A stretch of DNA of 64,000 nucleotides from Dietzia psychralcaliphila (GTDB lineage: Bacteria > Actinomycetota > Actinomycetes > Mycobacteriales > Mycobacteriaceae). Every line of letters begins with the position of its first letter. Position 1 is the first letter of the stretch. This document shows, one piece after another, positions 1-64,000 of the stretch. The stretch is from contig NZ_CP015453.1 of assembly GCF_003096095.1 (NCBI RefSeq), forward strand, positions 3,224,001 through 3,288,000, in the 5' to 3' direction. The notes beneath the pieces are model-generated. The model saw nothing but the letters and a program-made list of their open reading frames with translations. It was not told where the DNA came from and did no database searches. Position numbers and translations under genes: made by a program.

Positions 1-881
1 ATCAGGGCCATGACCTCCCGGTCCAGTAGGGCAGGGTCTCCGGAGTAGAGGGTGCCGTCCACGGCCTCCACCAACTCGCCCATCGTCGGCGCGGTGAGAA
101 GAGCCTGGCTGGGCAGCGTCCAGGCGGGCAGGTCCAGGGGCGCGAGCTCGGACTGGATGGCCTCGAGCGCTTCGGGGTCGCACCGGTTGACCACGATCCC
201 CACCGGGTGCGCGTGCTCCACACGCAGCTCTTCCAGCGTCAGCCGGGCGTTGGTGCCGATCTCCCCGGGCGTGCGGTCGGCGCCACGGATCACCAGGAGG
301 ACTGGTGCCCCGAGGTTGACGGCGAGGGTGGCGTTGAAGTCGAACTCGGTGGGGCTGGGCACGCCCGTGTAGTCGGTCCCGAGGATCACCACCACGTCGC
401 ACTGCCCGGCCACCACGTGATACCTGTCCACGATCTCCGCCAGCGCGGAGTCGCGGTCCTCGTGCACCCGGTCGTTGGTCACGCCGATGCAGTCCTCGTA
501 GTCGAGGTCGACGGTGGTGTGCTGGAGCAGCATCTCCACGATGCGGTCACGAGCGGGCTCGGTGGCGGAGCCCGAGTCGGTGTCGGAGCCTGAGCCTGGG
601 CCGGAGCCCGTGTCGCTGCCGGCGCCAGAGCCGGTATCGGTGCCGGAGCCGGTGTCGACGAGGCGTGGCGCGACGGTGACCGGGCGGAACACTCCCACTC
701 TCTGCACGGTTCCGGCGAGGATGCGTAGGAGGCCGAGTGCGACGGTCGACTTCCCGGTGTCGCCCTCGGGAGCCGCGACGTAGACCGCGGACGACGAGAG
801 GGGCACGCCGGTCACAGGGGACGGAATCGTGGGTGCGGCGGACTCGGGCGGGAGAGTCTCGGAAACGGGGGAATCGGGCAC
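1..881 (-). CDS. pta: phosphate acetyltransferase, N-terminal part (runs off the left edge)
   Basis: Pta makes acetyl phosphate from acetyl-CoA and feeds acetate kinase; only the N-terminal P-loop (BioD-like) and the start of the following domain are in the window. The GTG start at 881 gives a short tail, then VYVAAPEGDTGKSTVALGLL, the P-loop, at about residue 32. The frame continues with conserved stretches such as DVVVILGTDYTG and GIVVNRCDP. Between the second strand and the helix beginning RDRIVEMLL there is an unusual insertion of about 30 residues made of DTGSG-like repeats (567-660), where typical Pta has a short loop. An ATG at 889 is in another frame. ackA would be expected beyond the left edge. 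Identity is fairly sure; the start is less so. Confidence 0.85.
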   Translation of the reverse strand, partial: MPDSPVSETLPPESAAPTIPSPVTGVPLSSSAVYVAAPEGDTGKSTVALGLLRILAGTVQRVGVFRPVTVAPRLVDTGSGTDTGSGAGSDTGSGPGSGSDTDSGSATEPARDRIVEMLLQHTTVDLDYEDCIGVTNDRVHEDRDSALAEIVDRYHVVAGQCDVVVILGTDYTGVPSPTEFDFNATLAVNLGAPVLLVIRGADRTPGEIGTNARLTLEELRVEHAHPVGIVVNRCDPEALEAIQSELAPLDLPAWTLPSQALLTAPTMGELVEAVDGTLYSGDPALLDREVMAL

Positions 882-999
882 GTGGGCATTGTGACAGCGC
901 GAACCGTCCGGCACACCTCGTACACCCCGTGGGGACCCATCACCCGCCTGACGCGAACCGGCACGCACCGGCGCTGCCGAGCTCATGGGAGGTCTCGGG

Positions 1000-2280
1000 T
1001 CAGACATCGGAGAGCCTGTCGACTCCGGGTGGCAACCATGTACAGCGACCCGGCGAGTCCGGATTCGCGACGGTCTTCCACGCCGACGGCCCGTCGCCGA
1101 CGAAGGCGTGGTGCACGGGACACCCCAACGCGCCGTTTCCGACTGTCGTGGGTCCGCCTCGGGACCATTCCTCAACGTGGTGGAACTGGCTCCTCCTGGC
1201 CGGTGCGGTGCATCCCGGGAAGGTGCACCCGCCGTGCGCGGCGTAGAGGACCAGGCGCTGGATGGCGGAGGCCAGGCGCCGCTCGGGGTGGGCGTCGACG
1301 TCTATCCGGTGCAGTTCTTCGCGGCCGCCGCGCAGCATCGAGACGAACCACGGCATCGACCCGGCCATCGAGACGGCCTGGCGGACGCTGAGCTGCGTGC
1401 CTGAGTCGGTCTCCACGAGAGCGTCGGGCTCCTCGAGTTGCTCCGGCGTCACGCGCACCACGATGGAGGCGATTCCCTTGGGCCGGGCGGGGTCGACGGT
1501 CGAACCGAGGGCCCATTGGTGCACGAGCGCGTCGTGCGCCCGCTGCTCCGGGGCGCGCTCGTCCGACCCGGGTTCACACGGCACGGCACCGCCGGGTCCG
1601 CCGAAGTCGCACAGCGCGCGCTCGACCAGCGCCCGGGCGCGTGGCGTCAGCGTCATGGTCAGGGTGCTCGTGCCGTCGGGCCGAACCGCGCCGAGTCGGG
1701 CCGAACGCTGCCGCTCCTGGTGCTCCTCACGGCCCTGCCCACGGTCGGGACACAGTGCGGCCACCCGACGGGCGGCTTCCGCCCGCAACTCCGCCGGGGC
1801 GACCGCGCGCGCGAACTCCGTGAGCGCCTCTGCGAATCGGGCCTTGGCCGTCCCGCCTATCGTCCCGGGCAGCCCGGAGACCGCCTTGGCGATGATCCGC
1901 TCGTGCTCGGCGGTGATCTCCCCGACCGCCGCCGCCCGCCCGGCAGGGGTGGCCCGCCTTCCGCCCGCCTCGATCCGCCCGTGCACCACGCCTCTGGCCA
2001 GGCCCAACTTCTCCGCCAGCATCGTGGCGACTCCCCCGGCGGAACGACCCTTCTGCCGGTGCAAGCCAGCCAGTTCGGCCGTGGCGCGCGATCCGGCGGC
2101 CTCCAGCCGGCGGGCCACGATCTCGGCACGCCCCACGGCGTCGACCAGCTCGTCCGCGTCATGGTCCGACCAGTCGACCTCGCACAGTGTCTCCACGGAG
2201 GCCTCGAGAAACGCGAGAACGTCAGCCAGTGGGGCCGTCTCCGACCCCTGCTCCGACGCGTCCCACACTCCCTGTTCCAT
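1000..2280 (-). CDS. DUF222 / HNH endonuclease domain protein (13E12 repeat family)
   Basis: A 426-residue protein of the mycobacterial 13E12 repeat family, with an N-terminal helical DUF222 domain and a C-terminal HNH nuclease fold. The HNH part shows CTFPGCTAPARRSQFHHV, a zinc-ligand cysteine pair followed by the HH motif, then GNGALGCPVHHAFV. The upstream frame is open to 2436, but the ATG at 2280 starts the recognisable domain (MEQGVWDASEQ) and earlier residues look non-coding. These proteins are abundant in Mycobacteriales genomes; their substrate is unknown, and mobile-element or DNA-repair roles are only suggestions. A second copy lies at 39369-40979. It sits alone between pta and egtD. 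Confidence 0.88.
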   Translation of the reverse strand: MEQGVWDASEQGSETAPLADVLAFLEASVETLCEVDWSDHDADELVDAVGRAEIVARRLEAAGSRATAELAGLHRQKGRSAGGVATMLAEKLGLARGVVHGRIEAGGRRATPAGRAAAVGEITAEHERIIAKAVSGLPGTIGGTAKARFAEALTEFARAVAPAELRAEAARRVAALCPDRGQGREEHQERQRSARLGAVRPDGTSTLTMTLTPRARALVERALCDFGGPGGAVPCEPGSDERAPEQRAHDALVHQWALGSTVDPARPKGIASIVVRVTPEQLEEPDALVETDSGTQLSVRQAVSMAGSMPWFVSMLRGGREELHRIDVDAHPERRLASAIQRLVLYAAHGGCTFPGCTAPARRSQFHHVEEWSRGGPTTVGNGALGCPVHHAFVGDGPSAWKTVANPDSPGRCTWLPPGVDRLSDV

Positions 2281-2438
2281 GGCTCGAATTATAGAACACA
2301 TGTACGACACCGAACGGGCGTCGACGCGGGACAGCCGGTTCAGAATCCGCGGGAGACGGTCGGTGCCGACGAGAAGCCGCCGGGTCAGAACCCAGGGGAT
2401 ACTGCGGGAGCCCGCGGGAGACGGGCGGGGCGACACGC

Positions 2439-3539
2439 CTAGTCGACGACGACGAGGGCCAGCCCGAAATCTCCGGCCGCATCGGTCCAGACCGCCTGTC
2501 CGCCGAAGCCGTGCCCCGCGAGCTCGTCGACGAGGGCGTGGGGCTCAAACTTCCGGGCGATCTCGGTACGGATCCCCTCACCTGCGGCAAGGGTCCGCAC
2601 GCGCCCCAGGGTCGGGAAGTCGATCCGCACGTCGCGCACCGCGCGCAACCACATCTCGACCCGGCTCTCCCCGGCGTTCCATACGGCCTCGTGCCGGAAG
2701 TCGCGGCGGTCGAGTCCCGCACACTCGACGGTCCGGGCGATCACGTCGAGCATGTTGAGGTCGAACTCGGTGGTCACGCCGGCGGCGTCGTCGTATGCGG
2801 CCACCAGCCGCTCAGGACTCTTGACCAGGTCGAATCCCAGCACCAGCCGGTCCCCCGGGTCCATGATTCCGCGCAGCATGGAGAAGAACCCGGCGCGCTG
2901 CGACTCGCTGAAATTGCCGACGGTGCCACCGAGGAACAGCACCAGCCGCCCGCCCGGCTCACCCGGTAGTGGACCGTCCAGAGCGGTGAGGTCGCCGATG
3001 ACCGGGTCGATCCGCACGCCCGGATACTCCTGAGCGAGCGCGCGGGCGGACTCGAAGAGCATCTCGGTACTGATGTCCACGGGCACGAACCGCGCCTCGC
3101 CCGGCCCCGCCTCACCCTGCCCCGTCTCGCCCGGCGCCTCCGCTCCCGGCGCCTCCGGCGTTCCCTGTGTCCCCGCCGCGCGCCCGGCCGCCAGCACGTC
3201 GAGCAGCACCCGCGTCTTCTCGCAGGTCCCCGCCCCGAGCTCGACCACCGTCGACGAGGCGCCCACGATGTCGACGGCGCGGGCCCGCAGGATCTCGGCC
3301 TCCGCCCGGGTCGGGTAGTACTCGGCCACCCTGGTGATCTGGTCGAAGAGCAGGCTGCCCTTCTCGTCGTAGAACCAGCGCGGCGGCACGGTCGGCGGGT
3401 CGGAGAAGAACCCCTCGCGCAGGTCCGACTCCAACGCGGCGGTGTCGGGGTCGGTGTCCGGCGGCGTTGTCGTCATCGTCGTTGTCGTGGTTGTGGTCGT
3501 CGTCGCTGCCGTCGTCGTCGGATTCTCGGAGCCGGTCAT
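2439..3539 (-). CDS. egtD: L-histidine N-alpha-methyltransferase (ergothioneine biosynthesis)
   Basis: EgtD methylates histidine three times with SAM to give hercynine, the first step of ergothioneine synthesis. The 366-residue frame contains RWFYDEKGSLLFDQIT near the N-terminus, the SAM-binding VVELGAGTCEKTRVLLDVL, and LFLGGTVGNF, all typical of the family. The ATG at 3539 overlaps the egtB stop as ATGA, so the two are translationally coupled in the order egtB then egtD. The first 30 or so residues contain a long threonine run encoded by ACN repeats (3466-3522) that is not part of the fold. A second low-complexity stretch rich in Gly, Glu and Ala follows the SAM motif (3115-3190). The separate start at 3569 was rejected because the coupled one is better. 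Confidence 0.93.
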   Translation of the reverse strand: MTGSENPTTTAATTTTTTTTTMTTTPPDTDPDTAALESDLREGFFSDPPTVPPRWFYDEKGSLLFDQITRVAEYYPTRAEAEILRARAVDIVGASSTVVELGAGTCEKTRVLLDVLAAGRAAGTQGTPEAPGAEAPGETGQGEAGPGEARFVPVDISTEMLFESARALAQEYPGVRIDPVIGDLTALDGPLPGEPGGRLVLFLGGTVGNFSESQRAGFFSMLRGIMDPGDRLVLGFDLVKSPERLVAAYDDAAGVTTEFDLNMLDVIARTVECAGLDRRDFRHEAVWNAGESRVEMWLRAVRDVRIDFPTLGRVRTLAAGEGIRTEIARKFEPHALVDELAGHGFGGQAVWTDAAGDFGLALVVVD

Positions 3540-4915
3540 CGGGCGAGCCTCACTCCCGTGGCCGCCCACCGCGACGAGGCGGGGAAGAAGTTGCGGTAGG
3601 TGGGCCGCGTGTGGCCCGCCGGTGTGAGGGCGCTGCCGCCGCGCAGGACGTGCTGGTCGGACATGAACTTGCCGTTGTACTCACCGGCGGCCCCCTCCTC
3701 GGTGACGAACCCGGGATACGGCAGGTAGGCGCTGGCGGTCCATTCCCAGACGCCGCCGATCGCCCTCTCGGCGGCAGCGCGCGGGTGGCAGCGGTCGGGG
3801 TCGAGTTCGTCGCGCGCCTCCCAACCGGTGGTGGCGACCTCCCACTCGAACTCCGTGGGCAGGCGCGCGCCGGCCCAGCGGGCGTAGGCGTCGGCCTCGT
3901 AGAAGGAGACGTGACAGACGGGTTCGGCGTCCACGACCGGCCGCCGGCCCGAGAGGGTGAAGGTGGTCCACTCGACGGCGGCGGCGGCGGACGCGCCGCC
4001 CGAGGCGCTACCGACGTCATGGCCCTCGCGCCGCCAGTACCCGGGCGCGTCCCAGCCCTCGGTCTGCACGGCGGCCCACCCGTCGGAGAGCCACAATTCT
4101 GGGCGGGTGTACCCGCCGTCGGCCATGAACTGCTTCCAGTCGGCCACCGTGACCTGGCGGGTGGCCACCTCACCGCCGGGGATCCACACGCGGTGACGCG
4201 GGCGTTCGTTGTCGTAAGAGAAGCCGTCGTAGGAGACGCCGTCGCGAGAGACTCCGTCGCGGGAGCCGCCGTCACGGGTGAACCCCGCACGGTGGGCGGG
4301 GTCCGCGGCGCCGACCTGCGCGACCCCCTCGACGACGACGATCCAGTCCGTCTCCCCCCGCACCGCGGCCACCGGGTCCGCGGGCCGGTCCACGTAGACC
4401 GGGTCTGTCGGATTGTGGGCGAACAGGTGCTTGGCGTCTATGAGCATCAGCTCCTGGTGCTGCTGTTCGTGGTGGCAGCCCAGCTCGAGCAGTTCCAGCC
4501 CACGCTCGTCGACCCGGCCCGCCTCGAGCGCGGCCACCACGGCCTCGTCCACCCGCGCCCGGAAGTCGCCTATCTCCGCCACCGACGGGCGGGTGATGAG
4601 CCCGCGCTGGGGCCGGGGCTGACGCGGGCCGACGGCCTCGTAGTAGGAGTTGAACAGGAACCGGAAGATCGGCTCGGGCGAGGAATAGCCGGGCAGCCCG
4701 CCCAACACGAACTCCTCGAAGAACCAGGTGGTGTGCGCGCGGTGCCAGGCCGCGGGACTGGCGGCGGTCATGGACTGCGGGATCTGGTCCTCGGGGCTGA
4801 GCCGGGAGGCCAAGAGGTCGGTGAGCTCGCGGACGCGCAGGAACTTCTCGATCGCACTCTGGGGGCGCGTGCGCGCGTCCGGGCCGGGCTCTGCGGTGAC
4901 GTCTCCGACTGTCAT
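3536..4915 (-). CDS. egtB: ergothioneine sulfoxide synthase
   Basis: EgtB is a non-haem iron enzyme that joins a thiol donor (gamma-glutamylcysteine or cysteine) to hercynine using oxygen. The 459-residue protein has an N-terminal DinB-like domain with the iron ligands (AAWHRAHTTWF, about residue 61, and HHEQQHQE at 148-155) and a C-terminal formylglycine-generating-enzyme-type fold (GGVWEWTAS, LRGGS). Length fits the family. The ATG at 4915 begins MTVGDV; the upstream open frame crosses a 35-bp tandem repeat and is not coding. A run of four 15-bp repeats (4211-4270) encodes an RDGVS-like pentapeptide in the loop before NERPRH. No egtC or egtA is adjacent, unlike the usual egtABCDE layout. 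Confidence 0.93.
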   Translation of the reverse strand: MTVGDVTAEPGPDARTRPQSAIEKFLRVRELTDLLASRLSPEDQIPQSMTAASPAAWHRAHTTWFFEEFVLGGLPGYSSPEPIFRFLFNSYYEAVGPRQPRPQRGLITRPSVAEIGDFRARVDEAVVAALEAGRVDERGLELLELGCHHEQQHQELMLIDAKHLFAHNPTDPVYVDRPADPVAAVRGETDWIVVVEGVAQVGAADPAHRAGFTRDGGSRDGVSRDGVSYDGFSYDNERPRHRVWIPGGEVATRQVTVADWKQFMADGGYTRPELWLSDGWAAVQTEGWDAPGYWRREGHDVGSASGGASAAAAVEWTTFTLSGRRPVVDAEPVCHVSFYEADAYARWAGARLPTEFEWEVATTGWEARDELDPDRCHPRAAAERAIGGVWEWTASAYLPYPGFVTEEGAAGEYNGKFMSDQHVLRGGSALTPAGHTRPTYRNFFPASSRWAATGVRLAR

Positions 4916-5010
4916 GGTTCCCCCGGGGTGTCGTGGTCGGCGGTCGGACTGCCGCCAGATTAACCACGGTGTAGTTCGGAGCCCACCGCTATTCGGATGC
5001 CACCGCCATT

Positions 5011-5085
5011 CAGGTGCCACAGGCCACCAGGTGCTGCAGCACTTTCGAGTGCCACGGGCCTTCAGGTGCTGCAGCTTCTCACGTG
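5011..5085. repeat. 35-bp tandem repeat between the alkyltransferase-like gene and egtB
   Basis: Two copies and the start of a third of a 35-bp unit begin at 5011, 5046 and 5081. Each begins with a TGCCA core, and the first two contain GGTGCTGCAGC. A half-period copy of the core lies at 4994. The array starts 11 bases after the stop of the upstream gene (minus strand) and lies in the roughly 180-base leader of egtB. The function is unknown; it could be replication slippage or a regulator array. Confidence 0.6.
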
Positions 5086-5095
5086 CCATAGCCGT

Positions 5096-5692
5096 CTAAC
5101 CACGGTTGCTGAACGGCACCGGCGCGGCGGCGGTGAGGTTGCGCCGCTCGTGCTCGAGGAGCCGGAGGCGGTACTCGGGACAGTTCCCCATCCCGCCGTC
5201 GGCGCGGATCACCCGGTGCACCGGGATGACGAACGGCACCGGCACCAGGGTGCACAACCGCCCCACCCGGCGGGCGTTGCGCGGCCTGCCGGCGTCCAGG
5301 CTGATCTGTCCGTAGGTCGAGGTCTCACCGTAGGGGATGCGCTGGATCTCGAGGTAGACCTCGCGCGAGAACTCGTCGTGGACGCCGGCGGCCGCCCAGT
5401 CCACGGGGACGTCGAACTCGCGCAGTCGGCCGGCGCAGTAGGCCTCGAGCTGATCCGCTACCCGGTCAAGGTGCTCAGCGGCCGCGCCGGGCTCGGAGTC
5501 GCCCACCTCGTCGTCGTCATCAAGGTGGGTCACGGTGAACCACGACGCGAGGTCCTCGTCCGCGACACCCTGGTCCGGACCCACCTGGTCCAGTCGTGCC
5601 AGGCCACGCGGGGTGGCCTCGGCGACCATCCGACCGGCGGCGGTGTCGAGCACCCGCACGGCCCTACCGTCGGTCCTGCGGGGCGACGCCAC
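5096..5692 (-). CDS. alkyltransferase-like protein (O6-alkylguanine-DNA alkyltransferase fold without catalytic Cys)
   Basis: The C-terminal half is clearly the MGMT/Ogt DNA-binding fold: PYGETSTYGQI (residues 120-130), the arginine-finger segment RNARRVG (138-144) and LLEHE near the end. The catalytic PCHRV motif reads PVHRV: residue 158 is Val (codon 5219-5221, GTG), and the Asn of the preceding NP element is also Val (150). The protein therefore should not accept alkyl groups and resembles alkyltransferase-like (ATL) proteins, which flag lesions for nucleotide excision repair. ATLs usually have Trp in that position and are shorter; this one keeps a full-length N-terminal region. The GTG start at 5692 lies 3 bases after the stop of the SUFU gene, so it belongs to that operon. 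Confidence 0.85.
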   Translation of the reverse strand: MASPRRTDGRAVRVLDTAAGRMVAEATPRGLARLDQVGPDQGVADEDLASWFTVTHLDDDDEVGDSEPGAAAEHLDRVADQLEAYCAGRLREFDVPVDWAAAGVHDEFSREVYLEIQRIPYGETSTYGQISLDAGRPRNARRVGRLCTLVPVPFVIPVHRVIRADGGMGNCPEYRLRLLEHERRNLTAAAPVPFSNRG

Positions 5693-5695
5693 GCC

Positions 5696-6334
5696 TCACA
5701 CCACGCTCGGCCGGTCCGGGTTGGTCACGTCGGCGTCGGCCGTGTCGAGAAGCTCGAACAGTGCGTCGGCGCCGTCGCGGGCCACCGAGGACATCTCGGC
5801 GGTGGTGATGGGCACGGCCTGGAGCCGCGTGAGCAGTGGTCCGGTGCCGTCCGGGCCGCCGGTCTCGTCGACGACCTGCAGGTCGGGCCACAGGAACGGC
5901 GGGGTCAGGACCAGGTGCTCGCAGCGCCGGCCGGAGTCGACGAGACCCACCGCGTTGGGTATCACCGCGCCCGGCGCCACGTGGATGGACCCGGTGGCCA
6001 CGGCCAGCGCGCACGCGTCCAGCACGTCGGCCATGGCGCGGTGCCCGGTGCGGCCGACGGTGACGAACTCACTGCGGATCTGCCGCCCGTCGGGCGTCGT
6101 GACGTTGGTGGGGAGCTCCCGGGCGCCGACGGTGGCGTAGGTGGTGAATCCGGGCGCGGGGACGTTGTCGACGACGACGATGTCGCAGTGCCACTCCGTG
6201 GTCTGACCCTCCTCGTCGGCTTCCGTCTCGTGCGGGTAGCGCAGGACACGAACCGACTCGGCCACGTCGAGAAGGCCTTCGAGGCCGGAGAGGTCAGCCT
6301 TGTCCGGGCCCGGGACGGTGCTACCGCCGCTCAC
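5696..6334 (-). CDS. suppressor of fused (SUFU) domain protein
   Basis: A 212-residue cytoplasmic protein matching the bacterial SUFU-domain family, known in some bacteria as immunity proteins for polymorphic toxins and otherwise of unknown role. Features seen are the N-terminal strand VRVLRYPHE, the central [23 protein letters not shown], and the family-typical [11 protein letters not shown] near residue 180. The GTG start overlaps the stop of fgd (GTGA at 6331-6334), so both are translated from one transcript. No toxin gene is next to it; the partners are fgd and the alkyltransferase-like gene, so an immunity role is not supported here. Confidence 0.8.
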
Positions 6335-7350
6335 GCCAGGTCACGCAACCGCGGCTCGAGGTCGGTCTTGAACAGGTCCAGGAACCGCTTCTGGTCGTGG
6401 CCCGGCGCGTGGAAGACCAGGTGGTTCAGGCCCGCGTCGACATACTGCTTGACCTGCGCCACCGCATCGTCCGGGTCGGAGGCGACGATCCACCGCTTGG
6501 CGACCTGCTCGATGGGCAGCTCGTCGGCCAGGCGCTCCATCTCCCGCGGCGAGTCCACAGAGTGCTTCTGCTCGGGGGTCAGCGACAGCGGCGCCCAGAA
6601 GCGGCAGTTCTCCAGCGCCGCGGCCGGGTCGGGGTCGTAGCTGATCTTGATCTCGATCATCCGGTCGATCTGGGAGGAGTCACGGTCGTTGATCCCCGCG
6701 CCCTCCTCCACGGCCGGCAGGAGCTTGTCGGTGTAGAGCTCCATGCCCTTGCCCGAGGTGCAGATGAAGCCGTCGCCCACGCGGCCGGCGTACTTGGCCA
6801 CCACGGGACCGCCGGCGGCGATGTAGACCGGCACCCCGTCGGAGGGCACGTCGTAGAGGAAGGCGTCCTTGGTGGTGTAGAAGTCGCCGTCGAAGTTGGT
6901 GGTCTCGCCGGTCCACAGCTCGCGCATGAGGCGGACCGACTCGCGCAGGCGGGCGAACCGCTCCTTGAACTCGGGCCACTGCCCCTGGTGGCCCGTCGCG
7001 ATCTCGTTGAGCGCCTCTCCGGTACCCACACCGAGGAAGATGCGACCCGGGTAGAGGCACGCCATGGTGGCGAAGGCCTGCGCCAGCACTGCCGGGTTGT
7101 AGCGGAACGTGGGCGTGAGCACGGAGGTGCCCAACTGCAGGCGCTCGGTGCGCTCCCCCACCGCCGTCATCCACGCCAGGGAGAACGGTGCGTGGCCGCC
7201 GTCGTGGCGCCAGGGCTGGAAGTGGTCTGACACCGTGGCCGAGTCCATGCCCGCCTGCTCCGCCAGGACCGCGTACTCGACCAGATCACGCGGGCCGAAC
7301 TGCTCGGCCGAGGCCTTGTAGCCGAGCTTCAGGGCGGAGGTGGGGGGCAT
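6331..7350 (-). CDS. fgd: F420-dependent glucose-6-phosphate dehydrogenase
   Basis: Fgd oxidises glucose 6-phosphate to 6-phosphogluconolactone while reducing cofactor F420, and is a hallmark of Mycobacteriales. The 339-residue frame has the luciferase-like fold and family stretches [12 protein letters not shown] (about residue 35), [31 protein letters not shown] and [19 protein letters not shown]. The ATG at 7350 ([12 protein letters not shown]) has GAGGAG eight bases upstream; the longer open frame to 7467 is discarded. It leads a three-gene run (fgd, SUFU, alkyltransferase-like) joined by overlap or 3-base gaps. The promoter must lie in the intergenic space shared with the divergent SipW locus. 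Confidence 0.93.
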
Positions 7351-7740
7351 CGACGACTCCTCATGGGTTGTGTGAGTGATTTCACCGACGCGGTGGTCGG
7401 GCACTACATCCGAGTATGCCAGTGCACCCCAGAGGTCCGTCCGGGCTGGACAACGGGACGTAAACAATCGCTGACCACCGGGGATGCGGAACTACACATA
7501 AGAAACTCTACATAACCCTCATGTTTCGAACCTGATCTTTCGACCAGCTAACGATCGACTTTTCGTTAACTTGAACTTACTTCTGCTGTTCAAGACGCTT
7601 TTCAATTGGAAAAGATTCTGTAACATTCGGTCGGGTCACAAACTGGGCCCGGTGTCGATCAGCGTCCAACTTCATGTGCGAGGCCGACACACCAAATACC
7701 TCTGGGCCCAATCGGCGGCCCCCATGGAAAGGCGCGACGC
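7351..7740. promoter_or_regulatory. AT-rich divergent intergenic region with two dyads, between fgd and the SipW locus
   Basis: This 390-base gap is distinctly AT-richer than its surroundings from about 7480 to 7660 and must hold the promoters for fgd (minus) and the SipW operon (plus). Two perfect inverted repeats stand out: a 7-bp arm pair CTTGAAC/GTTCAAG at 7570-7576 and 7588-7594, and a 6-bp pair CTTTTC/GAAAAG at 7598-7603 and 7609-7614. A GTAACA and a GTCACA lie 15 bases apart just downstream (about 7620-7640). No clear -35/-10 pair could be assigned. No gene was found here. Confidence 0.5.
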
Positions 7741-8448
7741 TTGAACGCCAACGACCCCATCACCCCAGACGCCCAGCAGAAGCAGGACCGGGCCCGCAAG
7801 CGCAAGGCCATCCTGGCCGGCGGCGTGGTCCTCGGCCTCGGCGCCGCGGTGACCCTGGCCGCGTGGTCGGACGATGTGTTTGCCGACGGCATCTTCAATA
7901 CCGGTTCGTTCGAACTCCAAGGCTCGCTCGATGGAACGACGTTCCTCGACTACGACGGGCCGGCGTACGACCCCACCGAATCGGCGTCTCTCGAGTTCCA
8001 GCTAGAGGCCGAGGAGATGGCTCCCAGCCAGACCGTATACGCGCCTTTCACCATTGGCACCGAGGAAGACACCTCCCTTGACGGCACGTTCACACTGCAG
8101 AGCGTCTCTTCAAGTGGCACCTACGCGGGCGTGCTCTCCTACCAGATCTTCGAGGTCAATTCACACTCCGAGAACTGCAATCCCGACGATGCTGAAAACC
8201 TCCCGACGGTCGCATGGGTTGGCGGGCCAACGGCGAAGGTCAACGAGACCACCGTCACCGGCCTCAATGACCCGCTGGAAGTCGTTGCCGACAACCAGGC
8301 CCCGTACCAACACCTTTGCATCGCCGTGACGTTGGGGAACGTGTCAGCCACGGCCACTGAGAACCAGGCTGCAGTACTCGCCGCAGGCGTTCCCGCCGCA
8401 GCAACTACCGTCTCGTGGGTCTTCAACGGCCAGTCCACCGACGCCTGA
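7741..8448 (+). CDS. SipW-dependent exported protein 1
   Basis: A 235-residue exported protein with the alternate signal peptide handled by SipW-type peptidases: basic RARKRK, a Gly/Ala-rich core, then TLAAWSDD followed by GIFNTGSFELQG (residues 19-60). This matches the actinobacterial alternate-signal exported family (RER_14450-like, as I recall it). The mature part has two cysteines, in ENCNPDD and HLCIAVTLG, at positions shared with the two next genes, so a disulfide is likely. It ends with a strand TTVSWVFNG. The TTG start at 7741 has GGAAAGG eight bases upstream. It is the first gene of the operon and is followed by a strong hairpin, so it may be the most expressed subunit. TasA/camelysin-like fibre formation is inference only. 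Confidence 0.85.
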   Translation: MNANDPITPDAQQKQDRARKRKAILAGGVVLGLGAAVTLAAWSDDVFADGIFNTGSFELQGSLDGTTFLDYDGPAYDPTESASLEFQLEAEEMAPSQTVYAPFTIGTEEDTSLDGTFTLQSVSSSGTYAGVLSYQIFEVNSHSENCNPDDAENLPTVAWVGGPTAKVNETTVTGLNDPLEVVADNQAPYQHLCIAVTLGNVSATATENQAAVLAAGVPAAATTVSWVFNGQSTDA

Positions 8449-8551
8449 TTCCTCGCGAAACCCGCGGCACAGTTCTGAATCAAAAAGGGAACGTCGAGCA
8501 GTCGCTAGCGCACTCCCGCTTCAGTCAAGAATCGACCAATTAACGCCGCCC

Positions 8552-8581
8552 TGAGCGGAGCGGCTGCTGCCGCTCCGCTCA
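8552..8581 (+). terminator. perfect 13-bp hairpin between SipW substrates 1 and 2
   Basis: Arms 8552-8564 and 8569-8581 are perfectly complementary around a TGCT tetraloop. There is no U-tract, as is common in actinobacteria. It sits 104 bases after the first substrate gene and 33 before the second, so it could be a partial terminator or RNA stabiliser that sets the ratio of the first product to the rest. Confidence 0.6.
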
Positions 8582-8614
8582 CCGCGTCCACCTCGAACTG
8601 TCAAAGGCACCTCA

Positions 8615-9298
8615 GTGACCGAATCCAACCTCAGTTCCACCGACCACCGTCGTCGCGTCCGCGCGCTTCTGGCTGGTGGTCTCGTGTGCGGAATCGGCGC
8701 CGCCATGACGCTCGCTGCATGGTCGGACGACATCTGGGTCAATGGTCAGTTCCGGGCAGGCCAGTTCAACGTCCAGGGAAGCCCGAGTACCACCTCCACT
8801 CACACGTGGGGCGAGTACTCGACGCAGGGGAATAGTGCGCCCCTCGCTTTCTCGTCAGTGGTACCCACGATTGTCTCGCCGGGGACCAGCTACTACGCAC
8901 CGTTCAGTCTGGCAATAGACTCGACCAAGGCCGACTTTAACGGAAGCGTCCGAATCACTGAGTACCTCGGGACGGGCGATCCAGCGCTTCGCTCCAAGCT
9001 CACGTGGAGCGCCGCCGTCGTCCCCGGTCCCAGCAACTGCACTGAGGCCGGGTACCTTGCCGGCACCACGCTCGTACCCAGTGCTCAGGGCCCGGCCACG
9101 GACATGCTTCAGCCGGTCTCCCCTGCTTCCGGCACGGTGACTCTGGACAAGACGCTGAACACCACGGCCACCACTCCCAAGACGGTGTGTTTCAAGGTCA
9201 CGGTGGCGCCCCAGGGCTCGGGCGTCGATCCGTCGACCAACCCGTATGGCACTGGGTCCGCTGGGCTCGTCTGGCACTTCACCGCGACTTCTGTGTAA
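8615..9298 (+). CDS. SipW-dependent exported protein 2
   Basis: A 227-residue paralogue of the preceding protein. The signal region reads RRRVRALLAGG, then IGAAMTLAAWSDD and GQFRAGQFNVQG (about residues 12-52), the same pattern of Thr-Leu-Ala-Ala-Trp-x-Asp and Gly-x-Phe. The mature domain has the two shared cysteines (SNCTEAG and TVCFKVTV) and ends in LVWHFTATSV, a terminal strand with Trp like its relatives. The GTG at 8615 is preceded by a weak AAAGGCA-type site. It probably shares the fold of TasA/camelysin-type proteins, in which the segment after the signal forms a beta-sandwich; that is inference. Its role as a structural subunit or a carrier is unknown. Confidence 0.83.
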   Translation: MTESNLSSTDHRRRVRALLAGGLVCGIGAAMTLAAWSDDIWVNGQFRAGQFNVQGSPSTTSTHTWGEYSTQGNSAPLAFSSVVPTIVSPGTSYYAPFSLAIDSTKADFNGSVRITEYLGTGDPALRSKLTWSAAVVPGPSNCTEAGYLAGTTLVPSAQGPATDMLQPVSPASGTVTLDKTLNTTATTPKTVCFKVTVAPQGSGVDPSTNPYGTGSAGLVWHFTATSV

Positions 9299-9337
9299 GT
9301 ACCTGTCGCCAATTCGCAGTTCGGAGGGAGGAGCGGG

Positions 9338-10003
9338 ATGAGCACACACTATCGTTGGTGGCGCCAGACCCGTGTCCTCGCCGCAGCGGGCCTCGTGCTG
9401 GGCTTGGGCTCGCTGGCTACCGTCGCAACCTTCCAGGACGGCACATGGGCGAACGGCCAGTTCGCCTCGATTCGCGGCGGGATCGAAGGATCGACGACCT
9501 CGACTAACGGGGCCAACGGGACATGGAGCAACCACTTCACCTCCGGCAGTGCCGCGGTGATGGAGGTGAACCCCTCCACAGGCCTGGTTCCCGGCGCGAC
9601 GGTGTATTCCAAGTTCGCCCTGCGGACAAGTTCTGGCGTGACGAATCCGGCCACGGTCACCATGGGGACCGGCGTTGTGGCCTTGAGCGGCAATTCGACC
9701 CAGACAATGGTCGACGCGGTTCGGTTCCGTGCGTACCTGTCGGGCAACCACACCTGCAACTCCACCACGGTGACCCAACCCGGGGGAGTCTCCTATCTGC
9801 GGGGCACCGCCACGACCTACACCACCGCAGGAGCGTCAATCACCGGGCCTACGATCACGCTCCCGAAAGGGACGGACACCACCGCCGGCCCGGGCCGCAC
9901 CGTCTGCTTTGAATTCAGCCTCGCCAACGACGCGACCGCCGACGCTGCGAACGGCGCCGACTTCTCGGTCACGTGGCCATTCACCACCTTCATCGGAACG
10001 TGA
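9338..10003 (+). CDS. SipW-dependent exported protein 3
   Basis: Third paralogue, 221 residues. The signal is more diverged: RQTRVLAAAGLVLGLGSLAT, then VATFQDGTWANGQF, where Phe-Gln-Asp replaces Trp-Ser-Asp. The mature part keeps the cysteine pair (HTCNSTT and TVCFEFSLAN) and the final strand FSVTWPFTTF. The body is rich in Thr, Ser, Gly and Asn, as expected for a surface protein. The ATG at 9338 has a strong GGAGGGAGG upstream, better than those of the two earlier paralogues. The TGA stop overlaps the GTG of the signal peptidase (GTGA at 10000-10003), which couples its translation to that enzyme. Confidence 0.83.
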   Translation: MSTHYRWWRQTRVLAAAGLVLGLGSLATVATFQDGTWANGQFASIRGGIEGSTTSTNGANGTWSNHFTSGSAAVMEVNPSTGLVPGATVYSKFALRTSSGVTNPATVTMGTGVVALSGNSTQTMVDAVRFRAYLSGNHTCNSTTVTQPGGVSYLRGTATTYTTAGASITGPTITLPKGTDTTAGPGRTVCFEFSLANDATADAANGADFSVTWPFTTFIGT

Positions 10004-10551
10004 CGACGTTGACCCACACCACACTCGGCCCTCGACACGCGGCTCCGACGACCCCACGCGGTACCCGCATCGGGAGGTGGATCGGCGAGCGAATTCTCGA
10101 CCTGCTCGCGCTCGGTGGAATCATCTGCATCATCGCTGTGGTCGCAGCGTTCGCGTTCAACATCTCGCTCATCATGTTCAAAACCGGCTCGATGAGCCCC
10201 ACCATCACGACGGGTTCCCTGGCAATCGTCCGCGAGATACAGGCCTCGGAAGCAGAGGTCGGGGACGTCCTCACCATCGACCGCCCCGGGCAGCTCCCCG
10301 TTACACACCGCGTCGTGTCGACTACCGAAGTTGGTGGCGGCAAATACTCCATCGAGATGAAGGGCGATGCCAATGACAACAAGGACCCCGCCCCTTATCA
10401 GGTGACTCAGGCACGAGTGGTGATCTTCTCGGTCCCCAAGCTTGGTTACTTCGTTTCCAGGGTTTCTAATCCCCGCGTCATGGCGGGCACGACCGTCGCC
10501 ATGACACTGCTCGTCACCTGGTCATTCTGGCCACGGAAGAGGAGGACCTGA
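10000..10551 (+). CDS. SipW-type signal peptidase I
   Basis: A 183-residue membrane serine protease of the SipW/archaeal-ER class of signal peptidase I. The transmembrane helix at about 37-57 is followed by KTGSMSP, with the nucleophile Ser64, and VTHRVV with His103 in place of the bacterial Lys. MKGDAN holds the conserved Asp123. A second hydrophobic helix near 155-175 ends in WPRKRRT, a positive cytoplasmic tail. The enzyme is expected to cleave the alternate signal peptides encoded on both sides of it. The GTG at 10000 overlaps the upstream stop, and the stop shares one base with the next ATG (TGATG). The open frame extends back to 9973, but the coupled start is preferred. Confidence 0.93.
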   Translation: MTTLTHTTLGPRHAAPTTPRGTRIGRWIGERILDLLALGGIICIIAVVAAFAFNISLIMFKTGSMSPTITTGSLAIVREIQASEAEVGDVLTIDRPGQLPVTHRVVSTTEVGGGKYSIEMKGDANDNKDPAPYQVTQARVVIFSVPKLGYFVSRVSNPRVMAGTTVAMTLLVTWSFWPRKRRT

Positions 10552-12248
10552 TGTCCGTCCACACCCGATTCCGCTCCCTTGGCCTCGCCACCCTGGCCGC
10601 CGCCACCGCACTGTCAGTGGTCTCCGCGAGCACCGGTGATGGCCTCATCGCACAGACCGAAGCCGCCTACACGGACAGCGAATTCGCCAGGGCGGACGTT
10701 GCCGCACAGTGGCCGCTTGCTTTCGCCTCCGTCGTCGCAGGGTCGGCGAAGTCTTCCAGTGAGACGGTCACTGGGGGTTTTGGCAATATGACCTACGAGG
10801 CCAGCTCCCAGTGGACGCAAGAGTTGACTGGAAGCGCAAACACAACAGACACCACCACGGCGTGGCCTTCGTACTCCCGGAAGCTCAATCAGCGCACTCG
10901 CGGACCGCAGTTAATCTCAGATGCTACCGCGAACTTTCTTCCCAAGGATTCCACTTCGCTCGCACTCTTTAATGCCTCAGCTGTCCGGGCTTTCACCAAT
11001 CCGGGTACACAATCTGACCCGCAAAACTTCCGCTGCATTGTAATCAACGAGAGCTACGGGCCGGCCAGCAATGATTCACGGTGCTCACTCGGAAACAACT
11101 TCGTCGCAGCAACGAACAACACGGCGGCTTATGGATTCTCCGCCGACATAACTGATACCTACCATGGTTTTCTAAACTCGGCGGACATAAGGACGGCGGT
11201 CCGTTGCGGATTGAATTCGGCGGACGCAGACCCTCCGACAGGTCGAGTTGACCTTGGCCGAGAAATCACGGTATTTGGCAATACCTACCTTCGCTATAAC
11301 AACACCGACTCACTGCGAACAATCTGGGCCAACGGGATCGATCGAAATCCAGAAGGGTTTTCAGCTGCTGAGCTAGTTAGTGGGCAGATATCTCCGATGT
11401 ACAGAATCGGGGTCTTGAGTACCGAGATGCATGCCAGAGTCATGCCGGTGATCACACGCACATCGCAGACCTCTCCCCCTTATGCAATATCGGAGGTCGC
11501 CGTGTATGTCGAGTACTACGACAACAGCAATAGCAACTCGCTTCGACTAAAAATGTACTTCGTCCTATCCCGCTCGGAATGCGGCGTGAAGCGCACGACC
11601 GATGCCACTCTTCCGTCCAAACGTCCGGTGTTCCCGGCGACGTTGCCCGGTGGCAACGGCCTGACCCCGTACTCGGGTACGGGCTTCACCGTGGCCTCCG
11701 CGCCTGCGCCCGTGAAGCGCATGGCACTCCAGGACAATCCCGAGACCACCGCCACTACCTCGCTCCCTCCGACCATCACTCTGACCTCTCCGCTTGAGTC
11801 CGCCACCGCTGCGGTCACCACGACCTCTGCACCTCCGGACCCGTCGGCATCCGACCCCACCGAGTCCTCCGGAACCATCACCGCGACGTCCACCAATCGC
11901 GAGTCCACCGCAACAACGAACGACACCACCACCGTGCTGACCGCCTCCACGACGTCCGCACCGCCAACGATCGTCATCCCCACCGACCCCGGCACACTGT
12001 CACCGACCGCGCAGACCGAGAAGGTCGGAACCGTCGAGGTGGACGGCACCGCGACCGACGTCGTCGTCAAGGGCAGCGCCGCCCCCGCCGACTCCCGCAC
12101 CTCCGAGCAGGCACTGGACACCTGGATCAACGAGGGCACCCGCCTGGCCGGCGACTGGAAGACCTTCACGTCGACCGACCCGGACTCGGACGGTTGGCGC
12201 TGGGCCGCCATCAACCAGGAGACCGGCACGGTGGTGTACGTCCGCTGA
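10551..12248 (+). CDS. large exported Ser/Thr-rich surface protein of the SipW locus
   Basis: A 565-residue exported protein. The N-terminus has a hydrophobic segment (about 10-28), then QTEAAYTDSEFARADV, which resembles the region after the core of SipW-type signals, so SipW processing is likely. Residues 50-370 form an Asn- and Ser-rich globular part with four cysteines (FRCIVI, SRCSLG, VRCGLN, SECGVK). Residues 390-490 are a Thr/Ser/Pro linker suited to glycosylation or wall spanning. The last 80 residues form a small conserved-looking domain ending GWRWAAINQETGTVVYVR. The DNA for residues 80-345 is noticeably less GC-rich than its surroundings. No LPXTG motif was seen. It may be an anchoring or tip component; the function is not known. 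Confidence 0.8.
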   Translation: MSVHTRFRSLGLATLAAATALSVVSASTGDGLIAQTEAAYTDSEFARADVAAQWPLAFASVVAGSAKSSSETVTGGFGNMTYEASSQWTQELTGSANTTDTTTAWPSYSRKLNQRTRGPQLISDATANFLPKDSTSLALFNASAVRAFTNPGTQSDPQNFRCIVINESYGPASNDSRCSLGNNFVAATNNTAAYGFSADITDTYHGFLNSADIRTAVRCGLNSADADPPTGRVDLGREITVFGNTYLRYNNTDSLRTIWANGIDRNPEGFSAAELVSGQISPMYRIGVLSTEMHARVMPVITRTSQTSPPYAISEVAVYVEYYDNSNSNSLRLKMYFVLSRSECGVKRTTDATLPSKRPVFPATLPGGNGLTPYSGTGFTVASAPAPVKRMALQDNPETTATTSLPPTITLTSPLESATAAVTTTSAPPDPSASDPTESSGTITATSTNRESTATTNDTTTVLTASTTSAPPTIVIPTDPGTLSPTAQTEKVGTVEVDGTATDVVVKGSAAPADSRTSEQALDTWINEGTRLAGDWKTFTSTDPDSDGWRWAAINQETGTVVYVR

Positions 12249-12414
12249 CACAGAGGTCGGCCGGGTCGCGCCCCTGCCGGCTGGCGCGCGTCGACACACC
12301 GCCACAGCACGCGGGATCGAGTGAGATTCGCCACTCGCCGAAGCCAAATGTAACGATTCGGCCACTGGCGGCCATACCCTGAATGAACCGGCGATCATCG
12401 CGGGCCAGCCCGCG

Positions 12415-12464
12415 CCGGAGTCCCCTCCTCCGGACCGATCGCCGTGTGACGGCTTTCGGAGGAG
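12415..12464 (+). promoter_or_regulatory. leader with mutually exclusive hairpins over the ribosome binding site of the next gene
   Basis: The bases CTCCTCCG at 12425-12432 are exactly complementary to the Shine-Dalgarno segment CGGAGGAG at 12457-12464. They can instead be captured by CCGGAG at 12415-12420 pairing with CTCCGG at 12428-12433. The two pairings exclude each other, as in anti-SD/anti-anti-SD leaders. Seen by eye only; no folding energy was computed. Confidence 0.4.
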
Positions 12465-12466
12465 CT

Positions 12467-13096
12467 ATGCGGATACGACACGCGGCCACCGCGCTGGTCG
12501 CCCTCGGTTCCACCTCCGTCTGCGCGCTGGGCGCCACCCTGGTCCTGCAGGACCGCGAGGACGACGCCCGGGAGTCGGAGCTGCGCAGCTCCTCCTGGTC
12601 AGTGCAGGCCTCCACCGACTTCGGCACCACCTGGACCGCGCCCATCTCCACCTACGGCGGACACTTCCCCGTCCGGGTGGACACGGCCGGTCTCCGTAAC
12701 CGCTCCGCCTACCAGCCGCTGACCCTCCGGACGAGCGTCGACTCCCGCTCGGAGGCCCACGTGATGATCGGCGAGGGCATGCTGGTGGACGGCGACCCCA
12801 CGACGGCCGCCGACGTTCGGATCCGGGCCGTCACCACCAGCGGAGGCGCGTGCGCCGCGCCCACGTTCACCAGTGGCACCCCCAGCATCCTGGCCGGCGA
12901 CGGCATCCGTCCCGAACCCGTGGACGCCGCCACCGCCGACGAGCCCCTGGTCCTTCCCGCCGCCACCCGCACCACCCCGGGAGCACCCGTCACCGTGTGT
13001 CTGGAGTTGAGCATGGACTCGGCGTCCCCGGCCCCCGACTCGGTGCTGATGCTCGCCTGGCCCATCGAGATCACCCGCGCGGACGCCGGAACCTGA
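12467..13096 (+). CDS. exported protein related to the SipW substrates
   Basis: A 209-residue protein starting MRIRHAATALVALG at a good GGAGGAGC site; the earlier ATG at 12383 lacks one. The N-terminal hydrophobic segment (about 5-28) is followed by QDREDDARESELRSSSW rather than the AWSDD pattern, so it is a diverged alternate signal or an anchor. The mature domain resembles the three SipW substrates: a first cysteine in GGACAAPT, a second in TVCLELSMD, and a closing strand with Trp (LAWPIEIT). It lies 218 bases after the large surface protein on the same strand and probably belongs to the locus, with separate translational control suggested by the leader. Confidence 0.72.
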   Translation: MRIRHAATALVALGSTSVCALGATLVLQDREDDARESELRSSSWSVQASTDFGTTWTAPISTYGGHFPVRVDTAGLRNRSAYQPLTLRTSVDSRSEAHVMIGEGMLVDGDPTTAADVRIRAVTTSGGACAAPTFTSGTPSILAGDGIRPEPVDAATADEPLVLPAATRTTPGAPVTVCLELSMDSASPAPDSVLMLAWPIEITRADAGT

Positions 13097-13159
13097 CCTG
13101 GTCGGGGCCCGACCGACCCCGGCGCGCACGCCGGAACCTGATCGGCGCCCGGGTCATCC

Positions 13160-14299
13160 TCACGCGCCGTTCCGGCTCGCCTTCCTCGTGCGGGCGGCCA
13201 TCCGGTACACCTGCTCGTGGGCGGCCATGATCTTCGTCGGATCCGCGCCCTCGACGCGTGGCGGCGCCGACCGGGGTTCGTCGATCGCGGTGCGCACCGC
13301 CCAGGTCAAGGTGCCGGGGTCCCGGGGGTCGTACACCTCGCCGGAATGCTCGTCCGGATCACAGCGATCGAACCACTGCTCGCGCAGGAAGCCCACGGCC
13401 GGGAGCACCGGCGTCACCCCCAGATCCCGGCACAGCTCCAGCCAGGTGGAATGGGTGGCGAACCGATACGGCAACACGCACACGTCCAGGGCGGCGAACT
13501 CGGCGAGCACAGGCCCCAGGTCCCGGGCCTCGTAGCGGATCAACCGCACCGATTCCCATCCGCCCTCCGCCGCGAGCTCGGCGACCAGGTGGTGCCCGCC
13601 GCTCTCGCGGTCCTCACCGCACGCGTCCCGCCACGCCTGCGCCTCCACGACGATCCGCAGGTGCGCGCCCCGCCGACCGGTCGCCACGGGTGCCAGCAGG
13701 TCGAGGAGTTCGGGCCCCTCGATGTTCTCGCCCATGCGTTCCAACAGGACGCCCACGATGGTGTCCCCGTCGCCCCTGAGGTGCTTGGAGGCGCGGACGG
13801 CAGAGGAGATCTCCGCCTCGTCGAGCAATCGCGGATGCGGCACCACCATCGACTCCACACCCCACCGGACCCACAGTTCCCGCGCCGCGACCTCGGTGAG
13901 CGTGAGCACCTGTGACGCAGCCCCGACAAGCGTGCCGGTGTTACCCCGGTGCGGCTGCGAGTCCTCATGCGAGGGGTAGACGATGTCGTGCACGGTCAGC
14001 ACCATCGGGACCCCGGCGCGGGACAGGTGCTCGGTCACGTCCCGGGCACTCTCCGGATCCAGGTAGTCGTAGCCGAAGTGCACGTGGGCCACGTCCACGT
14101 GCTCCAGGTCGCGGTCGAGGATCGGGGCGGGGCCCTTCACGTAGGTACCCGGGTGGGATTCCCCGTTGACCACGCCCGGCCGCACCGGGACCAGCTCCAC
14201 GTGGCCCGACCACGCCAGTCCCGTGATCCGGCGGACAGCCGGATGGGCCGCGGGTAGCACCGCCACCCGGGTCCGGGACGCGCCCACATGTGACCGCAT
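13160..14299 (-). CDS. glycosyltransferase-like protein (GT4/GT-B type)
   Basis: A 379-residue cytoplasmic protein with a GT-B glycosyltransferase look: N-terminal strands (RVAVLPAAHP), VDVAHVHFGYDY near residue 70, and PMVLTVHDIVYPSH, typical of family GT4 acceptor-side domains. The C-terminal half has LDVCVLPYRFATHSTWLELCRDLGVTPVLPAVG, the usual position of the donor-binding Glu region, here with TWLELC. The acceptor and sugar cannot be told. It lies 6 bases upstream of metZ's 3' end on the same strand, its ATG at 14299 following an AT-rich CATAAAACTTAG stretch on the plus strand. It lies tail-to-tail with the SipW locus and could decorate its Ser/Thr-rich product; that is speculation. Confidence 0.7.
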   Translation of the reverse strand: MRSHVGASRTRVAVLPAAHPAVRRITGLAWSGHVELVPVRPGVVNGESHPGTYVKGPAPILDRDLEHVDVAHVHFGYDYLDPESARDVTEHLSRAGVPMVLTVHDIVYPSHEDSQPHRGNTGTLVGAASQVLTLTEVAARELWVRWGVESMVVPHPRLLDEAEISSAVRASKHLRGDGDTIVGVLLERMGENIEGPELLDLLAPVATGRRGAHLRIVVEAQAWRDACGEDRESGGHHLVAELAAEGGWESVRLIRYEARDLGPVLAEFAALDVCVLPYRFATHSTWLELCRDLGVTPVLPAVGFLREQWFDRCDPDEHSGEVYDPRDPGTLTWAVRTAIDEPRSAPPRVEGADPTKIMAAHEQVYRMAARTRKASRNGA

Positions 14300-14304
14300 A
14301 AAAC

Positions 14305-15513
14305 TTAGTTTAGCCCCCTACGCAAGTCCTCGATGAGGTCTCCGGCAAACTCCAGCCCCACCGAGAGGCGGACCACGTTGTCGGTGATGCCGACCGCGGC
14401 ACGGGCCTCCGGCTCCATGGACGCATGGGTGGTGGTCGCGGGATGGGTCACCAGCGACTTGGCATCCCCGAGATTGTTGGAGATGTCGATGACCCTCAGC
14501 GCGTTGAGGAGTGAGAAGCAGCGTTGCTTGCCGCGATCCGCCTCGTCGTCGTCGTATTTCAGACCGAACGTCACCACCGACCCACCACCAGACATCTGGG
14601 CCTGCGCCAGGTCGTACTGCGGGTGCGAGGGCAGCATCGAGTACCGGACCCAGTCCACCGCGTCATGCGACTCGAGGAACTGCGCCACCTCAAGCGCGTT
14701 GGCGGACATCCGCTCAACCCGCAGACTCATGGTCTCCAGGCCCTTGAGCAGCACCCAGGCGTTGAACGCGTTCATACCGAAACCCGCGTGACGCATCAGG
14801 TTCTGCACGGGCCCGGAGATGTATTCCTCGGTCCCCAGCACGGCGCCGCCCAGGACGCGGCCCTGGCCGTCGATGTGCTTGGTGGTGGAGTAGACCACGA
14901 TGTCCGCGCCCAGCTCGAGCGGCTTCTGGTGCAGGACGGTGGCGAAGACGTTGTCCACCACCACCTGCGCGCCGGCCGCGTGCGCCAACTCGCAGACCGC
15001 GCGCACGTCGACCAGCTCCTGCATGGGGTTGGAGGGGGTCTCGAAGAACACGGCGTCGGTCGGCTCGCTGAGCGCCTCGCGCCACTGGTCCAGGTCGGCG
15101 CCGTCCACGAACACCGTCTCCACGCCCCAGCGCGGCAGGATCTCGTTGCAGATCACGAAACAGGAGCCGAACAGCGCCCGCGAGGCCACCAAACGGGAAC
15201 CGTTGCCCAGGAGCGCCGCCAGCGACACGAACACCGCCGACATGCCCGAGCTGGTGGCGAAGCACGCCTCGGCGCCCTCGATCTGCCGCAGGCGCTCCTG
15301 GAACATCGCCACGGTGGGGTTGCCGTAGCGGGAGTACACGAACCGCTGGATGTCCCCGTTGAACGACGCCTCGGCCGCCTCGGCCGACTCGTAGACGTAG
15401 CCGGAGTTGAGGAACATCGGCTCGGCGGTCTCCTCGAAGCCGGTGCGCATCTGCCCGGCCCGCACGCCCAGGGTTTCGGGGTGGAGACCGTCGGGGAGCT
15501 CGTTGTTTCTCAT
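14305..15513 (-). CDS. metZ: O-succinylhomoserine sulfhydrylase
   Basis: MetZ makes homocysteine from O-succinylhomoserine and sulfide with PLP, in methionine synthesis. The 402-residue frame has the Cys/Met-metabolism PLP fold: FVYSRYGNPTVAMFQERL, ATSSGMSAVF, the aspartate region VVVDNVFAT and the PLP lysine in VYSTTKHIDGQGRVLGG. Near the C-terminus, LVTHPATTTHASM and GITDNVVRLSVGLE are typical. The ATG at 15513 (MRNNELPDGLHP) is chosen over the longer frame from 15600, which would run back into the rhodanese gene. The rhodanese gene lies directly upstream, the same pairing as metZ with a rhodanese gene in Mycobacterium, suggesting sulfur delivery. Confidence 0.93.
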   Translation of the reverse strand: MRNNELPDGLHPETLGVRAGQMRTGFEETAEPMFLNSGYVYESAEAAEASFNGDIQRFVYSRYGNPTVAMFQERLRQIEGAEACFATSSGMSAVFVSLAALLGNGSRLVASRALFGSCFVICNEILPRWGVETVFVDGADLDQWREALSEPTDAVFFETPSNPMQELVDVRAVCELAHAAGAQVVVDNVFATVLHQKPLELGADIVVYSTTKHIDGQGRVLGGAVLGTEEYISGPVQNLMRHAGFGMNAFNAWVLLKGLETMSLRVERMSANALEVAQFLESHDAVDWVRYSMLPSHPQYDLAQAQMSGGGSVVTFGLKYDDDEADRGKQRCFSLLNALRVIDISNNLGDAKSLVTHPATTTHASMEPEARAAVGITDNVVRLSVGLEFAGDLIEDLRRGLN

Positions 15514-15563
15514 CCGCTGCTTTCTTGTGCTGTCGGTGGTGCGGGTGGCGGGATCGGGCCGGG

Positions 15564-15980
15564 TCAGGACTGCCGCCAGGCCAGGCCCGCGACCTTCCAC
15601 CCGTTGACCGAGCCGCGGTGACCCGCCGCGTCAGGGTCGCCCTCGAACCCCTCGGCCACGTTGTAGGCCGGGCCCAGGCCGGCGGCGGTGGCGGCGCTCG
15701 CGGCGGCGGCCGACCGGGCCCCGCTGCGGCACAGGAACAGCACCGGCGTGTCGGCGTCCACGCCCGCCTGGCCGAGCTGCTCGAGGAAGCGGTGGTTGGG
15801 CTCGCCCGCCGAGGTCATCCACTCGATGCCCACCGCGCGCTTGCCCAGCTCCGACAGGTCCGCGCCACCGACCCACTGCCACTCGGCGCTGGTGCGCACG
15901 TCCACCAACACCGCGGAGGGATCGGAAGCGAGCAGATCCCAGGCCTGCTGTGGGACCAGATCCCCGGCGTAGTCACTCAT
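15564..15980 (-). CDS. rhodanese-like sulfurtransferase (metZ partner)
   Basis: A single rhodanese domain of 138 residues. The active-site loop reads LFLCRSGARSAAAA with the catalytic Cys at about residue 84, preceded by AVLVDVRTSAEWQWVGG and EWMTSAGEPNHRFLEQL. The arrangement fits single-domain rhodaneses that pass persulfide sulfur. It is 50 bases upstream of metZ and surely co-transcribed. It is divergent from the ferredoxin reductase gene, with 79 bases between starts, so both promoters lie in that small gap. Confidence 0.92.
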   Translation of the reverse strand: MSDYAGDLVPQQAWDLLASDPSAVLVDVRTSAEWQWVGGADLSELGKRAVGIEWMTSAGEPNHRFLEQLGQAGVDADTPVLFLCRSGARSAAAASAATAAGLGPAYNVAEGFEGDPDAAGHRGSVNGWKVAGLAWRQS

Positions 15981-16059
15981 GGGCCCTGATTATGCTCCTC
16001 CTGCCACGAGTCCGTCCGGTCGAGGTCCGCCGGGCGCGCCCCCGTGTCATGATCGGGCC

Positions 16060-17535
16060 ATGTCCCCCACCCCCTCCGCCGCCCCCGTCCGAGTGGCCGT
16101 CGTCGGATCCGGACCGGCGGGCGTCTACGCCTGCGAGGCCCTCCTGGCGTGGGCTGACCAGCACGGCAGGGACATCGTCGTGGACTGCCTCGACAAGCTG
16201 CCCGTGCCGTACGGCCTGCTGCGCCACGGCGTGGCCCCGGACCATCCACGGATCAAGGGCATCGCCCGCACGCTGGAGTCGATCGTCACCGACCCGCGGA
16301 TCCGCTTCCTCGGCAACGTCGAGTTCGGGCGTGACCTGACCCTGGACGACGTGCCCCGGCTCTACCACGCCGTCATCCTGGCCACCGGCGCCCTCGCCGA
16401 CCGCGAACTCGGCATCCCCGGCGAAGACCTCGAGGGCTCCTACGGGGCCGCGCAGTTCGTCACCTGGTACGACGGCCACCCGGACGCCGACCGCAACTGG
16501 GCCCTGACCGCCGAGCGCGCCGCGGTGGTGGGCGTGGGCAACGTCGCGCTCGACATCGCGCGGATGCTGGTGCGTACCCCCGAGCAGCTCGAGGCCACCG
16601 ACATCCCGGCGCACGTCCGCGAGGGCTTCGGGACCAGCGCCACCCGCGTCGTCACCGTGACCGGCCGCCGCGGCCCCGCCTACGCCAAGTTCACCCCCCT
16701 GGAGTTGCGGGAGATGGACAAGGTGGAGGGTGTCACCATCGTGGTGGAACCGGCCGACCTGAAATACGACGACGAGGCCCGCGACCACCTGGAGAACGAT
16801 CGCCGAGCCGGGCAGGTCTGCGATCAGCTGGCCAAGTGGGCGGCCGCGCAGGCGGAGGCGGGCCACGAGTCCGCCGACGCGGCCGAGGAGGCCGCGCTCG
16901 CCGCCGGCGGTCGCGTGGTGCGTTTCCGCTTCCACCGCAGCCCCGTCGAGGTCCTCGGCCCCGACGGGTTCGTCACCGGCCTCCGGCTGGAGCGCACCGA
17001 GCCGGACGGAACCCGGGTGCGGGCCACCGGCGAGTTCGAGGAACTGGCCGTGGACGCCGTCTACCGGGCGGTCGGCTACAAGTCCGACCCGCTCGAGGGC
17101 GTGCCCTTCGACGAGACCACCTCCACCATTCCCAACGACGGCGGACGGGTGCTCACCAAACCCGGTGGCGAGCCCGTGCAGGGGCTGTTCGCCACCGGGT
17201 GGGTCAAGCGCGGACCGACCGGGGTGATCGGCACCAACCGGCACTGCGCGGTGGACACGGTGCACGCCCTCACCGACGACATCGAGGCCGGCACCCTGTT
17301 CGACCCCGCCGACACCGACCCGCAGTCCGTCCGCGATCTGCTCGCCGAGCGGGGCGTGGCCGTGGTCGACGGCACGGGGTGGGCGGCGATCGACTCCCGC
17401 GAACGCGCACTGGGGCAGGCCGCGGGCCGCGAACGCACGAAGCTCGGGGGGCGGGAGGAGATGCTCGCCGCGGCCCTGGAGTCCCAGCCCGGCCCCCTGG
17501 ACTCCCCCGTTTCTCCCGTCTCCCCCCAACCCTGA
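16060..17535 (+). CDS. fprA: ferredoxin/adrenodoxin-type NADP(+) reductase
   Basis: A 491-residue FAD enzyme like mycobacterial FprA and mammalian adrenodoxin reductase, which passes electrons from NADPH to ferredoxins for cytochromes P450 and other oxygenases. Seen are the FAD motif VAVVGSGPAGVYACEALL at residues 11-28, PYGLLRHGVAPDHPRIK, ATGALADRELGIPGEDL, the NADP motif VVGVGNVALDIARML near 180, and GLFATGWVKRGPTGVIGTNR near 395. The ATG at 16060 (MSPTPSAAP) is preferred over the open frame from 15979, which enters the divergent rhodanese gene. It is tail-to-tail with the DUF1023 gene with only ten bases between, and no terminator was seen. Confidence 0.92.
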   Translation: MSPTPSAAPVRVAVVGSGPAGVYACEALLAWADQHGRDIVVDCLDKLPVPYGLLRHGVAPDHPRIKGIARTLESIVTDPRIRFLGNVEFGRDLTLDDVPRLYHAVILATGALADRELGIPGEDLEGSYGAAQFVTWYDGHPDADRNWALTAERAAVVGVGNVALDIARMLVRTPEQLEATDIPAHVREGFGTSATRVVTVTGRRGPAYAKFTPLELREMDKVEGVTIVVEPADLKYDDEARDHLENDRRAGQVCDQLAKWAAAQAEAGHESADAAEEAALAAGGRVVRFRFHRSPVEVLGPDGFVTGLRLERTEPDGTRVRATGEFEELAVDAVYRAVGYKSDPLEGVPFDETTSTIPNDGGRVLTKPGGEPVQGLFATGWVKRGPTGVIGTNRHCAVDTVHALTDDIEAGTLFDPADTDPQSVRDLLAERGVAVVDGTGWAAIDSRERALGQAAGRERTKLGGREEMLAAALESQPGPLDSPVSPVSPQP

Positions 17536-17545
17536 GTCCTCTGGG

Positions 17546-18982
17546 TCAGTCGGTGTCCGCCACGAGCCTGCCGATCTCCTCCAACGACACCGTCCCGCGG
17601 TCGAAGTAGGTCGAATGCGCGTCCCGGGTCGATCCCGGTCCGGAACCCGGTTCGGTCACGTCCACCGCGAGCCCGCCGAACTCCTCGGTCCCCGGCCGCT
17701 CGCCCAGCACCCCGGTAGTAGACCACCACGGCACCGGATCCCACCGCGTGGCCACACCCACCACCTCGTGATGAGCGGCCTGCCGCGCGGTCCCGCCCTC
17801 GTCTACCCGTTGCTCCGCCAGTGAGTCGACGGTCGCACCGGGGCTGCCCACGTGGATCATCCGGTCCGCGGCCAGCCCGCTCGGGTCCGCCGACGCCGCA
17901 CCCAGGACAGCTGAGCCGTAGCTGTAGCCCACGACGGCGTGCGGGGAGTCCCGACCGTCCATGCTCTCGACCGCGTCCAGGCCCGCCGCGAAGGTCCGCA
18001 GGTCCTGCGCATGCTCGCGCGCGGATGCGGTGGAGAACCCGGCCGCGGCGACGTCGTCCGGGGCGTCGTAGCCCTGCCACGACACGGACACGCACGACCC
18101 GGCGGTCGGATCGCCGGGACCGGCGTCAGGACGTGCACTCGCCTCGCACACCGCTCCCGCGCGATCGGCGGTGCGATCGATCGACTCCAACGACGAGCCC
18201 GTGCCGGGGATCAACGTGACCACGCTGTCCGCGCCGTCGGGATCACCACTCGCCACCACCGCCCGGCCGTCCGGGTGCAGCGCGAGCAGGTGACGGGCGG
18301 GGTCCTCGGCCAGGTGCGCGGTCAGTTCAACGAGCCCCGGGCCCTCACCCGCCTCGAGCAGCCTGCGCAGCCGCGTCCGGTTGATCGCGTCCCGCGTGGC
18401 GGAGGAGACCCCGGCGACCGACCCCAGTTCCGGGTGGTCGCGCGCGAGTCGCTCCCGTTCTGCCGGGCCGAGCGAGTGCCAAAGTTCGGCGACGTCGCGG
18501 GGATCGTCGTCGGTCGACCCTGAGAGATCGATGCAGGCCACTGTCTCGGCGTCCGTGTAGCCGGCGAGTGATTCCGCCGCTTCGCGCAGTCGGACCGTCA
18601 GGGCCAGATCGGCATCGGCGACCGCCGTGACGTCGCCCCGGCCCGGGCGCACCCGCTCGTCGTCAACCCAGTTGATCAGCGCCCTCGACAGTCTCGAACC
18701 CTCCACCCTCAGGACGTCCGCCAGGTAGAGGCAGGCGCCGGAGACCATTCTGGCCTCGGCGGCCGCGTCCCCCACGCGGCTGCGGGCCTGCGCCCCCGCG
18801 TGGCCCGACCAGCCGCCGCCGACCGCAGCGTCTCCCTCAGAACCTGTACCTCCTCCGAGCCTGCGGGCCACCGAGTCCAGGTCAGCAGCCGTGTCCGCAA
18901 CCGCCCGGCCCACCGCCGCGGCCCGGGACTCGGCGTGGTCGAGGGCCACAACCAGCGCCTCAACCCGCTGCGCCGGCGACAC
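17546..18982 (-). CDS. alpha/beta hydrolase (DUF1023 family) with N-terminal helical region
   Basis: A 478-residue protein with an N-terminal helical half that resembles ESX-substrate-like helical bundles and a C-terminal DUF1023 alpha/beta-hydrolase. The nucleophile elbow is GYSYGS (about residue 365), preceded by VVTLIPGTGSS and followed by HVGSPGA. The late His is probably in DAHSTYFDRGTVS. DUF1023 proteins are common in Mycobacteriales, often beside type VII-like small proteins; their substrate is unknown. The GTG at 18982 (VSPAQRVEALV) overlaps the upstream gene by 23 bases; the frame open to 19261 is out-of-frame sequence of that gene. No signal peptide is seen, so export, if any, would need a type VII-like route. 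Confidence 0.8.
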   Translation of the reverse strand: MSPAQRVEALVVALDHAESRAAAVGRAVADTAADLDSVARRLGGGTGSEGDAAVGGGWSGHAGAQARSRVGDAAAEARMVSGACLYLADVLRVEGSRLSRALINWVDDERVRPGRGDVTAVADADLALTVRLREAAESLAGYTDAETVACIDLSGSTDDDPRDVAELWHSLGPAERERLARDHPELGSVAGVSSATRDAINRTRLRRLLEAGEGPGLVELTAHLAEDPARHLLALHPDGRAVVASGDPDGADSVVTLIPGTGSSLESIDRTADRAGAVCEASARPDAGPGDPTAGSCVSVSWQGYDAPDDVAAAGFSTASAREHAQDLRTFAAGLDAVESMDGRDSPHAVVGYSYGSAVLGAASADPSGLAADRMIHVGSPGATVDSLAEQRVDEGGTARQAAHHEVVGVATRWDPVPWWSTTGVLGERPGTEEFGGLAVDVTEPGSGPGSTRDAHSTYFDRGTVSLEEIGRLVADTD

Positions 18983-19436
18983 GGCGGGCCACCTCCTCGT
19001 CGGTCTCCAGCAGTAGCTGCGCCGCACTCTCCATACGCTCGGCGATCTGCTCGGTCTCCACAGCCGAGTCCTGCGCCCTTCGTGCCAGCAGCGCAGCGCA
19101 CTCCTCCAGCGCCGCCCCGCTGAGCACTCCACCGGGCGGCGCGGCACCGGCCCCTCCCGCCGCGGCGGACGCCTCACCGAGCGCCGCGGCCAGCGAGCTG
19201 GTCTCTCCGAGCACGGCGGCCAGCGATCCCGCCTGCTCCGCCGCACGCACCCCGGCCTCACGAACCCGGGTCGCCTCGGCCACCACCGCGACCCGCTCGA
19301 ACGCCACCAGCGCCGCCGCGACCGGCCCCACTCCCGCTCCCGCGACTGATCCCGGGCCCACTCCCGCTCCCGGGCCTGCTTCCGGCCCTGCTCCCGCGAC
19401 CGGCCCCGCTCCCGCTCCCGCGACTAATCCCGCCAT
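18960..19436 (-). CDS. small helical protein with Gly/Ala/Pro repeats, WXG-like partner of the DUF1023 hydrolase
   Basis: 158 residues. The first 40 are GAGPVAG-type repeats (DNA 19317-19436), then about 110 residues of helix-forming sequence such as FERVAVVAEATRVREAG and LLARRAQDSAVETEQIAERM, with regular spacing of small and charged residues like WXG100/EspA-type proteins, though no WXG is seen. The stop overlaps the hydrolase start. The ATG at 19436 has GGGAGGGGG upstream, in preference to the adjacent TTG. This is known as a frequent partner layout for DUF1023 hydrolases. A function in type VII-like secretion is inference. Confidence 0.68.
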   Translation of the reverse strand: MAGLVAGAGAGPVAGAGPEAGPGAGVGPGSVAGAGVGPVAAALVAFERVAVVAEATRVREAGVRAAEQAGSLAAVLGETSSLAAALGEASAAAGGAGAAPPGGVLSGAALEECAALLARRAQDSAVETEQIAERMESAAQLLLETDEEVARRVAGAAG

Positions 19437-19558
19437 CAACCCCGCCCCCTCCCGGCCCGACAGTCCGGGCCGCTCGGGACCTCACGCTAGGTGCACGGCC
19501 GGGCCGGATGCGGCCCGTGAGAGGGGTCGGTGGATTGATCGGACGACCATCCACAGGC

Positions 19559-20167
19559 TCAGTCCAGGACGCGGTGGACGCGCCTGCCGGGGGTGCGCGT
19601 GAACCCGAACCGGGCATAGGCCCCGGCGAGCGACTCGTCGGCCGCGACCGCCACCACCACGTCTCCGGCGGGCAGTGACGCGATCAGCCTGCGGGTCAGG
19701 AGCAGTGCCGAACACCGCGTCCCCGGGCGCTGGGCCAACGCCATGATCGCCCACCGGCGACCATCCGGGGTGTCAGGTCCCACGGCATCCGTAGGAGACA
19801 ACCCCACGGACATCAGCAGTGCCCCGGCCAGGACCACTCCGAGGATCCCACCCAGGACCACCAACACCAGGGGACGGTGATCGAACTCCGCCACGAACGC
19901 GCTGAACCCGAGACCGAAGAACGCCAGCCCAAGCACTGTTGCCACCACGACGTCGAGGACGGGCCGGTACCGGCAGAAGATCACCATCCCGTCCCGGTCC
20001 GCCGATTCGTACACGGCCCGGCGCAGCACATACGGGGCGATGGTCGCCAGCGCCGCGGCCCAGGCGAGTGCCGCCGCGGGACGACTGCGGGTGTATGCCC
20101 TGGCCACGAGCCAGGCCAGGGCACCGGTGTGCCACCAGGGTGCCGGATCACCGGGTGCAGACGTCAC
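19559..20167 (-). CDS. membrane protein with C-terminal GNAT-like domain
   Basis: 202 residues. Three hydrophobic segments at about 30-50, 70-92 and 98-120 form a membrane part. The last 70 residues look like the core of a GNAT acetyltransferase: RWAIMALAQRPGTRCSALLL (acyl-CoA loop position, where R/Q-x-x-G-x-G/A is expected), then VVVAVAADESLAGAYARFGFTRTP, the classic final strand-helix-strand with the Phe-Gly-Phe. The GNAT fold would be short because it lacks the first helices, so enzymatic activity is uncertain. The start is GTG at 20167. It is followed upstream by a DUF1648 membrane protein 40 bases away on the same strand. Not recognised as a named gene. Confidence 0.62.
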   Translation of the reverse strand: MTSAPGDPAPWWHTGALAWLVARAYTRSRPAAALAWAAALATIAPYVLRRAVYESADRDGMVIFCRYRPVLDVVVATVLGLAFFGLGFSAFVAEFDHRPLVLVVLGGILGVVLAGALLMSVGLSPTDAVGPDTPDGRRWAIMALAQRPGTRCSALLLTRRLIASLPAGDVVVAVAADESLAGAYARFGFTRTPGRRVHRVLD

Positions 20168-20188
20168 GGCGGGGTTTCCTCTTTCCGG

Positions 20189-20218
20189 GCTCAGAGCAGG
20201 TGGGAGCTCAGAGCAGGT
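20189..20218. repeat. 17-base-period direct duplication across a stop codon
   Basis: The 13-base sequence GCTCAGAGCAGGT occurs at 20189-20201 and 20206-20218. The second copy includes the stop of the DUF1648 gene, so the end of the gene was copied into the spacer. Confidence 0.6.
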
Positions 20219-20777
20219 CGGGCTGTTCGGCGTACCGGCTGCCGGCGTACATGCGCACCATCACCGCGACGATCCCGGCGCCGAACACAGCCAACCCGCC
20301 GAACAGGAACTCCTCCGGCATCCGCTGATCCGGAGTCTCGGCTGCGCGCACGATCCCCACCTGCATCGCCACCAGCAGCGCCAGGGTGACCACCGTGATC
20401 AACCACAGATCCTCACGCAGTAGCCGCTCGAACCGGCGAAGCCTCGGCGCCGTGGCCGTCCACCACTCCTTGTTGGGTCCGTTGATGAACTCAGGCGCCC
20501 GGAGAACGATGAGCGTGGTCAGCAGCGGGAGAGGCAGCACCATCAGCAGCGGCAACAGCGCCGAGAACGCCAGAGCGCCGGCTTTGCTGGACCAGCCGTC
20601 AGGCTCCCCGCCAGAGCGGAAGTGAATAGGGACGCGCTCCGGCAAGACCACCACCTGCCAGGCCAGCACCGCCAGCCAGACCACAACCGTGGCCACGACC
20701 AGGATCAGGATCCAGGTGCTGGTCGGTTCCTTCGGGAGGTCGCGGGCCTCGTCGGCAACCGAATTCGTCGTCGTCAT
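20208..20777 (-). CDS. DUF1648-domain membrane protein
   Basis: 189 residues with four or five hydrophobic helices (about 22-46, 66-92, 125-143, 155-175). The sequence LPERVPIHFRSGGEPDGWSSK at about 49-70 is the DUF1648 signature, found in membrane proteins next to small regulators. The function is unknown. The start is the ATG at 20777. The stop codon lies inside a 17-base-spaced direct repeat (20189-20218), so the 3' end has been duplicated. Upstream on the same strand is purT, with 60 bases between. Confidence 0.75.
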   Translation of the reverse strand: MTTTNSVADEARDLPKEPTSTWILILVVATVVVWLAVLAWQVVVLPERVPIHFRSGGEPDGWSSKAGALAFSALLPLLMVLPLPLLTTLIVLRAPEFINGPNKEWWTATAPRLRRFERLLREDLWLITVVTLALLVAMQVGIVRAAETPDQRMPEEFLFGGLAVFGAGIVAVMVRMYAGSRYAEQPDLL

Positions 20778-20837
20778 GGCACTCTCGTCGTCGTCATATG
20801 GCGGGCCGTCCCGCCCCGGGGGCGGTGCGGTGCACGC

Positions 20838-22166
20838 CTACCTCACCACCGTCACACGAGAGGCGGCTTCGCGGGCCCGCCCACGGGCGGTCTCCACGTC
20901 CTCGGCGGTGGCCACGGCCACGCCCATGCGGCGGAACTCGCTGGCCGAGGGCTTGCCGAACAGCCGCAGATCCGTCTCCGGCACCGCGAGCGCGCGGGCC
21001 ACACCCTCGAACCCGACCCCCGCGGTGGTCCCCTCGCCCGCAGAGCAGCCGCCCCCGGTGCCCTCTCCCCCGGCGCCGTCCCCGTTGACACCGTCTCCGT
21101 TGACACCGTCGTCGCCGATTCCGGCGCCGCCGTAGATCACCGCCGACGCGCCCGGGCTGGACATGGTCGTGACCACCGGTAGGCCCAGGACAGCCCGCGC
21201 GTGCATGTCGAACTCGCTGAGTACCTGACTGCGCAGCGTCACCAGACCGGTGTCGTGGGGCCGCGGGCTGACCTCGGAGAAGTACACGTCGACCCCCTGG
21301 ACGAACAGCTCCACGCCGAACACGCCTACCCCGCCGAGCGCGCCGGTCACGCGCGCCGCCACCGAGCGCGCCGAGTCGTAGGCGTCTTGCGTCATGGCCT
21401 GCGGCTGCCACGACTCCACGTAGTCCCCGCGTTCCTGGCGATGACCGATCGGCTCGCAGAAGTCGGTCCGGATGCGCCCCGTCTCCGGGTCCACGCTGCG
21501 GACGGTGAGCAGGGTGATCTCGTACTCGAAGTCCACGAACGACTCCACGATCACACGCGCCCCCGCCACCCGCGCGCCGGACTGCGCGTAGGTCCAGGCG
21601 CCGTCCACGTCCTCGGGGCCGTGGAGGGAGGACTGCCCTTTGCCCGACGACGACATCGTGGGCTTGACCAGGCACGGGAACCCGATCTCGGTGCACGCCA
21701 GCTGCAGTTCCTCCAGGGATGAAGCGAACGCGTACCTGCTTGTGGGCAGGCCCAACTCCTCGGCCGCCAGGCGCCGGATGCCCTCGCGGTCCATGGTCAG
21801 CTGCACGGCCCGGGCGGTGGGCACGACACGAGCCAGGCCGTCCTGCTCGATCTGCGCCAGCGCCGCCGTGGCGATGGCCTCGATTTCCGGCAGGATCACC
21901 TGCGGCTTCTCCAGTTCCACCACCCGGCGCACCTCGTCGGCGTCCGTCATGTCGATGGTGTGGCTGCGGTGCGCGACCTGGTGGGCGGGGGCGCCGGCGT
22001 ACCGGTCCACCGCGATCACCTCCACGCCCAGGCGCTGCAGCGCGATCGTCACCTCCTTACCGAGCTCACCCGAGCCCAGCAGCATCACGCGGGTGGCCGA
22101 GTCCGAACCCGGCGTCCCGAAGCGGTCGACGACTGGCGGGGCGAGGGGATCGTGCGCTGCGGTCAT
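20838..22166 (-). CDS. purT: formate-dependent phosphoribosylglycinamide formyltransferase
   Basis: PurT forms formyl-GAR from formate, ATP and GAR in purine synthesis, replacing PurN. The 442-residue ATP-grasp protein shows [22 protein letters not shown] near the N-terminus, LPEIEAIAT, the ATP-grasp [16 protein letters not shown] (about residue 150) and [15 protein letters not shown]. Between SAVIYGG and [11 protein letters not shown] there is a Gly-rich insertion of about 30 residues (DNA 21046-21130) containing two exact 15-bp units that encode GVNGD. Other PurTs have only a short loop here. ATG at 22166 is used; a GTG three codons earlier is possible. It is alone in its transcription unit unless the two downstream membrane genes follow it. 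Confidence 0.93.
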
Positions 22167-22217
22167 GCCGCCCACGCTAGTAGACCTGCGGCGACTGCCG
22201 GAACGCGGATGATCAGA

Positions 22218-22256
22218 CGCCCGGGCCCGACACCGTGGAGGTGCCGGGCCCGGGCG
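22218..22256 (-). terminator. terminator after the first two-cysteine secreted gene
   Basis: Arms 22218-22234 and 22240-22256 form a 17-pair stem with a 5-base loop. The one imperfect pair is A/C on the plus strand and becomes U-G in a minus-strand transcript, so the hairpin is best in that orientation. It lies 25 bases after the stop at 22281. Confidence 0.75.
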
Positions 22257-22280
22257 GTGACGCGACGAGGAGAACCGGAA

Positions 22281-23045
22281 TCACTCCACGGTCTCGACCG
22301 GGATGTCGCCGTCGTCGGTATCGTCACCGGCGTCGCCGAGTGAACCCAGCAGGGTCGCACCCGTCTCGACGCTCCCGCCCGAGATCATGTCGGGGCTGAC
22401 GATCTCGAGGGAGCCGCCCGGGATCCGGCCGTTGATCTGGTCGGCGACGACCTGCGGGTCGATGCCGAAGCTCACGTCGAGGCCCTCCTCGTCAGCGCCC
22501 GGCGGAACACAGATCGTCGCTGCCGCCGCGGCCTCGGTGGGCGTCGGGGCAGTCCACGTCACGTCTCCGTCTGCAGCGACGGCGACCCCGCCCGTACCGA
22601 ACAGCGCGAGCGGAGCCACTGCGCCGACGACTCCACCGTTGTCCACTGTGCCCTCGTAGGCGAGGGGATCGCCGTCGCCGTCAACGCCGAGAACCGACAC
22701 TCCGCCTGCACCTTCGATCGCGGTGATCAGGTCGATCGCCGCGACCAGATCGCTGAGATCCAGACCGGAGGGGTCGACGCCAAGCGTCTCGACTGTGCTG
22801 TACGGCATCGTGAAGCCCAGACACTGCTGATCGACACCCGTCTCATTGGTGTACGTGACCGTCGGACCGCCTTCGGCGTTCCCGGAGACGGTCACGGGGC
22901 CGTTGAGCGCGGTGGCGGCGAGTCCGAGGTCGGCTGCGATCTCGGACGAGCCCTGGGCACCTGCGATTCCGGCGCCCGCGAGGACTGCTCCGGAGGCCAA
23001 GGCCACCGCGGATGCGCCGGCGACGAAGCGGGTACGTGAGAACAT
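22281..23045 (-). CDS. secreted two-cysteine protein, member A
   Basis: 254 residues with a Sec signal peptide (RTRFVAGASAVALASGAVL, cleavage probably after AGAQG). The mature part has TVTYTNETGVDQQCLGFTMP (first cysteine, after an Asn-Thr-type turn) and VTWTAPTPTEAAAAATICVPP (second cysteine, after a Trp-x-Ala strand). This two-site layout recurs in five other secreted proteins of the window. The C-terminus is an Asp/Gly/Glu-rich tail after GATLLGSLGD. No known domain was recognised. It is transcribed away from the divergent mcr gene; a CRP/GlxR-like site lies 84 bases upstream. Confidence 0.78.
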   Translation of the reverse strand: MFSRTRFVAGASAVALASGAVLAGAGIAGAQGSSEIAADLGLAATALNGPVTVSGNAEGGPTVTYTNETGVDQQCLGFTMPYSTVETLGVDPSGLDLSDLVAAIDLITAIEGAGGVSVLGVDGDGDPLAYEGTVDNGGVVGAVAPLALFGTGGVAVAADGDVTWTAPTPTEAAAAATICVPPGADEEGLDVSFGIDPQVVADQINGRIPGGSLEIVSPDMISGGSVETGATLLGSLGDAGDDTDDGDIPVETVE

Positions 23046-23128
23046 GGATGCTCCTTGGAATGAGGGGATTCCACCGCGTTGAGGACCGCGGTGACACTTG
23101 CGGACGTTCGGGGAACGCCTGAGCGGAG

Positions 23129-23144
23129 TGTCACACAGATCACA
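23129..23144. promoter_or_regulatory. CRP/GlxR-like operator in the divergent secreted A / mcr region
   Basis: TGTCA, six bases, TCACA fits the TGTGA-N6-TCACA pattern of CRP/GlxR with one mismatch. A shorter relative (TGTTACAGATCACA) lies at 50865-50878 ahead of the other secreted cluster. The rest of 23046-23309 holds no gene. Confidence 0.4.
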
Positions 23145-23309
23145 GCTACGTTTCAGGTAAGCGGCGAAAACTTCCTCGAGAGTGAGTTCATACTAACTTT
23201 CTTATTAACCCTGGCCACAGCCGCACCAAGAGCAACATCGCCGTCACATCGGACCGCACCACGACCGAAGCGATAGCGTGTGTGCAAAGCCACACGAAAG
23301 GGCACACCT

Positions 23310-24404
23310 GTGACCACTGCCTCCTCCGGCCCCCTGGCCGGCATCCGCGTCGTCGAACTCAACGGCATCGGCCCCGGCCCCCACGCCTGCATGATGCTCG
23401 CCGATCTGGGCGCCGACGTCGTGACCGTCATGCGCCCCGGCGAGCTCGCCAAGTCCGCCGACGGCTGGGCGCACATCACCCGACGGGGCCGGACCGTGGT
23501 GGAGGCCGACCTCAAGAGCGAGGACGGGCTGGCGCAGGTCCAGGGCCTGATCGCCAAGGCCGACGTGTTGGTCGAGGGCTTCCGCCCCGGTGTCACCGAG
23601 CGCATGGGCCTCGGTCCCGACGAGTGCCTCGAGTCCAATCCGCGGCTGGTCTACGCGCGGATGACCGGCTGGGGCCAGTACGGCCCACTCGCGCACACCG
23701 CCGGACACGACCTCAACTACATCTCGCTCACCGGGCACCTCAACGCCACCGCCCGCAAGGGCGAGCGCCCGGTGCCGCCGCTCAACCTCGTCGGCGACTT
23801 CGGCGGCGGCTCGATGTTCCTCATCCAGGGCATCCTCGCCGCGATCATCGAGCGCGCCACTTCCGGCAAGGGCCAGGTCATCGACACCGCCATGACCGAC
23901 GGCGCTTCCGTGCTTGGCCAGTTCCAGTGGGCCATGCGCGCACGCGACCAGTGGTCGGACGTCGCCGGGACCAACATGCTCGACACCGGGTTCCCGTTCT
24001 ACGACGTCTACACCTGTTCAGACGGCAAGTTCATGGCAGTGGGCTGCCTCGAGCCGCAGTTCTACGCGGAGTTCGCGCGACTGCTGGGTATCGACGGCGA
24101 GGGCATGCCCGGCCAGTTCGACATGGACCGCTGGGACGAGCTGCGCGAGGTCATCGCCGGCAAGTTCGCCGAGAAGACCCGCGACGAGTGGGCCGAGCTC
24201 TTCGACGGCACCGACGCGTGCACGACCCCGGTGCTGACCTACACCGAGGCCCTGTCCCATCCCCATATGACGGCGAGGGAGACCTTCGTCGAGGTCGGCG
24301 GGGACATGGGGCCGTCGCCCGCTCCGCGATTCTCGCGCACACCGGCCGGTGTGCCGGTCGCGCCGCCGCATGAGGTGACGTCCGTCGATCAGGTCTGGGC
24401 CTGA
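23310..24404 (+). CDS. mcr: CoA-transferase family III / alpha-methylacyl-CoA racemase-like
   Basis: 364 residues of the family III CoA-transferase fold. The close match to mycobacterial alpha-methylacyl-CoA racemase is GIGPGPHACMMLADLGADVV near the N-terminus, YGPLAHTAGHDLNYISLTGHL (His126-type catalytic residue), LVGDFGGGSMFLIQGILA (Asp156-type) and GKGQVIDTAMTDGASVL. Racemisation of 2-methylacyl-CoAs in branched fatty acid or sterol side-chain breakdown is expected. The GTG at 23310 (VTTASSGPLAG) has GAAAGGG upstream; the earlier GTG at 23280 is not supported by a site. Two bases separate its stop from the GntR gene, so they are coupled. Confidence 0.88.
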   Translation: MTTASSGPLAGIRVVELNGIGPGPHACMMLADLGADVVTVMRPGELAKSADGWAHITRRGRTVVEADLKSEDGLAQVQGLIAKADVLVEGFRPGVTERMGLGPDECLESNPRLVYARMTGWGQYGPLAHTAGHDLNYISLTGHLNATARKGERPVPPLNLVGDFGGGSMFLIQGILAAIIERATSGKGQVIDTAMTDGASVLGQFQWAMRARDQWSDVAGTNMLDTGFPFYDVYTCSDGKFMAVGCLEPQFYAEFARLLGIDGEGMPGQFDMDRWDELREVIAGKFAEKTRDEWAELFDGTDACTTPVLTYTEALSHPHMTARETFVEVGGDMGPSPAPRFSRTPAGVPVAPPHEVTSVDQVWA

Positions 24405-24406
24405 GC

Positions 24407-25006
24407 ATGAGCGAGCCGGGTGCTGCGGCCGGGGCGCAGGGCGCTGACCCCCGCGGCCCCGGCTCGGCCCCGGCAGCGGCGGGCACTGCTCCGGCAGCGG
24501 TGGGCTCTGCTCCGGCAGCGGTGGGCTCTGCGCCGGTGGCGCGCGGCTCGGCCCCGGTAGCGGCGGGCTCTGCGCCGGCGGCGCGTGGCTCGGCCCCGGC
24601 AACGGAGGGCTCTGCGCCGGCCGCGCGCGGCTCCCGGGTGGCCGGAATGTCTCTCGCCGTGGACCCCGCCTCGGCTGAGCCGCCGTTTCGCCAGCTCAAG
24701 GGGCAGATAGTCGAGGGTGTCAAGCGGGGCGCGCTGACCCCGGGGACGCGTCTGCCCGCTGTGCGGAAGCTCGCGGAGGAGGTCGGTGTCTCCACCGCCA
24801 CCGCCGCGAAGGTCTACCGCGAACTCGAGGAGTCGGGGGTACTGGAGGGCCGCGGCCGCTCGGGGACGTTCGTCTCGGCCGCCGATCTACCCGGCTCTGT
24901 GCTGGCCCGAGCCGCGGAGGAGTTCGCGGAGCGTGCCGCGGGCTCGGGTTTCGGTGCCGAGGAGGCCGTGGCCGCGGTCCGCAACGCCTTCGGGAATCTC
25001 GGCTGA
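24407..25006 (+). CDS. GntR/YtrA-type regulator with heptapeptide-repeat N-terminus
   Basis: 199 residues. The C-terminal 120 are a short GntR-family wing-helix protein: PPFRQLKGQIVEGVKRGALTP, LPAVRKLAEEVGVSTATAAKVYRELEESGVLEGRGRSGTFV, followed by a helical stretch without an effector domain, as in the YtrA subfamily. Residues 19-74 are eight copies of a GSAPAAR-type heptapeptide (24461-24628), an extension I know of in no relative. An internal ATG at 24647 (MSLAVDPASAEPPF) would make the normal-sized protein. The first ATG sits two bases after the mcr stop. Likely control of its own operon. Confidence 0.82.
   Translation: MSEPGAAAGAQGADPRGPGSAPAAAGTAPAAVGSAPAAVGSAPVARGSAPVAAGSAPAARGSAPATEGSAPAARGSRVAGMSLAVDPASAEPPFRQLKGQIVEGVKRGALTPGTRLPAVRKLAEEVGVSTATAAKVYRELEESGVLEGRGRSGTFVSAADLPGSVLARAAEEFAERAAGSGFGAEEAVAAVRNAFGNLG
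24461..24628 (+). repeat. 8 x 21-bp tandem repeat inside the GntR gene
   Basis: Eight 21-base units encoding the heptapeptide GSAPAxx, in frame with the regulator and ending 18 bases before an internal ATG. Copies differ mainly at the seventh codon. Confidence 0.8.
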
Positions 25007-25012
25007 CCGGGC

Positions 25013-25080
25013 TTGGGCTTGGGTTGCGGATTGGGCTTGGGTTACGGCTTGGGCTTGGGTTACGGATTGGGCTTGGGTTT
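25013..25080. repeat. 18-bp tandem array just after the GntR stop
   Basis: Units of TTGGGCTTGGGTTRCGGM start at 25013, 25031 and 25049, with a partial fourth at 25067. The array begins six bases after the TGA and is in the same frame as the regulator (would read Leu-Gly-Leu-Gly-Tyr/Cys-Gly). Read on the other strand it gives Asn-Pro-Ser-Pro repeats, in no recognisable gene. Confidence 0.8.
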
Positions 25081-25190
25081 CTCGAGCCCACCGATCCGGC
25101 GCGTTCCTGGATGCATCGGCCGAGTAGATGCGTCCCAGATAGTGACGGATCTGCACGAAACGCAACCGATTTCCACGGAACGCGATCAGC

Positions 25191-26147
25191 TCAACCTCGG
25201 CGCCCGGCCCCTTGGCCATCCCACCCCTGCTTCTCGAACGCCCCGCGGACGAAGCGGGTCAGCGTCTGAGGGGTGTGGAGCATCCCCTGCGTCACCCGCC
25301 TCACCTCCCACCCCAGGGCGGGGAGCCGCAACATCGCCACCGAGTCCCCGTCCCGGCGGGCCCGTGTCAGATGCTCATGGCCGTCGTACTGCAATCCGAC
25401 CTTCCATTCTCGATTCCCGAGATCCAGTCGAGACACCAGGGCGCCGACCCCGTCACGAACCTCCACCTGTGACTCGAGTGCCGGGAGATCGGTAGACCTC
25501 ATGATCAACCTCAGCTCGGATTCCTTGGGCGATTCGGCCAGTGGATCCACTCTCGGCAGCAGCTCCAGCACGCGACGGACTCCGACCTGACCCGACATCG
25601 TGAACGCCTCTGCTGCGATCGCATCCGGATCAGTCCTGCCGGTGCGGCACATGGAATCCAGAGCGGCAACAGCCCGAACATCTGAGGTCAGGTGCCGCGC
25701 CAGGTCGATCGCCGTCCGGGCCGGAGTCGTCACTGCCATGCCGTGGTACTGCACCCATTCCGGAGCGCTGGACCACTTGCGGACCACAATGCCGGCCGGT
25801 GCGTGTCGCCACGTCGACCTCCACAGTTGAACCTCGTCGTCGACGAGTTCTTCCCCGAAGTACTCCTCCCCGGTCAGATAAGCGGCAGCACCGCCGCAGA
25901 TGACGGAGCCGGAACCGCCCCACAGCCAGGCCGCGCGAATCTTCTGCGCCGGGCTCAGCTCGGTCGACTTCCGCACATAGACCCTCGGATGGACACGCCG
26001 GAATCGCGAACGAATGTCCTGACGGGTGAGAATCCCTGCGTCTAACGCGATCTTGACGAGAAACGGCTCGCCGCCGTGGACTGCTCTGACGAACGCCGCC
26101 TCTCGCCGTTGCGGTGGTGTCGCTCGGTCTGTGCTTCTCGCGGGCAT
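25191..26147 (-). CDS. AbiEi-like N-terminus with DUF559/VSR-like nuclease C-terminus
   Basis: 318 residues, a family common in actinobacteria. The N-terminal part (LDAGILTRQDIRSRFRRVHPRVYV) resembles the AbiEi antitoxin winged helix, the middle TTPARTAIDLARHL is shared with those proteins, and the C-terminal 110 residues resemble PD-(D/E)XK nuclease domains of DUF559/VSR type (SPKESELRLIMRS, SRLDLGNREWKVGLQYDGHEHL, RRDGDSVAMLRLPALGWEVRRVT). The usual ExK acidic residue before YDG is Gln here (LQYDG instead of the common EYDG), so cleavage may be lost. No adjacent AbiEii toxin was seen. The ATG at 26147 is the first good start. Confidence 0.65.
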   Translation of the reverse strand: MPARSTDRATPPQRREAAFVRAVHGGEPFLVKIALDAGILTRQDIRSRFRRVHPRVYVRKSTELSPAQKIRAAWLWGGSGSVICGGAAAYLTGEEYFGEELVDDEVQLWRSTWRHAPAGIVVRKWSSAPEWVQYHGMAVTTPARTAIDLARHLTSDVRAVAALDSMCRTGRTDPDAIAAEAFTMSGQVGVRRVLELLPRVDPLAESPKESELRLIMRSTDLPALESQVEVRDGVGALVSRLDLGNREWKVGLQYDGHEHLTRARRDGDSVAMLRLPALGWEVRRVTQGMLHTPQTLTRFVRGAFEKQGWDGQGAGRRG

Positions 26148-26432
26148 GTGGGCATGGTGCTACGAGCGTGGCCTCCGACAGCCGGAGGATGAACCCAGTG
26201 TGGAAGAACTGCGCGACTCTCCACAGCCCCTGAACAGCGCACACCGTGGTCGAGCCAGAAGATCGAGCCAGAACCGTGGAAATTCGGAGCCGATCGAAGA
26301 TCCCCGGCACGCTCCGGGACGGGCTCACTCAGCCGATGCATCCGGAAACGCGCTCAATTCCGGAGCTGCACGCGCGAGTGGCAACACCGTCGGTAATGCA
26401 GGATCGCCGGGGAACGATACGGAGGCATGACC

Positions 26433-26732
26433 ATGACCAATTCGCGCCCTCTCCGCTCCGCCGCAGCGGCTCTCGCGCTCGCCACGGCGACCTCGGTGGC
26501 GGCCGTCCCCGCCCACGCCGCACCCGCCCACGCCGCACCTGCCCAGGGAGGTCACGTCGCCTACGTGGCGCAGGCGTCGGGGTCTGCAGACGGCGGCTCC
26601 ATGGACAACCCGATCGTCGGGGCCGGCCTGATCATCCTCGCGGGCGTGGGCGTCTCGATCGCTCTGGCTGTCAGTGCAGGAGTGGCCGGCGGGGCATTCG
26701 AGCTCCCCCAGATCCCGGGCCTCCCACTCTGA
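26433..26732 (+). CDS. small secreted or membrane protein
   Basis: 99 residues. A signal peptide of MTNSRPLRSAAAALALATAT type ends in the repeated AHAAPAHAAPAQ, a likely cleavage zone. A second hydrophobic helix (VGAGLIILAGVGVSIALAVS, about 63-82) near the C-terminus suggests anchoring in the membrane. The ATG at 26433 has a GGAGG site at a good distance; the ATG two codons before is too near to it. The product is not recognised. It is tail-to-tail with member B of the two-cysteine family, with a 22-bp array between. Confidence 0.6.
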   Translation: MTNSRPLRSAAAALALATATSVAAVPAHAAPAHAAPAQGGHVAYVAQASGSADGGSMDNPIVGAGLIILAGVGVSIALAVSAGVAGGAFELPQIPGLPL

Positions 26733-26793
26733 GCTGACACCCGATCGCGGACCGCGAGGAGACTCAACCTGCGGGCCCTCGACGGGTCCCGCG

Positions 26794-26859
26794 ATTCACG
26801 TCGCAGGGCCGATCAATTCACGTCGCGGGGCCGATCGATTCACATCGCGGGGCCGATCG
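26794..26859. repeat. 3 x 22-bp tandem array between convergent genes
   Basis: Units of ATTCACGTCGCGGGGCCGAT plus two bases begin at 26794, 26816 and 26838 and differ at a few sites. The array lies 62 bases after the plus-strand stop and 43 before the end of the minus-strand gene. No other content was seen in 26733-26901. Confidence 0.78.
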
Positions 26860-26901
26860 AGCCGTGGGCGCCGGACGCGATGCTGGACACCGGCGGTGAC
26901 G

Positions 26902-27438
26902 TCAGCGAGCGAGAGACCCGAGCTCCAGCGATCCTCCCGCAGCGGACTCGTACGCGAACTCGTACACGTAGAGATAGTCGTGTCCGCACAGTGCCATGGC
27001 GCCTGCGTCGAAGTCTGCGGTGGCGGAGAGCTCGACTTCCCATCTGCCGGCTTCACCAGCCGAGAGCCCGAGGAGATCGATGCCGACGGCCCCCGCACTC
27101 GTCGCGGCCGCGAGCGCATCCTCGTACCCTGCCGGTCCGTCCATTCCGCCCCCGGCTGCGAGGTGCTCCTCGAGACTGCGTATCAGCGGGGCCGGACCCA
27201 CGAGCACTTCGCACTCGACGTCCACATCGGTGTTGTTGACCAGCATGCCCGCGGCACCGTCCGCGCCCGCAGAGGCGAAGGACAGTGACAGGGCCCTCTG
27301 GGCCTCCGACGCGGCACTGAAGGAACCCGTGTCGAGCGATTGTGCCTGGGCTATCCCGGCTCCACCGACGAGGGAGGCGGCACCGAGGGCGACTGAGGCT
27401 GCGATGGACGCTATGGACGCGAGGCGATTGACTCGCAT
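26902..27438 (-). CDS. secreted two-cysteine protein, member B
   Basis: 178 residues. The signal peptide is MRVNRLASIASIAASVALG with the end at GIAQAQ. The mature domain is smaller than in its relatives: GMLVNNTDVDVECEVLVGPAP (first cysteine after an Asn-Thr-Asp turn) and WEVELSATADFDAGAMALCGHD (second cysteine after a Trp strand). A short Ala/Leu segment links the two sites. It ends SLELGSLAR, with the GSL tail hint. The ATG at 27438 (AGGA upstream) is taken instead of the long open frame from 27618. The function is unknown. Confidence 0.72.
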   Translation of the reverse strand: MRVNRLASIASIAASVALGAASLVGGAGIAQAQSLDTGSFSAASEAQRALSLSFASAGADGAAGMLVNNTDVDVECEVLVGPAPLIRSLEEHLAAGGGMDGPAGYEDALAAATSAGAVGIDLLGLSAGEAGRWEVELSATADFDAGAMALCGHDYLYVYEFAYESAAGGSLELGSLAR

Positions 27439-27644
27439 GGGGGGTGTCCTTCCGTCCGCGATAGACCGGCGAGGGTGGATCCCGTGGGGACGACCGCTCC
27501 GAGCGGCCGCCTCACCCGTTGGCCGTAGGCCCGGACTCTGGTGAATATAGCCCCGCTTCCACAGCTGCGCGGAGGATGCGAGGGCAGCGCCTCGTCCCAC
27601 GCCGTTCTGCCACGTCACCAGCGGGACTCGGACCCCTCAGACAT

Positions 27645-27686
27645 GGTCGAGCCCCGGCGCAGGTTGACCCGCGACGGGGCTCGACC
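27645..27686 (-). terminator. hairpin after secreted member C
   Basis: Perfect 11-bp arms (27645-27655 and 27676-27686) with a 20-base loop, 26 bases beyond the stop at 27712 on the minus strand. No U-run follows. Confidence 0.5.
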
Positions 27687-27711
27687 GCGAACTCGTGGTC
27701 CGCCGCTGAGG

Positions 27712-28539
27712 TCAGCTCATCGACCCGAAGACGCCCTCGATCGATCCGATGATGCCCTCGTCGTCATCGTCCCCGCCGCCGGCATTCGTGCCTTCATCGA
27801 CGCGCTCGATCTCGATGTAAGTGGTCTCGGTGATCGTCGCGGTGCGGTCTACACCGTTGAAGCAGGTGACGATCCCACCTGCCCGCTCGCCCTCCGGGAG
27901 GGCCTCGTCCATCGTCGCAGTCCATTGCGCTGTCGCACCATCGTCCACGAAGTTCACGAGGTTCTGGTTCACGAAGCCCGGCCCGAGACCAGGGAAAACG
28001 ACCTCGGCGTGCTCGAAGTACTCGTCAAGGAGCTCCTCGATCTGCTCGTCGGTGTAGTCGTCGTCGTCACCCATCTGCCCCAGGAAGATGACCCGCATGT
28101 AGTCCCGGTAGCTCAGGCCGTCGTCTCCCACAGCCATCGCGATGTGGCCGTTCTCCACCGCCTCCTCGTACGCTGCCTGCAGTTCGGGACTCAGCTCCGC
28201 TCCACCGGCCTCCGGGTCCCCCTCGTCGTCCCCGGTTCCGGGGAACAGTGCGCCGGGCTCCTGCATCTCCTCGTAGAGCCCTTGGGCGACCGCGCGTGGC
28301 AAGACCATGGCGGCGCAGGCGAGGTCCTGACCGGAGCGATTGGTGTAACCGACCCGGTAGATGCCTTCGCCCAGAGGTGTGAGAGCTCCCTCGCTCTCCG
28401 AGTCGAAGACCGGAACGACATCACTGCTGCCTGCGGCCCCGAGACTGCCCTGGGCAGAGGCCGCGCCGGCACCGCCGAGGACCAGAGCCGAGGCGGAGGC
28501 CACGGCGGCGAGGAATGTGAGGCGCTCGGATACAAGCAT
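27712..28539 (-). CDS. secreted two-cysteine protein, member C
   Basis: 275 residues with a signal peptide (LTFLAAVASASALVLGGAG, cut near ASAQG). The cysteine sites are YRVGYTNRSGQDLACAAMVLP and WTATMDEALPEGERAGGIVTCFNG, the same spacing pattern as members A and B. Between them is an acidic helical region rich in Glu and Asp (EEMQEPGALF, DDDYTDEQIEELLDEYFEHA), different from the others. The tail is Gly/Asp-rich (AGGGDDDDEGIIG). It is transcribed with B in the same direction, 273 bases apart, and purA lies on the same strand upstream. Unknown function. Confidence 0.75.
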   Translation of the reverse strand: MLVSERLTFLAAVASASALVLGGAGAASAQGSLGAAGSSDVVPVFDSESEGALTPLGEGIYRVGYTNRSGQDLACAAMVLPRAVAQGLYEEMQEPGALFPGTGDDEGDPEAGGAELSPELQAAYEEAVENGHIAMAVGDDGLSYRDYMRVIFLGQMGDDDDYTDEQIEELLDEYFEHAEVVFPGLGPGFVNQNLVNFVDDGATAQWTATMDEALPEGERAGGIVTCFNGVDRTATITETTYIEIERVDEGTNAGGGDDDDEGIIGSIEGVFGSMS

Positions 28540-28731
28540 TGATGAGACTCCCTGTGCAGTGAATCGCCGGCCCCATTGACCGACCCCTCGGAGTCCATCT
28601 CGTTTCCCTGCGGCGCGGTATCCGATGTTCGCACGACATGTGTCGTCCGTTCACATGAAACTCCGCCTACGACGTCACAAAGGCCCCACGCATCCCACAC
28701 GTGCCACACCCGCAGCGGGCCCCTCAACGAG

Positions 28732-28780
28732 AAGAGCGTCCCGCACACGCCCACTCGGGCGATGTGTGCGGAACGCTCTT
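28732..28780 (-). terminator. purA terminator hairpin
   Basis: Arms 28732-28748 and 28764-28780 form 17 pairs with one C/A mismatch on the plus strand that becomes G-U in the purA transcript. An extra GCCC/GGGC stem (28749-28752, 28757-28760) closes the inner loop. It begins 22 bases after the purA stop. Confidence 0.82.
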
Positions 28781-28801
28781 GGCGACGGGCAAAGCGGCGA
28801 C

Positions 28802-30088
<1,287 letters not shown>

Positions 30089-30210
30089 GGTTTGCTTTCA
30101 CCTCGAAAAGAGTCGTCTTTCGGTGAGGGACGAAAACCGGCCCGCAGGCGGTGATTCCGCGCACACCAACGGTCCACGGTACTTGGTTCCGCCTCGCACA
30201 CCCTAGTCGG

Positions 30211-31140
30211 TCACTCCGACACCCTCCGGAAGCTCACCGGCGCTCCCGGCAGGAGCTGCGACAGCGCGTCCGACGACCGCGAGGTCAGCACCCCGATCAC
30301 CGGGTAGCCGCCCGTGACGGGGTGGTCGGGCCCGAAGACCACCGGTGAACCGTCCGCCGGGATCTGCACCGCGCCGCGCACCATGCCCTCGCTGGGGATC
30401 TCGCCACCTCCCAGCCGGGGGACGGGCCGCGCCGGATCGATGCGCACCCCCACCCGGTCCGCGTGCCCACTGACGTGACCGGTCTCCGCCAGGACCTGCC
30501 AGGCCCCGGGTGGGAACAGGTCGTCGCGCGGGCCGGGGATCACCTCCAGGACGACGGGGGCCGGTCCCCTACCCCTGCCGTCCGATCCCATGCCCACCCG
30601 CGGACCGATCCCACCGCGCGGAGCCCCGCCCGCCGCGTGCCAGTGGTCCGCCCAGGGGGCCACCACGGAGTCGCCGACGGCCAGCACGTCGCCGGCCACG
30701 ACGGGCGGCGGTCCGAGCCCGGACAGCGTGTCCCGCGAGCGGCTGCCCAGCACCCGCGGCACCTCGATCCCCCCGCGTACTCCCAGGTAAGTGCGCACCC
30801 CGGCATCGGGCCGACCGATCTCGAGCGTCGAGCCGGCGTCCAACCGCAGCACCTCGCCGGTGGCGGCGGTACGTCGGGAACCGGAGGGGGTGGTGACGAC
30901 GACGAGGCCCCGCGCCCCCGTCACCGCGACCACTGCCGGGGCGTCCGTCATCAGCACGAACCCACCCAGCAGCAACTCGAGGACCGCGGCCCCGGGGTGG
31001 GTCCCGAGGCAGCGCAGAGCGAGCGCGGCGGCGGCGCGATCCGCGGCGCCCGAGGCGGTGACCCCGAGTGAGGCGTGGCCCGGCCTGCCCAGGTCCTGCA
31101 CCAGCGCCGACGGGCCGGCCCGGAGGATCATCAGGCTCAT
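30211..31140 (-). CDS. pxpC: 5-oxoprolinase subunit C (biotin-dependent carboxyltransferase-like)
   Basis: 309 residues of the allophanate-hydrolase-C/KipA fold. The N-terminus LRAGPSALVQDLGRPGHASLGVTASGAADR is the family signature, with further VYFGPDHPVTGGYPVIGVLT-type sequence (VFGPDHPVTGG) near the C-terminus. PxpC works with PxpB and PxpA to hydrolyse 5-oxoproline to glutamate with ATP. The ATG at 31140 overlaps the pxpB stop as ATGA. It is the last gene of the pxpA-pxpB-pxpC operon. Confidence 0.93.
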   Translation of the reverse strand: MSLMILRAGPSALVQDLGRPGHASLGVTASGAADRAAAALALRCLGTHPGAAVLELLLGGFVLMTDAPAVVAVTGARGLVVVTTPSGSRRTAATGEVLRLDAGSTLEIGRPDAGVRTYLGVRGGIEVPRVLGSRSRDTLSGLGPPPVVAGDVLAVGDSVVAPWADHWHAAGGAPRGGIGPRVGMGSDGRGRGPAPVVLEVIPGPRDDLFPPGAWQVLAETGHVSGHADRVGVRIDPARPVPRLGGGEIPSEGMVRGAVQIPADGSPVVFGPDHPVTGGYPVIGVLTSRSSDALSQLLPGAPVSFRRVSE

Positions 31141-31946
31141 CGCGTCGGGTCCCGCGGTCCAGCGGCCCGGAACCGGACGCGATCGCCGGGGGCCAGCAGC
31201 GCCGGGTCCGGCCGGTCGGAGTCCCAGAGCACGGCATCAGTGGTCCCGACGAGTCGCCAACCTCCGGGTGAGGCCCCCGGGTAGACGGCGCAGAAGCGGT
31301 CGGCCAGGCCCACCGACCCCGCCGGGACCCGCGGCCTCGGAGACCCCAGCCGCGGCACGGACGGCAGCGGCTCGGCGACACCGCCACTGCTGCCGCCGCC
31401 TCCCTCGATAGCGTCTCCGTCGCCACCCGCGCTCCCCACACCGGCGCCACCGCCACCGTCGCTGCGGACCCCCGCGCTTCCCTCCAACTCCCGCTCGTCC
31501 ACCAGATAGAAGAAGCCGGGCGCGAACCCCCCGAACGCCGCCCGCCAGGTGATCGAGGTGTGCCGACGCACCAGTGCCTCGGTCGAGACGCCGACGAGGT
31601 CAGCGACGGCGGCCAGGTCGGGGCCGTCGTAGCGGACGTCGAGAACCACCTCCCGGACCGCCGCCTGCGCCACCTCCTGCGCCACGTCTTGCGCCACCTC
31701 CCCCGGATCTTGGGCCGGATGGCGGGGCGGACCTTGGGCCAGCAGGTTCTCCACCCTCCGACGCAGCGCCGGCACCGCCGAGGCGTCCCGCGCGGTCACC
31801 AGGACGGTGCGGGCCGCCGCGACCACGTCCACGGCCTCCGGGCGCAGGTGCTCCACCCGCCCGGCCAGCGCGACGGCCTCGGCCAGATCGGCACAGTCGA
31901 GCAGCAGCGCGGCTTCTCCGCAGCGGCGGATCCTCGTCGTCGTCAC
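31137..31946 (-). CDS. pxpB: 5-oxoprolinase subunit B (KipI-like)
   Basis: 269 residues of the carboxyltransferase C/D (KipI) family: RIRRCGEAALLLDCADLAEAVALA at the start, FGGFAPGFFYLVDE (signature), and GSVGLADRFCAVYPGASPGGWRLVGTTD near the end. A low-complexity insertion of Gly, Ser, Asp and Glu, about 35 residues (DNA 31376-31480), sits between the signature and the PRLGSPRPRVPAGSV strand. The frame reads open to 32705, but GTG at 31946 overlaps the pxpA stop (GTGA) and gives the normal N-terminus. Confidence 0.92.
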   Translation of the reverse strand: MTTTRIRRCGEAALLLDCADLAEAVALAGRVEHLRPEAVDVVAAARTVLVTARDASAVPALRRRVENLLAQGPPRHPAQDPGEVAQDVAQEVAQAAVREVVLDVRYDGPDLAAVADLVGVSTEALVRRHTSITWRAAFGGFAPGFFYLVDERELEGSAGVRSDGGGGAGVGSAGGDGDAIEGGGGSSGGVAEPLPSVPRLGSPRPRVPAGSVGLADRFCAVYPGASPGGWRLVGTTDAVLWDSDRPDPALLAPGDRVRFRAAGPRDPTR

Positions 31947-32854
31947 CCCGAGCCCGTCCCCCCGACAGGACCGGAACCCGGCCCTCCGACCGGCCCGGAC
32001 ATCGGCCCAACCGGCCCGGACGTCCGGGCGGTCGGCTGCACGAACGGCGCCACCTCCACCCCGGCCACCTCGAGCGCGTGGCGGATGCGGCGCGCCAACC
32101 CGAGCGCACCGGGGGTGTCGCCGTGCACACACACCGACTCCGCGGACACCACGACCCGGGTGCCGTCGTCGGTGCTGATCTCCCGGCCGCTCGCCATGGC
32201 CACCACGCGGTCGGCGACCTCGTCCGCGTCGGTGAGCACCGCTCCGGGGCGACCGCGCGGCACCAGCGTCCCGTCGGCTCGGTATCCGCGGTCCGCGAAG
32301 GCCTCCGCGACGGCGGGGATGCCCACCGATCGGGCGTGCGAGAGCACCATCGAACCGGGCAGCCCCAGGATGGGCAGGGGCTCCTCGCCGGCGAGTTCGG
32401 CGTAGCGCAACACGGCGTCCACGACACCGGCCGCCTGCTCGGAATCGTGGACAATACGGTTGTAGAGGGCACCGTGGGGTTTGACGTACCGGACCCGCGT
32501 GCCGCGCCGACGCGCCGCCATGTCCAGCTCCACAAGCTGGAAGTGCACGTGGTCGGCCAGCTCGGCGCGCGAGACCTCCAACTCCGTCCGCCCGAAGTTC
32601 GCCGCGTCCCGGTAGGAGGGGTGCGCGCCCAGGGCCACGCCCCGCTCCGCAGCGGCAGCGGCGGTCGCCGACATGGTGGGGCGGTTGCCCGCGTGGAAGC
32701 CGCACGCGACGTTGGCGGAGGTCACCACGTCCAGCAGCGCGGCGTCACCGGGGTCCGCCCCGGATCGCGCGGCCAGCGACTCCGACCACCGCGGGGTACC
32801 CCGGCGGGCCTCACCGAGGTCGCAGTTGAGGTCGATGCGGTGCACCCTGTCCAT
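31943..32854 (-). CDS. pxpA: 5-oxoprolinase subunit A (LamB/YcsF)
   Basis: 303 residues. The LamB/YcsF family pattern is clear: IDLNCDLGE at the N-terminus, SANVACGFHAGNRPTM, GAHPSYRD, RYVKPHGALYNRI and VCVHGDTPGA. Conserved His and Asp residues of the barrel active site are present. PxpA is the hydrolase-like subunit for 5-oxoproline. Relatives end soon after IRHALEVAGVEV, but this one has a C-terminal tail of GPVG/SGPVGG repeats (31946-32040). It is the first gene of the operon; the ATG at 32854 is divergent from an unknown gene with 59 bases between. Confidence 0.93.
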   Translation of the reverse strand: MDRVHRIDLNCDLGEARRGTPRWSESLAARSGADPGDAALLDVVTSANVACGFHAGNRPTMSATAAAAAERGVALGAHPSYRDAANFGRTELEVSRAELADHVHFQLVELDMAARRRGTRVRYVKPHGALYNRIVHDSEQAAGVVDAVLRYAELAGEEPLPILGLPGSMVLSHARSVGIPAVAEAFADRGYRADGTLVPRGRPGAVLTDADEVADRVVAMASGREISTDDGTRVVVSAESVCVHGDTPGALGLARRIRHALEVAGVEVAPFVQPTARTSGPVGPMSGPVGGPGSGPVGGTGSG

Positions 32855-32913
32855 CCTGCCGTCATCGTGCCCCAGGTTCGACCCGGCGAGGCCGGTGAGT
32901 CCATGATGGATGC

Positions 32914-33570
32914 ATGATCGTCATCCGCTGCGGCTCGGCTCCGGTCCCGACCGTCCTCGGCGAGCACCCGCGCGTGGAGTGCAGCGAGGTCCCCACCAAG
33001 GACGATGTGAACCGCGCGCTCTACGAGATCGGCCCTCGTCGGCGGGTGCTGGTGTGCGGCACGGACGCCGGACTGGCCGCCCTGCTCACGCGGCTGATGC
33101 GGACCGAGAACCTGGACATGGAGATCGCGTACGTCGCCGAGGACCCCACGCCGGCGACCCGCGCCTACGACCTGCCCACCGGGTCGGCCGCGGCGAAACT
33201 CGGGGTGCGGGGTGAAGCCCGGGAGGTGCCGCTGATCCGCGACGAGACCGGAACCGTCCTGGTGGGCGAGGCCACCGTCACCGGGCCGGAGGGCACCCAG
33301 CTGGTGGGCGAGGCCTATGCCGACGACGACCGGATCTTCTCCGGGGGGATAGACAAGCTCACCGTCCGCCCGACCCCGGAGATGCCGGGGATCCGCGCCA
33401 CCGCGGCACGACCCCGCAGGGTGCTGCGGCGGTCGTGGTTGCCGGCCCGCGCGGTTCAGCTGGGCACGGAGGCGGGGGTGGTCACCCGCGACGGCGTGAC
33501 CGGTCGGCGGGCGGTCAAGAGGACTTCTTTCTATCGCCATACCGAGCCATGGAAGCTCGTGTCGCCCTGA
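32914..33570 (+). CDS. conserved hypothetical protein, Mycobacteriales type
   Basis: 218 residues, cytoplasmic, no membrane segment. The first half looks like an alpha/beta Rossmann-like domain: MIVIRCGSAPVPTVLGEHP, RRVLVCGTDAGLAALLTRLMRTENLDMEIAYVAED. The second half is rich in Arg and Thr with RTSFYRHTEPWKLV at the end. The pattern of NAD-kinase/DAG-kinase-like proteins comes to mind because of the GTDAGL loop, but I cannot confirm it. The 3' end overlaps the convergent FUSC gene by 56 bases. Unnamed; function not known. Confidence 0.7.
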   Translation: MIVIRCGSAPVPTVLGEHPRVECSEVPTKDDVNRALYEIGPRRRVLVCGTDAGLAALLTRLMRTENLDMEIAYVAEDPTPATRAYDLPTGSAAAKLGVRGEAREVPLIRDETGTVLVGEATVTGPEGTQLVGEAYADDDRIFSGGIDKLTVRPTPEMPGIRATAARPRRVLRRSWLPARAVQLGTEAGVVTRDGVTGRRAVKRTSFYRHTEPWKLVSP

Positions 33571-34804
33571 GCGGAGGCATGACGGTGGCCGGCCGGTCCG
33601 GGGATTCGGGCCACTCCTCCAGCTGTTCCGGTTCCACCGCGGGCGTGCGCACCGTGGGTGGCAGCGTGGCCAGCGCCGAGATCTTGCTCAGGCCCGCCAC
33701 CTGCATCATGTCCACCAGGATCGACCGGATCTGGGCCAGCATCACGGTCTCGGTCAGGCCGGAGCCCGGCACCAGCTCGCGCTTGGCCCGGGACGCCACC
33801 GCGCGCAGGGCACGGTGGACCTCCGCGTCGGTGGGCGCGTCCGGGTCCGCGGCCACGCGCCGGGTGAGCAGCTCCAGCGCCTCTCCCAGGCCGGCGATCA
33901 GTGAGCTCAGGGCCGGCGGGACGTCCACCTGGTCGTCGACCGCCACGATCGCCCGCCGGGCCAGGACGCGGATGTTGCGGATGCCGTTGTCCAGTGGGTT
34001 GAGGACGCTGGTGAGGACGATCTCCTCCGGCCGGCGGCGGCGGTAGAACGGCGAGATCCGGACCAGCTCGCGTGCACCTGCGAGCTGCTCGGAGATCTCG
34101 TCGACCGCCGGCTGCGTGTCGCGGGCGTCCTGCAGGGCGGAGCGGATGAGATCGGAGTCCCTGCGGTCCAGGCCGTCCGCGACCTCCGCCAGCACCGACG
34201 AGGCCACGCCCAGCAGGGACGCCGCCTCGCGACGGGCGCGGCGCAGCGGGTGGACGGGCATCAGCGCCATGGCCACCAGTGCCACCACACCGCCGACCGC
34301 GGCGTCGACCATCCGCTCGTACCCGCCCGCGCTGCCCGGGGGCAGGAGGGTGGCCACGAGGATCGCCGACGACGCCGCTTGCGTCCCCACGAGCGCCCCG
34401 CGGTCGAGGAACACCGCCGCGGACATGGCCAGCACCACCACGGCGGCGATCTGCCACGGGCCGGAGCCGATCTGGGCGATCAGCAGATCGCCCAGTCCCA
34501 CGCCCACCACGACGCCGATCACCAGCTCGATGCCGCGGCGGATCCGCCGCCCCATGCCGGTGCCCAGTGCCAGGGCGGCGGCGATGGGCGCGAAGAACGG
34601 CGCGGGGTGGCCCAGTACGTCGTGGGCCAGGAACCAGGCGATGCCCGCGGCGAGGCCGCACTGCAGGATCGGGAGGAACGCGTACGCCAGTCGTCGCGTC
34701 CGCGTCCTCAGCGGGACCGGCAGCGCGCCGTAGACGCCCTGCGTGCGGGCGTCTAGTCGGTCACGCCAGGCCGAGAGGCGCGGCGGCGTGCGGGTCTGAC
34801 TCAT
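33515..34804 (-). CDS. FUSC-family inner-membrane protein (aromatic acid exporter-like)
   Basis: 429 residues. Six or so hydrophobic helices in the first 190 residues include YAFLPILQCGLAAGIAWFLA, PFFAPIAAALALG, RRGIELVIGVVVGVGLGDLL and WQIAAVVVLAMSAAVFL. They are followed by a cytoplasmic helical domain, the arrangement of FUSC/aromatic-acid exporter proteins. The ATG at 34804 (MSQTRTPPRLS) lies inside the 3' end of the DUF3151 gene, 44 bases of overlap, in a different frame. Its 3' end overlaps the convergent gene by 56 bases. The substrate is unknown. Confidence 0.82.
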   Translation of the reverse strand: MSQTRTPPRLSAWRDRLDARTQGVYGALPVPLRTRTRRLAYAFLPILQCGLAAGIAWFLAHDVLGHPAPFFAPIAAALALGTGMGRRIRRGIELVIGVVVGVGLGDLLIAQIGSGPWQIAAVVVLAMSAAVFLDRGALVGTQAASSAILVATLLPPGSAGGYERMVDAAVGGVVALVAMALMPVHPLRRARREAASLLGVASSVLAEVADGLDRRDSDLIRSALQDARDTQPAVDEISEQLAGARELVRISPFYRRRRPEEIVLTSVLNPLDNGIRNIRVLARRAIVAVDDQVDVPPALSSLIAGLGEALELLTRRVAADPDAPTDAEVHRALRAVASRAKRELVPGSGLTETVMLAQIRSILVDMMQVAGLSKISALATLPPTVRTPAVEPEQLEEWPESPDRPATVMPPLRATRASMARYGDRKKSS

Positions 34805-35177
34805 TGACCAGGTCCAGGCAACGGATGTACTCCTCCTCTTCGCCGATCGACTGCGCGGCGCGGGCCAGAGCAGCCACGCACCGCAGGAAGCCGCGGTTGG
34901 GCTCGTGGTCGAACGGCACGGGGCCGAAGCCCTTCCAGCCGTGACGACGCAGCTGGTCCAGACCACGGTGGTAGCCGGTGCGGGCGAAGGCGTAGGCGCT
35001 GATCACGTCATCGGCGTCGAGTGCGCGCTCGGCGAGTTCGGCCCACGCGATCGAGGCCGTGGGGTGCGAGGCCGCCACGGTGCGGGGATCCTCCCCCGCG
35101 GCGATGGCGTCCTCCGCCTCCGGGTCGCCGGTGAGACGGGTGGGCGGGGGGCCGAGGAGATCTCCGAACTGGGTCAT
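34761..35177 (-). CDS. DUF3151 family protein
   Basis: 138 residues, the typical size of DUF3151 in actinobacteria. Conserved pieces are FGDLLGPPPTRL, VAASHPTASIAWAELAERAL, AYAFARTGYHRGLDQLRRHGWKGFGPVPFDHEPNRGFLRCV and EYIRCLDLVNESDP. The fold looks like TPR-type helices. The function is unknown but the family is very well conserved in Mycobacteriales. ATG at 35177 (MTQFGDLL); an ATG five codons earlier is also open. Overlap with the FUSC gene suggests coupling. Confidence 0.9.
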   Translation of the reverse strand: MTQFGDLLGPPPTRLTGDPEAEDAIAAGEDPRTVAASHPTASIAWAELAERALDADDVISAYAFARTGYHRGLDQLRRHGWKGFGPVPFDHEPNRGFLRCVAALARAAQSIGEEEEYIRCLDLVNESDPHAAAPLGLA

Positions 35178-35429
35178 TCCCCCATTGTCCACTAATCGGC
35201 TCCACCCCTGCCGGGGAGGGCGTTTGCTAAGGTGAGGGCATGCGGCGTCCCGCCTGGGGCGCCGTGCTCACGTTGCGGCGGGCCCAGAAGAGACCGCTCG
35301 GACGGAGCGAAAATCGTCGACCCGGTGTCGAGGCCCCGTACGCGGATGAACGTCCCGCGTCGGATGAGCTTCCACCGCCTGCGTCTGACGAGAAACGACG
35401 TGTGGCCGACCACGGCCGGGAGGACATCT

Positions 35430-36851
35430 GTGTCTAGACAGCGAATCGCGATCATCGGAGCCGGACCGAGCGGGATGGCGGCTTTGCGCGCCTTCGAATC
35501 GGCGCAACGAGCCGGGGCGAAGATCCCGGAGATCGTCGCGTACGAGAAGCAGGACGACTGGGGCGGCCAGTGGAACTACGACTGGCGCTCCGGCACGGAC
35601 AAGTACGGCGAGCCGGTGCACTCGTCCATGTACCGCAATCTGTGGTCCAACGGGCCCAAGGAGGCGCTGGAGTTCGCCGAGTACACCTTCGACGAGCACT
35701 TCGGTCGGCCGATCTCGTCCTACCCGCCGCGCGAGGTCCTGTGGGACTACATCGACGGCCGTGTCCGCAAGTCCAAGGTCAAGGACAAAGTCCAGTTCTC
35801 GACCGCGGTCCGTTGGGTGGACTACGACCGCGACCAGGACATCTTCACCGTCACCGTGGAGAACCTCAGGTCCGGCAAGACCACCAGCTCCGAGTTCGAC
35901 CGGATCATCGTGGCCACCGGCCACTTCAGCTTCCCCAACGTCCCGGAGTTCGAGGGCATCGACTCGTTCCCGGGAACCGTGCAGCACGCCCACGACTTCC
36001 GCGGGGCGGAGAAGCTCGCGGACCAGCGCGTACTGCTGATCGGCGCGTCGTACTCCGCCGAGGACATCGGCGTGCAGGCCTTCAAGATGGGCGCCCGCTC
36101 GGTGACGATGTCCTACCGCACCGGCCCCATGGGTTACGACTGGCCCGACGGCATCGAAGAGTTACCGCTCGTCGACCGCTTCGAGGGCCAGACCGTGCAC
36201 TTCACGGACGGTGAGACCCGCGAGTTCGACTCCGTGATCCTGTGCACCGGCTACCTGCACAAGTACCCGTTCCTGCCCGGGGAGCTGGCCCTGTACTCCC
36301 CCAACAACATCTATCCCGCGAGCCTGTACCGCGGGGTGGTGTGGCAGAAGAACCCCAAGGTCTACTACCTGGGGGCCCAGGATCAGTGGTTCACCTTCAA
36401 CATGTTCGACGCCCAGGCCTGGTATGTCCGCGACCTCATCCTCGGCCGGGCGGCGTTGCCGTCCGCCGAGCAGCGTGCCGCCCATATGAGGCAGTGGCGC
36501 GATCGCTTCCAGGAGCTGGACGGGGACGCGGACGACGTGCGATTCCAGGCCGAGTACATCCGGGACCTGATCGACGCCACGGACTACCCCATGTTCGATC
36601 TCGACGAGGTCGTGCGGATCTTCCTGGCCTGGAAGCAGGAGAAGAAAGAGAACATCATCACCTATCGGGACAAGTCGCACCCCTCCGTCATCACCGGCAC
36701 GATGGCCACGACGCACCACACCACGTGGCTCCAGGAGCTGGACGACTCCCTCGAGCGGTACCTCTCCACACCGGAGAGGTCCGAGGTGGAGGCGATAGTG
36801 GTCGGTACGGAACCCGATGCGGAGAAGGACGAGGCAGCCACGCAGGAGTGA
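35430..36851 (+). CDS. tmm: trimethylamine monooxygenase-like flavin-containing monooxygenase
   Basis: Tmm oxidises trimethylamine to its N-oxide with NADPH and oxygen. The 473-residue frame has the FAD motif IAIIGAGPSGMAALRAF, KQDDWGGQWNYDWRSG, the FMO fingerprint region ATGHFSFPNVPEFEG, the NADP motif VLLIGASYSAEDIGVQAFK, and QDQWFTFNMFDAQAW. These closely resemble bacterial Tmm proteins of marine bacteria. Start: GTG at 35430 with GGGAGGAC six bases upstream; the open frame from 35232 shows nothing protein-like before it. The 252-base gap from 35178 holds its promoter. No osmolyte transporter or demethylase is next to it. Identity as Tmm rather than another FMO rests on recalled sequence similarity. 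Confidence 0.85.
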   Translation: MSRQRIAIIGAGPSGMAALRAFESAQRAGAKIPEIVAYEKQDDWGGQWNYDWRSGTDKYGEPVHSSMYRNLWSNGPKEALEFAEYTFDEHFGRPISSYPPREVLWDYIDGRVRKSKVKDKVQFSTAVRWVDYDRDQDIFTVTVENLRSGKTTSSEFDRIIVATGHFSFPNVPEFEGIDSFPGTVQHAHDFRGAEKLADQRVLLIGASYSAEDIGVQAFKMGARSVTMSYRTGPMGYDWPDGIEELPLVDRFEGQTVHFTDGETREFDSVILCTGYLHKYPFLPGELALYSPNNIYPASLYRGVVWQKNPKVYYLGAQDQWFTFNMFDAQAWYVRDLILGRAALPSAEQRAAHMRQWRDRFQELDGDADDVRFQAEYIRDLIDATDYPMFDLDEVVRIFLAWKQEKKENIITYRDKSHPSVITGTMATTHHTTWLQELDDSLERYLSTPERSEVEAIVVGTEPDAEKDEAATQE

Positions 36852-36914
36852 AGACCCGGTGACCAGTCGGGGCATTCGCTTCCGCCCGATCAGGGAACCC
36901 GTCAAGCTGAACAC

Positions 36915-38606
36915 ATGACCGTGTCTTCATCGCCCGGGACCCCCCGCACCGTCAGCGGCCTCGCCCGTCGCACCGTCCTCAAGGCGGGAGCTCTGGCAGG
37001 AGCAGCGGCGGGCACCAGCGCCCTGGCGGGCCGGTCCACCCTCGCCTCCCCGGTCGCCTCCGCAGCCGAGGGTGTCTTCCGGCACGGCGTCGCGTCCGGC
37101 GACCCGATGCCCGATCGCGTCATCCTGTGGACGCGCGTCACGCCCTCCCCCGAAGCCGTCCCCGGGTCCGGTCTCGGCGCCCCCGTCGTCGTCAGCTGGG
37201 AGGTGGCCCTCGACCCCGGTTTCTCCCAGGTCGTCCGGTCCGGTTCGCTCGTCACCGACGCCGGCCGCGACCACACCGTCAAGTTCGACTGCACGGGCCT
37301 GGCTCCCGACCGCTGGTACCACTACCGTTTCCGGGCACTCGGGCAGACCTCGCACACCGGCCGCACCCGCACCGCCCCCGCCGACGGCGCGCTCCCGGCC
37401 ACCGGTCGTTGGCGCATCGGGGTGGTCTCCTGCTCCAACTGGGAGGCGGGGTACTTCTCCGGCTACCGCCACCTCGAGGCGCGCGGTGACCTCGACGCGA
37501 TCGTCGAACTGGGCGACTACATCTACGAGTACGGCCGGGGCTATTACACCGGCAAGTTCGGCGCGGTGCGGCCCCACGATCCGGCGCACGACATCGTGAC
37601 GCTGGCCGACTACCGGATCCGCCTGGCCCAGTACCGCACCGACCCGGACCTGCAGTCGCTGCACGCGCACGTGCCGTGGATCTGCACCTGGGACGACCAC
37701 GAACTCGCCAACGACTCGTGGTCGGACGGAGCCGAGAACCATGAGCCCCACCAGGGGCCGTTCTCCGACCGCAAGGCCGCCAGCTCGCAGGCCTACTTCG
37801 AGTGGATGCCCGTGCGGCCGGAGTCCCTGCGCGACGGCGGGCACCTCTACCGGCGGCTGCGGTGGGGTTCGCTCGCCGAGATCAGCATGCTCGACCTGCG
37901 CTCCTACCGCACCGAGGGTCCGGATCGGTTCGACGGCCACGCGATCGACGTCACGGGCACCATGACCGGCGCCGTGCAGTTCGACTGGCTGGCCCGGGGG
38001 CTGAGTTCGTCGACCGCCCGCTGGAACGTCATCGGGAACTCGGTGATGATCACGCCCGTGCTCCTGCCCCCGCTCGAGCCCCGCACCACCGCCGCACTCA
38101 CCGAGTTGCTGGGCGTCCCGCGCGAGGGCATCACCTACAACCCCGACCAGTGGGACGGCTACGCCGGCGAGCGCCGCAGGTTGATGGAGGTGATCCGCAC
38201 CGCAGGCACCCGCAACACCGTCTTCCTCACCGGCGACATCCACACCTCGTGGGCCAACGAGGTGCCGTTCGAGCCGGCGAACTACCCGGGCGCGGGCGTC
38301 GGGGCGATCGAGTTCGTAACGCCGTCGATCACCAGCAACAACATCGACGACATGGTCGGTCTCCCCGAGGGCAATGCGCTGTCGCAGACCGCGCAGGGGG
38401 CACTCACCCAGGTGAACCGCCACGTGCGCTGGGTGGACCTCGACCGCCACGGTTTCACGGTGGTCGAGTTCACGACCGACTTCGCCCACGCCGACTACTG
38501 GGCCCTGGTCTCGCGCGAGGACCCCGCCAGTGGCGCCTACCCCATCGCCAGCTGGCGCGTCCGGCACGGCACCGACCAGCTGGAGCCCGCCGGACCTCTG
38601 CCCTGA
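36915..38606 (+). CDS. phoD: PhoD-family alkaline phosphatase / phosphodiesterase, Tat-exported
   Basis: 563 residues. The N-terminus has a twin-arginine signal, ARRTVLKAGALAGAAAG, and cleavage near VASAAEG. The mature part begins FRHGVASGDPMPDRVILWTRV, the PhoD N-terminal domain. Metal-site segments are SCSNWEAGYFSGYRHL, ELGDYIYEYGRG, TWDDHELANDSW and FLTGDIHTSW. PhoD hydrolyses phosphate mono- and diesters and is normally induced by phosphate starvation. ATG at 36915; the tmm stop is 63 bases away, so it may be in a separate unit. No Pho box was searched for with certainty. Confidence 0.94.
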   Translation: MTVSSSPGTPRTVSGLARRTVLKAGALAGAAAGTSALAGRSTLASPVASAAEGVFRHGVASGDPMPDRVILWTRVTPSPEAVPGSGLGAPVVVSWEVALDPGFSQVVRSGSLVTDAGRDHTVKFDCTGLAPDRWYHYRFRALGQTSHTGRTRTAPADGALPATGRWRIGVVSCSNWEAGYFSGYRHLEARGDLDAIVELGDYIYEYGRGYYTGKFGAVRPHDPAHDIVTLADYRIRLAQYRTDPDLQSLHAHVPWICTWDDHELANDSWSDGAENHEPHQGPFSDRKAASSQAYFEWMPVRPESLRDGGHLYRRLRWGSLAEISMLDLRSYRTEGPDRFDGHAIDVTGTMTGAVQFDWLARGLSSSTARWNVIGNSVMITPVLLPPLEPRTTAALTELLGVPREGITYNPDQWDGYAGERRRLMEVIRTAGTRNTVFLTGDIHTSWANEVPFEPANYPGAGVGAIEFVTPSITSNNIDDMVGLPEGNALSQTAQGALTQVNRHVRWVDLDRHGFTVVEFTTDFAHADYWALVSREDPASGAYPIASWRVRHGTDQLEPAGPLP

Positions 38607-38724
38607 TACTGCTCCCCCCGGGACTGCGGGGGGCGGCACGCACAGCCGGTTCACGACTTCGTGGACTACGGTGGCGGGTCGATGCGCCCCGTCCGGGGGC
38701 ACGACGCGGTACCGGGAGTGATGG

Positions 38725-39330
38725 ATGACGACGACGAGTCAGCAGCCGCCGGCAGGCGAACCCGAGCCCGGGGATCACACGGGCGGGAGCCCGGGGGGCA
38801 CGAGCTCGACAGGTGCGGGCTCCACAGGTGGGTCACGTGCGGTCGATGGTCGGCGGGGCGGTCTCCGTGTGGCGCTGGTGGCGGCGGCCGTCGTCGCTGC
38901 CGTGGTGGTCGCTGCGCTCGTGTGGCTGGTCGCGGCCGGGCCGATGTCGTCGTCGGCTCGAGCGGAGCGCGCGGTCGAGCAGACATTGCGCGAGATGACC
39001 GGCTCGGACTCGTTCTCCGAGTTCAACAGCCATCTCTGCGAGGAGAACCGGGTTCCGCAGGACCTGGTGGACAACATCACCGCCTCGGGTGAGCAGACCG
39101 GCACCGATCTCGACGCGATGCTGCGAGAGTCCATCGCGGGTTCGTTCCCGCAGGATCTCGAGGTCACCGGTGTCGAGATCGAGGGCGACGTCGCCACGGC
39201 CACAGTGGAGTCGGAATCTGACGATTCCGCGCCTGAGCAGGTACGGATGCTCAACGAGGACGGCGCCTGGAAGGTGTGCGAGCCCGGTGTGGGAATGGGC
39301 GCGGTGCCTCAGGGCGATCAGCCCGGCTGA
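38725..39330 (+). CDS. membrane-anchored protein with DUF4878-like extracytoplasmic domain
   Basis: 201 residues. The first 45 are Gly/Ser/Thr/Pro-rich and cytoplasmic (GEPEPGDHTGGSPGG), one transmembrane helix at about 48-70 (VALVAAAVVAAVVVAALVWL), then an outer domain of 125 residues. This has two cysteines (SHLCEEN and WKVCEPG) and a last strand ATATVESESDD, like the lumazine-like/DUF4878 nuclear-transport fold. It resembles the Rv0361-type membrane proteins of mycobacteria. Function unknown. ATG at 38725. Confidence 0.65.
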   Translation: MTTTSQQPPAGEPEPGDHTGGSPGGTSSTGAGSTGGSRAVDGRRGGLRVALVAAAVVAAVVVAALVWLVAAGPMSSSARAERAVEQTLREMTGSDSFSEFNSHLCEENRVPQDLVDNITASGEQTGTDLDAMLRESIAGSFPQDLEVTGVEIEGDVATATVESESDDSAPEQVRMLNEDGAWKVCEPGVGMGAVPQGDQPG

Positions 39331-39368
39331 GTCCCCGACGGCCGCTCGCCCTGAGCCTCGCGGGCAGA

Positions 39369-40979
39369 CTACGCGCCGCTCAGCCGGATCGACCCGTGGC
39401 AGCTGTTCCGCTCGGAGCCTGGTGGGTTGGTGAGGTGGCCGTCGTCGGCGATGAGGCGGTCGAGGTGTTGTCGCCATCGGTGGTCGAGGATCCGGTCGCG
39501 TGCCTGGGCCAGTGGCCCGTGTGGGGTGGTGCGGTGTTCGTGTCCGGTTTCGGTGATGATGGTCAGTTCGCCGAGGGGTCCGGGCTTGTAGGCGCAGTGG
39601 CCGAAGGTCTTCTCGCGGTGGTGCTTGCGGCACAGGCAGATCAGGTTCCACTCGGCGGTCGGTCCGCCCATCTCGGGGCGCAGGTGGTCGAAGGCGATGA
39701 TGTGGTCAATTTCGCAGTCGTGGGCATCGACGGTGCATCCGGGGTGGCGGCAGGTCCCGTCACGAAGCCGGATCCGCTCGGCCAGCGCAGGGGTGATGAA
39801 GTACTTGAGTACCGCGTCCGGTTTGTCCAGCACGCCCGGCTGCGGGTCGATCAGTTCGAACCGCACCTTGGCCTCGCCGCCGGAGAGCAGTTCCTCGCAC
39901 AACCAGTCGAAGCTCGAGTAGGCGCCGTTGACGAACTGGACGCGGTTGGGCAGCCCCTGGGCGATGCTGTCGATGATCGAGATCCGGATGGGTTGTTCGG
40001 TGCCCCACGACGCACCCGGTCGCGGCCTGGCCGAGCCGGCGGCGGCGGGGTCGGCGGGGTCGGCGTGACCTGAGCAGTCTGCGCCGCTGTCGGCGCGACC
40101 GACGTGATCAGCGCGGTCGGCGGGGTCGGTGGCGTTCTCTGCGTCGTGCAGGGCCGTGCCGATGTCGTTGGTGTTCGGGTCCCCGAGCGCGCACAGGGCG
40201 TCGGCGCGTAGTTGGTCGCGGGTGCGGGGATGGCCTGCCTCGGAGGCGGCGCGGGCGGCGGCCTCGATGCGGCGGCGCAGCTTCTCGGCGGCGCCGCTGG
40301 GCAGGGTGGCCCACATGCTGGTCATACCGTCGCGGCCGGGGCGGAACCGGACGGTGCGCTGTTCGACGGCGGCGCCCACTGCGTCCTCGGCGGCCCGGGG
40401 ATCGTGGCGTTCTCTCGCTGCGTCGACCGCGGTGTCCAGGGCTGTGCGGCTGGGCCGGTGGCCCCCGTCCAGGTCCCGGGCCAGGGCGCCGACGATCTCC
40501 GATTCCACTGCCGCGATGATCTGGTCGGGGACCTCGGCCAGCCGGCAGGCGGTGTCGATGGCCAACTGTTCGGGCAACAGGCCCCGCTCGACGGCTTTGC
40601 GCAGAAGCGGAAGGCGCGTGTGGATCTGCACGCCGGCGGTGACCAGACGCGCGGCGTGCCACCCGGTCAGGGACATGGCCGCGGTCAGGTGGTCACGAGC
40701 CCGATCGGCCGGGTCCAGGCGCGCGTAGGCAGGACGAGAATCGGCGGGGCGGGAATCGCCAGGCTGCCGACAGGGGTCCGGCCCATGCGCCTCACGGTCG
40801 AGCCGCCCCATCGCCTCGACCAGCAGGTGCGCGGCCTGCAACCGGGTGGCCGCGGCCAGGTTCTGCGCCACCGTGGCCGACCGCGCCACCTCGCTCAACG
40901 CCTCGGCGCCCAGGGTGTCGAGAGCCTCCGGCACGGCGCGCAGCGCCCCGAACGCCGCCGAGCTCGTCGTCGTCATCAT
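39369..40979 (-). CDS. DUF222 / HNH endonuclease domain protein (second 13E12 copy)
   Basis: 536 residues, larger than the copy at 1000-2280. DUF222 helices cover most of the first 340 residues, including AAATRLQAAHLLVEAMGRLD and AVEQRTVRFRPGRDGMTSMW. The HNH part reads LRDGTCRHPGCTVDAHDCEIDHI and RPEMGGPTAEWNLICLCRKHHREKTFG, a complete motif. A repeat-rich Asp/Ala/Arg spacer (DNA 40041-40130) separates the two. Start is at 40979 or 40976 (two ATGs); the open frame begins with GTG at 41006. The two copies are too different for a recent duplication. The family is common in the order and of unknown role. Confidence 0.88.
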   Translation of the reverse strand: MMTTTSSAAFGALRAVPEALDTLGAEALSEVARSATVAQNLAAATRLQAAHLLVEAMGRLDREAHGPDPCRQPGDSRPADSRPAYARLDPADRARDHLTAAMSLTGWHAARLVTAGVQIHTRLPLLRKAVERGLLPEQLAIDTACRLAEVPDQIIAAVESEIVGALARDLDGGHRPSRTALDTAVDAARERHDPRAAEDAVGAAVEQRTVRFRPGRDGMTSMWATLPSGAAEKLRRRIEAAARAASEAGHPRTRDQLRADALCALGDPNTNDIGTALHDAENATDPADRADHVGRADSGADCSGHADPADPAAAGSARPRPGASWGTEQPIRISIIDSIAQGLPNRVQFVNGAYSSFDWLCEELLSGGEAKVRFELIDPQPGVLDKPDAVLKYFITPALAERIRLRDGTCRHPGCTVDAHDCEIDHIIAFDHLRPEMGGPTAEWNLICLCRKHHREKTFGHCAYKPGPLGELTIITETGHEHRTTPHGPLAQARDRILDHRWRQHLDRLIADDGHLTNPPGSERNSCHGSIRLSGA

Positions 40980-41108
40980 CGGATCCACCACCACACCCCC
41001 CGCCACTAATCGAACGTGTGGTCTATTCTATCGGCAGCGAGTAGATAGCACAAGAGTTCGAAAGCACTTCCTCCGGATATGCACCCAGGCCTCCTGGCCA
41101 TCACACGA

Positions 41109-41144
41109 CAGCGGCGCCCCTCCGCTGAAGGAGGGACGCCGCTG
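41109..41144 (-). terminator. fba terminator hairpin
   Basis: Arms 41109-41123 and 41130-41144 pair over 15 positions with a 6-base loop; the single C/A mismatch on the plus strand is G-U in the fba transcript. It begins 53 bases after the fba stop. Confidence 0.82.
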
Positions 41145-41196
41145 GTGCACCGATCCCGTCGGGTCGCCGTGAGTCAGATCAGGCCGGAGACTCTGT

Positions 41197-42240
41197 TCAG
41201 GCAGACGCACCCTTGGACTTGCCGGCCGACTTGAGGTCGTTGCACGCCTCGACGACGCGCTCGGACATGGCCTGCTCGGCCTTCTTCAGGTACGAGCGCG
41301 GGTCGTAGAACTTCTTGTTGCCCACCTCGCCGTCGACCTTGAGCACGCTGTCGTAGTTGGCGAACATCTGCCCCACGATCGGGCGGGTGAACGCGTACTG
41401 GGTGTCGGTGTCGACGTTCATCTTGATGACGCCGTAGCTCAGCGCCTCCTCGATCTCGCTCTTGGCCGAGCCCGAGCCGCCGTGGAAGACGAAGTCGAAC
41501 GGCAGGTCGCCCTGGTCCAGTCCGAGCTTCTCCACCGCGACCTCCTGGCCCATCTTGAGCACCTCGGGACGCAGGACAACGTTGCCCGGCTTGTAGACGC
41601 CGTGGACGTTGCCGAAAGTGGCGGCGAGCAGGTAGCGCTGGCCCGTGTTGCCGGCACCGAGGGCGTCGATGGTGGCCTCGAAGTCCTCGCGTGAGGTGTA
41701 GAGCTTCTCGTTGATCTCGTTCTCGACACCGTCCTCCTCGCCGCCGACGACGCCGATCTCGATCTCGAGGATCTGGTTGGCGCTGGCCGTCTTCTCGAGC
41801 AGCTCCTTGGCGATCTCGAGGTTGCGGTCGAGCGGGGTGGCCGAGCCGTCCCACATGTGCGACTGGAACAGCGGGTTCTTGCCGGCGTCGACGCGCTCCT
41901 GGGAGATCTGGATGAGCGGGCGGACGAAGGTGTCGAGCTTGTCCTCGGGGCAGTGGTCGGTGTGCAGCGCGACCAGTACATCGTACTTCTCGGCCACGAT
42001 GTGCGCGAACTCGGCGAGCGCGACGGCGCCGGTCACCATGTCCTTGACGTTCAGGCCGGAGCCGAACTCGGCTCCACCGGTCGAGAACTGGATGATGCCG
42101 TCGGAGCCCGCATCGGCGAATCCCTTGATGGCCGCGTTGATGGTCTCCGAGGAGGTGCAGTTGATCGCGGGGTAGGCGAAGCCCTCCTTGCGAGCCCGGT
42201 CGAGCATGTCTTTGTACTGCTCCGGGGTGGCGATAGGCAT
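41197..42240 (-). CDS. fba: class II fructose-bisphosphate aldolase
   Basis: 347 residues; cleaves fructose 1,6-bisphosphate to the two triose phosphates in glycolysis and gluconeogenesis using zinc. The N-terminus MPIATPEQYKDMLDRARKEG is typical. Metal ligands are in VALHTDHCPEDK (His pair) and TFGNVHGVYKPG, with IEIGVVGGEEDG and FVFHGGSGSAKSEI as family signatures. The ATG at 42240 has GGAGGATCG just upstream; the open frame to 42588 is not coding. It is divergent from the DedA gene with 130 bases between. Confidence 0.97.
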   Translation of the reverse strand: MPIATPEQYKDMLDRARKEGFAYPAINCTSSETINAAIKGFADAGSDGIIQFSTGGAEFGSGLNVKDMVTGAVALAEFAHIVAEKYDVLVALHTDHCPEDKLDTFVRPLIQISQERVDAGKNPLFQSHMWDGSATPLDRNLEIAKELLEKTASANQILEIEIGVVGGEEDGVENEINEKLYTSREDFEATIDALGAGNTGQRYLLAATFGNVHGVYKPGNVVLRPEVLKMGQEVAVEKLGLDQGDLPFDFVFHGGSGSAKSEIEEALSYGVIKMNVDTDTQYAFTRPIVGQMFANYDSVLKVDGEVGNKKFYDPRSYLKKAEQAMSERVVEACNDLKSAGKSKGASA

Positions 42241-42370
42241 TGACGATCCTCCAGTTTTCGGCGCTGTGACTGACCCCATCCTACGAGGCCTGTCGAGGTC
42301 GCGGGCCCGGAGGAGCAGCGGGGGCACAGCTTCAGCGGTTTCCCAGGAGTGCGGGTCTACGATTCCCGAG

Positions 42371-43066
42371 GTGATCACGCACCTGTTGGCCGACCAGGCC
42401 CAGCACGTCCTGTCGCTCGGCCCCGGATTCATGGACCCCGAGTTCTGGCTGTCCGGCGACGGTCCGTTCGGCAGCGCCATCCTCCCGGCCCTCCTCGCCG
42501 TGGTCTTCATCGAGTCCGGCCTGCTGTTCCCGTTCCTGCCCGGCGACTCGCTGTTGTTCACCGCGGGACTGCTCACCCAGCAGGACAACCCGTTCGCACC
42601 GCTGTGGGTGGTGTTGGTGGCCGCCCCGATCGCGGCGTTCCTCGGCGACCAGGTGGGCTACTTGATCGGCAACAGGTGGGGCCATCACCTGCGGGACCGG
42701 CCCGACGGCCGGATCTTCAAGCAGGTCTACATCCGCGAGGCCCACGAGTTCTTCGACAAGTGGGGGCCGGCCACCATCATCCTGTGCCGCTTCGTGCCGA
42801 TCGTGCGAACCTACGCGCCGCTGGTCGCCGGCATGGCGGGGATGCGATACCGGGTGTTCGTCACGTTCAACGTGGTGGGTGCCGTGCTCTGGGCCGCGGG
42901 GGTGACGTCACTCGGCGCGTGGCTGGGGCAATTCGCCTTTATCAAGCAGCACATCGACCTGATCCTCATCGGGATCGTGCTGGTGTCGGTGCTGCCGATG
43001 GCCGTCACCGCCGGGCCGAAGCTCGTCGACCGCATCCGCAACGGGCCCTCCGCCCCGGCGGCCTGA
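42371..43066 (+). CDS. DedA/SNARE-associated-type membrane protein
   Basis: 231 residues with four to five hydrophobic helices. The DedA signatures are FIESGLLFPFLPGDSLLFTAG (first re-entrant part), LGDQVGYLIGNRWG, and FFDKWGPATIILCRFVPIVRTYAPLVAGMAGM with the conserved Arg and Pro. DedA proteins are lipid or undecaprenyl-phosphate flippases in recent work. The GTG at 42371 (VITHLLADQAQ) is in the first part of the frame; no ATG is near. Divergent from fba. Confidence 0.9.
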   Translation: MITHLLADQAQHVLSLGPGFMDPEFWLSGDGPFGSAILPALLAVVFIESGLLFPFLPGDSLLFTAGLLTQQDNPFAPLWVVLVAAPIAAFLGDQVGYLIGNRWGHHLRDRPDGRIFKQVYIREAHEFFDKWGPATIILCRFVPIVRTYAPLVAGMAGMRYRVFVTFNVVGAVLWAAGVTSLGAWLGQFAFIKQHIDLILIGIVLVSVLPMAVTAGPKLVDRIRNGPSAPAA

Positions 43067-43075
43067 TCTCGACTC

Positions 43076-43258
43076 CTACCGGTGCCGACCGCCCCGCCAG
43101 CGGAGGGCGGTGACGGTCGCGCCGATCACCACGATCACACCTGCCCCCTGGAGACCCGGCGAGTCGTCCGCACCGCCGTAGACGATCGCCGCGCCACCGA
43201 GACCCAACACCGCCAGCACCCCGACGAGGACCAGGACGAACTCCGCTGCGTTCCTCAT
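43076..43258 (-). CDS. small membrane protein of the DUF2975-HTH module
   Basis: 60 residues with two hydrophobic stretches (EFVLVLVGVLAVLGLGGAAIV and GVIVVIGATVTALRW) and a basic end. The ATG overlaps the stop of the HTH gene as ATGA, so it is the third gene of a tight operon. No known family was recognised. Confidence 0.65.
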   Translation of the reverse strand: MRNAAEFVLVLVGVLAVLGLGGAAIVYGGADDSPGLQGAGVIVVIGATVTALRWRGGRHR

Positions 43259-43461
43259 TCCTCCACCCACTCCAACAGGTCACCGGGTTGGCAGTCGAGC
43301 ACGCGGCACATGGCCTCGAGCGTGCTGAACCGCACCGCCTTGGCGCGCCCGTTCTTCAACACCGACACGTTCGCGGGCGTCAGCCCCACCCGTTCCGCGA
43401 ACTCGCCGACGCTCATCTTGCGTTTGGCGAGCTCGACGTCGATCCTCACGATGATCGGCAT
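43255..43461 (-). CDS. small Cro/C1-type HTH regulator (YozG-like)
   Basis: 68 residues, nearly all one helix-turn-helix: IDVELAKRKMSVGEFAERVG, LTPANVSVLKNGRAKAVRFSTLEAMCRVLDCQPGDLLEW. This is the short YozG/transcriptional-regulator type that goes with DUF2975 membrane proteins. Its ATG shares one base with the stop of that gene (TGATG at 43459-43463). It probably controls its own operon; the AT-rich region before it (43941-43990) would be the operator. Confidence 0.9.
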   Translation of the reverse strand: MPIIVRIDVELAKRKMSVGEFAERVGLTPANVSVLKNGRAKAVRFSTLEAMCRVLDCQPGDLLEWVEE

Positions 43462-43940
43462 CAGACCACCGTGTCCAACTCGGAACGCAGCTCGGTGGCC
43501 TGCCGGAGCAGCGCGCGCATGACCACCATGAGCAGCGCCGCGACGGTGACGATGACGACGACGAGGAAGAGCAGCAGCGGCAGTCCGGGATCATCGGCGT
43601 TGATGCCCACGAGCACCAGGACCAGTAGCAGGACCGCCCACGCCGCGACGATCGCCCCCAGGATCACGTCGACCCACACCAGTGACGCCTGGGTGAAGAT
43701 GCGGCCGGCCTCGACCAGCGAGAGCAGCTTCCAGGTGGCCACCACGACGACCTGGATGCACACCACCCAGTAGATCGACACGGCGGTCAGCGGCCACCGC
43801 AGATGAGCGGCGTCCGGGGTCGTCTCGGCCATATGGGCGAACTGCCCCGGCAGCGACATCGTCTGGAACAGGATCAACACCGCGAAGAGCAGGACGAGGA
43901 ACACCCTGAGCGGAAGGACTGCTCGTCTTTCGATCTTCAT
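43461..43940 (-). CDS. DUF2975 membrane protein
   Basis: 159 residues, four transmembrane helices (PLRVFLVLLFAVLILFQ, IYWVVCIQVVVVATWKLL, VDVILGAIVAAWAVLLLVLVLV, PLLLFLVVVIVTVAALLMVV). The pattern SLVEAGRIFTQASLVWVD between helices two and three is typical of DUF2975. The family always comes with a YozG-type HTH gene, as here. Role unknown, maybe sensing membrane state. ATG at 43940; the one six codons upstream is also in frame. It is the first gene of a three-gene operon. Confidence 0.87.
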   Translation of the reverse strand: MKIERRAVLPLRVFLVLLFAVLILFQTMSLPGQFAHMAETTPDAAHLRWPLTAVSIYWVVCIQVVVVATWKLLSLVEAGRIFTQASLVWVDVILGAIVAAWAVLLLVLVLVGINADDPGLPLLLFLVVVIVTVAALLMVVMRALLRQATELRSELDTVV

Positions 43941-44065
43941 ATGGCGACTATGGGCCATAATCTATCGAAAATCAATACATTACGAGGGGCGGGCGCGGTC
44001 AACCGTCGCCCGGGGTCGGTCATACTCACGGTGGCAGGGCGCACCGCTGTGTCAGGGCGCACCGG
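43941..44065 (-). promoter_or_regulatory. AT-rich promoter region of the DUF2975-HTH operon; 18-bp repeat at its end
   Basis: 43941-43985 is AT-rich (CATAATCTATCGAAAATCAATAC on one strand, abbreviated) and is the likely promoter/operator. At 44035-44046 and 44053-44064 the 12-mer CAGGGCGCACCG is repeated with an 18-base period just beyond the stop of the LLM gene. Confidence 0.4.
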
Positions 44066-45061
44066 TTACTGGTGGAACAGTTCCGCGAGCTCCGAGTCGG
44101 CCCGGGCGAGATCTCCACGGTCGTACGTCGAGGTGGACGCCATGATCTCGTCGGCCCCGGTGCGCTGTGCGAGTCGGGCGAGCTCTCCGGCGACCCGCTC
44201 GGCGTCCCCGTGAACGGTCCCTGCCATCCACTCGTCCATACGTCGGAGCTGTTGCGGACGGAGTATCCGGTCCCGGATCTCCTCCGGGGACCGTAGTGGC
44301 CCGAACTCCCCGGTCTCCCGGGACTCAGCCATCGCCCACCCCTCCGGAAGCAGCAACTCCCTCGCTGCGGCCGTCGAGTCGGCGATCATCACCTCCAGGC
44401 TCACCACCACGTAGGGCTCCGACATTGCCCCGCTCGATCGGAACGAATCGCGGTATCGGTCCAGCGGCGACGGGTCGGCGAGAAGTCGCGGTCCCCCCAC
44501 GACGACCGGCAGGCCGGCACGCGCAGCACTCTCCAGGCCTCGGCCGGTGGCCAGGACGAACACTGGGGGCGGGTTCTCGAGGACCGGCAGCGCGGTGACG
44601 GGACCGCGGCCGTTGAGGAAGTCCTGCACGGCGGTGATGTCGCGGCTGAACGTGTCAATGTCGTATTCCGTGACACCGAGCGCCTCACGGACAGGTGCGG
44701 TGAACCCGAGGGACCGTCCCACCCCGAGGTCGATACGGCCCGGGTACAGGGCCTCGAGCATGGCGAACTGCTCGGCGACGACCAGTGGCCGGTGGTGGGG
44801 CAGCATCACGCCGCCGGAGCCGAGTCGGATCCGCTCGGTGCGCGCCGCGGCGGCGGCGATCAGCAGTGGTGGGCTCCCGCTCGCGATGCCGGGGACCGCG
44901 TGGTGCTCGGCCGTCCAGAATCGGTGGAAGCCCAACGTCTCGGCATGTTCTGCGCGACGCAGCGTGGCCTCGAGCGCGGCGGCGTGGGTCTCGCCGTGGC
45001 GGGTACGGGACCTGTCCAGGAGGGACAGTCGGAGCGTCTCCGGCAGGTCGATAGGAGCCAT
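44066..45061 (-). CDS. LLM-class flavin-dependent oxidoreductase (MsnO8-type)
   Basis: 331 residues of the luciferase-like monooxygenase family. Signatures are HAETLGFHRFWTAEHHAVPGIASGSPPLLIAAAAARTERIRLGSGG-type pieces (e.g. RFWTAEHH and RIRLGSGGVMLPHH), AEQFAMLEALYPGRIDLGVGRS, and the C-terminal LARLAQRTGADEIMASTSTYD. An FMN or F420 cofactor cannot be told apart by eye; the MsnO8-like subgroup usually uses FMN. ATG at 45061 has AGGAG-type bases (ATGGCTCCTAT on the plus strand). It lies 18 bases from the TrmH gene on the same strand and may be the last gene of that operon. Confidence 0.87.
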   Translation of the reverse strand: MAPIDLPETLRLSLLDRSRTRHGETHAAALEATLRRAEHAETLGFHRFWTAEHHAVPGIASGSPPLLIAAAAARTERIRLGSGGVMLPHHRPLVVAEQFAMLEALYPGRIDLGVGRSLGFTAPVREALGVTEYDIDTFSRDITAVQDFLNGRGPVTALPVLENPPPVFVLATGRGLESAARAGLPVVVGGPRLLADPSPLDRYRDSFRSSGAMSEPYVVVSLEVMIADSTAAARELLLPEGWAMAESRETGEFGPLRSPEEIRDRILRPQQLRRMDEWMAGTVHGDAERVAGELARLAQRTGADEIMASTSTYDRGDLARADSELAELFHQ

Positions 45062-45079
45062 CGCCCCACCGTAGTGCCG

Positions 45080-45841
45080 TCAGTTCGGGGGCGGCCCCGC
45101 GTGCTGCCGGACCCACGCGTGCATCGCGATCCCGGCGGCCACGCCCGCGTTGATCGACCGGGTCGAGCCGAACTGCGCGATCGACACGGTCCTGGCCGCC
45201 CGCAGTCGCGCGTCGGCGCTGACCCCGGGACCCTCCTGGCCGAAGAGCAGCACGCACTCGTGTGGGAGCCGGACGGTCTCGAGAGGCTCGGCGCCGGGGA
45301 GATTGTCGACGGCGACCACCGGCACTCCCTCGGACTCGGCCCAGTCCATCAGCGCGGCCACGTCCTCGTGGTGGCGCAGGTGCTGGTAGCGGTCGGTGAC
45401 CATCGCCCCGCGGCGGTTCCAGCGCCGCCGCCCCACGATGTGCACCTCCGCCGCGAGGAATGCGTTGGCCGTGCGGACGACGGTGCCGATGTTGGAGTCG
45501 TGGCCGAAGTTCTCGATGGCCACGTGGAAGGGGTGTCGACGGGTGTCGAGGTCGGCCACGATCGCCTCGCGCCGCCAGTAGCGGTAGCGGTCGACCACGT
45601 TGCGTCGGTCGCCCGAGTCGAGCAGGTCCGGATCCCAGCGGTCGCCTGTGGGCCGCGGCTCACCGGGATGCTCGAGTTCCCACGGTCCCATCCCGACCAG
45701 GCCCTCGCCCCATTCGGTCGGCCCCGCCGCGGGATCGATAGACCCGGCCGCGGGGTCGGACGCGGGGTTGACCGACCCGGCCGCGGGGTCGGACGCGGGG
45801 TCGACCGACTTGGCCGCAGGGTCGGACGCGGGACCGCTCAC
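45080..45841 (-). CDS. TrmH/SpoU-family RNA 2'-O-methyltransferase
   Basis: 253 residues. The SPOUT domain is complete: VAIENFGHDSNIGTVVRTANAF (motif 1), ECVLLFGQEGPGVSAD (motif 2) and SIAQFGSTRSINAGVAAGIAMHAW (motif 3, knot). The target nucleotide (tRNA or rRNA) cannot be told. The N-terminus carries three copies of an 11-residue repeat of DPAAGSVNPAS type (33-bp units) that are not part of the fold. The GTG at 45841 overlaps the stop of the SDR gene. The longer open frame (to 46303) is a shadow. Confidence 0.9.
   Translation of the reverse strand: MSGPASDPAAKSVDPASDPAAGSVNPASDPAAGSIDPAAGPTEWGEGLVGMGPWELEHPGEPRPTGDRWDPDLLDSGDRRNVVDRYRYWRREAIVADLDTRRHPFHVAIENFGHDSNIGTVVRTANAFLAAEVHIVGRRRWNRRGAMVTDRYQHLRHHEDVAALMDWAESEGVPVVAVDNLPGAEPLETVRLPHECVLLFGQEGPGVSADARLRAARTVSIAQFGSTRSINAGVAAGIAMHAWVRQHAGPPPN
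45741..45836 (-). repeat. 3 x 33-bp tandem repeat in the TrmH gene
   Basis: Units begin at 45741, 45774 and 45807; the first two differ by one base and the third has several changes. They encode 11-residue repeats at the N-terminus. Confidence 0.82.
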
Positions 45842-46671
45842 GAGGTCAGGCGCTGATTGACCAGCCTGATGACCCGACCCGGACCGACCTGGGACGCCAG
45901 GTACATGGCGGTGGCCTGCTTGCCGACCGGACGATGGACCTCGCGACCAAGGGAGCCTCGGATCCTGCCGAGCAACCCGGATGGCGTGCGGCGCGTCTGC
46001 TCCGCCAGGTCGAGGATCTCGCCGGCCACGTCGGCCTCGGTCAGGCGCACGCCCATGTTTCGCATTCCCGCGGTGTTGACGCCTTCCAGCATCCCGGTCC
46101 CCACGTACAGCGGCCACACCGAGCACACGCGGATACCCTTCGGGCCCCACTCCAGGTCCAATGCCTCGGTGATACCGCGGACCGCGAACTTGGTGGCCGA
46201 GTACACGGCCATCTCGGCCTGGCCGTAGATCGCCGAGGCCGAGCAGAGGTTGACGACGGTCGGGGTCTGGGCCTTCTCCAGATACGGGAATGCCGCCCGG
46301 CACCCGTACATCACGCCCTTCACGTTGACGTCCACCAGCGCGGAGTCCCGCTCGTAGCTCGCGTCCGTGAACGGCATCCCGTACAGCAGCCCGGCATTGT
46401 TGACCAGAACGTCCAGCGCGCCTCCCGAGCGGGCCGTCAACTCCGCCAGAGCCGACTCCCAGGCGGCGGGGTCGGTCACGTCCAAGGAGCCGGTGACCAC
46501 GCGGTCGTCACCCCGGGCCCACTCGCACGGCTGCAGGTCGTACGCGCCCACCAGGTAGCCGGCGTCGGCGAACCTGCGTGCGGTGGCCTCGCCGATCCCG
46601 CGGCCGGCGCCGGAGATCAGAACCGTGGGCATCGCGGATCCGTTCTGTGAGCCCGCCCCGGCGGCGCTCAT
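45838..46671 (-). CDS. short-chain dehydrogenase/reductase
   Basis: 277 residues of the classical SDR family. The NAD(P) site is VLISGAGRGIGEATARRF (about residue 17), the aspartate at VTGSLDVTDPAAW, NAG at VLVNNAGLLYG, and the catalytic YSATK at MAVYSATKFAVRG. The substrate is unknown. The ATG overlaps the stop of the YhhN gene (ATGA) and its own stop overlaps the TrmH start. It is the third of four coupled genes starting from pyrE. Confidence 0.9.
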   Translation of the reverse strand: MSAAGAGSQNGSAMPTVLISGAGRGIGEATARRFADAGYLVGAYDLQPCEWARGDDRVVTGSLDVTDPAAWESALAELTARSGGALDVLVNNAGLLYGMPFTDASYERDSALVDVNVKGVMYGCRAAFPYLEKAQTPTVVNLCSASAIYGQAEMAVYSATKFAVRGITEALDLEWGPKGIRVCSVWPLYVGTGMLEGVNTAGMRNMGVRLTEADVAGEILDLAEQTRRTPSGLLGRIRGSLGREVHRPVGKQATAMYLASQVGPGRVIRLVNQRLTS

Positions 46672-47468
46672 GCCGACTGCCCTGCGGTGCGGGCCGCGGC
46701 CGCGCGGGCAGCGGCCGCGGTGCCCGTGAGCAACAGCAGCGCCGCGGTGGCGTAGGTGTCGATCACGCCGACGTCCAGGGCACGCGCGAGTGCCGACCCG
46801 CCCTCCGTCCTGCGCCGGACCAGGATCAGCGAATCGCTCAGCAGGAACACCGGTCCCGCCACTGCCAGCACCGAGGCCGCCGGACCGGAGCTGCGGTCGA
46901 CCGAGGTCGCCAGCGCCGACAGCGCCGCCAGCAATCCTCCGTACGCGGCCAGCGGGGCGTTGGAACGGTCCTCCGACAACAGGATCGCACCGGCAGCGCC
47001 GGCCACCACCCCGTGAACCGCGGACTGGACCGGCTTGAATCGCAGGCCCGACCGGAGCATCAGCCCGCCGAGGGCGAGATGCCCCACCCCGAACGCAGCC
47101 GCGCCCGAGACGAGTCGGGACCCGGAACGGCTGGCGTGCCCCCCGCCGAGCATGAGGATCACATCGCCGGTGGTGTACGCGACGCCGGTGGCCGAGAGCA
47201 GCGCGGTGTCGACAGGCCCGAGTCGGCCGTCGCGCAGCCCCCCGTCACGCAGCCCCCCGTCACGCAGTGCGATGGCCAGCGCGGCCGGGACGATCAGCGG
47301 CTTGCAAATCTTCTCCAGCGGACCGAACCCGGTCGCCTTGGCGACCTCCGTGCCCGCGGCCGCGGCGAGGAACGCGGGCCCCTCCGGGCGGGAGGTGTCC
47401 GTGAGCGAGACCACCCGATCCCTCAGCGCCTGCGTGAGTCGGGTGGCGAACGTGGTCGTCGTCGTCAT
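46668..47468 (-). CDS. YhhN-family membrane protein (lysoplasmalogenase-like)
   Basis: 266 residues with about eight hydrophobic helices. The YhhN/TMEM86 pattern is KICKPLIVPAALAIALRD, YTTGDVILMLGGG, FGVGHLALGG and VGVIDTYATAALLLL at the end. TMEM86-type proteins hydrolyse lysoplasmalogens; bacterial members are less clear. The loop after the first conserved helix contains LRDGG repeated two to three times (15-bp units at 47233-47266). The ATG overlaps the pyrE stop. Confidence 0.85.
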   Translation of the reverse strand: MTTTTTFATRLTQALRDRVVSLTDTSRPEGPAFLAAAAGTEVAKATGFGPLEKICKPLIVPAALAIALRDGGLRDGGLRDGRLGPVDTALLSATGVAYTTGDVILMLGGGHASRSGSRLVSGAAAFGVGHLALGGLMLRSGLRFKPVQSAVHGVVAGAAGAILLSEDRSNAPLAAYGGLLAALSALATSVDRSSGPAASVLAVAGPVFLLSDSLILVRRRTEGGSALARALDVGVIDTYATAALLLLTGTAAAARAAAARTAGQSA

Positions 47469-48028
47469 CTTCCCTCCAGTCCCAGGTCGGCCAGGCCGAG
47501 CAGGGCGCGGTACTCCACGCCCTCGGCCCGGATCACGTCATCGGCGCCGGTGGCCCGGTCGACCACGGTCGCCACGCCCACGACCTCGGCGCCCGCCTCG
47601 CGCAGCGCGGCCACCGCGGTGAGTGGTGAGTTGCCGGTGGTCGTGGTGTCCTCGACCACCAGGACTCGCCTGCCCACGATGTCCGGGCCCTCGATCCGGC
47701 GCTGCATCCCGTGCTTCTTGGTCTCCTTGCGGACGACGAACGAGTCGATGGGCCGCCCGGGTGCGTGCATGATCGCGGTGGCGACGGGATCCGCACCGAG
47801 GGTCAGACCACCGACAGCGTCGAAATCCCAGTCCGCGGTCAGTTCACGCAGCAGACGGCCGATGAGTGGCGACGCCTCGTGATGCAGGGTCGCCCTGCGC
47901 AGATCCACGTAGTAGTCGGCCTCGCGTCCCGAGGAGAGGGTGACGCGGCCGTGGACGACGGCGAGCTCGGCGACCAACGCCGCCAACCGTGCTCTGGACT
48001 TCGCATCGACGGTGGTGGGGGCGGGCAT
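47465..48028 (-). CDS. pyrE: orotate phosphoribosyltransferase
   Basis: 187 residues; PyrE makes OMP from orotate and PRPP in pyrimidine synthesis. The family segments are TLSSGREADYYVDLR, GGLTLGADPVATAI, FVVRKETKKHG, and the PRPP loop VLVVEDTTTTGNSPLTAVAALREAG. The ATG at 48028 has GAGGAG upstream and gives the usual length; the frame open to 48247 has low-complexity sequence that is not coding. It is the first of four genes with ATGA/GTGA overlaps (pyrE, yhhN, SDR, trmH). Confidence 0.96.
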   Translation of the reverse strand: MPAPTTVDAKSRARLAALVAELAVVHGRVTLSSGREADYYVDLRRATLHHEASPLIGRLLRELTADWDFDAVGGLTLGADPVATAIMHAPGRPIDSFVVRKETKKHGMQRRIEGPDIVGRRVLVVEDTTTTGNSPLTAVAALREAGAEVVGVATVVDRATGADDVIRAEGVEYRALLGLADLGLEGR

Positions 48029-48196
48029 CGGGCTCCTCTGATCGGCGGGCGGCGAGATCGGCTCGGAAGCAGCATCGGCGCATTCGTCGCTGGATTCGTC
48101 GGTGGACTGGTCGGTGTCGGCTTGGGTGTAGGTGTAGGTGTTCGGGGGTGCGCCGACACCATCGCTGACGACTCTAGACGGCAGGCCCGACACACG

Positions 48197-48233
48197 CGGA
48201 CGGGTCGGTCGCGTGATGCGACCGACCCGTCCG
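48197..48233. terminator. perfect 16-bp hairpin between secreted member D and pyrE
   Basis: Arms 48197-48212 and 48218-48233 with loop GTGAT. It follows the stop of the minus-strand secreted gene by 73 bases. No U-tract. The rest of 48029-48305 holds the pyrE promoter but no gene. Confidence 0.85.
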
Positions 48234-48305
48234 GTCCCGGTGTCCACGTCGACTGTCTGTGTCGACTACCCGGGCCCACCTCCGTCAGTGTTCAGCTCCC
48301 GGGAT

Positions 48306-49196
48306 TCACCCGTCGGCGTTGTCGTCACCAGTCCCGGTGTCGTCACCAGTCCCGGTGTCGTCACCATTTCCGGTGTCGTCACCGCCACCTTTCTCGTCGT
48401 CCTCGACGGGGCCGTTGCCACCCATGCTGCCGGCCGAGCCGGTGTCGCCCTCACCTGAGCCGAGCGCACCCGCGCCGAGACTGCCCGTGCCGGGCTCGGG
48501 CGGCGGGACGTCCTCGTAGGCCGCGAACGCGTAGTGCGGGCCGGCCGAGGCCCCCACCCGGCAGACGAAGATCACCCCGAGCGGGTCGGTTCCGCGCTCG
48601 CCGATGGACGGCGGGCTCAGAGTGGTGCTCCAGTTGGCCGTGGTGCCGCTATTCACCGTGAAGGTGCCGATCCGGCCCACCATGCCGCTCATGAGCGCAT
48701 CCTGGTTGGCGTTCGCGATATCGGCCGCCTCGGAGACCCCGTCGTTCAACGAACCGGCAGCGCTGCCCGACGGCAACAGCTGGAAGAGGGGCCAGAACGG
48801 CACATCGATCCCGGCCTGGCCGAGGAACGGGATGCTACTGCCCGCGGCCACCTGGCCGGGTTGCGTGTTCTGGAAGCGGGTGTAGTAGTCGATCGACCTC
48901 TCGACCACATCCGCGGTGCTCACCGTGCCGCCGCGGACCGTGGTCGGGTTCGCGTCCGGCGAGGTGCAGTTCAGGTTGCTGCCGAAGGTGTTGGCGAAGG
49001 TCCCGGTGACCGCACCGGTCTCTCGGTCGATCCCGTCGATGGTGATGGTCACACCGTCACGGTTGGTGAAGATCGTCTGCCGGGGATCGGTGTCCCCCGG
49101 GATGACGTTCTGCGCCGACGCAGCGGCGAGACCACTCACCACGAGTCCGGTGGCGGCCACTGTCGCGACGGCGGCGCGGCGTAGGGAAGAGGGCAT
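48306..49196 (-). CDS. secreted two-cysteine protein, member D
   Basis: 296 residues. Signal peptide SSLRRAAVATVAATGLVVSG with cleavage near ASAQN. Cysteine sites: ANTFGSNLNCTSPDAN and LGVIFVCRVG, preceded by ANWSTTLSPPSIGE. It is also like E and F in DVVERSIDYYTRFQN between the two and AFAAYED after the second. The C-terminus is a long tail: GSLGAGALGSGEGDTG then GDDTGTGDDTG repeats (18-bp units at 48321, 48339, 48357 and 48375), strongly acidic. It is the third gene of a three-gene array; ATG at 49196 with GAGGAAA upstream. Confidence 0.78.
   Translation of the reverse strand: MPSSLRRAAVATVAATGLVVSGLAAASAQNVIPGDTDPRQTIFTNRDGVTITIDGIDRETGAVTGTFANTFGSNLNCTSPDANPTTVRGGTVSTADVVERSIDYYTRFQNTQPGQVAAGSSIPFLGQAGIDVPFWPLFQLLPSGSAAGSLNDGVSEAADIANANQDALMSGMVGRIGTFTVNSGTTANWSTTLSPPSIGERGTDPLGVIFVCRVGASAGPHYAFAAYEDVPPPEPGTGSLGAGALGSGEGDTGSAGSMGGNGPVEDDEKGGGDDTGNGDDTGTGDDTGTGDDNADG
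48321..48392 (-). repeat. 4 x 18-bp repeat in the tail of secreted member D
   Basis: GTCGTCACC-led units of 18 bases at 48321, 48339, 48357 and 48375 (plus strand), encoding Gly-Asp-Asp-Thr-Gly-type acidic repeats; the last unit is partial. Confidence 0.8.
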
Positions 49197-49258
49197 GGCT
49201 TTCCTCGAATGATCGGGGGTCGGGGTGGGGTGGGGTGTCCGGAACCCGGGCAGGCGCA

Positions 49259-49963
49259 TCACAGCACCCCGGGCTCTTCGTTGTTCTCGAATCCGGCGAA
49301 GACGAAGTTCTCCACCGGGTTCGAGGTGTGGCGGCAGAAGAACATCGCCGCCGCCTGCCATTCGCCGCGGTCGCCGGTGCCCGGCACCGCGAGGTCGGCG
49401 ACCCAGTCGGACGACTGCCCGGCGCCGAGGGTGAAGGCCGTCGAGGCTCCGACCCGCGGATCGCCGGTACGCCCCGCGAGTCTCGCCGCGGCCTGCATAT
49501 CGCGGATCTCCACCAGCTCGGCCGTGGAGTCCCCGAGCACGGAACCGCCGATGCTGCCGCCGGGGAGGATGTCGTAGAGGCTGCCGGCGAACACGGGGCC
49601 GCCGCCACCGATCGGGATCGCGAAGCCACCGGGCGCGTAGATGTGGGTCGCGTAGTAGTTCATGGCCCGAGCGACGACGCCGGCCTCGGTCACCTGGCCG
49701 GGGTACTCGGCTCCGTCGAGCCCCGGTGTGGCGCACCGGAGCGGGCGGTCACCGGTGTTGGTGATGCTTCCGGAGATCTGGGTGGGCGCCTCGCCCTTGT
49801 CGTCGACGGTGACCTCGACGAGGTCGCTGTCGGTGATCACGACGACGCCTTCGTTGTCGGCACCGGGGATCTGTGCGGCAGCCACTCCGCCGGCGAGGAC
49901 GGTCGTGGCTGCGAATGCGACTGCGGCGGCCGCGCCGAGAACAGTCTTGGTGGGAGTCTTCAT
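49259..49963 (-). CDS. secreted two-cysteine protein, member E
   Basis: 234 residues with signal peptide TVLGAAAAVAFAATTVLAG (end near AAAQIPG). It shares with D and F the segment GSITNTGDRPLRCATPGL (first cysteine), VVARAMNYYATHIY (helix between), DWVADLAVPGTGDRGEWQ, and FFCRHTS with FVFAGFEN (second cysteine). No acidic tail; it ends soon after the second cysteine. It lies 62 bases upstream of D and 85 downstream of F, the middle gene of an operon. Not recognised as a named family. Confidence 0.78.
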   Translation of the reverse strand: MKTPTKTVLGAAAAVAFAATTVLAGGVAAAQIPGADNEGVVVITDSDLVEVTVDDKGEAPTQISGSITNTGDRPLRCATPGLDGAEYPGQVTEAGVVARAMNYYATHIYAPGGFAIPIGGGGPVFAGSLYDILPGGSIGGSVLGDSTAELVEIRDMQAAARLAGRTGDPRVGASTAFTLGAGQSSDWVADLAVPGTGDRGEWQAAAMFFCRHTSNPVENFVFAGFENNEEPGVL

Positions 49964-50047
49964 TCGGTCTTCTCCTGAGAGTCCGGCCTGTGCCTGGCCA
50001 GGTGGGGGTGGTGGCTGCTTCCTGGATTCGACGTCAGCATCGGGGGA

Positions 50048-50767
50048 TCAGCTGCCCGGGAAGCGACCGGTGTCGCCGCTGGGGTCCGGGATGACGGCCG
50101 GGCGACCGTTCTCATAGCCGTGGAAGACGTATCGCTGGCCGTCGAGCACGCAGGTCACGAACACCCCGGTGCTGAAGTCCTGCCACCCCCCGACGCTGGG
50201 CCGCGGGAGTTGGACCGTGAACGGCTGACTGGTGCGGGCCGGGACCGAGAGGGAGGTACCCATCGAGACGGCCTGGCCCGCCAGGCGGGCCGCGTCGTAG
50301 GACTGCGCGATGGGCGACATGGCAGCGAGATCGGGCCACAGCATCTGCGCCAGGCTGGCCGGGGCGGAGCCGACCGCACTGCCGAGATCGAAGACCTGGT
50401 CGTCGAAACCCGGACCCTGGACTCCCAGAGTGAACGGTTGCAGCGGCGAGTAGGGGAACTGGGCGTAGAAGTCCACACTCTGCGCCACGATCGTGTCGCG
50501 GGTAACGGTTCCTGCTGGACTACCGTCCACGCCAGTGCATGTGAGGTTCGAATCGGTGTTGTTCTGGATGCTGCCGCTGACGGATCCGGTGGCCGTGTCT
50601 GGACCCTGTACCGCCAACTGGATTCGACGGTCGTCCACGGGGAAGACCTGGGTGGCACGGTTCTCGCCGGGAATCTGCGCGGACGCGACCCCACCAGCGG
50701 CGATAGCCGCCAAGGCGGTCAGCGTGACCGCTGTAGCGCGGCGTACCGACGTGTGGCGTGTGGGCAT
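50048..50767 (-). CDS. secreted two-cysteine protein, member F
   Basis: 239 residues. The signal peptide (ATAVTLTALAAIAAGGVAS, then AQIPGEN) is like that of E. It contains GSIQNNTDSNLTCTGVDG (first cysteine), IVAQSVDFYAQFPYSP, QPFTVQLPRPSVGGWQDF and VTCVLDGQRYVFHGYEN (second). The end is a short Pro/Asp/Gly tail. First gene of the F-E-D operon; ATG at 50767. Divergent from the Ig-like secreted gene. Confidence 0.78.
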   Translation of the reverse strand: MPTRHTSVRRATAVTLTALAAIAAGGVASAQIPGENRATQVFPVDDRRIQLAVQGPDTATGSVSGSIQNNTDSNLTCTGVDGSPAGTVTRDTIVAQSVDFYAQFPYSPLQPFTLGVQGPGFDDQVFDLGSAVGSAPASLAQMLWPDLAAMSPIAQSYDAARLAGQAVSMGTSLSVPARTSQPFTVQLPRPSVGGWQDFSTGVFVTCVLDGQRYVFHGYENGRPAVIPDPSGDTGRFPGS

Positions 50768-50959
50768 TGTGAGGGCTCCTCGGGGGTGGGGTGAACATGC
50801 CCGGTCTCAGAGGCCAGCCCGGGCGGGGAAACTGAAAACAAGAGTAACGGAACTCTCACTGAAGTGTTACAGATCACAACAATTACTGCTACCGTTTTTT
50901 CAGTCCCCCTAACGTCTCCCGACCATCGTCGGCCCCACGATCGAAGGATCCCAAGCCCC
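50768..50959. promoter_or_regulatory. divergent promoter region between secreted operon F-E-D and the Ig-like gene
   Basis: 192 bases, AT-richer from 50830 to 50905. It has GTGTTACAGATCACAAC at 50864-50880, close to the CRP/GlxR-like element ahead of secreted member A, and a run of T (CCGTTTTTTC) at 50892-50901. No gene here. Core promoter elements were not assigned. Confidence 0.45.
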
Positions 50960-52450
50960 ATGTTGATGAAAAGACTCACGTCGGCACTGGCCGGCGTCTC
51001 CATGGCCGCGGTCACGGCGGTCGCCGTGACGCCGACGGCCAACGCCCAAGCCGATGTGATCGACGACACCCGAACGGTGACGTTCACGTGCCAGGGCACC
51101 GACGTCGGACAGGCTCTCGTCTCGCCCACCGAGTTCGACGTGACCTTCCCCGAGGAGGTGGCCCCGGGTGAGTTCTTCTCCGTGACCCTCCAACCGGGCC
51201 AGATGCGCAACAACAACCGCGCGCTCCAGCGCATCACCTTCGACTACGCGCTCCCCGCCAACGCCTCGATCATCGGTCTGAATCTGGGTTCCGACGGCCT
51301 CAACGTGGGCGGGACCGCCCAGGTCGGCCGCGTCGACGCCACCTCCAAGACCACCAGCGCCAATGGCGGCGTGGCTCGGATCTGGGGCGGGGTTTCGGCG
51401 AGGTACGGCACCTCCAACAGCACCAACGGCACCGGCGGTCTGACCGTCAACGCCAGCACCGACTTCCGTCTTCCGTCGCTCGAAGTCGTCATGCGCGCTC
51501 CCGCCACGGTGGGTGAGGAGATCTCGATCGGACTGCCCGGGGCGAACCTCACCGGCTTCAGCGCCGCGTCCACCGACTTCCAGTGGATCAAGGCCCGCAC
51601 GAGCTCCTTCAGCAACAACGCGGTGGCCAACGAGTGCACCTCCGGGGCCGACGCCGCCGAGCTCACCACGACCACCGTGGGCGACCTTGACCCGGTCCTG
51701 CTCGACACCACCACCACCGTCACCAGCTCGGTCGACGTGCTGGGCCCCAACCAGCCGACCACACTGACCGCCCAGGTCGGAACGCAATACGGGGTGCTGC
51801 CGCAGATCGCCAGTGGCGATGTCACGTTCCGTGACGCCACCTCGGACGAGATCCTCGGTACCGCGACCCCCGATTCGAGCGGAGTGGCGTCCATCCAGCA
51901 CACGTTCGACCCGCTCACCCCGGGGCAACCGGATGAGACCCGCACCGTCGTGGCGGAGTTCTCGGGTGTCGACGGTGACCTGACCGGCAGCACGTCCACG
52001 CCAATCACTGTGACGCTCACCGGAGACCCGACCGTCACCTACACCACGACGTTCAACCTCACCGCAGTGCTCAACCAGGAGGATGAGGGCTTCGTGCCGG
52101 TCACCATCAACGCCTCCATCGTCCGTCCGTCCGGCACCACCATTCCTGACGGCTTCCGGGTTCAGCTCTTCCGGGGCAACACCGCCATCGGCGAGCCCAT
52201 GGCCCTGCCCGAGGGCAACACGATGAGCTGGACCGACAGCATCGAGCGTCTCCCCCAGACGAGGACGCAGACGTACCGAGTCGAATCGGTGCCCTTCGTC
52301 GAGGACTTCGAGGAGTGGGCAGGCACCTCGCCCGCACCGGTCACCGTGACCGTCAACGGCACCGACCCCTCACTCGACCCGCCGATCGTTCCCGGCACCG
52401 GGAGCCTGGGTGCACTCACGGGCAGCCTCGGTTCACTCACCGGCAGCTGA
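50960..52450 (+). CDS. secreted protein with Ig-like (Big_3_5-type) repeat
   Basis: 496 residues. Signal peptide MKRLTSALAGVSMAAVTAVA, cleavage near ANAQADV. The first domain (about 30-240) starts TVTFTCQGTDVGQ with a partner cysteine in NECTSGAD. An Ig-like domain follows (about 255-360): TTTTVTSSVDVLGPNQPTTLTAQV, DVTFRDATSDEILGTATPDSSGVASIQHTF, matching bacterial Ig-like domain 3 type. A third region is followed by a GSLGALTGSLGSLTG tail. ATG at 50960 (AAGGA upstream) or 50966. It probably works at the cell surface; no wall-anchor motif was seen. Confidence 0.78.
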   Translation: MLMKRLTSALAGVSMAAVTAVAVTPTANAQADVIDDTRTVTFTCQGTDVGQALVSPTEFDVTFPEEVAPGEFFSVTLQPGQMRNNNRALQRITFDYALPANASIIGLNLGSDGLNVGGTAQVGRVDATSKTTSANGGVARIWGGVSARYGTSNSTNGTGGLTVNASTDFRLPSLEVVMRAPATVGEEISIGLPGANLTGFSAASTDFQWIKARTSSFSNNAVANECTSGADAAELTTTTVGDLDPVLLDTTTTVTSSVDVLGPNQPTTLTAQVGTQYGVLPQIASGDVTFRDATSDEILGTATPDSSGVASIQHTFDPLTPGQPDETRTVVAEFSGVDGDLTGSTSTPITVTLTGDPTVTYTTTFNLTAVLNQEDEGFVPVTINASIVRPSGTTIPDGFRVQLFRGNTAIGEPMALPEGNTMSWTDSIERLPQTRTQTYRVESVPFVEDFEEWAGTSPAPVTVTVNGTDPSLDPPIVPGTGSLGALTGSLGSLTGS

Positions 52451-52463
52451 CACCCCGCACAAA

Positions 52464-52504
52464 CGAAGGACCCGTCCGCGCATCCCGCGCGGACGGGTCC
52501 TTCG
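52464..52504. terminator. bidirectional terminator between convergent genes
   Basis: Perfect 17-bp arms (52464-52480 and 52488-52504), extendable by one more pair, 7-base loop. It begins 13 bases after the plus-strand stop and ends 10 before the end of the minus-strand gene. Confidence 0.9.
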
Positions 52505-52514
52505 TCGTCGGTCG

Positions 52515-54743
52515 TCAGTCCCGGATGTCCGGCGGCATCTGGATGCGCGTGGTCTGTTCGACGTCCGGTTCCACGCCCGGCCGCTCCCGACCGGAAGCCG
52601 TAGTGTCCGAGGCCGCAGCCGGAGAACCGGTGTCGGGGGCCTGCTCGACCTCAGGCTCCTCACGCCGATGCTTGCCGCTGCCGGCCCTCGGGGGCGCGGG
52701 TGTCACCTCGGGTCGCAGCCACACGGGGGTCTCGTCCTCCGCCGGCTGGGCGTGACGCCCACCGGTCCCCGCGTCCAGATCCGACCCGCCGTCGATGCGG
52801 GCCGCGTCGAACCGCTCCACCTCGGTACGGATCTCGTCCTCGTCGTCCTCCGAACCGAGCGGCTTGATACCGGACCCGCCCGTGGACAAGCCCGCGGCCA
52901 GCGGCGGGACCGAGGCGTCCTCGGGATAGGCCTGGCCGGCGCCGCGGGTCGGCCGGGACAGGGGCGGCCTCGGGGCCAGATGGTCTGCGGCCACGTCACC
53001 GCGGGCCGGAACCGGCCCTGCGGGCTCCATGATCTCGGCGAAGGGGTCGGGCTCCTCCGCCACGGGTTCCTTCGCGGGGAGATCCTCGATGCCGGGCACG
53101 GTGTCCCCCGCCGGCTCCGAGTCGGCTGCGGATACGGGGTCCGGCCCCGTTTCGGAACCGGGGTCGTCGCCGGTGTCTCCGCGGTCGGCCACCACGGGGA
53201 CGTCGGCGAGATCGCGTGCACTCTTGCGCTCGGGCACCAGTCGAAGGTGCCCGGCCCGCCGGGGCTCGGTTCTCTCCGGGGAGTGGCCCTCGTCCGGGAA
53301 GTGCTCCTCGTCCGGGGACTGTTCGCCCCGGTCCTCGACGGCCGTGGCCTGCGCAGGGGCCGCGACCGGTGTCTGCTGTCCGAGGACGTCTCCGGACGGG
53401 GGATCCGGGGTGGCCGCCGGAGCGGTCAGTCCGTGCGTACCGGTCCCGACCTCACCGTCCATACCCACCGTGGGGTCCGCTTCCGGGCCGTCCGCCGCCC
53501 CCGGCGCGCCCGGGTCGATCTCGAGGGGCAGGGCGCGGGCCCGGCCACCAATGGGCGGGAACGGGGCCAGCACGTCCGCCGCGGCATGCAGGGCCACCAC
53601 GACGTCGTCCCAGGTGGACGGGTCGTTGACACCGTCGATGGTCGCCGCCACCCACTCGCCTTCGGCCCAGATGCGTCGCACGCCGGCCGGGACCTCGCTG
53701 ACAGCGCTGGTCAGACGATCGCGGTCGATCAGGTCGAGCCGCCCGTAGTCGGAACTCCGCGCCTCGAGGGACGCGACCTCACCGGCGTCGTGGAATCCGG
53801 GTTCGGCATCGACGTCGGCGCGGCTCAGGTCCAGCACCACATCGGAGGCCGTGTCGCGGCGCAGTGCCAGGACCGTCCGACCACCGGAGACGCCCATGAT
53901 CGCCCTGCGACCGCGGAACATCCCGTGCGAGACGGTGCCCAACGCGCTGAGGCCACCCGCGAAATCGCCGTGCCGGAACTCCGGCGCCGGGGTGGGGGTG
54001 GGCTCGAACTCGCGGTCCTCCAGCCACCGCACCACCGGCGAGTCGGCGAGCGGGTCCGCCGGGGGCGCCGCCGCAGGCTCGGGTGGGCGCCCGGTCTGCC
54101 GGCGCGCCGGGAGGAAGCCCCGGACCCGATCGAGCAGACGCGGCGACGACTGGGCGGTGGGCTCAGCGGCGCGCGCCGTGGTGCGCTCGTCGGTGGGCGG
54201 GTCGACCGGCTCGGTGGTGCGCTCGGGATCGGGCCCGGCGACGCGCTCTGACATCTCGGGGGCGGAGGCCCCGGCAACGACGTGCCCGGGGTCGACCCCG
54301 CCGGTGTCCGACACCCCGGAGTTCACCCCGCCCGCCTCCGGCACCACCGGGTCCTCCGACATCCCTGCGATCTCCGGCTCCTCCCGGAGATCCGCTCCCC
54401 CACCGGGATCCGGTTCGTCGACGCCCGGATTCTCTGCGCCCAGTTCCCCCGCGCCCAGGTCAGTCGCGCCGTGGTCAGTCGCGCGCTGGAACGGCGCGAG
54501 CTGCGGAACCCCGGATTCGTCACCGCGCTCCGCCTGGTCCGGGTCGACCTCACCCGCCGGCGGGGCGACGGGAGGGACCTCGTCGTCGTCGTCGGATCGG
54601 GCCTCCTCACCCACCGATCCGGCGCCGACCGCCGGCGGGGTCTCGCGAGACGCGGAACCCCCGCGTTGCCTGGCGTCCAGGCGTAGGAGGATGAGCGCCG
54701 CCGCGAGCAGCGCGAGGGCCAGGAGGAACCAGAACACGACCAT
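52515..54743 (-). CDS. large membrane-anchored acidic protein, unknown function
   Basis: 742 residues. One N-terminal transmembrane helix (VVFWFLLALALLAAALILLRL) and then about 220 residues of low-complexity sequence rich in Glu, Asp, Pro, Gly and Val. A globular core of about 170 residues (starting RHGDFAGGLSALGTVSHGMF and including VSGGRTVLALRRDTASDVVLD, RIWAEGEWVAATIDGV and DDVVVALHAAADVLAPFPPI) is followed by another 330 residues of acidic, disordered-looking sequence. The ATG at 54743 or GTG two codons earlier is the start; neither has a clear binding site. I do not recognise it. The layout is like mycobacterial membrane proteins with a single anchor. Convergent with the Ig-like gene; head-to-tail with sseA. 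Confidence 0.62.
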   Translation of the reverse strand: MVVFWFLLALALLAAALILLRLDARQRGGSASRETPPAVGAGSVGEEARSDDDDEVPPVAPPAGEVDPDQAERGDESGVPQLAPFQRATDHGATDLGAGELGAENPGVDEPDPGGGADLREEPEIAGMSEDPVVPEAGGVNSGVSDTGGVDPGHVVAGASAPEMSERVAGPDPERTTEPVDPPTDERTTARAAEPTAQSSPRLLDRVRGFLPARRQTGRPPEPAAAPPADPLADSPVVRWLEDREFEPTPTPAPEFRHGDFAGGLSALGTVSHGMFRGRRAIMGVSGGRTVLALRRDTASDVVLDLSRADVDAEPGFHDAGEVASLEARSSDYGRLDLIDRDRLTSAVSEVPAGVRRIWAEGEWVAATIDGVNDPSTWDDVVVALHAAADVLAPFPPIGGRARALPLEIDPGAPGAADGPEADPTVGMDGEVGTGTHGLTAPAATPDPPSGDVLGQQTPVAAPAQATAVEDRGEQSPDEEHFPDEGHSPERTEPRRAGHLRLVPERKSARDLADVPVVADRGDTGDDPGSETGPDPVSAADSEPAGDTVPGIEDLPAKEPVAEEPDPFAEIMEPAGPVPARGDVAADHLAPRPPLSRPTRGAGQAYPEDASVPPLAAGLSTGGSGIKPLGSEDDEDEIRTEVERFDAARIDGGSDLDAGTGGRHAQPAEDETPVWLRPEVTPAPPRAGSGKHRREEPEVEQAPDTGSPAAASDTTASGRERPGVEPDVEQTTRIQMPPDIRD

Positions 54744-54884
54744 GTCCACAGAGGGTAGTCAGCGCTGGTGGGGTTGCCCGCCAGGCTCTGCGGCGCTGCG
54801 TGACCTGGACGCTCCCGGAGAGCCGCGCCCGGCCATGCACCCGGCGACACGCGCCCGGGGCCCGGTGGCCGGACGGGGTCCGGG

Positions 54885-55769
54885 CTACCGGGGGTTCTCG
54901 CCCAGCGCGATCGGCCGCTTTCGGTCCGCTGACCACTGCGACCACGAACCGGGGAACAGTCGCCCCGCCTCGATCCCGGCGATCTCCATCGCCGCGAGCG
55001 CATGGCACGCGTGGATACCGGAGCCGCAGTAGACCACCGTGTCCCTACCGCTGGTCACGCCCACATCGGCGAACATCTGACGGAGGCGCTCGGCGGGTAG
55101 GAACCGTCCGCTCCCGTCGAGGAACGACGCGGTGGGCAGATTGACGGCGCCCGGGATGTGGCCGGCCCGCGAGTCCATCGGCTCGGTGTGTCCGGCGTAC
55201 CGCTCGGCCGCGCGGACGTCGATCAGAACACCCTCGGCGGGGCTGACCTCCGTCTCGTCGATGTCGGCCGTGCGCATGTGGTCGAGCGCAAAGGTGAAGT
55301 CGCCGCGCTCGACCGGATTACCCGGCCCCACTGCCAGGTCCTCGCCCTCGGCGATCCACGCCTTGAGGCCGCCGTCGAGGAGGTAGACGTTCTCCTTGCC
55401 GGCCCACCGCATCAGCCACCAGGCGCGCGCCGCGGAGGTGTTCCCGGAGTCGTCGTAGATCACCACACGACTGTCGTTGTGCACCCCGGCACGGCGCAGT
55501 GCCTCCTCGAAGTCGTCGTGTGAGGGCAACGGATGGCGGCCCTCCCGGACGTTGCGCTGGCCCGAGAGTTCCGTGGGGAGGTCGATGTACTGCGCACCGG
55601 GGATGTGACCGGAGTAGTAGTGCTCCCGGCCGCGGGCATCGCCGAGCCGCCAGCGCACGTCGAGGATCACGGGGGTGGGAAGACTCGCCACGTCGCTGAT
55701 CAACTCACGCGCCGTGACGAGAAGGGGACTGACCTGGGTGTCGGGGACGGGGGCGGGGTTACTGGTCAC
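54885..55769 (-). CDS. sseA: thiosulfate / 3-mercaptopyruvate sulfurtransferase
   Basis: 294 residues with two rhodanese domains, the first inactive (VILDVRWRLGDARGREHYYSGHIPGAQYID), the second with the catalytic loop VVYCGSGIHACHALAAM. CGSGIHA resembles the mercaptopyruvate sulfurtransferase loop CGSGVTA. It passes sulfur to thiols, cyanide or proteins. GTG start at 55769. It is a single gene between the acidic protein and clpB's 3' end. Confidence 0.93.
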   Translation of the reverse strand: MTSNPAPVPDTQVSPLLVTARELISDVASLPTPVILDVRWRLGDARGREHYYSGHIPGAQYIDLPTELSGQRNVREGRHPLPSHDDFEEALRRAGVHNDSRVVIYDDSGNTSAARAWWLMRWAGKENVYLLDGGLKAWIAEGEDLAVGPGNPVERGDFTFALDHMRTADIDETEVSPAEGVLIDVRAAERYAGHTEPMDSRAGHIPGAVNLPTASFLDGSGRFLPAERLRQMFADVGVTSGRDTVVYCGSGIHACHALAAMEIAGIEAGRLFPGSWSQWSADRKRPIALGENPR

Positions 55770-56171
55770 GGTTCGAGGATAGTCCCGATGACGACGACGT
55801 GGTTCCCTCCTTCCTGGCTATCCCGTCACACCGTGGTCGCCGGGGGTGGACACCCGGCGCCGGGGCGGTCACACATAAGACTCATGGACTCAGTCCACGG
55901 CCGATGCGGCGATCCTCTCGGGCGGCCTCGCCTGCGTCACGGATGCACGGAAGTGATCAGCGTCCGCGGCCCGAGCTCGCCGCCGCCCACCCAGTCGACG
56001 TAAACCTGAGTACGGTCGACACTCTTCGTGACGGAACCACCTCCGGACGAGCCACACGTCAACCGAACACCACGGCGAGCGCACGGACGAGGGCCGCCTG
56101 GACCGGGGTGTTCACACCGAAGCGGGCCCGGCCACCACACGGGTGACCGGGCCCATTCGATATTGGGCGAA
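55770..56171. other. 402-base intergenic region between sseA start and clpB end
   Basis: Apart from the clpB terminator at 56124-56154, I see no gene. Open frames here (for example minus strand 55937-56140) have no good start or binding site. The sseA promoter must lie near 55770-55850. Confidence 0.5.
56124..56154 (-). terminator. clpB terminator hairpin
   Basis: Arms 56124-56136 and 56142-56154 with a 5-base loop. The single C/A mismatch on the plus strand is G-U in the clpB transcript. It begins 18 bases after the clpB stop. Confidence 0.82.
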
Positions 56172-58724
<2,553 letters not shown>

Positions 58725-58749
58725 CAACCGGTCCTTTCTTCGACGTGTT

Positions 58750-58770
58750 ATTGAGCGTACTCGGATCAAA
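58750..58770. promoter_or_regulatory. HAIR-like element 1 upstream of clpB
   Basis: ATTGAGC, seven bases, GATCAAA: 9 of 14 positions match the HspR inverted repeat CTTGAGT-N7-ACTCAAG. It lies 26 bases upstream of the clpB start. Confidence 0.5.
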
Positions 58771-58813
58771 TTCGGCCTGGTTGGGGCCGGACAATCTGTA
58801 CAACTACCGAACA

Positions 58814-58834
58814 GTTGAGTCTATTCCGCTCAAG
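58814..58834. promoter_or_regulatory. HAIR element 2 upstream of clpB (HspR operator)
   Basis: GTTGAGT, seven bases, GCTCAAG: 12 of 14 positions match CTTGAGT-N7-ACTCAAG. It starts 90 bases upstream of clpB and about 120 upstream of the divergent metalloprotease-like gene. Confidence 0.82.
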
Positions 58835-58953
58835 TCGATGGATTCCGGTGTGAGTGCCGACACCATATGAGTACGCTCTGACGAATCCGGACGGCCCCCT
58901 CCCGTCCGACCGGCGCACGATCCGACCGTCGCACCCGAACCCCAGGCAGGCCC

Positions 58954-59793
58954 GTGAAGACCCACCGAACCGTTCCCTCGGGTCTCACCCTCCTCGCCTA
59001 CCTGGTGGCATTCGCCGTACCCGTGGTCCTGGGAGTGGCGGCGGTCGGATCCTCCCCGTACCTGCTGTCCAAGGTGGTCCCGGAGGAACACCGCGAGACG
59101 GTGGCCTCCTTCGGCACGGCTGCGGCGAGTTTGTCAGGAGCGGGTGGGGGTCTGTTCAGCCCGGCGGCGGAGATCGGAGAGCAGCGCTACACGATCCCGG
59201 GCACCCCTGTCGCCCACGAGGGAGAGTGGTCGCCACGACTGGCCGACGACTACCCGGCGCCGGAGGGACTGGTCCCCGGAGTCGACTTCGCGGTCGAGAT
59301 CGTCGACGACACCTACATCGCCCACTGGCCCTGCCGACACGACGTCCCCGTGTGGTCCTTCGACGCGCCGCCGGGCAGCGAGGCCGACCTGGCCTGGGCC
59401 GTCGAGACCCTCGCCTCGGCCAGCGGACTCGCCCTCAGATACGCGGGACCGGGTTCGGAAGAGGACAGGGAGAGCCGGGGAGCCATCTCCGTGACCTACG
59501 GGGATCATCCGATGTTCCACAACGCGGAGGTGGCGGGAGTCGGCGGTCCGGCCATCTGGCCCGAGGGACTGATCCTCCAGGGCTCGGTGACCCTCCGGCC
59601 CGACCAGATAAGTCCCGTCCCGGGCGACCCGTGGTCCCGTGCCCTGACGATGCACGAACTCATGCACGCGGTGGGGGTCGATCACGCCGCCCGGCACAGC
59701 CGGGAGATCATGGCGGAGAGGCCCGGACCCGACCCCCAGATGCACCTCGGCACCGGCGACCGGTTCGCTCTCCACCTGGTGGGCTGCCACTGA
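58954..59793 (+). CDS. membrane-anchored metalloprotease-like protein (HExxHxxGxxH)
   Basis: 279 residues. A single hydrophobic helix at about 10-34 (TLLAYLVAFAVPVVLGVAAV) acts as signal or anchor. The extracellular part has WPCRHDVPVWSFDAPPGSEADLAWAVETLA and a zinc-binding motif TMHELMHAVGVDHAARHSREIM: His234, Glu235, His238, Gly241 and His244, followed by a Met-turn-like EIM, as in metzincins. This suggests a surface or secreted peptidase. The substrate is unknown. GTG at 58954 with CAGGCAGG upstream. It is divergent from clpB, and the second HAIR element lies between. Confidence 0.78.
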   Translation: MKTHRTVPSGLTLLAYLVAFAVPVVLGVAAVGSSPYLLSKVVPEEHRETVASFGTAAASLSGAGGGLFSPAAEIGEQRYTIPGTPVAHEGEWSPRLADDYPAPEGLVPGVDFAVEIVDDTYIAHWPCRHDVPVWSFDAPPGSEADLAWAVETLASASGLALRYAGPGSEEDRESRGAISVTYGDHPMFHNAEVAGVGGPAIWPEGLILQGSVTLRPDQISPVPGDPWSRALTMHELMHAVGVDHAARHSREIMAERPGPDPQMHLGTGDRFALHLVGCH

Positions 59794-59880
59794 TCCCGAG
59801 CGATCCCCGATACCTCGGGCACACCCGGCCCGGCGGGCCTACGCTCACCTCATCGTCGTCGTCTTCCCCGGAGGTCTCCC

Positions 59881-60180
59881 GTGCCCACCCGAACCCGGCC
59901 CGCGATGCTGGTCGCCCCCCTCGCCACCGCCGCCCTCGCCCTGGCGTCACTCACCGGCTGCAACGCGATGGACCCGAACCAGGGTGGCGACACCACCTGC
60001 GGCGACTACATGGAGATGCCGCCCGAGGACCAGCGCGAGGTGATCACCACCTTCCTGGACGAGAAGGGTCAGGAGGATCCCGCCGGTATGGAGGTGACGC
60101 TGAACCAGGAGTCGGCCAAGCTCTACTGCAGCACCGTGGGCCAGACGAGCGACCCGATCCGCAATATCGACACCGGCTAG
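59881..60180 (+). CDS. small lipoprotein
   Basis: 99 residues with a lipobox LASLTGC at about residues 22-28 following a hydrophobic signal (AMLVAPLATAALALA). The mature part is acidic and has two cysteines in CGDYMEMPPEDQREVI and AKLYCSTVGQ, a spacing similar to HdeA-like domains; I cannot confirm that. GTG at 59881 after GGAGG. Function unknown. Confidence 0.7.
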   Translation: MPTRTRPAMLVAPLATAALALASLTGCNAMDPNQGGDTTCGDYMEMPPEDQREVITTFLDEKGQEDPAGMEVTLNQESAKLYCSTVGQTSDPIRNIDTG

Positions 60181-60256
60181 TACCCCACCACACCCAAAAA
60201 CCCGCCCGCTACGAACTATTGGTGACAATGGTCGGTGTGGAACGGGAGGCGATCTG

Positions 60257-61048
60257 ATGAGGAACGGTGTCGTCGTCGACATCGGCGGCAGTGGGACGCG
60301 GATCGGGGCAGTGCTCGACGGCCGCGTCGTGGGGGTCCACGGGGCCGAGGTGGCCACCGCCGAGGATCTGGCCGCGGCGATCCGGGCCGTCGACCCGTCC
60401 CCCAACGGGGTCGGGGTGTCGGTCAGCGGGCACGTCGACGCGGACCGCGGGGTGATCGAGGCCTCCCGCGCCGCCGCCTGGGCCGAGGGATCGATGCGCT
60501 CGCTCCTCGTCGCGCTTCTCGATGCGCCGGTGTCCGTGATCGGTCACGGCGACGCCCACGCTCTCGCGCTGACCCAACTGCCCGACGTCGAGTTCGGCGG
60601 CATCGCGATCTCCCTGGGCACCAGCCTGTCCTTCGGCGCCCTCAACCGCCACGGTGCGCTCATCCACCCGTGCGGGCCCACCGGGTGGGACCTCGGGCAC
60701 TGGCGCCTGGTCGTGGACGGCGGCACCACCGAGGCGTGGTGGGGCCTGGGCGGGCACGGGCTCTACGACCTGGAGCGGGAACACGGCGACGGCGCCGCCG
60801 AGATCTACGCCCACCGGCTGGGCTCCTTCGTGGTGGACGCCGTCCAGCTGTTCCGGCCGCGCACGGTCCTGCTCACCGGCGGGATCGTGGTGGGCCTGGG
60901 CGAGGCGCTGCACGGGCCCGTCGCCGAGCAGCTCCACACGCTGCCGCACACCATCTCGGCGCCGCGGGTCGTCTTCTCGCCGTCGCGGGATACCGCGCTG
61001 TTCGGGGCCGCGGTGGCGGCGGGGCTGGCGATGCCGGCGGTGCGGTGA
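60257..61048 (+). CDS. ROK-like sugar kinase / ATPase
   Basis: 263 residues with the ASKHA fold: GVVVDIGGSGTRIGAVLDG at the N-terminus (phosphate 1), VSVSGHVD, GIAISLGTSLSFG (phosphate 2) and VLLTGGIVVGLGEAL near the C-terminus (adenosine motif). Typical ROK proteins are about 300 residues with a CxCGxxGC zinc site; this one lacks the zinc motif, so it may be a diverged ROK or BadF-type kinase. The substrate is not known. ATG at 60257 after GGGAGGC. Convergent with the helicase. Confidence 0.78.
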   Translation: MRNGVVVDIGGSGTRIGAVLDGRVVGVHGAEVATAEDLAAAIRAVDPSPNGVGVSVSGHVDADRGVIEASRAAAWAEGSMRSLLVALLDAPVSVIGHGDAHALALTQLPDVEFGGIAISLGTSLSFGALNRHGALIHPCGPTGWDLGHWRLVVDGGTTEAWWGLGGHGLYDLEREHGDGAAEIYAHRLGSFVVDAVQLFRPRTVLLTGGIVVGLGEALHGPVAEQLHTLPHTISAPRVVFSPSRDTALFGAAVAAGLAMPAVR

Positions 61049-61089
61049 TCCGGCAGGTGCGTCCGGCCGCGCCGGCGGTGCGGTGATCC
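61033..61089. repeat. 38-base-period duplication across the stop of the ROK-like gene
   Basis: GCCGGCGGTGCGGTGATCC at 61033-61051 recurs at 61071-61089; the first copy includes the TGA stop. Confidence 0.75.
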
Positions 61090-61091
61090 CG

Positions 61092-64000
61092 CTACTCGAT
61101 CAACCCCCGCAGGTCGTCGGCCGTGAGCGCCGCGGAGAAGTGCTCGCCACTGTCCAGCACGGAGGCGAAGAGTTCGGCCTTGCGTCGCTGTAGTTCGACG
61201 ACCCGTTCCTCGATGGTGTCGCGGGCGACCATCCGGTAGACCAGCACGGGCCTGGTCTGGCCGATCCGGTGGGCCCGGTCCACGGCCTGGGCCTCGGTCG
61301 CCGGGTTCCACCACGGATCCAGCAGGAAGACGTAGTCGGCGCCCACCAGGTTCAGGCCCACGCCCCCGGCCTTGAGGCTCAGGCAGAACACCTGCGCGCC
61401 GCCCTCCGTGAACCTGCCGACGGCTCCTGCCCGGTCGGTGGTCTTGCCGTCGAGGTGAGCGACCGTGATGCCCTCGGCGTGCAGCCTGTCGACCACCGTG
61501 TCGAGGTAGCTGGTGAACTGGCTGAACACCAGCGCCCGGTGTCCCTCGGCCACGACCTCACGCAGCGACGCGATGAGCTCATCGGTCTTGGCGGAGGGGA
61601 TCGACGCATGATCGGGGTCCACCAGCGAGGGGTCCAGGCACAGCCGGCGCAGCACGGTCAGTCCGGCGAGGATGCTGATGCGGTTGGAGTCGAAGTCGTC
61701 GAGCAGCGCCAGCAGCGATGCCCGCTGCCGGGCGAGTTCGCGCTCGTAGACCCGCCGGTGCGCGGCCGAGAGTTCCACCTCCATCACCGCATCCGTGCGC
61801 GGTGGCAGCTCGCCGGCCACCAGCTCCTTGCGGCGCCGCAGCAGGAAGGGGCGCAGTCGGCGGCGCAGGCGATGCAGCGCCTCGGCGTCGCCGTCCTTCT
61901 CGATGGGCGTGCGGAACAGCGACCGAAACTCCTTGGCGTCGGGCAGCACTCCACGGCAGGACAGGGCCGCGATCGCCCACAGCTCGGTGAGGTTGTTCTC
62001 CATGGGGGTGCCGGTCACCGCGAGCAGGAAGTCCGCGCGCAGACCGGCCAGTGCGGCGAACAGCTTGGACGCCGGGTTCTTCGCCTGCTGGGCCTCGTCC
62101 AGGATCACCCCGGCCCAACCGATCCCTGCGTACGCCTCGGCGTCCAGGCGCAGGACGGTCGCGGAGGTGACCACGATGTCGTGGGCGGCCGCGTCCTCGG
62201 CCACGGTGGTGGGCGACTTGCTCTCCGTGGCCGAGCGTCGGGCCACGCGCAGCGAGGGCACGAACCTCCGGGCCTCGGCCTCCCAGTTGGGCACGACCGA
62301 CGAGGGCGCCACCACGAGGAACGGCCCCGGCGAGGCGCCCGCCGTCTCGGCACCGGCACCGGCACCGGCACCGACACCGAGCGAGTGGGTCTCGTGCACG
62401 TGGGCGATCAGGGCCAGCGCCTGGACCGTCTTGCCGAGCCCCATGTCGTCGGCCAGGATCCCGCCGATCCGGTGTCGCCACAACATGGCCAACCAGCCCA
62501 ACCCCTGCTGCTGGTACGGCCGCAGCTCGGCCTCCAACGTGGCGGGGACCGGGACCGGCTCTGGAGTATCCGAGGCCAGCTCGAGTAGTGCCTGCGCCCG
62601 CCCGGTGGGTGGCGCGAGGTCGTCGGCCAGCTCGGCCAGGTCCGCCCACAGTCCCGCCTGGCCGAGCCCGATCCGGATGTCGCCCGGGCCCGGTGCCGTG
62701 CCCGCCCGCGCAGCCGAGGCCGCGAGCGCCTCGTCGAGCAGGGTGCGTAGTTCACCGAAGCGCTCGAGGTCCACGGGGACCAGGACGCCGTCCTCGGTGA
62801 CGAACTCCGACTGCCCGCTCACCACCGCCCGGAACACGGTCGCGAACGGTACCGGACGCCCCTCGACGGTCACGCCCACCGACAGTCCCAGCCAGTCGAT
62901 CCCGGACCGGTCGTCCTCGGCCGCGACCGTGATCCGCGGCCCCTCGCTCGCGCGTCGTATCTCCGGGACCCCGTCGCGCACGGTCACCCGGACCCCCTCG
63001 AGGGCGCGCAACGCGGCCACCCCGTCGGCGAGCAGTACCGCGGCGTCATGCCCCGTGACCCGCCAGGGCCCGGGCGTGACGACCCATCCCCACCCGGTCT
63101 CCTCTGCAGTAACGGCGAGGTCGAGCGAATCGGGGTCCGCGAGGATCGGGCCCGCATCCCCCAGGTCCCCGGCCGTCAGTGGACGACGCCGAACCGTCTC
63201 GGTACCGTCGCTCATCCGCATCACGTCGAGCCGGTACCACTCCGCGACGAGGTCCGGCCCGTCCGAGGAGTCGGGCCCGGCGTAGCGGCGGATCACGAGT
63301 TCGAACTCCACGCGGTCCTTCTCCGGCAGCTCCAGGCGACCGGCGCGGTCGATCACCGGGAACGCGTCGACGAGGCCGGGGAGGAACTCGCCGCAGAACT
63401 CGGGCACGGCCTCGTCCGGAATGGTCAGCTCTCGCCATCGGCGCAGATCACGGGCCACCCCGGGGTCGAGTCGCCCGACCGGGCACAGCTCCAGCACCCG
63501 GCCCCGGACCACCGCGACGAGGTCCCCGCGTTCCCCCACGAGGGCGCCGGGCAGGGGGCGGTCGAGCTCCTCGTCGTCGTCGGGCATCGTCCGGGCGCCG
63601 TCGGAGTCCGGCAGTATCTCCGCCGCGGCGGTGACCACCACCTCCCGGCCGTCGGGTGACCACGCCGTGAGTCCCACGCGTCGGCGCGGCCCGGGCCGGA
63701 CGTCGTGCAGACCGTCATCGGGGACGATCTCCACTTCCGCCTCCGCAGCAGTGGAGATGAGCGGCCACAGCGCGGGCACCTCGGCATCGCACAGGTCCAG
63801 CCAGACCCTGGCCTGGCGACGACTGCGGGCCAGCGCGTCCATGGCGCGGAACCAGCTGGTCTGGGCGGCGTTCATGTCCGCGGTCCACCCGTAGCGCAAC
63901 CGGTCCCATTCCACGCCCGCCGACTTCCACCGCCCGCCCCGACCCGGGACCACGATGCGCGCGCGGAGTCGGTTGCCCAGCCCCGGGCGCAACCCACCGG
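61092..64000 (-). CDS. SNF2/RapA-family helicase, 5' end beyond the window
   Basis: At least 969 residues, open to the right edge, so the true start is outside. The SNF2 helicase core has DDMGLGKTVQALALIAHVHE (Walker A), VILDEAQQAKNPASK (DEAQ box), the central SALATS-type LLAVTGTPMENNLTELWAI, and in the second lobe VFSQFTSYLDTVVDRL and SLKAGGVGLNLVGADYVFLLDPWWNPATEAQAVDRAHRIGQ-type pieces (e.g. LLDPWWNPATEAQ). The N-terminal 400 residues are a family-typical extra region. Between Walker A and the next strand there is a GVGAGAGAGAETAG insertion (62345-62385). Likely DNA translocation or repair; actual role unknown. Confidence 0.9.
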   Translation of the reverse strand, partial: GGLRPGLGNRLRARIVVPGRGGRWKSAGVEWDRLRYGWTADMNAAQTSWFRAMDALARSRRQARVWLDLCDAEVPALWPLISTAAEAEVEIVPDDGLHDVRPGPRRRVGLTAWSPDGREVVVTAAAEILPDSDGARTMPDDDEELDRPLPGALVGERGDLVAVVRGRVLELCPVGRLDPGVARDLRRWRELTIPDEAVPEFCGEFLPGLVDAFPVIDRAGRLELPEKDRVEFELVIRRYAGPDSSDGPDLVAEWYRLDVMRMSDGTETVRRRPLTAGDLGDAGPILADPDSLDLAVTAEETGWGWVVTPGPWRVTGHDAAVLLADGVAALRALEGVRVTVRDGVPEIRRASEGPRITVAAEDDRSGIDWLGLSVGVTVEGRPVPFATVFRAVVSGQSEFVTEDGVLVPVDLERFGELRTLLDEALAASAARAGTAPGPGDIRIGLGQAGLWADLAELADDLAPPTGRAQALLELASDTPEPVPVPATLEAELRPYQQQGLGWLAMLWRHRIGGILADDMGLGKTVQALALIAHVHETHSLGVGAGAGAGAETAGASPGPFLVVAPSSVVPNWEAEARRFVPSLRVARRSATESKSPTTVAEDAAAHDIVVTSATVLRLDAEAYAGIGWAGVILDEAQQAKNPASKLFAALAGLRADFLLAVTGTPMENNLTELWAIAALSCRGVLPDAKEFRSLFRTPIEKDGDAEALHRLRRRLRPFLLRRRKELVAGELPPRTDAVMEVELSAAHRRVYERELARQRASLLALLDDFDSNRISILAGLTVLRRLCLDPSLVDPDHASIPSAKTDELIASLREVVAEGHRALVFSQFTSYLDTVVDRLHAEGITVAHLDGKTTDRAGAVGRFTEGGAQVFCLSLKAGGVGLNLVGADYVFLLDPWWNPATEAQAVDRAHRIGQTRPVLVYRMVARDTIEERVVELQRRKAELFASVLDSGEHFSAALTADDLRGLIE

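Follow-up and report, generated by a model that had tools for sequence, protein, structure and literature searches.

Whether a group of small exported proteins encoded beside a SipW-type signal peptidase in Dietzia could form a surface fiber, and which of the neighboring genes would belong to it, is the question raised by this locus. Fibers of the TasA type have been described in archaea and in the biofilms of Bacillus. The locus lies in a 64-kb window, the whole stretch of DNA that was analyzed, at 3.224-3.288 Mb of a 3.9-Mb Dietzia genome; its nearest named relatives at the operon are D. cercidiphylli and Dietzia sp. SLG310A2-38A2. The six open reading frames described by an earlier sequence-only reading are all present and all on the + strand: P1 (7741-8448, 235 aa), P2 (8615-9298, 227 aa) and P3 (9338-10003, 221 aa), the SipW/archaeal-type signal peptidase SPW (10000-10551), the Ser/Thr-rich BIG (10551-12248, 565 aa), predicted to be a SipW-type secreted protein, and P6 (12467-13096, 209 aa). 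The overlaps claimed for them were found around SPW, with GTGA joining P3 to SPW and TGATG joining SPW to BIG, but not at either end, where P1 lies 166 bp from P2 and P6 lies 218 bp from BIG. P1 is thus not tightly overlapped with the other genes, and the gap that separates it from P2 holds a strong hairpin. The start of P1 is a TTG codon at a position supported by GTG or ATG starts in its orthologues, and the start of P6, formerly placed at 12383, was corrected to 12467, the orthologues opening with MRIRHA. A promoter scan gave no signal above chance.

The operon is flanked on the left by a core gene for an F420-dependent glucose-6-phosphate dehydrogenase (6331-7350, - strand; TIGR03554, 669 bits), and to the right of P6 by a conserved protein without family match (13160-14299, - strand), which adjoins P6 in most Dietzia. 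Most module genes have a GC content of 61-66% and the surrounding core genes 69-73%. We rejected the idea that the module derives from a phage or prophage, on the grounds of no PHROGs match, core chromosomal flanks and no tRNA. Elsewhere in the window a DUF222/HNH protein, of a common repeated gene family of actinobacteria, is encoded at 1000-2280 (- strand), and genes judged by eye to be ergothioneine synthesis-like (EgtD and EgtB types) and of the O6-methylguanine methyltransferase type occupy 2439-5659 (- strand).

With respect to export, SPW passed the TIGR02228 model with 63 bits (cut-off 51.85), and its Ser/His dyad, with the Ser codon at 10189-10191 (GSMSPT) and the His codon at 10306-10308 (THRV), was invariant in 16 relatives. 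Its score to the Bacillus SipW equivalog NF046067 was 52.5 bits, under the 190-bit threshold; judged by these scores, SPW is related to Bacillus SipW and is not the same equivalog. The NCBIfam SipW-signal model TIGR04088, which describes a 34-residue signal and has a cut-off of 19 bits, was passed by both P1 (27.5 bits) and P2 (28.4 bits), while P3 at 15.7 bits fell slightly under it and BIG and P6 gave no match. The scores to TIGR02228 and TIGR04088 and the invariant dyad support the earlier claim of a SipW-type peptidase and SipW-type processing, but the alternate signal said to be shared by the three small proteins is recognized in P1 and P2 and narrowly missed in P3, which has a diverged signal (ATFQD) and has kept the arm spacing and the Cys pair. 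In a number of Micrococcales and Micromonospora loci (L165, L177, L196 and others, at ~6001-7245) SPW reads in frame into an extension of ~230-260 residues that has no Pfam match, and the third protein, which follows the extended SPW, is short; SPW of Dietzia and Rhodococcus is itself short.

Paralogy of P1, P2 and P3 and their single Cys pair, both proposed earlier, were borne out by alignment of 33 relatives, P6 orthologues included (alignment A1), in which two Cys and one C-terminal Trp were invariant; in P1 the cysteines are Cys146 (8176-8178) and Cys193 (8317-8319). When used as a query, P6 recovered P3 unaided (E 3e-6). Matches to the small-protein family profile were observed in 108 of the 251 genomes of the taxonomic family, representing 18 of 31 genera, and at a strict limit in only 6 of 296 genomes spread over the phylum. 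Searches of the mature domains against Pfam, PHROGs and PDB sequences gave no useful match. The sequence-only reading had proposed a search of these domains against TasA and camelysin profiles; no such model of Pfam or NCBIfam was matched by P1-P3 or P6, and PDB sequences likewise gave no match.

The same genome carries two more SipW loci, one at 3.07 Mb, so that the description of the locus as self-contained holds only roughly. The other of these (G000:C1:758000-761200; L038:6228-9201) is of a second kind, with genes for a TIGR04089 protein, for two signal peptidases of the archaeal type and for additional proteins that carry a SipW signal; it scored 142 bits to TIGR04089, and an ORF of 601 aa followed by one of 1419 aa lies next to it. 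None of P1-P3 or P6 matched TIGR04089 (RER_14450), a full-length model with a cut-off of 60 bits. Since the small-protein profile A2 also matches proteins of this TIGR04089 locus, the TIGR04089 family looks like a sister branch. Among other loci, L154 (G126) has a small SipW-signal gene in two apparently identical copies (3097-3651 and 6323-6877) together with three SPW-type peptidase matches, and in two others (L149:5519-6232 and L150:7918-8610) a clear lipobox (VASC, VAAC) is encoded by the small gene that follows BIG, which suggests a lipid-anchored family member.

The fold of the small proteins was approached by AlphaFold2 modeling of P2 with 77 input sequences from the window and related loci. 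The resulting model had a mean pLDDT of 80, with 106 residues at or above 90 and residues 26-45 unplaced. Foldseek ranked the TasA fiber 8AUR first (E 1.4e-5, probability 1.00) and the archaeal bundling pili of Pyrobaculum (AbpA, 7UEG) second (E 1.4e-3), followed by a FimG complex and then the Sulfolobus thread filament 7PNB, in fourth place; these three runners-up are all donor-strand systems. By VIA the model matched 8AUR with Z 8.5 (3.7 A over 142 residues) and 7UEG with Z 7.9, only the 8AUR match exceeding the level common by chance; many FimG, FimH and Csu subunits were found in further rows. P2 is thus predicted with confidence to have the TasA jelly-roll fold, in a beta-sandwich at residues 49-227, although TasA structures were probably in the AlphaFold training set. 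A structure prediction unrelated to TasA or any beta-sandwich had been named as grounds for giving up the fiber idea, and the prediction obtained is not of that kind.

The unplaced part of the P2 model takes in an N-terminal arm. In P2 the predicted mature start is Ala35 (codon 8717-8719) and the arm spans residues 35-45; the 11 residues from the predicted cut site to an F-x-x-G motif equal the A28-F39 spacing of TasA, and the spacing to the Phe is kept in P1 and P3 according to the alignment of relatives. The donor strand of TasA consists of mature N-terminal residues 28-38, and the archaeal bundling pili and the Sulfolobus thread are likewise assembled by donor strands (PMC9674648). With hhalign the arm stretch was aligned gap-free to TasA at low probability, in an alignment that covers signal and arm only and uses a single TasA sequence. 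Against reading the arm as a donor strand, it lies in the SipW recognition region, and its conservation may have another cause.

We also weighed the possibility that each of these proteins is exported by SipW to act on its own account, at the surface or as a secreted protein (beta-sandwiches of a coat, camelysin-like or glycan-binding kind), and that they work as monomers or as a layer and form no fiber. Non-polymerizing proteins with the same fold are, in our ranking, the strongest rival to a fiber, for the fold alone is no proof of polymerization, glycosidase beta-sandwich domains are also matched to P2 by VIA (Z 6.4-7.5), and P6 stands alone without SipW. However, the TasA fiber and the archaeal bundling pili occupy the top Foldseek ranks for P2, the length of the arm and its unplaced state fit donor-strand exchange, and a polymer with specialized subunits would account for tandem paralogues beside a large partner of a different type. 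On this balance the non-fiber reading appears unlikely, and we regard it as probable that the operon P1-P2-P3-SPW-BIG makes a TasA-like donor-strand surface fiber whose core is conserved and whose exposed parts can be exchanged. As to the fiber or coat first suggested from the sequence, SipW-type processing, the TasA-fiber fold of a small protein (from the P2 model) and the conserved module order agree with it, but the membership of P6 is not supported, and BIG does not look like an ordinary anchor outside the pathway.

Of the 23 Dietzia genomes 19 carry P6, and apart from a single exception its identity in the other genomes is 58-92%. The dehydrogenase gene adjoins P6 with no module between them in five genomes (G002, G004, G006, G009 and G010), and three (G006, G007 and G022) keep P6 without any SipW, the weak match there fitting an ordinary signal peptidase. 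Because P6 persists both in genomes with the empty slot and in genomes lacking SipW, it is placed outside the operon as an independent core TasA-like paralogue. The module thus occupies a slot of variable content that is bounded by two core genes, the dehydrogenase gene and P6. P6 is the resident, and the fiber module is a cassette gained and lost next to it. P6 is a doubtful candidate for a lipoprotein: in a lipobox check, the signal Cys was present in every orthologue listed, but the -1 residue was Val in the window and in G013. A further genome, G020 (L091:11786-12406), has a C-terminal piece of BIG adjoining P6 and no SPW or small genes; this piece is probably the remnant of a lost module. 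In G019 (L056) the same slot holds a two-peptidase TIGR04089-type module. That module was seen to end in the same BIG C-terminal domain, as though whole module types are exchanged at one site.

Conservation of the module was followed through other actinobacteria with the SPW alignment as query. The module begins with one to five small genes, continues with SPW and BIG and in some cases ends with a further small gene, an order that was observed in Dietzia, Rhodococcus, Hoyosella, Williamsia, Lolliginicoccus and other genera. Among 80 loci of named genomes found with the SPW profile, a set which includes Arthrobacter, Leucobacter, Plantibacter and Micromonospora, at least one small gene lies directly upstream of SPW in 79 and exactly two small genes in 64. 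The full set, with three small genes ahead of SPW as in the window, is shared by both of the closest species, G015 and G016. Within Dietzia, BIG precedes SPW in G001, and G012 has no small genes at the slot. Recurrence in many genera argues that the pattern is not due to chance, and the gene order, which had been put forward as a check on the fiber idea, proved to be conserved in related genomes. No TasA relatives were found on plasmids for profile comparison. One module, on a contig of Kitasatospora arboriphila NRRL B-24581 (L227), is nearly that of Williamsia muralis, and the assembly is possibly mislabeled or contaminated.

No family match was found for BIG. Its signal ends in TEAAYTDSEF, a SipW-type motif (TEA / AYTDSEF) that the earlier reading had not mentioned, and SipW-type signal ends were also seen in BIG proteins extracted from ~30 loci (TEAAWTDS, TDAAFNDD, LAAWGDKVWG). 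From the predicted mature start at ~10665 the protein is divided into a predicted all-beta outer domain (~10719-11588) that has four conserved cysteines (Cys162, 178, 219 and 344; alignment A3), a Ser/Thr/Pro linker (~11628-11990) and a C-terminal domain (~12003-12245). Over its first 16 mature residues BIG can be aligned with the small-protein arms in register. BIG arms fit the small-protein arms of their own locus best (observed 33.8, permuted 28.1, sd 1.5, 0 of 2000 permutations as high), in a test that does not remove shared ancestry and to which the relatedness of the loci contributes. BIG is therefore not viewed as an ordinary anchor outside the pathway, since its alternate signal and its arm are those of the subunits. 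The AlphaFold2 model of BIG was too weak (pLDDT 56) to type the outer domain and showed no similarity to TasA or TapA. Its weak top matches were mostly porins, and a mycomembrane beta-barrel was considered and rejected on account of this low pLDDT, Z values of at most 3.6 and predicted strands without a consistent alternating hydrophobic pattern.

In Bacillus, TapA has its N terminus in common with the TasA donor strand, donates it to TasA and starts the fiber (PMC9674648, PMC10151520); it combines a disulfide-bearing domain with a long disordered region (PMC10151520). BIG could accordingly act at the fiber base, and not exposed at the tip, as a chaperone and wall anchor of the TapA type, its linker and C-terminal domain holding the fiber in the envelope, an arrangement that is compatible with a fiber and that we consider possible but somewhat doubtful. 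It would account for the arm that BIG has in common with the small-protein subunits, for its TapA-like union of a disulfide-bearing domain and a long disordered region, and for the last 90 residues, which at this slot stay conserved throughout Dietzia, also in cases where the remainder of BIG or the whole module type is different. The outer domain is, however, the most polymorphic part, in Dietzia and in pairs of close relatives from Rhodococcus, Rhodococcoides and Williamsia, which is unexpected for a buried base, and the BIG model, though weak, gave no TapA match. Because of its arm, its large polymorphic outer domain and its flexible linker, we prefer to see BIG as a protein that probably caps or starts the fiber.

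Comparison of the DNA with that of D. cercidiphylli and Dietzia sp. SLG310A2-38A2 gave a measure of this polymorphism. Identity to both close relatives is ~90-98% in the dehydrogenase gene, P2, P3 and SPW, whereas it falls to 45-77% in a first tract running from P1 after the signal to the P1-P2 gap (7831-8560, + strand; 47-77% for P1 after the signal), and to 34-60% in a second tract formed by the BIG outer domain (10690-11720, + strand), the core of which (10791-11580) has a GC content of 53.5%. Both tracts have sharp borders immediately after the signal sequences, and the variable reading frames are intact. The mature P1 of D. cercidiphylli is 62% identical to P1 of G015 and 39% to that of the window, while its neighbors all side with the window (90% and above), which argues that P1 alleles move independently. 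Switching of BIG alleles was also seen in Rhodococcus and its relatives. Every pairing of four genomes from the Rhodococcus group gave 90-96% identity for the small genes and SPW, but BIG occurs in these genomes as two alleles, 94-95% identical within and 56-59% between; in an R. corynebacterioides pair BIG is 66% identical and the remainder 94-97%, and a Williamsia pair shows the same dip in BIG identity. At the second Dietzia locus no clear dip was seen between the window genome and G018 (BIG 83%, small gene 87%). Relaxed constraint or rapid drift, and not allele exchange under selection, could also lower identity in P1 and BIG; an identity of 34-60% precludes a selection test, and a search of the genome revealed no donor locus. 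This explanation is nevertheless quite improbable given the sharp borders directly after the signal sequences, the intact reading frames, the two discrete BIG alleles among four Rhodococcus genomes whose other genes are 90-96% identical, and the P1 of D. cercidiphylli, which is nearer to that of a more distant species than to its neighbors.

The gap between P1 and P2 contains a perfect 13-bp stem-loop without a T-run (8552-8581, + strand). At this place six of the seven Dietzia loci show a stem of 12-17 bp without interruption (G-T pairs allowed), with differing sequences, and the hairpins were matched by only 0-2 of 400 dinucleotide shuffles. Hairpins between a first gene and later ones often increase the proportion of what the first gene yields. 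Because P1 is the first gene and is set apart by such a hairpin, it is probably the most abundant subunit.

From the gene content and order, the signals, the protease active site, the predicted fold, the module conservation and the polymorphism that were observed, we infer cleavage, polymerization and subunit roles as follows. P1-P3 and BIG would be exported by the Sec pathway, and SPW would cut them at ...LA/TEA | A(W/F/Y)xD, freeing an N-terminal arm of ~11 residues. The arm would complete the beta-sandwich of the next subunit by donor-strand exchange, as in TasA fibers, with P1 as the major subunit and P2 and P3 as adaptor or minor subunits. BIG would be located at one end of the fiber, capping or starting it, and would show its variable surface outward.

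Comparison with known systems shows both likeness and difference. Like the tapA-sipW-tasA operon of B. subtilis (8AUR), the Dietzia operon places a SipW-type protease beside its substrates, has small subunits predicted to be beta-sandwiches of the TasA-fiber fold with an N-terminal arm equal in length to that of TasA, and includes one more partner, which is larger and has disulfides and a tail that is disordered. Unlike B. subtilis, modules of the Dietzia type have three to four paralogues that diverge from one another and all keep a conserved Cys pair, and no TapA orthologue, BIG being larger and having a conserved C-terminal domain; the Dietzia operon also has polymorphic exposed parts and no sequence membership in TasA models. 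The sipW-tasA-bc_1280-calY locus of B. cereus (camelysins) resembles it in having TasA paralogues with one SipW and no TapA, but differs in gene order, phylum, the presence of BIG and the Cys pair. In B. cereus, where two TasA paralogues accompany one SipW, fibers were demonstrated by EM (PMC4292775). TIGR04088 and TIGR04089 proteins have the same type of signal as the Dietzia operon, the TIGR04089 locus with two signal peptidases, and AbpA and the Sulfolobus thread, which are structural matches of P2, are archaeal and have no detectable sequence match. A search of open-access papers found no actinobacterial TasA-like fiber. Already known are the NCBIfam models for the signal, the peptidase and the sister family, and TasA fibers in Bacillus.

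It is quite possible, and we put it forward tentatively, that actinobacteria carry a widespread donor-strand fiber system in which a conserved export and assembly core is joined to interchangeable exposed parts, with alleles of the BIG outer domain and, in Dietzia, of P1 swapped between close species. If the fiber reading is true, it would explain a set of database entries named only 'SipW-dependent-type signal peptide-containing protein'. Allele swapping, if true, would point to selection by phages, predators or hosts; the polymorphic regions of BIG and P1 predict which part meets the outside, and they provide natural allele pairs for testing. Should this principle of assembly work in actinobacteria, including the mycomembrane-bearing Dietzia and Rhodococcus, these organisms would have a defined protein scaffold for adhesion and biofilm.
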